Below, one piece after another: positions 1 to 7,831 of a stretch of DNA of 7,831 nucleotides. The position numbers and the translations under genes were made by a program. The notes beneath the pieces are model-generated. The model did no database searches and had not been told where the DNA came from. It worked only from the letters and a program-made list of their open reading frames with translations. Every line of letters starts with the position of its first letter. Position 1 is the first letter of the stretch. Source of the DNA: Anaerolineae bacterium. Lineage in GTDB: Bacteria > Chloroflexota > Anaerolineae > JAFGEY01. The stretch is taken from assembly GCA_016929205.1 (NCBI GenBank), contig JAFGJF010000552.1, positions 1-7,831 on the forward strand. Direction: 5' to 3'.

Positions 1-604
1 CAGCATCGCGGATCACTGCGTGAGCCTGGGGCAGCGACTGGCAGCGAGCCCGGTTCCGGCCGATACCCCACTTGACGATTGCGCCTTCCACCGGTCCCAA
101 CAGATCCTTGGCCTCACACACCGCAGCCTCGTCGCCCGAGACCGCGATCACTGGCACGCCATAGTGGCCCGCGTATGCAGCCTCGATCCCAATCTCACCC
201 ACTGGTTGGCCATTGATCCGATATTCAAACCACTCGCGCGAGTTCATGGTGTGGTCGAGAAATCCGTTGAGCGTCCCCGCGCGGGCATGATGCCCCAACA
301 AGATCACGCCATCAAAGGACGCATCCAGTGAGGGCATAAGGCGGCCGCCGCTGGGCTGCGCAGGAGTTTCGTACAGTGCGCGCGGGTCCATGTCGCGTAA
401 AATCACCTGCCCACCGCCTCCGTGAGTGTCGCAGGCCACCACCTCGGTCGCGCCGTTGGCGTAAGCCGCATCGATGGCGACATTGATCTCATCCATCATG
501 AGCCGCCGGCCCTCGGCATACTCGGTTGGCGAATCCTGCTTGACCTGGGACATCGTACGGATGCCCGATATGCCTTCCATGTCGGCCAGAATATAGATCT
601 TCAT
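1..604 (-). CDS. M55 family D-aminopeptidase (DppA-like), 3' end cut by the window edge
   Basis: This is a partial gene: 201 codons are visible and the C-terminus lies beyond base 1. The N-terminus reads MKIYILADMEGISGI, the hallmark start of zinc-dependent M55 D-aminopeptidases (B. subtilis DppA), which release D-amino acids from short D-peptides in the cytoplasm. Likely metal ligands are present: D8 and E10 in ADMEG, H61 in DTHG, H106 in GHHA and E137 in VGEIG. H118 in the DHTMN segment may match the catalytic histidine of the family. The ATG at 604-602 is preceded by a purine-rich AAAGGA ribosome site. The gene starts 16 nt after the selD stop on the same strand, so it is probably cotranscribed with selD. 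Substrate is unknown. A dipeptide or peptidoglycan-recycling role is possible, and no mechanistic link to selenium is visible. Family assignment is confident; the symbol is withheld because the dpp operon context is absent. Confidence 0.9.
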   Translation of the reverse strand, partial: MKIYILADMEGISGIRTMSQVKQDSPTEYAEGRRLMMDEINVAIDAAYANGATEVVACDTHGGGGQVILRDMDPRALYETPAQPSGGRLMPSLDASFDGVILLGHHARAGTLNGFLDHTMNSREWFEYRINGQPVGEIGIEAAYAGHYGVPVIAVSGDEAAVCEAKDLLGPVEGAIVKWGIGRNRARCQSLPQAHAVIRDA

Positions 605-620
605 CCACCATTCCTTTCCC

Positions 621-1664
621 CTACACGACCTCGATCCCCTCGCCTTCCATCACCTCGCCGATCACCCAGCAAGGATGGCCAGCCCGAGCAAAGAGAGTCA
701 GCAGCACATCGAGCTTGTCCCGAGAAACGGCCGCCAGCAACCCGCCTGACGTTTCAGGGGTAAAGAGCAAGAGCTGCATTTCTTCAGACAGACTGGAAGC
801 ATCTACGTGCTGCGCGTAGGCGCGCTGATTGTTGCAGGACCCGCCGGGAAAAAGATTGTCTTCGGCATAGGTCACTGCCCCAGAGACAAAAGGAATTTCA
901 TCAAAAAAGAACCGCAACCGCACACCACCCTTTGCCGCCATCTCGTGACCGTGGCCCAGTAAAGAAAAGCCGGTGATGTCGGTGCAGGCGTTTGCCCCCA
1001 CCCGGCCGATCAAACGCGCGGCCTCACGGCTCAGGCGCTTCATACTCTCTACAGCCTCCATCACGTGGGCCAGATCGGCTACCTCTCCCTTGAGCGCGGT
1101 GGTGACCATACCGACGCCCAGCGGCTTGGTCAGGAGCAGGGCATCGCCCGGTCGGGCGCCTCCCTTGGTCCATATGCGGTCGGGATGGATCAGCCCCATC
1201 ACCGCCAGGCCGTAGACCGGCTCTTTGGCATCAATGGTATGACCACCAGCCAACACGCCCCCGGCTTCAGCAATCTTGTCTGCGCCGCCGCGTAAAATCT
1301 TGCCCACAATCCCATCCGGCAACTCGGGCGGAAAACCGCAGACATTGAGCGCCAGCGTCACCTCACCACCCATAGCATAGATGTCACTCATCGCGTTGGC
1401 CGCGGCGATGGCTCCATAGTCGTACGGATCGTCCACGATCGGAGTAAAAAAATCGACCGTTTGGATGACGGCAACCTCGTCGTTGATCTTGTAGACGGCA
1501 GCGTCGTCGCTCACCTCCAGGCCGACGAGCAGATTGCGATGCTGCTCGGCGGCGAACAGTCCTGCTAACGGGCGCAGCACCTGCGCCAGGGCCTCGGGCC
1601 CTTTCTTGGCCGCTCACCCCGCCGCACTGGAGAGAGCAGTCAAACGAATCTCTACGTTGGTCAT
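621..1664 (-). CDS. selD: Selenide, water dikinase SelD (selenophosphate synthase), selenoprotein with in-frame UGA at codon 17
   Basis: SelD makes selenophosphate, the selenium donor for selenocysteine and other selenium cofactors, from selenide and ATP. The uninterrupted frame begins only after a TGA at 1616-1614. Reading through it extends the protein to an ATG at 1664-1662 with GGGAGG just upstream. The product is 347 residues, the same length as E. coli SelD. The N-terminal motif becomes SSAAG-U-AAKKGPE, with Sec17 and Lys20 where E. coli has catalytic Cys17 and Lys20. Other family motifs follow: DDAAVY (D53/D54), TVDFFTP (D71), NAMSDIYAMGG (D94), AGGHTIDA (about 139-146), TDITGF (D229) and a C-terminal TPETSGGLL. 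Sec in this position is known in many bacterial SelDs. The gene lies 52 nt after the desulfurase and 16 nt before the M55 gene. An annotation starting at GTG 1580 would lose the catalytic residue. Confidence 0.95.
1571..1587 (-). promoter_or_regulatory. Candidate bacterial SECIS hairpin for selD Sec17
   Basis: On the minus strand, 26 nt after the UGA, GGCGCA and TGCGCC form a perfect 6-bp stem around the loop GGTGC. The loop begins 32 nt after the UGA, inside the roughly 16-37 nt window described for bacterial SECIS elements, and it starts with G as the consensus requires. The segment GCAGGTGCTGC closely resembles the GCAGGTCTGC apex of E. coli fdhF, which SelB recognises. The element lies inside the coding sequence, as is normal in bacteria. 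A second hairpin lies closer to the UGA (1588-1602), so the choice between the two is inference. Confidence 0.65.
1588..1602 (-). promoter_or_regulatory. Alternative UGA-proximal hairpin in selD
   Basis: AGGGCC and GGCCCT form a 6-bp stem around a CGA triloop that starts 17 nt after the Sec UGA. It has a G in the second loop position, so it also meets the loose bacterial SECIS rules. The loop is very small and lacks the GGU motif of the downstream hairpin. It could be the true SECIS, stack under the downstream hairpin, or simply slow the ribosome. Confidence 0.35.
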
Positions 1665-1716
1665 AAGCCTCCCATATCCACGTGCCTGAGAAAAAGTATC
1701 CTGTTTTCCAAACTTG

Positions 1717-2868
1717 CTACGTTTCCTGAGCCAATGTCGCTATGGCGGCTAGCGCCGTTTCCACCTCGTCAATCGTGTTGAAACTACTCAGACCAAAACG
1801 TGCCGAGCCATGAGGAAAAGTTCCCATCGTCTTGTGCGCTGCCGGCGCGCAGTGCAAGCCCACCCGACACATGATAGCATACTCGTCGTCCAGGCACAAC
1901 CCAACCTCCGAGGAGGCCATACCGATAACATTGAACGAGACCGTTGCCGTTTGAAGCTCCGCATCCAGCGTACCATGCACGGTCACACCGGGTATGCTGC
2001 GCAGTCCCCCGATCAGCCGCTGCGCCAGAGCCACCTCGTGGGCACGGATTGCGTCGATGCCCTGTGCCAGCACCCAGCGCACGCCCACCAGCAGCCCGGC
2101 CAGGCCAACCACATTGGGCGTGCCGCTTTCGCCCAGGTCAGGCAAAAAGTCGGGCTGTATCTCGTGCTCTGAACGGCTGCCCGTGCCACCGCGCACCAGC
2201 GGTTCGATCTGCGTCTCATCCACCCGCTCGCCCACGATCAAGCCACCGGTGCCCATCGGGCCGCCGAGTGACTTGTGGCCAGTAAACCCCAGCAGGTCGA
2301 TCTGATCAGCCTGCATGTCGATCGGATACGCACCGCCCGTCTGAGCGCTATCCACCAACAAGAGCACATCGTGCTGGCGACACATCGCACCCACCGCGGC
2401 GACTGGCAGCAGCGTGCCCACCACATTGGAGGCGTGATTGAGCGCCACCAGCCTGGTGTGGGGACGAATCGCTGCCTTGACGTCGGCAGGATCGAGCATA
2501 CCCTGCGGCGAGCAGTTCACCACCGTCAGATCAATTCCGTCTTGCTCCAACGCGCGCAGGGGGCGCATCATCGCATTGTGCTCCATCGAGCTGGTTACCA
2601 CGTGATCGCCAGCGCGCAGCAAGCCCCGCAGCGCCAGATTGAGCGCCTCGGTCACGTTCTTGCACCACACTACGCGCAGCGGATCCGGCGCGTGGAACAG
2701 CTTGCACACCGCCTCGCGGGCATCATAGACGATCCGTCCCGCATCTACGGCCAGGCGATGCGCTGCACGGCCTGGATTTGCGCCCACCTCTTCCATAAAG
2801 TGAACCATTGCTTCGGCCACACCCGGCGGTTTGGGCCAGGAGGTTGCCGCGTTATCAAAATAGATCAT
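1717..2868 (-). CDS. NifS-like cysteine desulfurase / selenocysteine lyase family protein (EF2568 type)
   Basis: This is a class-V fold PLP enzyme that should take sulfur from cysteine, or selenium from selenocysteine, as an enzyme-bound per(sulfide/selenide). The start MIYFDNAATSWPKPP is typical of the am_tr_V_EF2568 family. K199 in TGHKSLGG is the expected PLP Schiff-base lysine, H-N-A in SSMEHNAMM and D-S-A-Q in LVDSAQTGG are cofactor-pocket motifs, and C340 in VGLHCAP is the catalytic cysteine. I chose ATG 2868 (383 residues) because it matches the family N-terminus and has GGGAG five bases upstream. An in-frame ATG at 2928 would add 20 residues without a family match, but it sits 4 nt after the TusA-fragment stop, so it remains possible. 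Members of this family are known beside selD in selenium-using bacteria, which favours a role supplying selenide to the next gene. Substrate preference cannot be read from the sequence. Confidence 0.9.
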   Translation of the reverse strand: MIYFDNAATSWPKPPGVAEAMVHFMEEVGANPGRAAHRLAVDAGRIVYDAREAVCKLFHAPDPLRVVWCKNVTEALNLALRGLLRAGDHVVTSSMEHNAMMRPLRALEQDGIDLTVVNCSPQGMLDPADVKAAIRPHTRLVALNHASNVVGTLLPVAAVGAMCRQHDVLLLVDSAQTGGAYPIDMQADQIDLLGFTGHKSLGGPMGTGGLIVGERVDETQIEPLVRGGTGSRSEHEIQPDFLPDLGESGTPNVVGLAGLLVGVRWVLAQGIDAIRAHEVALAQRLIGGLRSIPGVTVHGTLDAELQTATVSFNVIGMASSEVGLCLDDEYAIMCRVGLHCAPAAHKTMGTFPHGSARFGLSSFNTIDEVETALAAIATLAQET

Positions 2869-2932
2869 GTATTCTCCCAACCATGGCGGACAATAGGTGA
2901 CCCCATCGTCCGCCCTATACGCGTTCATAAGC

Positions 2933-3049
2933 TCATTTCATCAGCATCAACCTGAACTCGTCTCCTAACGCCGTCACCTGCACCGTACAGCCGAGTTTTT
3001 CTGCCGCGCGTTTGACGTTCTCGCGCGAGGTCACGGTCTCAAGTGGGTG
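2933..3049 (-). pseudogene. C-terminal remnant of a TusA-family sulfur carrier protein
   Basis: The last 39 sense codons before the stop at 2935-2933 include TSRENVKRAAEKLGC followed by VQVTALGDEFRLMLMK. This resembles the C-terminal half of TusA/SirA domains, whose usual pattern is an ENV-R-A-E-G helix followed by two short strands. The N-terminal half, including the CPxP active-site cysteine motif, is missing. The reading frame hits a TGA at 3052-3050, and an adjacent frame upstream (RDVILMGDTH) has no CPxP motif either. No convincing ribosome site serves a short version, although a GTG at 3034 could start one. TusA-like carriers commonly pair with desulfurases and SelD, and the stop lies only 4 nt from an in-frame ATG of the desulfurase frame. 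I infer a once-complete operon gene that was truncated or frameshifted. A sequencing error in the frame cannot be excluded. Confidence 0.6.
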
Positions 3050-3320
3050 TCACCCATCAGGATCACGTCGCGGATCGATCCTATGATGCAAAGGCGGGTA
3101 CGTTGGGCTAAAAAGCCGATCAGAAGCAGCTCCACGCGTCTTGCGACACCATTTGACGCAGCACACGACATGGATCAAAAAAACGCTACCGGCATACACG
3201 GCAGCGGGACAAGAAAGATTCTATGCCTGCCAGGGAGTGGCATCGCCGCCCGCTAACGTGTGCCGGTCTGCCTGTGAGCGCCAACTGGCCCCTGACACAC
3301 AGATCAAATCTGGCGATGAA

Positions 3321-3362
3321 ACACAGTGACCACTATTCTCCTTATGCAATATTTCACTGTGT
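3321..3362. repeat. 9-bp perfect inverted repeat with 24-nt loop
   Basis: ACACAGTGA (3321-3329) is the exact reverse complement of TCACTGTGT (3354-3362). The right arm is followed by AGTGGTGGTCA (3365-3375), whose parts also complement TGACCACT next to the left arm (3327-3334). Alternative pairings are therefore possible. Read leftward, the loop carries AAGGAG four bases before a GTG, but that frame ends after nine codons. The structure could be a leader hairpin of a leftward transcript or the remnant of an insertion-sequence end. No transposase is present. Confidence 0.5.
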
Positions 3363-3374
3363 CAAGTGGTGGTC

Positions 3375-3403
3375 ATTTTACTACAGAAACAGAATGGACA
3401 CAA
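3375..3403 (-). promoter_or_regulatory. Possible leftward promoter for the selenium cluster
   Basis: On the minus strand TTGTGT (3403-3398), a 17-nt spacer and TAAAAT (3380-3375) resemble a housekeeping sigma promoter. The -10 matches 5 of 6 consensus bases and the -35 matches 3 of 6. Transcription would start near 3368 and enter the inverted repeat at once. It is the best leftward candidate I found by eye upstream of the desulfurase, but it is over 300 nt from the first intact gene. Confidence 0.3.
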
Positions 3404-3463
3404 ACAAGATTCTTGAAATTCGGTCGCAACTCCGAGTGTTCGACGAAACTGAAAAGAGATTCT

Positions 3464-3492
3464 TTGACAACTTGGATAATCTGTGATAGAGT
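3464..3492 (+). promoter_or_regulatory. Housekeeping-type promoter of the fur/znu operon
   Basis: A perfect -35 TTGACA (3464-3469) is followed by a 17-nt spacer and a -10 TAGAGT (3487-3492, 4 of 6 consensus bases). A TG one base upstream of the -10 makes it an extended -10. The predicted start lies near 3499, about 39 nt before the regulator's start codon, and the candidate operator follows immediately. Confidence 0.7.
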
Positions 3493-3506
3493 AAGCACAG
3501 ATGTTT

Positions 3507-3523
3507 TTGAAAAAAGTTTTCAA
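3507..3523. promoter_or_regulatory. Candidate Zur/Fur operator (17-bp perfect dyad)
   Basis: TTGAAAA-AAG-TTTTCAA is a perfect 7+7 bp inverted repeat with a 3-bp centre. Its core TGAAAA-N3-TTTTCA has the arm length and spacing of the Zur boxes known from mycobacteria and Streptomyces. It lies just downstream of the predicted transcription start and 1 nt before the ribosome site of the fur-like gene. Bound repressor would therefore block initiation or early elongation. This suggests autoregulation of the whole regulator-transporter operon by its own first gene product. It could instead be a Fur or Mur operator. Confidence 0.65.
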
Positions 3524-3537
3524 CAAGGTGCATCCAG

Positions 3538-4014
3538 GTGAACACAACTCAGACCGAGATGGCCCTAGTGCTGCGCCAGGGCGGATACAGACTCACCCAG
3601 CCTCGACTGGCTGTTTTGCAGGTGCTCGAAAAAAACGATGAGGGGCTCAACCCGGAAGCGATATACCAGCAGGGCAAAACGATCTGCCCATCATTGGGCC
3701 TGGTGACCGTCTACCGAACGTTGGACCTGCTCACCGAGCTGGGCCTGGTTCGGCGCGTACACAGCGGACATCGCTGCCACAGTTATGCCTGCGCGGGGTC
3801 TGATCGCCACCATTTGATCTGCCAGGCCTGCCACCGCGTGATCGAGTTTCCGTGTAATGGCCTGGATGGCCTGATCGAAAGCGTCCGGCGGCGAACGGGA
3901 TATACGATCACGGAGCATTTGCTTGAATTGAGCGGTCTGTGTCCAGAGTGTCAGGATGGGAAAAGCACAAGTGGATCGGCAGGTTCCCACTCATCGTGTG
4001 CCCACACAGACTAA
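3538..4014 (+). CDS. Fur-family metal-responsive repressor, probably zinc regulator Zur
   Basis: This is a 158-residue cytoplasmic DNA-binding dimer of the Fur superfamily. The winged-helix N-domain spans roughly residues 10-75, with TQPRLAVL and a recognition region ending VTVYRTLDLL. The dimerisation and metal-binding domain follows, with HSGHRCHSY and HHLICQAC. Two CxxC pairs, C95/C98 and C135/C138, match the structural zinc site of Fur/Zur proteins. The tail after residue 140 is hydrophilic and includes extra His and Cys. The start is GTG 3538, with AAGGTG at 3525-3530 and a 7-nt gap. ATG 3559 is an alternative without such a site. It leads an operon with a metal-uptake ABC importer, and a TGAAAA-N3-TTTTCA dyad lies in its leader, so zinc-dependent repression of the importer is the likely role. 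Zn versus Fe or Mn specificity is inferred. Confidence 0.88.
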   Translation: MNTTQTEMALVLRQGGYRLTQPRLAVLQVLEKNDEGLNPEAIYQQGKTICPSLGLVTVYRTLDLLTELGLVRRVHSGHRCHSYACAGSDRHHLICQACHRVIEFPCNGLDGLIESVRRRTGYTITEHLLELSGLCPECQDGKSTSGSAGSHSSCAHTD

Positions 4015-4061
4015 TTTCTTTTTGTCTGTTATTGAAAATGGTTCTTCACAAGGAGATGGCA

Positions 4062-5087
4062 ATGAAAAGACCGGGTGTTTGGCTACTTTCATTTTTGGCC
4101 GTTCTATTCCTGGTTGTGTTCTCAACCAGTGGCTGTCGCTCCAAAGCGGTTGACGATCATCAACAAGAACAAAGCGAAACCGCGATACTAGCACTGCCCA
4201 AACTGAAAGCCGTCGACCTCGGTGGCACTCCACTCAAAGTGGTGGCAACAACCAGTATCATCGGCGACGTGGTCGCCCAAGTGGGAAGAGATGCCATCGA
4301 GCTGATCACACTGATGGGACCAGGACAGGATCCGCACGGCTACAAACCGACTGCGCAAGACATGGCGGCTGTATCCAGGGCCCACGTCATCTTTGTCAAC
4401 GGCTGGAACCTGGAAGAAACGCTGGTTCTCGACCTGGAAAATATCGGCCAAGAGATTCCCTTCGTTCCCGTCTCGGCCAACATCAAGCCGTTGGCGTTCG
4501 GCGGGCACGAGAACGAGCCCGGTGAGGACGCAGATCATCGCCACGAGGATGCCGATCCGCATACATGGTTCAGCATCCACAACGTGAAACAGTGGGTAGA
4601 GAATATCGAGTATGTGCTTGGCGACCTTGATCCGGCCAACGCCGCGACCTATGAAAACAATGCCAAGGCCTACCTGGCCAAGCTGGAGGAGCTCGAGTTG
4701 TATGTCGAGACCCAACTGGCCAGTATCCCGTCTGAACGCCGTTTTTTGGTCACTAACCACAATTCGTTCGGCTACCTGGCTCACGAGTACAATCTGTCAG
4801 TTCTGGGCACAGTCATTCCCGCAGCGAGTACGATGGCAGAACCCTCGGCAAGTGATTTGTCCGGGTTGATCACCAAGATGGAGGAACATGGCATCTGCAC
4901 CCTGTTCACCGAAACGACGGTCAACGACAAACTGGCGCAAACGGTCGCTGCAGAACTGGATGGTTGTGATGAGGTCCGGGTGCTCAAGCTCTTTACGGGC
5001 GCCGTTGGCCCGGCAGGGAGCGGTGCAGACAGTTACATCGGCATGTTTCGTTATAACGTGGACACAATTGTGGAAGGATTGCAATAG
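4062..5087 (+). CDS. znuA: Metal ABC transporter substrate-binding lipoprotein, ZnuA-like
   Basis: This is the cluster A-I metal-binding protein that captures Zn2+ (or Mn2+) outside the membrane and hands it to the permease. I chose ATG 4062 (341 residues) because AAGGAG lies six bases upstream and the product starts with a lipoprotein signal: MKRPG, a hydrophobic core, and Cys25 in STSGC. The -3 residue is Thr, a mild departure from the usual lipobox. The ZnuA/TroA fold begins near VVATTSIIGDVV. Likely metal ligands are H92 (DPHGYKP), H167 (DPHTWFS), H233 (TNHNSFGY) and D323 (DSYIGM). The His/Asp/Glu-rich loop between H149 and H167 is typical of zinc-binding members. The gene lies 47 nt after the regulator and before the ATPase and permease. 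Zinc over manganese is inferred from the loop and operator. Confidence 0.9.
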   Translation: MKRPGVWLLSFLAVLFLVVFSTSGCRSKAVDDHQQEQSETAILALPKLKAVDLGGTPLKVVATTSIIGDVVAQVGRDAIELITLMGPGQDPHGYKPTAQDMAAVSRAHVIFVNGWNLEETLVLDLENIGQEIPFVPVSANIKPLAFGGHENEPGEDADHRHEDADPHTWFSIHNVKQWVENIEYVLGDLDPANAATYENNAKAYLAKLEELELYVETQLASIPSERRFLVTNHNSFGYLAHEYNLSVLGTVIPAASTMAEPSASDLSGLITKMEEHGICTLFTETTVNDKLAQTVAAELDGCDEVRVLKLFTGAVGPAGSGADSYIGMFRYNVDTIVEGLQ

Positions 5088-5131
5088 GCTCTTTCTTGCA
5101 CTTTGTCCACTATTCGAGTACACTATGGGCT

Positions 5132-5989
5132 ATGGTTGAACAAATACTGTCCACAACATACCGGGGTACGGCTCACAAACCGGACGCCCCCACGCTTCAA
5201 CTGCGTAACATATCGGTTGCCTATGCAGCCGGCAATGGCTTTGCTGTGTCTCATACCGACCAATACGCACTCCAGGACATCTCTTTCCAGATCGGCCAAG
5301 GCGAGCAAGTTGCCGTGGTCGGCCCCAACGGAGCGGGCAAGAGCACGTTGTTCAAATTGATCGTCGGCATACTCAAGCCAAACGATGGTGAGGTGCACAT
5401 ATGCGGCCACGCGCCTGACCGGCACACTTGCATCGCCTATGTGCCGCAGCGCAGCCAGATCGATTGGTCTTTTCCGGTGACGGTTGAGGATGTGGTTATG
5501 ATGGGACGGATCGGGCGAATGGGCCTCTTGCACCGGCCCCGTCGTAACGATCGAACATCAGTCCGGGCCAGCCTAGCCCGAGTCGACGCCCTCGACTTGG
5601 CGCAAAAGCAGATCGGCGAGCTCTCTGGAGGCCAGCAGCAGCGCGTGTTCATCGCCCGTGCGTTGGCCCAACAAGCATCACTGCTCATGCTGGACGAACC
5701 ACTGTCTGGCCTCGATGTGCCCAGCCAGCAGGCCATTTTTAAAATCCTGGCTTCTTTGCGTCCCGACGGCGTGACCGTGCTGGTGGCAACCCACGATCTA
5801 AACCTGGCAGCGGAACGTTTTGACCGGGTGATGTTGTTGAACAAACGGATCGTGGCCTTTGACCAGGGGTCGGCTGTGCTTACGGCCGAAAACCTGGTGG
5901 CCGCTTATGGCGGTCACGTCCACCGCATCGGCCAGGACGCCACTATGCTGCTGGCGGACAGTTGTTGCGAAGGTGAGGAGCATCACTAG
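5132..5989 (+). CDS. znuC: Metal ABC transporter ATP-binding protein, ZnuC/MntB-like
   Basis: This is the ATPase subunit that powers metal import at the cytoplasmic face. With ATG 5132 it has 286 residues. Walker A GPNGAGKST is at 64-72, the Q-loop Gln is Q106 in YVPQRSQIDW, the signature LSGGQQQR starts at 164, Walker B LLMLDEP is at 184-190 and the switch histidine is H221 in ATHDLNLA. The block QRSQIDWSFPVTVEDVVMMGR is characteristic of zinc/manganese importers. The start is uncertain: no clear ribosome site precedes 5132, and a TTG at 5096 would add 12 residues. The ATG lies 44 nt after znuA, possibly served by translational coupling, and the stop abuts the permease start. The C-terminal tail DSCCEGEEHH is rich in Cys, Glu and His and could bind metal, though that is speculative. 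Confidence 0.92.
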   Translation: MVEQILSTTYRGTAHKPDAPTLQLRNISVAYAAGNGFAVSHTDQYALQDISFQIGQGEQVAVVGPNGAGKSTLFKLIVGILKPNDGEVHICGHAPDRHTCIAYVPQRSQIDWSFPVTVEDVVMMGRIGRMGLLHRPRRNDRTSVRASLARVDALDLAQKQIGELSGGQQQRVFIARALAQQASLLMLDEPLSGLDVPSQQAIFKILASLRPDGVTVLVATHDLNLAAERFDRVMLLNKRIVAFDQGSAVLTAENLVAAYGGHVHRIGQDATMLLADSCCEGEEHH

Positions 5990-6820
5990 ATGGATTGGCT
6001 ACTTGATCCCCTGCAATTCAGCTTTATCGTGCATGCTTTGATCGCTGCAGTGATCGTGGGTATCGTCTGCTCGGTGCTGGGCACATACGTTGTCTTGCGG
6101 GGTATGGCTTTCTTTGGTGATGCCTTGGCGCACACCATCCTGCCCGGTGTGGTAATCGCCTTTTTGCTGGGCTGGCCATTGGCCGTTGGCGCGCTCATCG
6201 TAGGCATCCTGGCCGCACTGGGCATCGGCGTTCTTACAGAACGGGGCACACTAAAAGAAGACGCTGCCATCGGCGTCATCTTTGCCGGGCTGTTTGCGTT
6301 GGGCATCGCCCTGTTGTCCATGTCGGGCAATTACACAATCGACTTGGCTCACTTTTTGTTTGGTAACCTGTTGGGGGTCTCCAAGAGCGACCTGTGGGTG
6401 ATCGCAGGACTGGGAGCAGTCGTGCTCGCGACGATTTACTTGTTTTACAAAGAGTTCCTGGTCATCTCTTTCGACCCGATACTGGCTGTGACGCTCCGTT
6501 TGCCAACCACCTTTTTCCGTTACTTGTTGCTGGTGTTGATGGCCGTAACCATCGTGACTGCGCTTCAGGTCGTGGGCATCGCCCTGATGTTGGCTATGTT
6601 TGTCACACCCGCGGCGACCGCTTCTTTGCTGACCCGTCGTCTCCCATCAATGATGGCCGTCGCCGCATCCATCGGTGCGTTTTCCGGCATTGCTGGGCTG
6701 TATGCCTCATTCTATCTAAACGTCGCCTCGGGAGCAGCCGTTGTTTTGGTTGCCACCCTGATTTTCTTGTTGGTCTTTCTGTTTGCGCCCGGACGCGGGC
6801 TTGTCCGGCGGCGAGCATAG
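5990..6820 (+). CDS. znuB: Metal ABC transporter permease, ZnuB/MntB-like (ABC-3 family)
   Basis: This 276-residue integral membrane protein forms the channel of the metal importer. Hydrophobic segments run almost throughout, starting near residues 12-35. The conserved family segment VLRGMAFFGDALAHTILPG lies at about 35-53, and VVGIALMLAMFVTPAATA is another family signature in the C-terminal half. The last residues, GLVRRRA, are basic, consistent with a cytoplasmic end. ATG 5990 follows the ATPase stop codon with no gap and is served by GAGGAG at 5975-5980 inside that gene, so the two are tightly coupled. Length is normal for the family. Zn versus Mn preference cannot be told from the permease alone. 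Confidence 0.92.
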   Translation: MDWLLDPLQFSFIVHALIAAVIVGIVCSVLGTYVVLRGMAFFGDALAHTILPGVVIAFLLGWPLAVGALIVGILAALGIGVLTERGTLKEDAAIGVIFAGLFALGIALLSMSGNYTIDLAHFLFGNLLGVSKSDLWVIAGLGAVVLATIYLFYKEFLVISFDPILAVTLRLPTTFFRYLLLVLMAVTIVTALQVVGIALMLAMFVTPAATASLLTRRLPSMMAVAASIGAFSGIAGLYASFYLNVASGAAVVLVATLIFLLVFLFAPGRGLVRRRA

Positions 6821-6954
6821 CAGTGCCGCCAGGCTGTGGCCCTCATGTGCTGGAATCTGATTGTATCCCAATTGCGGATGTACACCAGGCCATCAAGCTC
6901 TTTTTCACCCAACCTGGTATACACCCGCGTTCGTTTATCTTGATTGGAGAACTT

Positions 6955-7831
6955 ATGTCCGAATGGTCGAATCGGCACCGGCTGGTTGGTAGGGTCATCT
7001 TGATCGCGATCGTGTCGATCTTGAGTCTGGCGGCGTGCAGCCGCCCAGAATCAACTCCGATCGATGAGCCAACAACATCAGTGCCCGCAACTGCAACGTC
7101 AACGCCAACGCCAATGCCCTCATCAACACCAACCACGACGCAAACGTCGACCGCCACACCATCGCCGACACCGACGTCGACCGCCACATCATCACCGACA
7201 CCGACGTCGACCGCCACATCATCACCGACACCGACGTCGACCGCCACGCCATCGCCAACACCGACATTGATTCAGTCCTTGCCACCGACTTCAACACCAA
7301 CCCCGGTATACGCAGCTCCCACGGCCACACCTGCACCGGAGGCACGGGTACAGCTTGTCCTGGTCATGCCCCCAGGCGGCGACATGCTCGGCGCAAGCTC
7401 GACCTTTGACGTTGTGCGTCGGCGTGGCATCCGCACACTCTGCTTTGTCTCTCTGGACAATCATCCCGATTTTGTGCGTCTGAGCATCGCCGATGGGCAC
7501 TTGCCGGGGCTGGTCGTTCGCGCGAACGAGGATCCGATCAACCAGATCGCCAAGTGGGAAATGCTGCTGAAACGGATCATGGGAGGGCTGTTCACACCCA
7601 AACTGGCCGTTGCCGAAGAGGCAGCAGATATCCCTACGCTGGAACGGCAGGGCTATACCGTCATCCAGCCCGATCTGGTCGTGAACGGCGAGGCCGGTCA
7701 GGTCGTGCAAGCGACGCTGGACAAAGACGGCGTGCAGCGCTTTGCCAACCTCGCTTATGCCGCAGCATCGAACGGTCTTGGACTGGGGCCGCACGAGATT
7801 GCCGAGCGTGAGAATACAAAACCCTTTGCCC
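6955..7831 (+). CDS. Putative lipoprotein with Thr/Pro-rich stalk, function unknown, 3' end cut by the window edge
   Basis: ATG 6955 has GGAGA five bases upstream. The product starts with a short basic region and a hydrophobic core ending in a good lipobox, SLAAC, with Cys28. Residues about 40-130 are a low-complexity Thr/Pro/Ser stalk including four copies of the decapeptide TSTATxSPTP. From about residue 130 a globular part begins, with VQLVLVMPPGG, FDVVRRRGIRTLCFVS, then LPGLVVRANEDPINQIAKWEMLLKRIM. The last visible part includes LAYAAASNGLGLGPHEIAE. I do not recognise the domain. It is likely an envelope-anchored protein whose domain is held away from the membrane by the stalk. 292 codons are visible. 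It lies 134 nt after the permease, with no clear terminator or promoter between them, so it may be a separate unit. Such stalks are common in Chloroflexota. Confidence 0.8.
   Translation, partial: MSEWSNRHRLVGRVILIAIVSILSLAACSRPESTPIDEPTTSVPATATSTPTPMPSSTPTTTQTSTATPSPTPTSTATSSPTPTSTATSSPTPTSTATPSPTPTLIQSLPPTSTPTPVYAAPTATPAPEARVQLVLVMPPGGDMLGASSTFDVVRRRGIRTLCFVSLDNHPDFVRLSIADGHLPGLVVRANEDPINQIAKWEMLLKRIMGGLFTPKLAVAEEAADIPTLERQGYTVIQPDLVVNGEAGQVVQATLDKDGVQRFANLAYAAASNGLGLGPHEIAERENTKPFA
7144..7263 (+). repeat. Four 30-bp in-frame tandem repeats in the lipoprotein stalk
   Basis: Units start at 7144, 7174, 7204 and 7234, each beginning ACGTCGACCGCCAC and encoding TSTATxSPTP. Units 2 and 3 are identical in DNA. 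Units 1 and 4 differ at a few positions, mostly in the ACATCATCA part. Because each unit is 30 bp, gain or loss keeps the reading frame and would only change stalk length. Confidence 0.95.

Follow-up and report, generated by a model that had tools for sequence, protein, structure and literature searches.

An in-frame UGA at the catalytic position of selD in an Anaerolineae bacterium is almost certainly read as selenocysteine

Introduction

Among bacteria, SelD (selenophosphate synthetase) and FdhA were described in 2006 as the most widespread selenoproteins (PMC1794560). In a 223-genome reference set the selenocysteine (Sec)-containing form made up 19% of SelD genes, always with Sec at the same site; the bSECIS hairpins of these genes were recovered by RNAz, and selenoprotein genes were reported to be usually misannotated (PMC4561486). 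A 2026 account places selenophosphate synthetase, with the motif UxxK, under 'experimentally verified' (PMC13188914). A set of genes comprising yedE, a TusA/SirA-like gene, a Sec lyase-like gene, DUF3343, yedF and selD has been tied to selenium use (PMC5322559).

Here we analyze a 7,831-nt stretch of DNA from an Anaerolineae bacterium (assembly GCA_016929205.1, contig JAFGJF010000552.1), referred to as the window. Its selD shares with Sec-containing SelD/SPS2 (TIGR00476, UxxK) the family score, a Sec/Cys residue 17, Lys20 and downstream hairpins. Nothing essential differs, the particular feature being its origin in an uncultured lineage that lies close to Thermoflexia and KSB3 sequences. The initial annotation of this DNA had stated that many bacterial SelD proteins carry Sec at this position, which agrees with its standing as a standard selenoprotein family (PMC4561486, PMC1794560, PMC13188914). 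The window's selD is a further case of the textbook Sec-SelD arrangement, correct and ordinary; an in-frame UGA in selD is well known, and apt to be overlooked by ordinary gene finders.

The selD frame and its in-frame UGA

The selD frame runs on the minus strand from ATG 1664 to TAG 621 and comprises 347 codons with a single TGA inside. The features of the gene are as follows.

621–1664, minus strand: selD, selenophosphate synthetase, with UGA 17 almost certainly read as Sec (TIGR00476, AIRS domains, frame with one TGA)
1614–1616, minus strand: TGA codon 17, putative selenocysteine (aligned to Cys17 of 3u0o; TGA or Cys in relatives)
1668–1673, minus strand: GGGAGG, possible ribosome site (from the sequence)
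1578–1580, minus strand: GTG, the start for a standard gene call, past the Sec codon (open reading frame listing)

Bases 1614–1616 are TCA on the plus strand and TGA on the minus strand, so that the in-frame UGA reported at codon 17 is present in the sequence, and reading through it restores the ATG start and the 347-residue protein that had been described. The ribosome site claimed before this ATG stands in part: GGGAGG is there, but just 3 nt 5' of the start codon, a short spacing. In the standard-code listing of open reading frames the selD frame begins only at GTG 1580 and gives 319 amino acids.

The frame stays open for 330 codons 3' of the TGA, and this part has a full SelD score; the 16 codons 5' of the TGA retain SelD family sequence. 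The product reaches 370.4 bits with the curated SelD model TIGR00476 (cut-off 125) and contains AIRS (PF00586) and AIRS_C (PF02769), both above their cut-offs. In a gap-free phmmer alignment to PDB 3u0o ('Selenide, water dikinase'), which we take to be the E. coli SelD enzyme, UGA 17 falls on Cys17 and Lys20 on Lys20. The product therefore carries the UxxK of Sec-containing SelD, with U17 and K20 on C17 and K20 of 3u0o, and the proposed match to Cys17 and Lys20 of the E. coli protein holds, given the presumed identity of 3u0o.

Codon 17 in relatives and the SelD tree

For comparison, we took the best 80 of 105 confirmed SelD loci, each from a named genome; one of the 80 (L059) does not extend over codon 17. 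Among the 79 covering loci, codon 17 is TGA in 61, TGC in 11 and TGT in 7; TAA, TAG or a non-Cys residue occurs there in 0 of the 79. UGA at this position is therefore more than chance. Aligning the N-terminus with SelD proteins, suggested in the initial annotation as a check, has thus placed the UGA on Cys17 of 3u0o and on TGA or Cys codons in 79 relatives.

Of 400 genomes surveyed in the phylum of the nearest relative, 351 yielded matches with E ≤ 0.001, although some of these matches are weak and are probably paralogues. By hand count, exactly one TGA lay inside the match in 135 of the best 150 rows listed and no stop in the other 15, TGA being counted anywhere inside the match irrespective of its position in the row. 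Neither TAA nor TAG was found inside the SelD match in any of these best 150 rows.

For the SelD tree, the window protein was combined with those of 78 loci, giving 79 proteins in all (61 Sec and 18 Cys forms), with L059 and the too short L047 omitted. The tree requires at least 7 switches between Sec and Cys, 5 of which are imposed by branches with good support. The window protein belongs to a supported clade of 7 Sec proteins (L001–L006 and the window), and the nearest 7 SelD proteins on the tree are all Sec forms. Its nearest relative, L001 from a Thermoflexia metagenome-assembled genome (MAG), is 74% identical. The hosts of this clade are Chloroflexota, KSB3, UASB270 and a Spirochaetaceae MAG; such a spread over phyla suggests inter-phylum transfer or misbinned contigs.

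Candidate SECIS hairpins downstream of the UGA

Published bSECIS limits are a stem of 4–16 bp, a loop of 3–9 nt with G in its first two positions, a distance of 16–37 nt from the UGA and a free energy of at most -7.5 kcal/mol (PMC13188914). Two candidate hairpins of the window lie within these limits.

1571–1587, minus strand: H2, candidate SECIS hairpin, +27 to +43 after the TGA, 7 bp stem, GUG loop (-11.3 kcal/mol; complete in 7/7 of the clade)
1588–1602, minus strand: H1, second candidate SECIS hairpin, +12 to +26, 6 bp stem, CGA loop (-9.8 kcal/mol; recoding test)

The GUG loop of H2 lies 33 nt past the UGA and the CGA loop of H1 17 nt past it. The GU opening the loop of H2 is the better match to the usual bSECIS pattern (PMC13188914). 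An Rfam search of the window with E up to 1 returned no match.

We compared the fold of the 51 nt after codon 17 with that of synonymous recodings. The mean z was -1.03 for TGA loci (n = 61) and +0.23 for Cys loci (n = 18; Mann-Whitney p = 2e-6, uncorrected for kinship among the loci), against -0.27 and -0.45, respectively, elsewhere in the same genes. The window's own z is modest (-1.08), which we count against the Sec reading.

The pairing within each hairpin was then set against 500 recodings drawn by each gene's codon usage, with 3 of the 80 sequences dropped for identical stretches. In the 60 TGA sequences, the window included, H1 keeps 263/360 pairs versus 215.4 by recoding and H2 276/420 versus 219.3, values reached in 0/500 recodings for either hairpin. 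The 17 Cys sequences show 50/102 versus 47.4 for H1 (reached in 128/500) and 50/119 versus 51.4 for H2 (350/500). The excess is also found in the TGA sequences outside the 7-member clade, both for H1 (233/318 versus 189.0; 0/500) and for H2 (227/371 versus 187.1; 0/500). Inside the clade, H2 is complete in all 7 members (49/49 pairs versus 32.2; 0/500), whereas H1 is not clearly above recoding (30/42 versus 27.0; 41/500). A separate run, in which codon usage was pooled and H1 was counted with 5 pairs, agrees and shows changes on both sides of the stem at H1 pairs 13–25, 14–24 and 15–23. When H1 was slid by +3 on both sides, 217/305 pairs formed versus 218 in register; codon conservation alone thus gives paired patterns, and it is the recoding control that must carry the argument.

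H1 exceeds recoding in the other TGA genes, and H2 pairs perfectly throughout the window's clade; one may speculate that the two form a composite signal or that the SelB site shifted from H1 to H2 in this clade, an idea we consider rather improbable. If such a shift were true, a single gene family would preserve the record of a moved recoding signal.

Sec-decoding machinery in related genomes

Within the window, no Sec gene other than selD was found, and ARAGORN found no tRNA; the former is counted against the Sec reading. Comparison with plasmid sequences yielded 167 records, all below 60% identity, and did not point to the host. We examined the genomes of 15 relatives (L001–L014 and L016), of which L009 and L010 carry Cys17. 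Above the curated cut-offs, tRNA-Sec was found in 14 of these genomes (all except G007), SelB in 12 (all except G003, G009 and G013) and SelA in 11 (all except G001, G007, G008 and G013). The nearest genome (G001) has tRNA-Sec at 66.9 bits and SelB at 340.3 bits, with no SelA match. Among 14 control genomes, tRNA-Sec passed its cut-off in 5, SelB in 2 and SelA in 1, so that tRNA-Sec matches near 47 bits carry little weight; the best matches in the 14 positive genomes of relatives score 62.2–78.3 bits. In 5 of the 5 genomes checked with ARAGORN (G001–G005), the best match was a tRNA-Sec with the UCA anticodon. At two loci, tRNA-Sec(UCA) genes lie a few kb from selD (L048:7949–8043 and L065:5119–5216).

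The genes upstream of selD

Upstream of selD lie a desulfurase gene and two gene remnants.

1717–2928, minus strand: cysteine desulfurase, EF2568 family, with a possible inner ATG at 2868 (TIGR01977, 431 bits, cut-off 377)
2936–3043, minus strand: remnant, the last 36 codons of a TusA-like gene (64% identity to residues 34–69 of the L003 TusA-like protein)
3040–3126, minus strand: remnant, 29 codons of yedE (86% identity to residues 225–253 of L003 YedE)

The desulfurase scores below the cut-off for the selenocysteine lyase SclA (NF040779, 369.9 bits versus 525). Directly upstream of it, the yedE and TusA-like remnants are joined in different frames. This scar reflects either a selenium cluster that was partly lost or decayed, or an assembly joining two places. 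We weighed whether a TGA at 3050–3052, immediately upstream of the TusA tail, might be a second Sec codon, and rejected this: the TusA match starts only 3' of the TGA, and what precedes the TGA is yedE in a different frame, which makes this TGA part of the broken joint.

The corresponding locus of Bacterium UASB270 (L003) has the order yedE, TusA-domain gene, desulfurase, DUF3343/Se-S carrier gene, tRNA, yedF and selD. Its yedE scores 481 bits with TIGR04112 (cut-off 200) and its yedF 202 bits with TIGR03527 (cut-off 110); PF01206 is found in the TusA-domain gene and PF11823 in the DUF3343/Se-S carrier gene. L003 therefore has around selD the whole selenium cluster as given in PMC5322559, whereas in the window the desulfurase still stands beside selD, and yedE and the TusA-like gene are present only as fragments. 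The gap of 52 nt between desulfurase and selD leaves no room for DUF3343 or yedF.

The tRNA of the UASB270 locus (L003:3064–3160) lies between the DUF3343 and yedF genes, is 97 nt long and scores 58.1 bits with the tRNA-Sec model while having a GCA (Cys) anticodon. On visual inspection, its long variable arm, 6 bp D-stem and U73 resemble those of the selC* tRNA-Cys described in PMC7609411. Beyond the yedE/tusA scar, the window carries on the plus strand (3538–6820), divergent from the selenium genes, genes for a Fur-family regulator and then for the substrate-binding protein, ATPase and permease of a zinc/manganese-type ABC transporter. An open-ended lipoprotein-like frame with a Thr/Pro/Ser-rich repeat follows at 6955–7830 (plus strand); it gave no Pfam or NCBIfam match.

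Interpretation of the UGA codon

We consider the gene an ordinary bacterial Sec-type SelD (probability about 0.96), with UGA 17 decoded as Sec via tRNA-Sec, SelB and a downstream hairpin, and with Sec17 and Lys20 making selenophosphate. At the catalytic position, the UGA almost certainly specifies selenocysteine. The Sec proposed for codon 17 in the initial annotation is supported by the TIGR00476 family score, the alternation of TGA and Cys codons, the hairpin excess specific to TGA genes and the Sec machinery in genomes of relatives. In the host, tRNA-Sec and SelB would decode UGA 17, guided by a hairpin just 3' of it in the mRNA; the hairpin bound by SelB would most likely be H2, with H1 as an accessory or alternative. 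Sec17 together with Lys20 would then form selenophosphate from selenide and ATP, and this product would be the selenium donor for Sec synthesis, that of SelD's own Sec included.

Were the TGA a true stop, selD would either be decaying or yield a shorter SelD from GTG 1580 that works without the N-terminal loop. The broken state of yedE and tusA, the selenium-associated genes immediately upstream, counts against the Sec reading and would fit such decay, and a start codon is indeed available after the TGA. Against this stand the 330 open codons beyond the TGA with their full SelD score, the family sequence kept in the 16 preceding codons, the restriction of codon 17 to TGA and Cys codons in 79 relatives, and the completeness of H2 in the window, and we regard a true stop as very improbable. 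Reading of the UGA as cysteine by a tRNA-Cys resembling tRNA-Sec (selC* type) appears extremely improbable. Such tRNAs are on record, some of them with a UCA anticodon (PMC7609411), and the long-armed tRNA found by the tRNA-Sec model in the selenium gene cluster of UASB270 also speaks for this reading; however, that tRNA has the GCA anticodon and reads Cys codons, its genome also has a tRNA-Sec (UCA), and the window has no tRNA.

A genome-wide reassignment of TGA to Trp, Gly or another amino acid would agree with the fact that 0 of the 6 complete genes of the window end with TGA. The 7 protein genes of the window (one cut by its edge) comprise 1991 codons, with 15 TGG, 194 GGN, 31 Cys codons and 1 in-frame TGA. 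A lone TGA in so many codons, beside abundant TGG and GGN and exactly at the Sec/Cys site of SelD, speaks against a change of the code, which we hold to be vanishingly improbable. The reading of UGA 17 as Sec is thus the one that we retain.

Annotation of Sec-containing SelD

In a protein search at least 7998 candidates were scored, and the best 120 of these were compared with the full-length product. All 120 start past the Sec codon, at query residue 21 (52 proteins), 29 (36), 30 (1) or 36 (31), and residue 17 is reached by 0 of these best 120 listed. The truncation of gene calls past the Sec codon, predicted in the initial annotation, thus holds for all 120 of these closest listed proteins in the database. 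They lack the catalytic residue because their gene calls start after the UGA, so surveys of predicted proteins would misread these enzymes. Though the window has no other Sec-decoding gene, its selD marks the host as a likely user of selenocysteine, and the main value of the finding lies in correct annotation.
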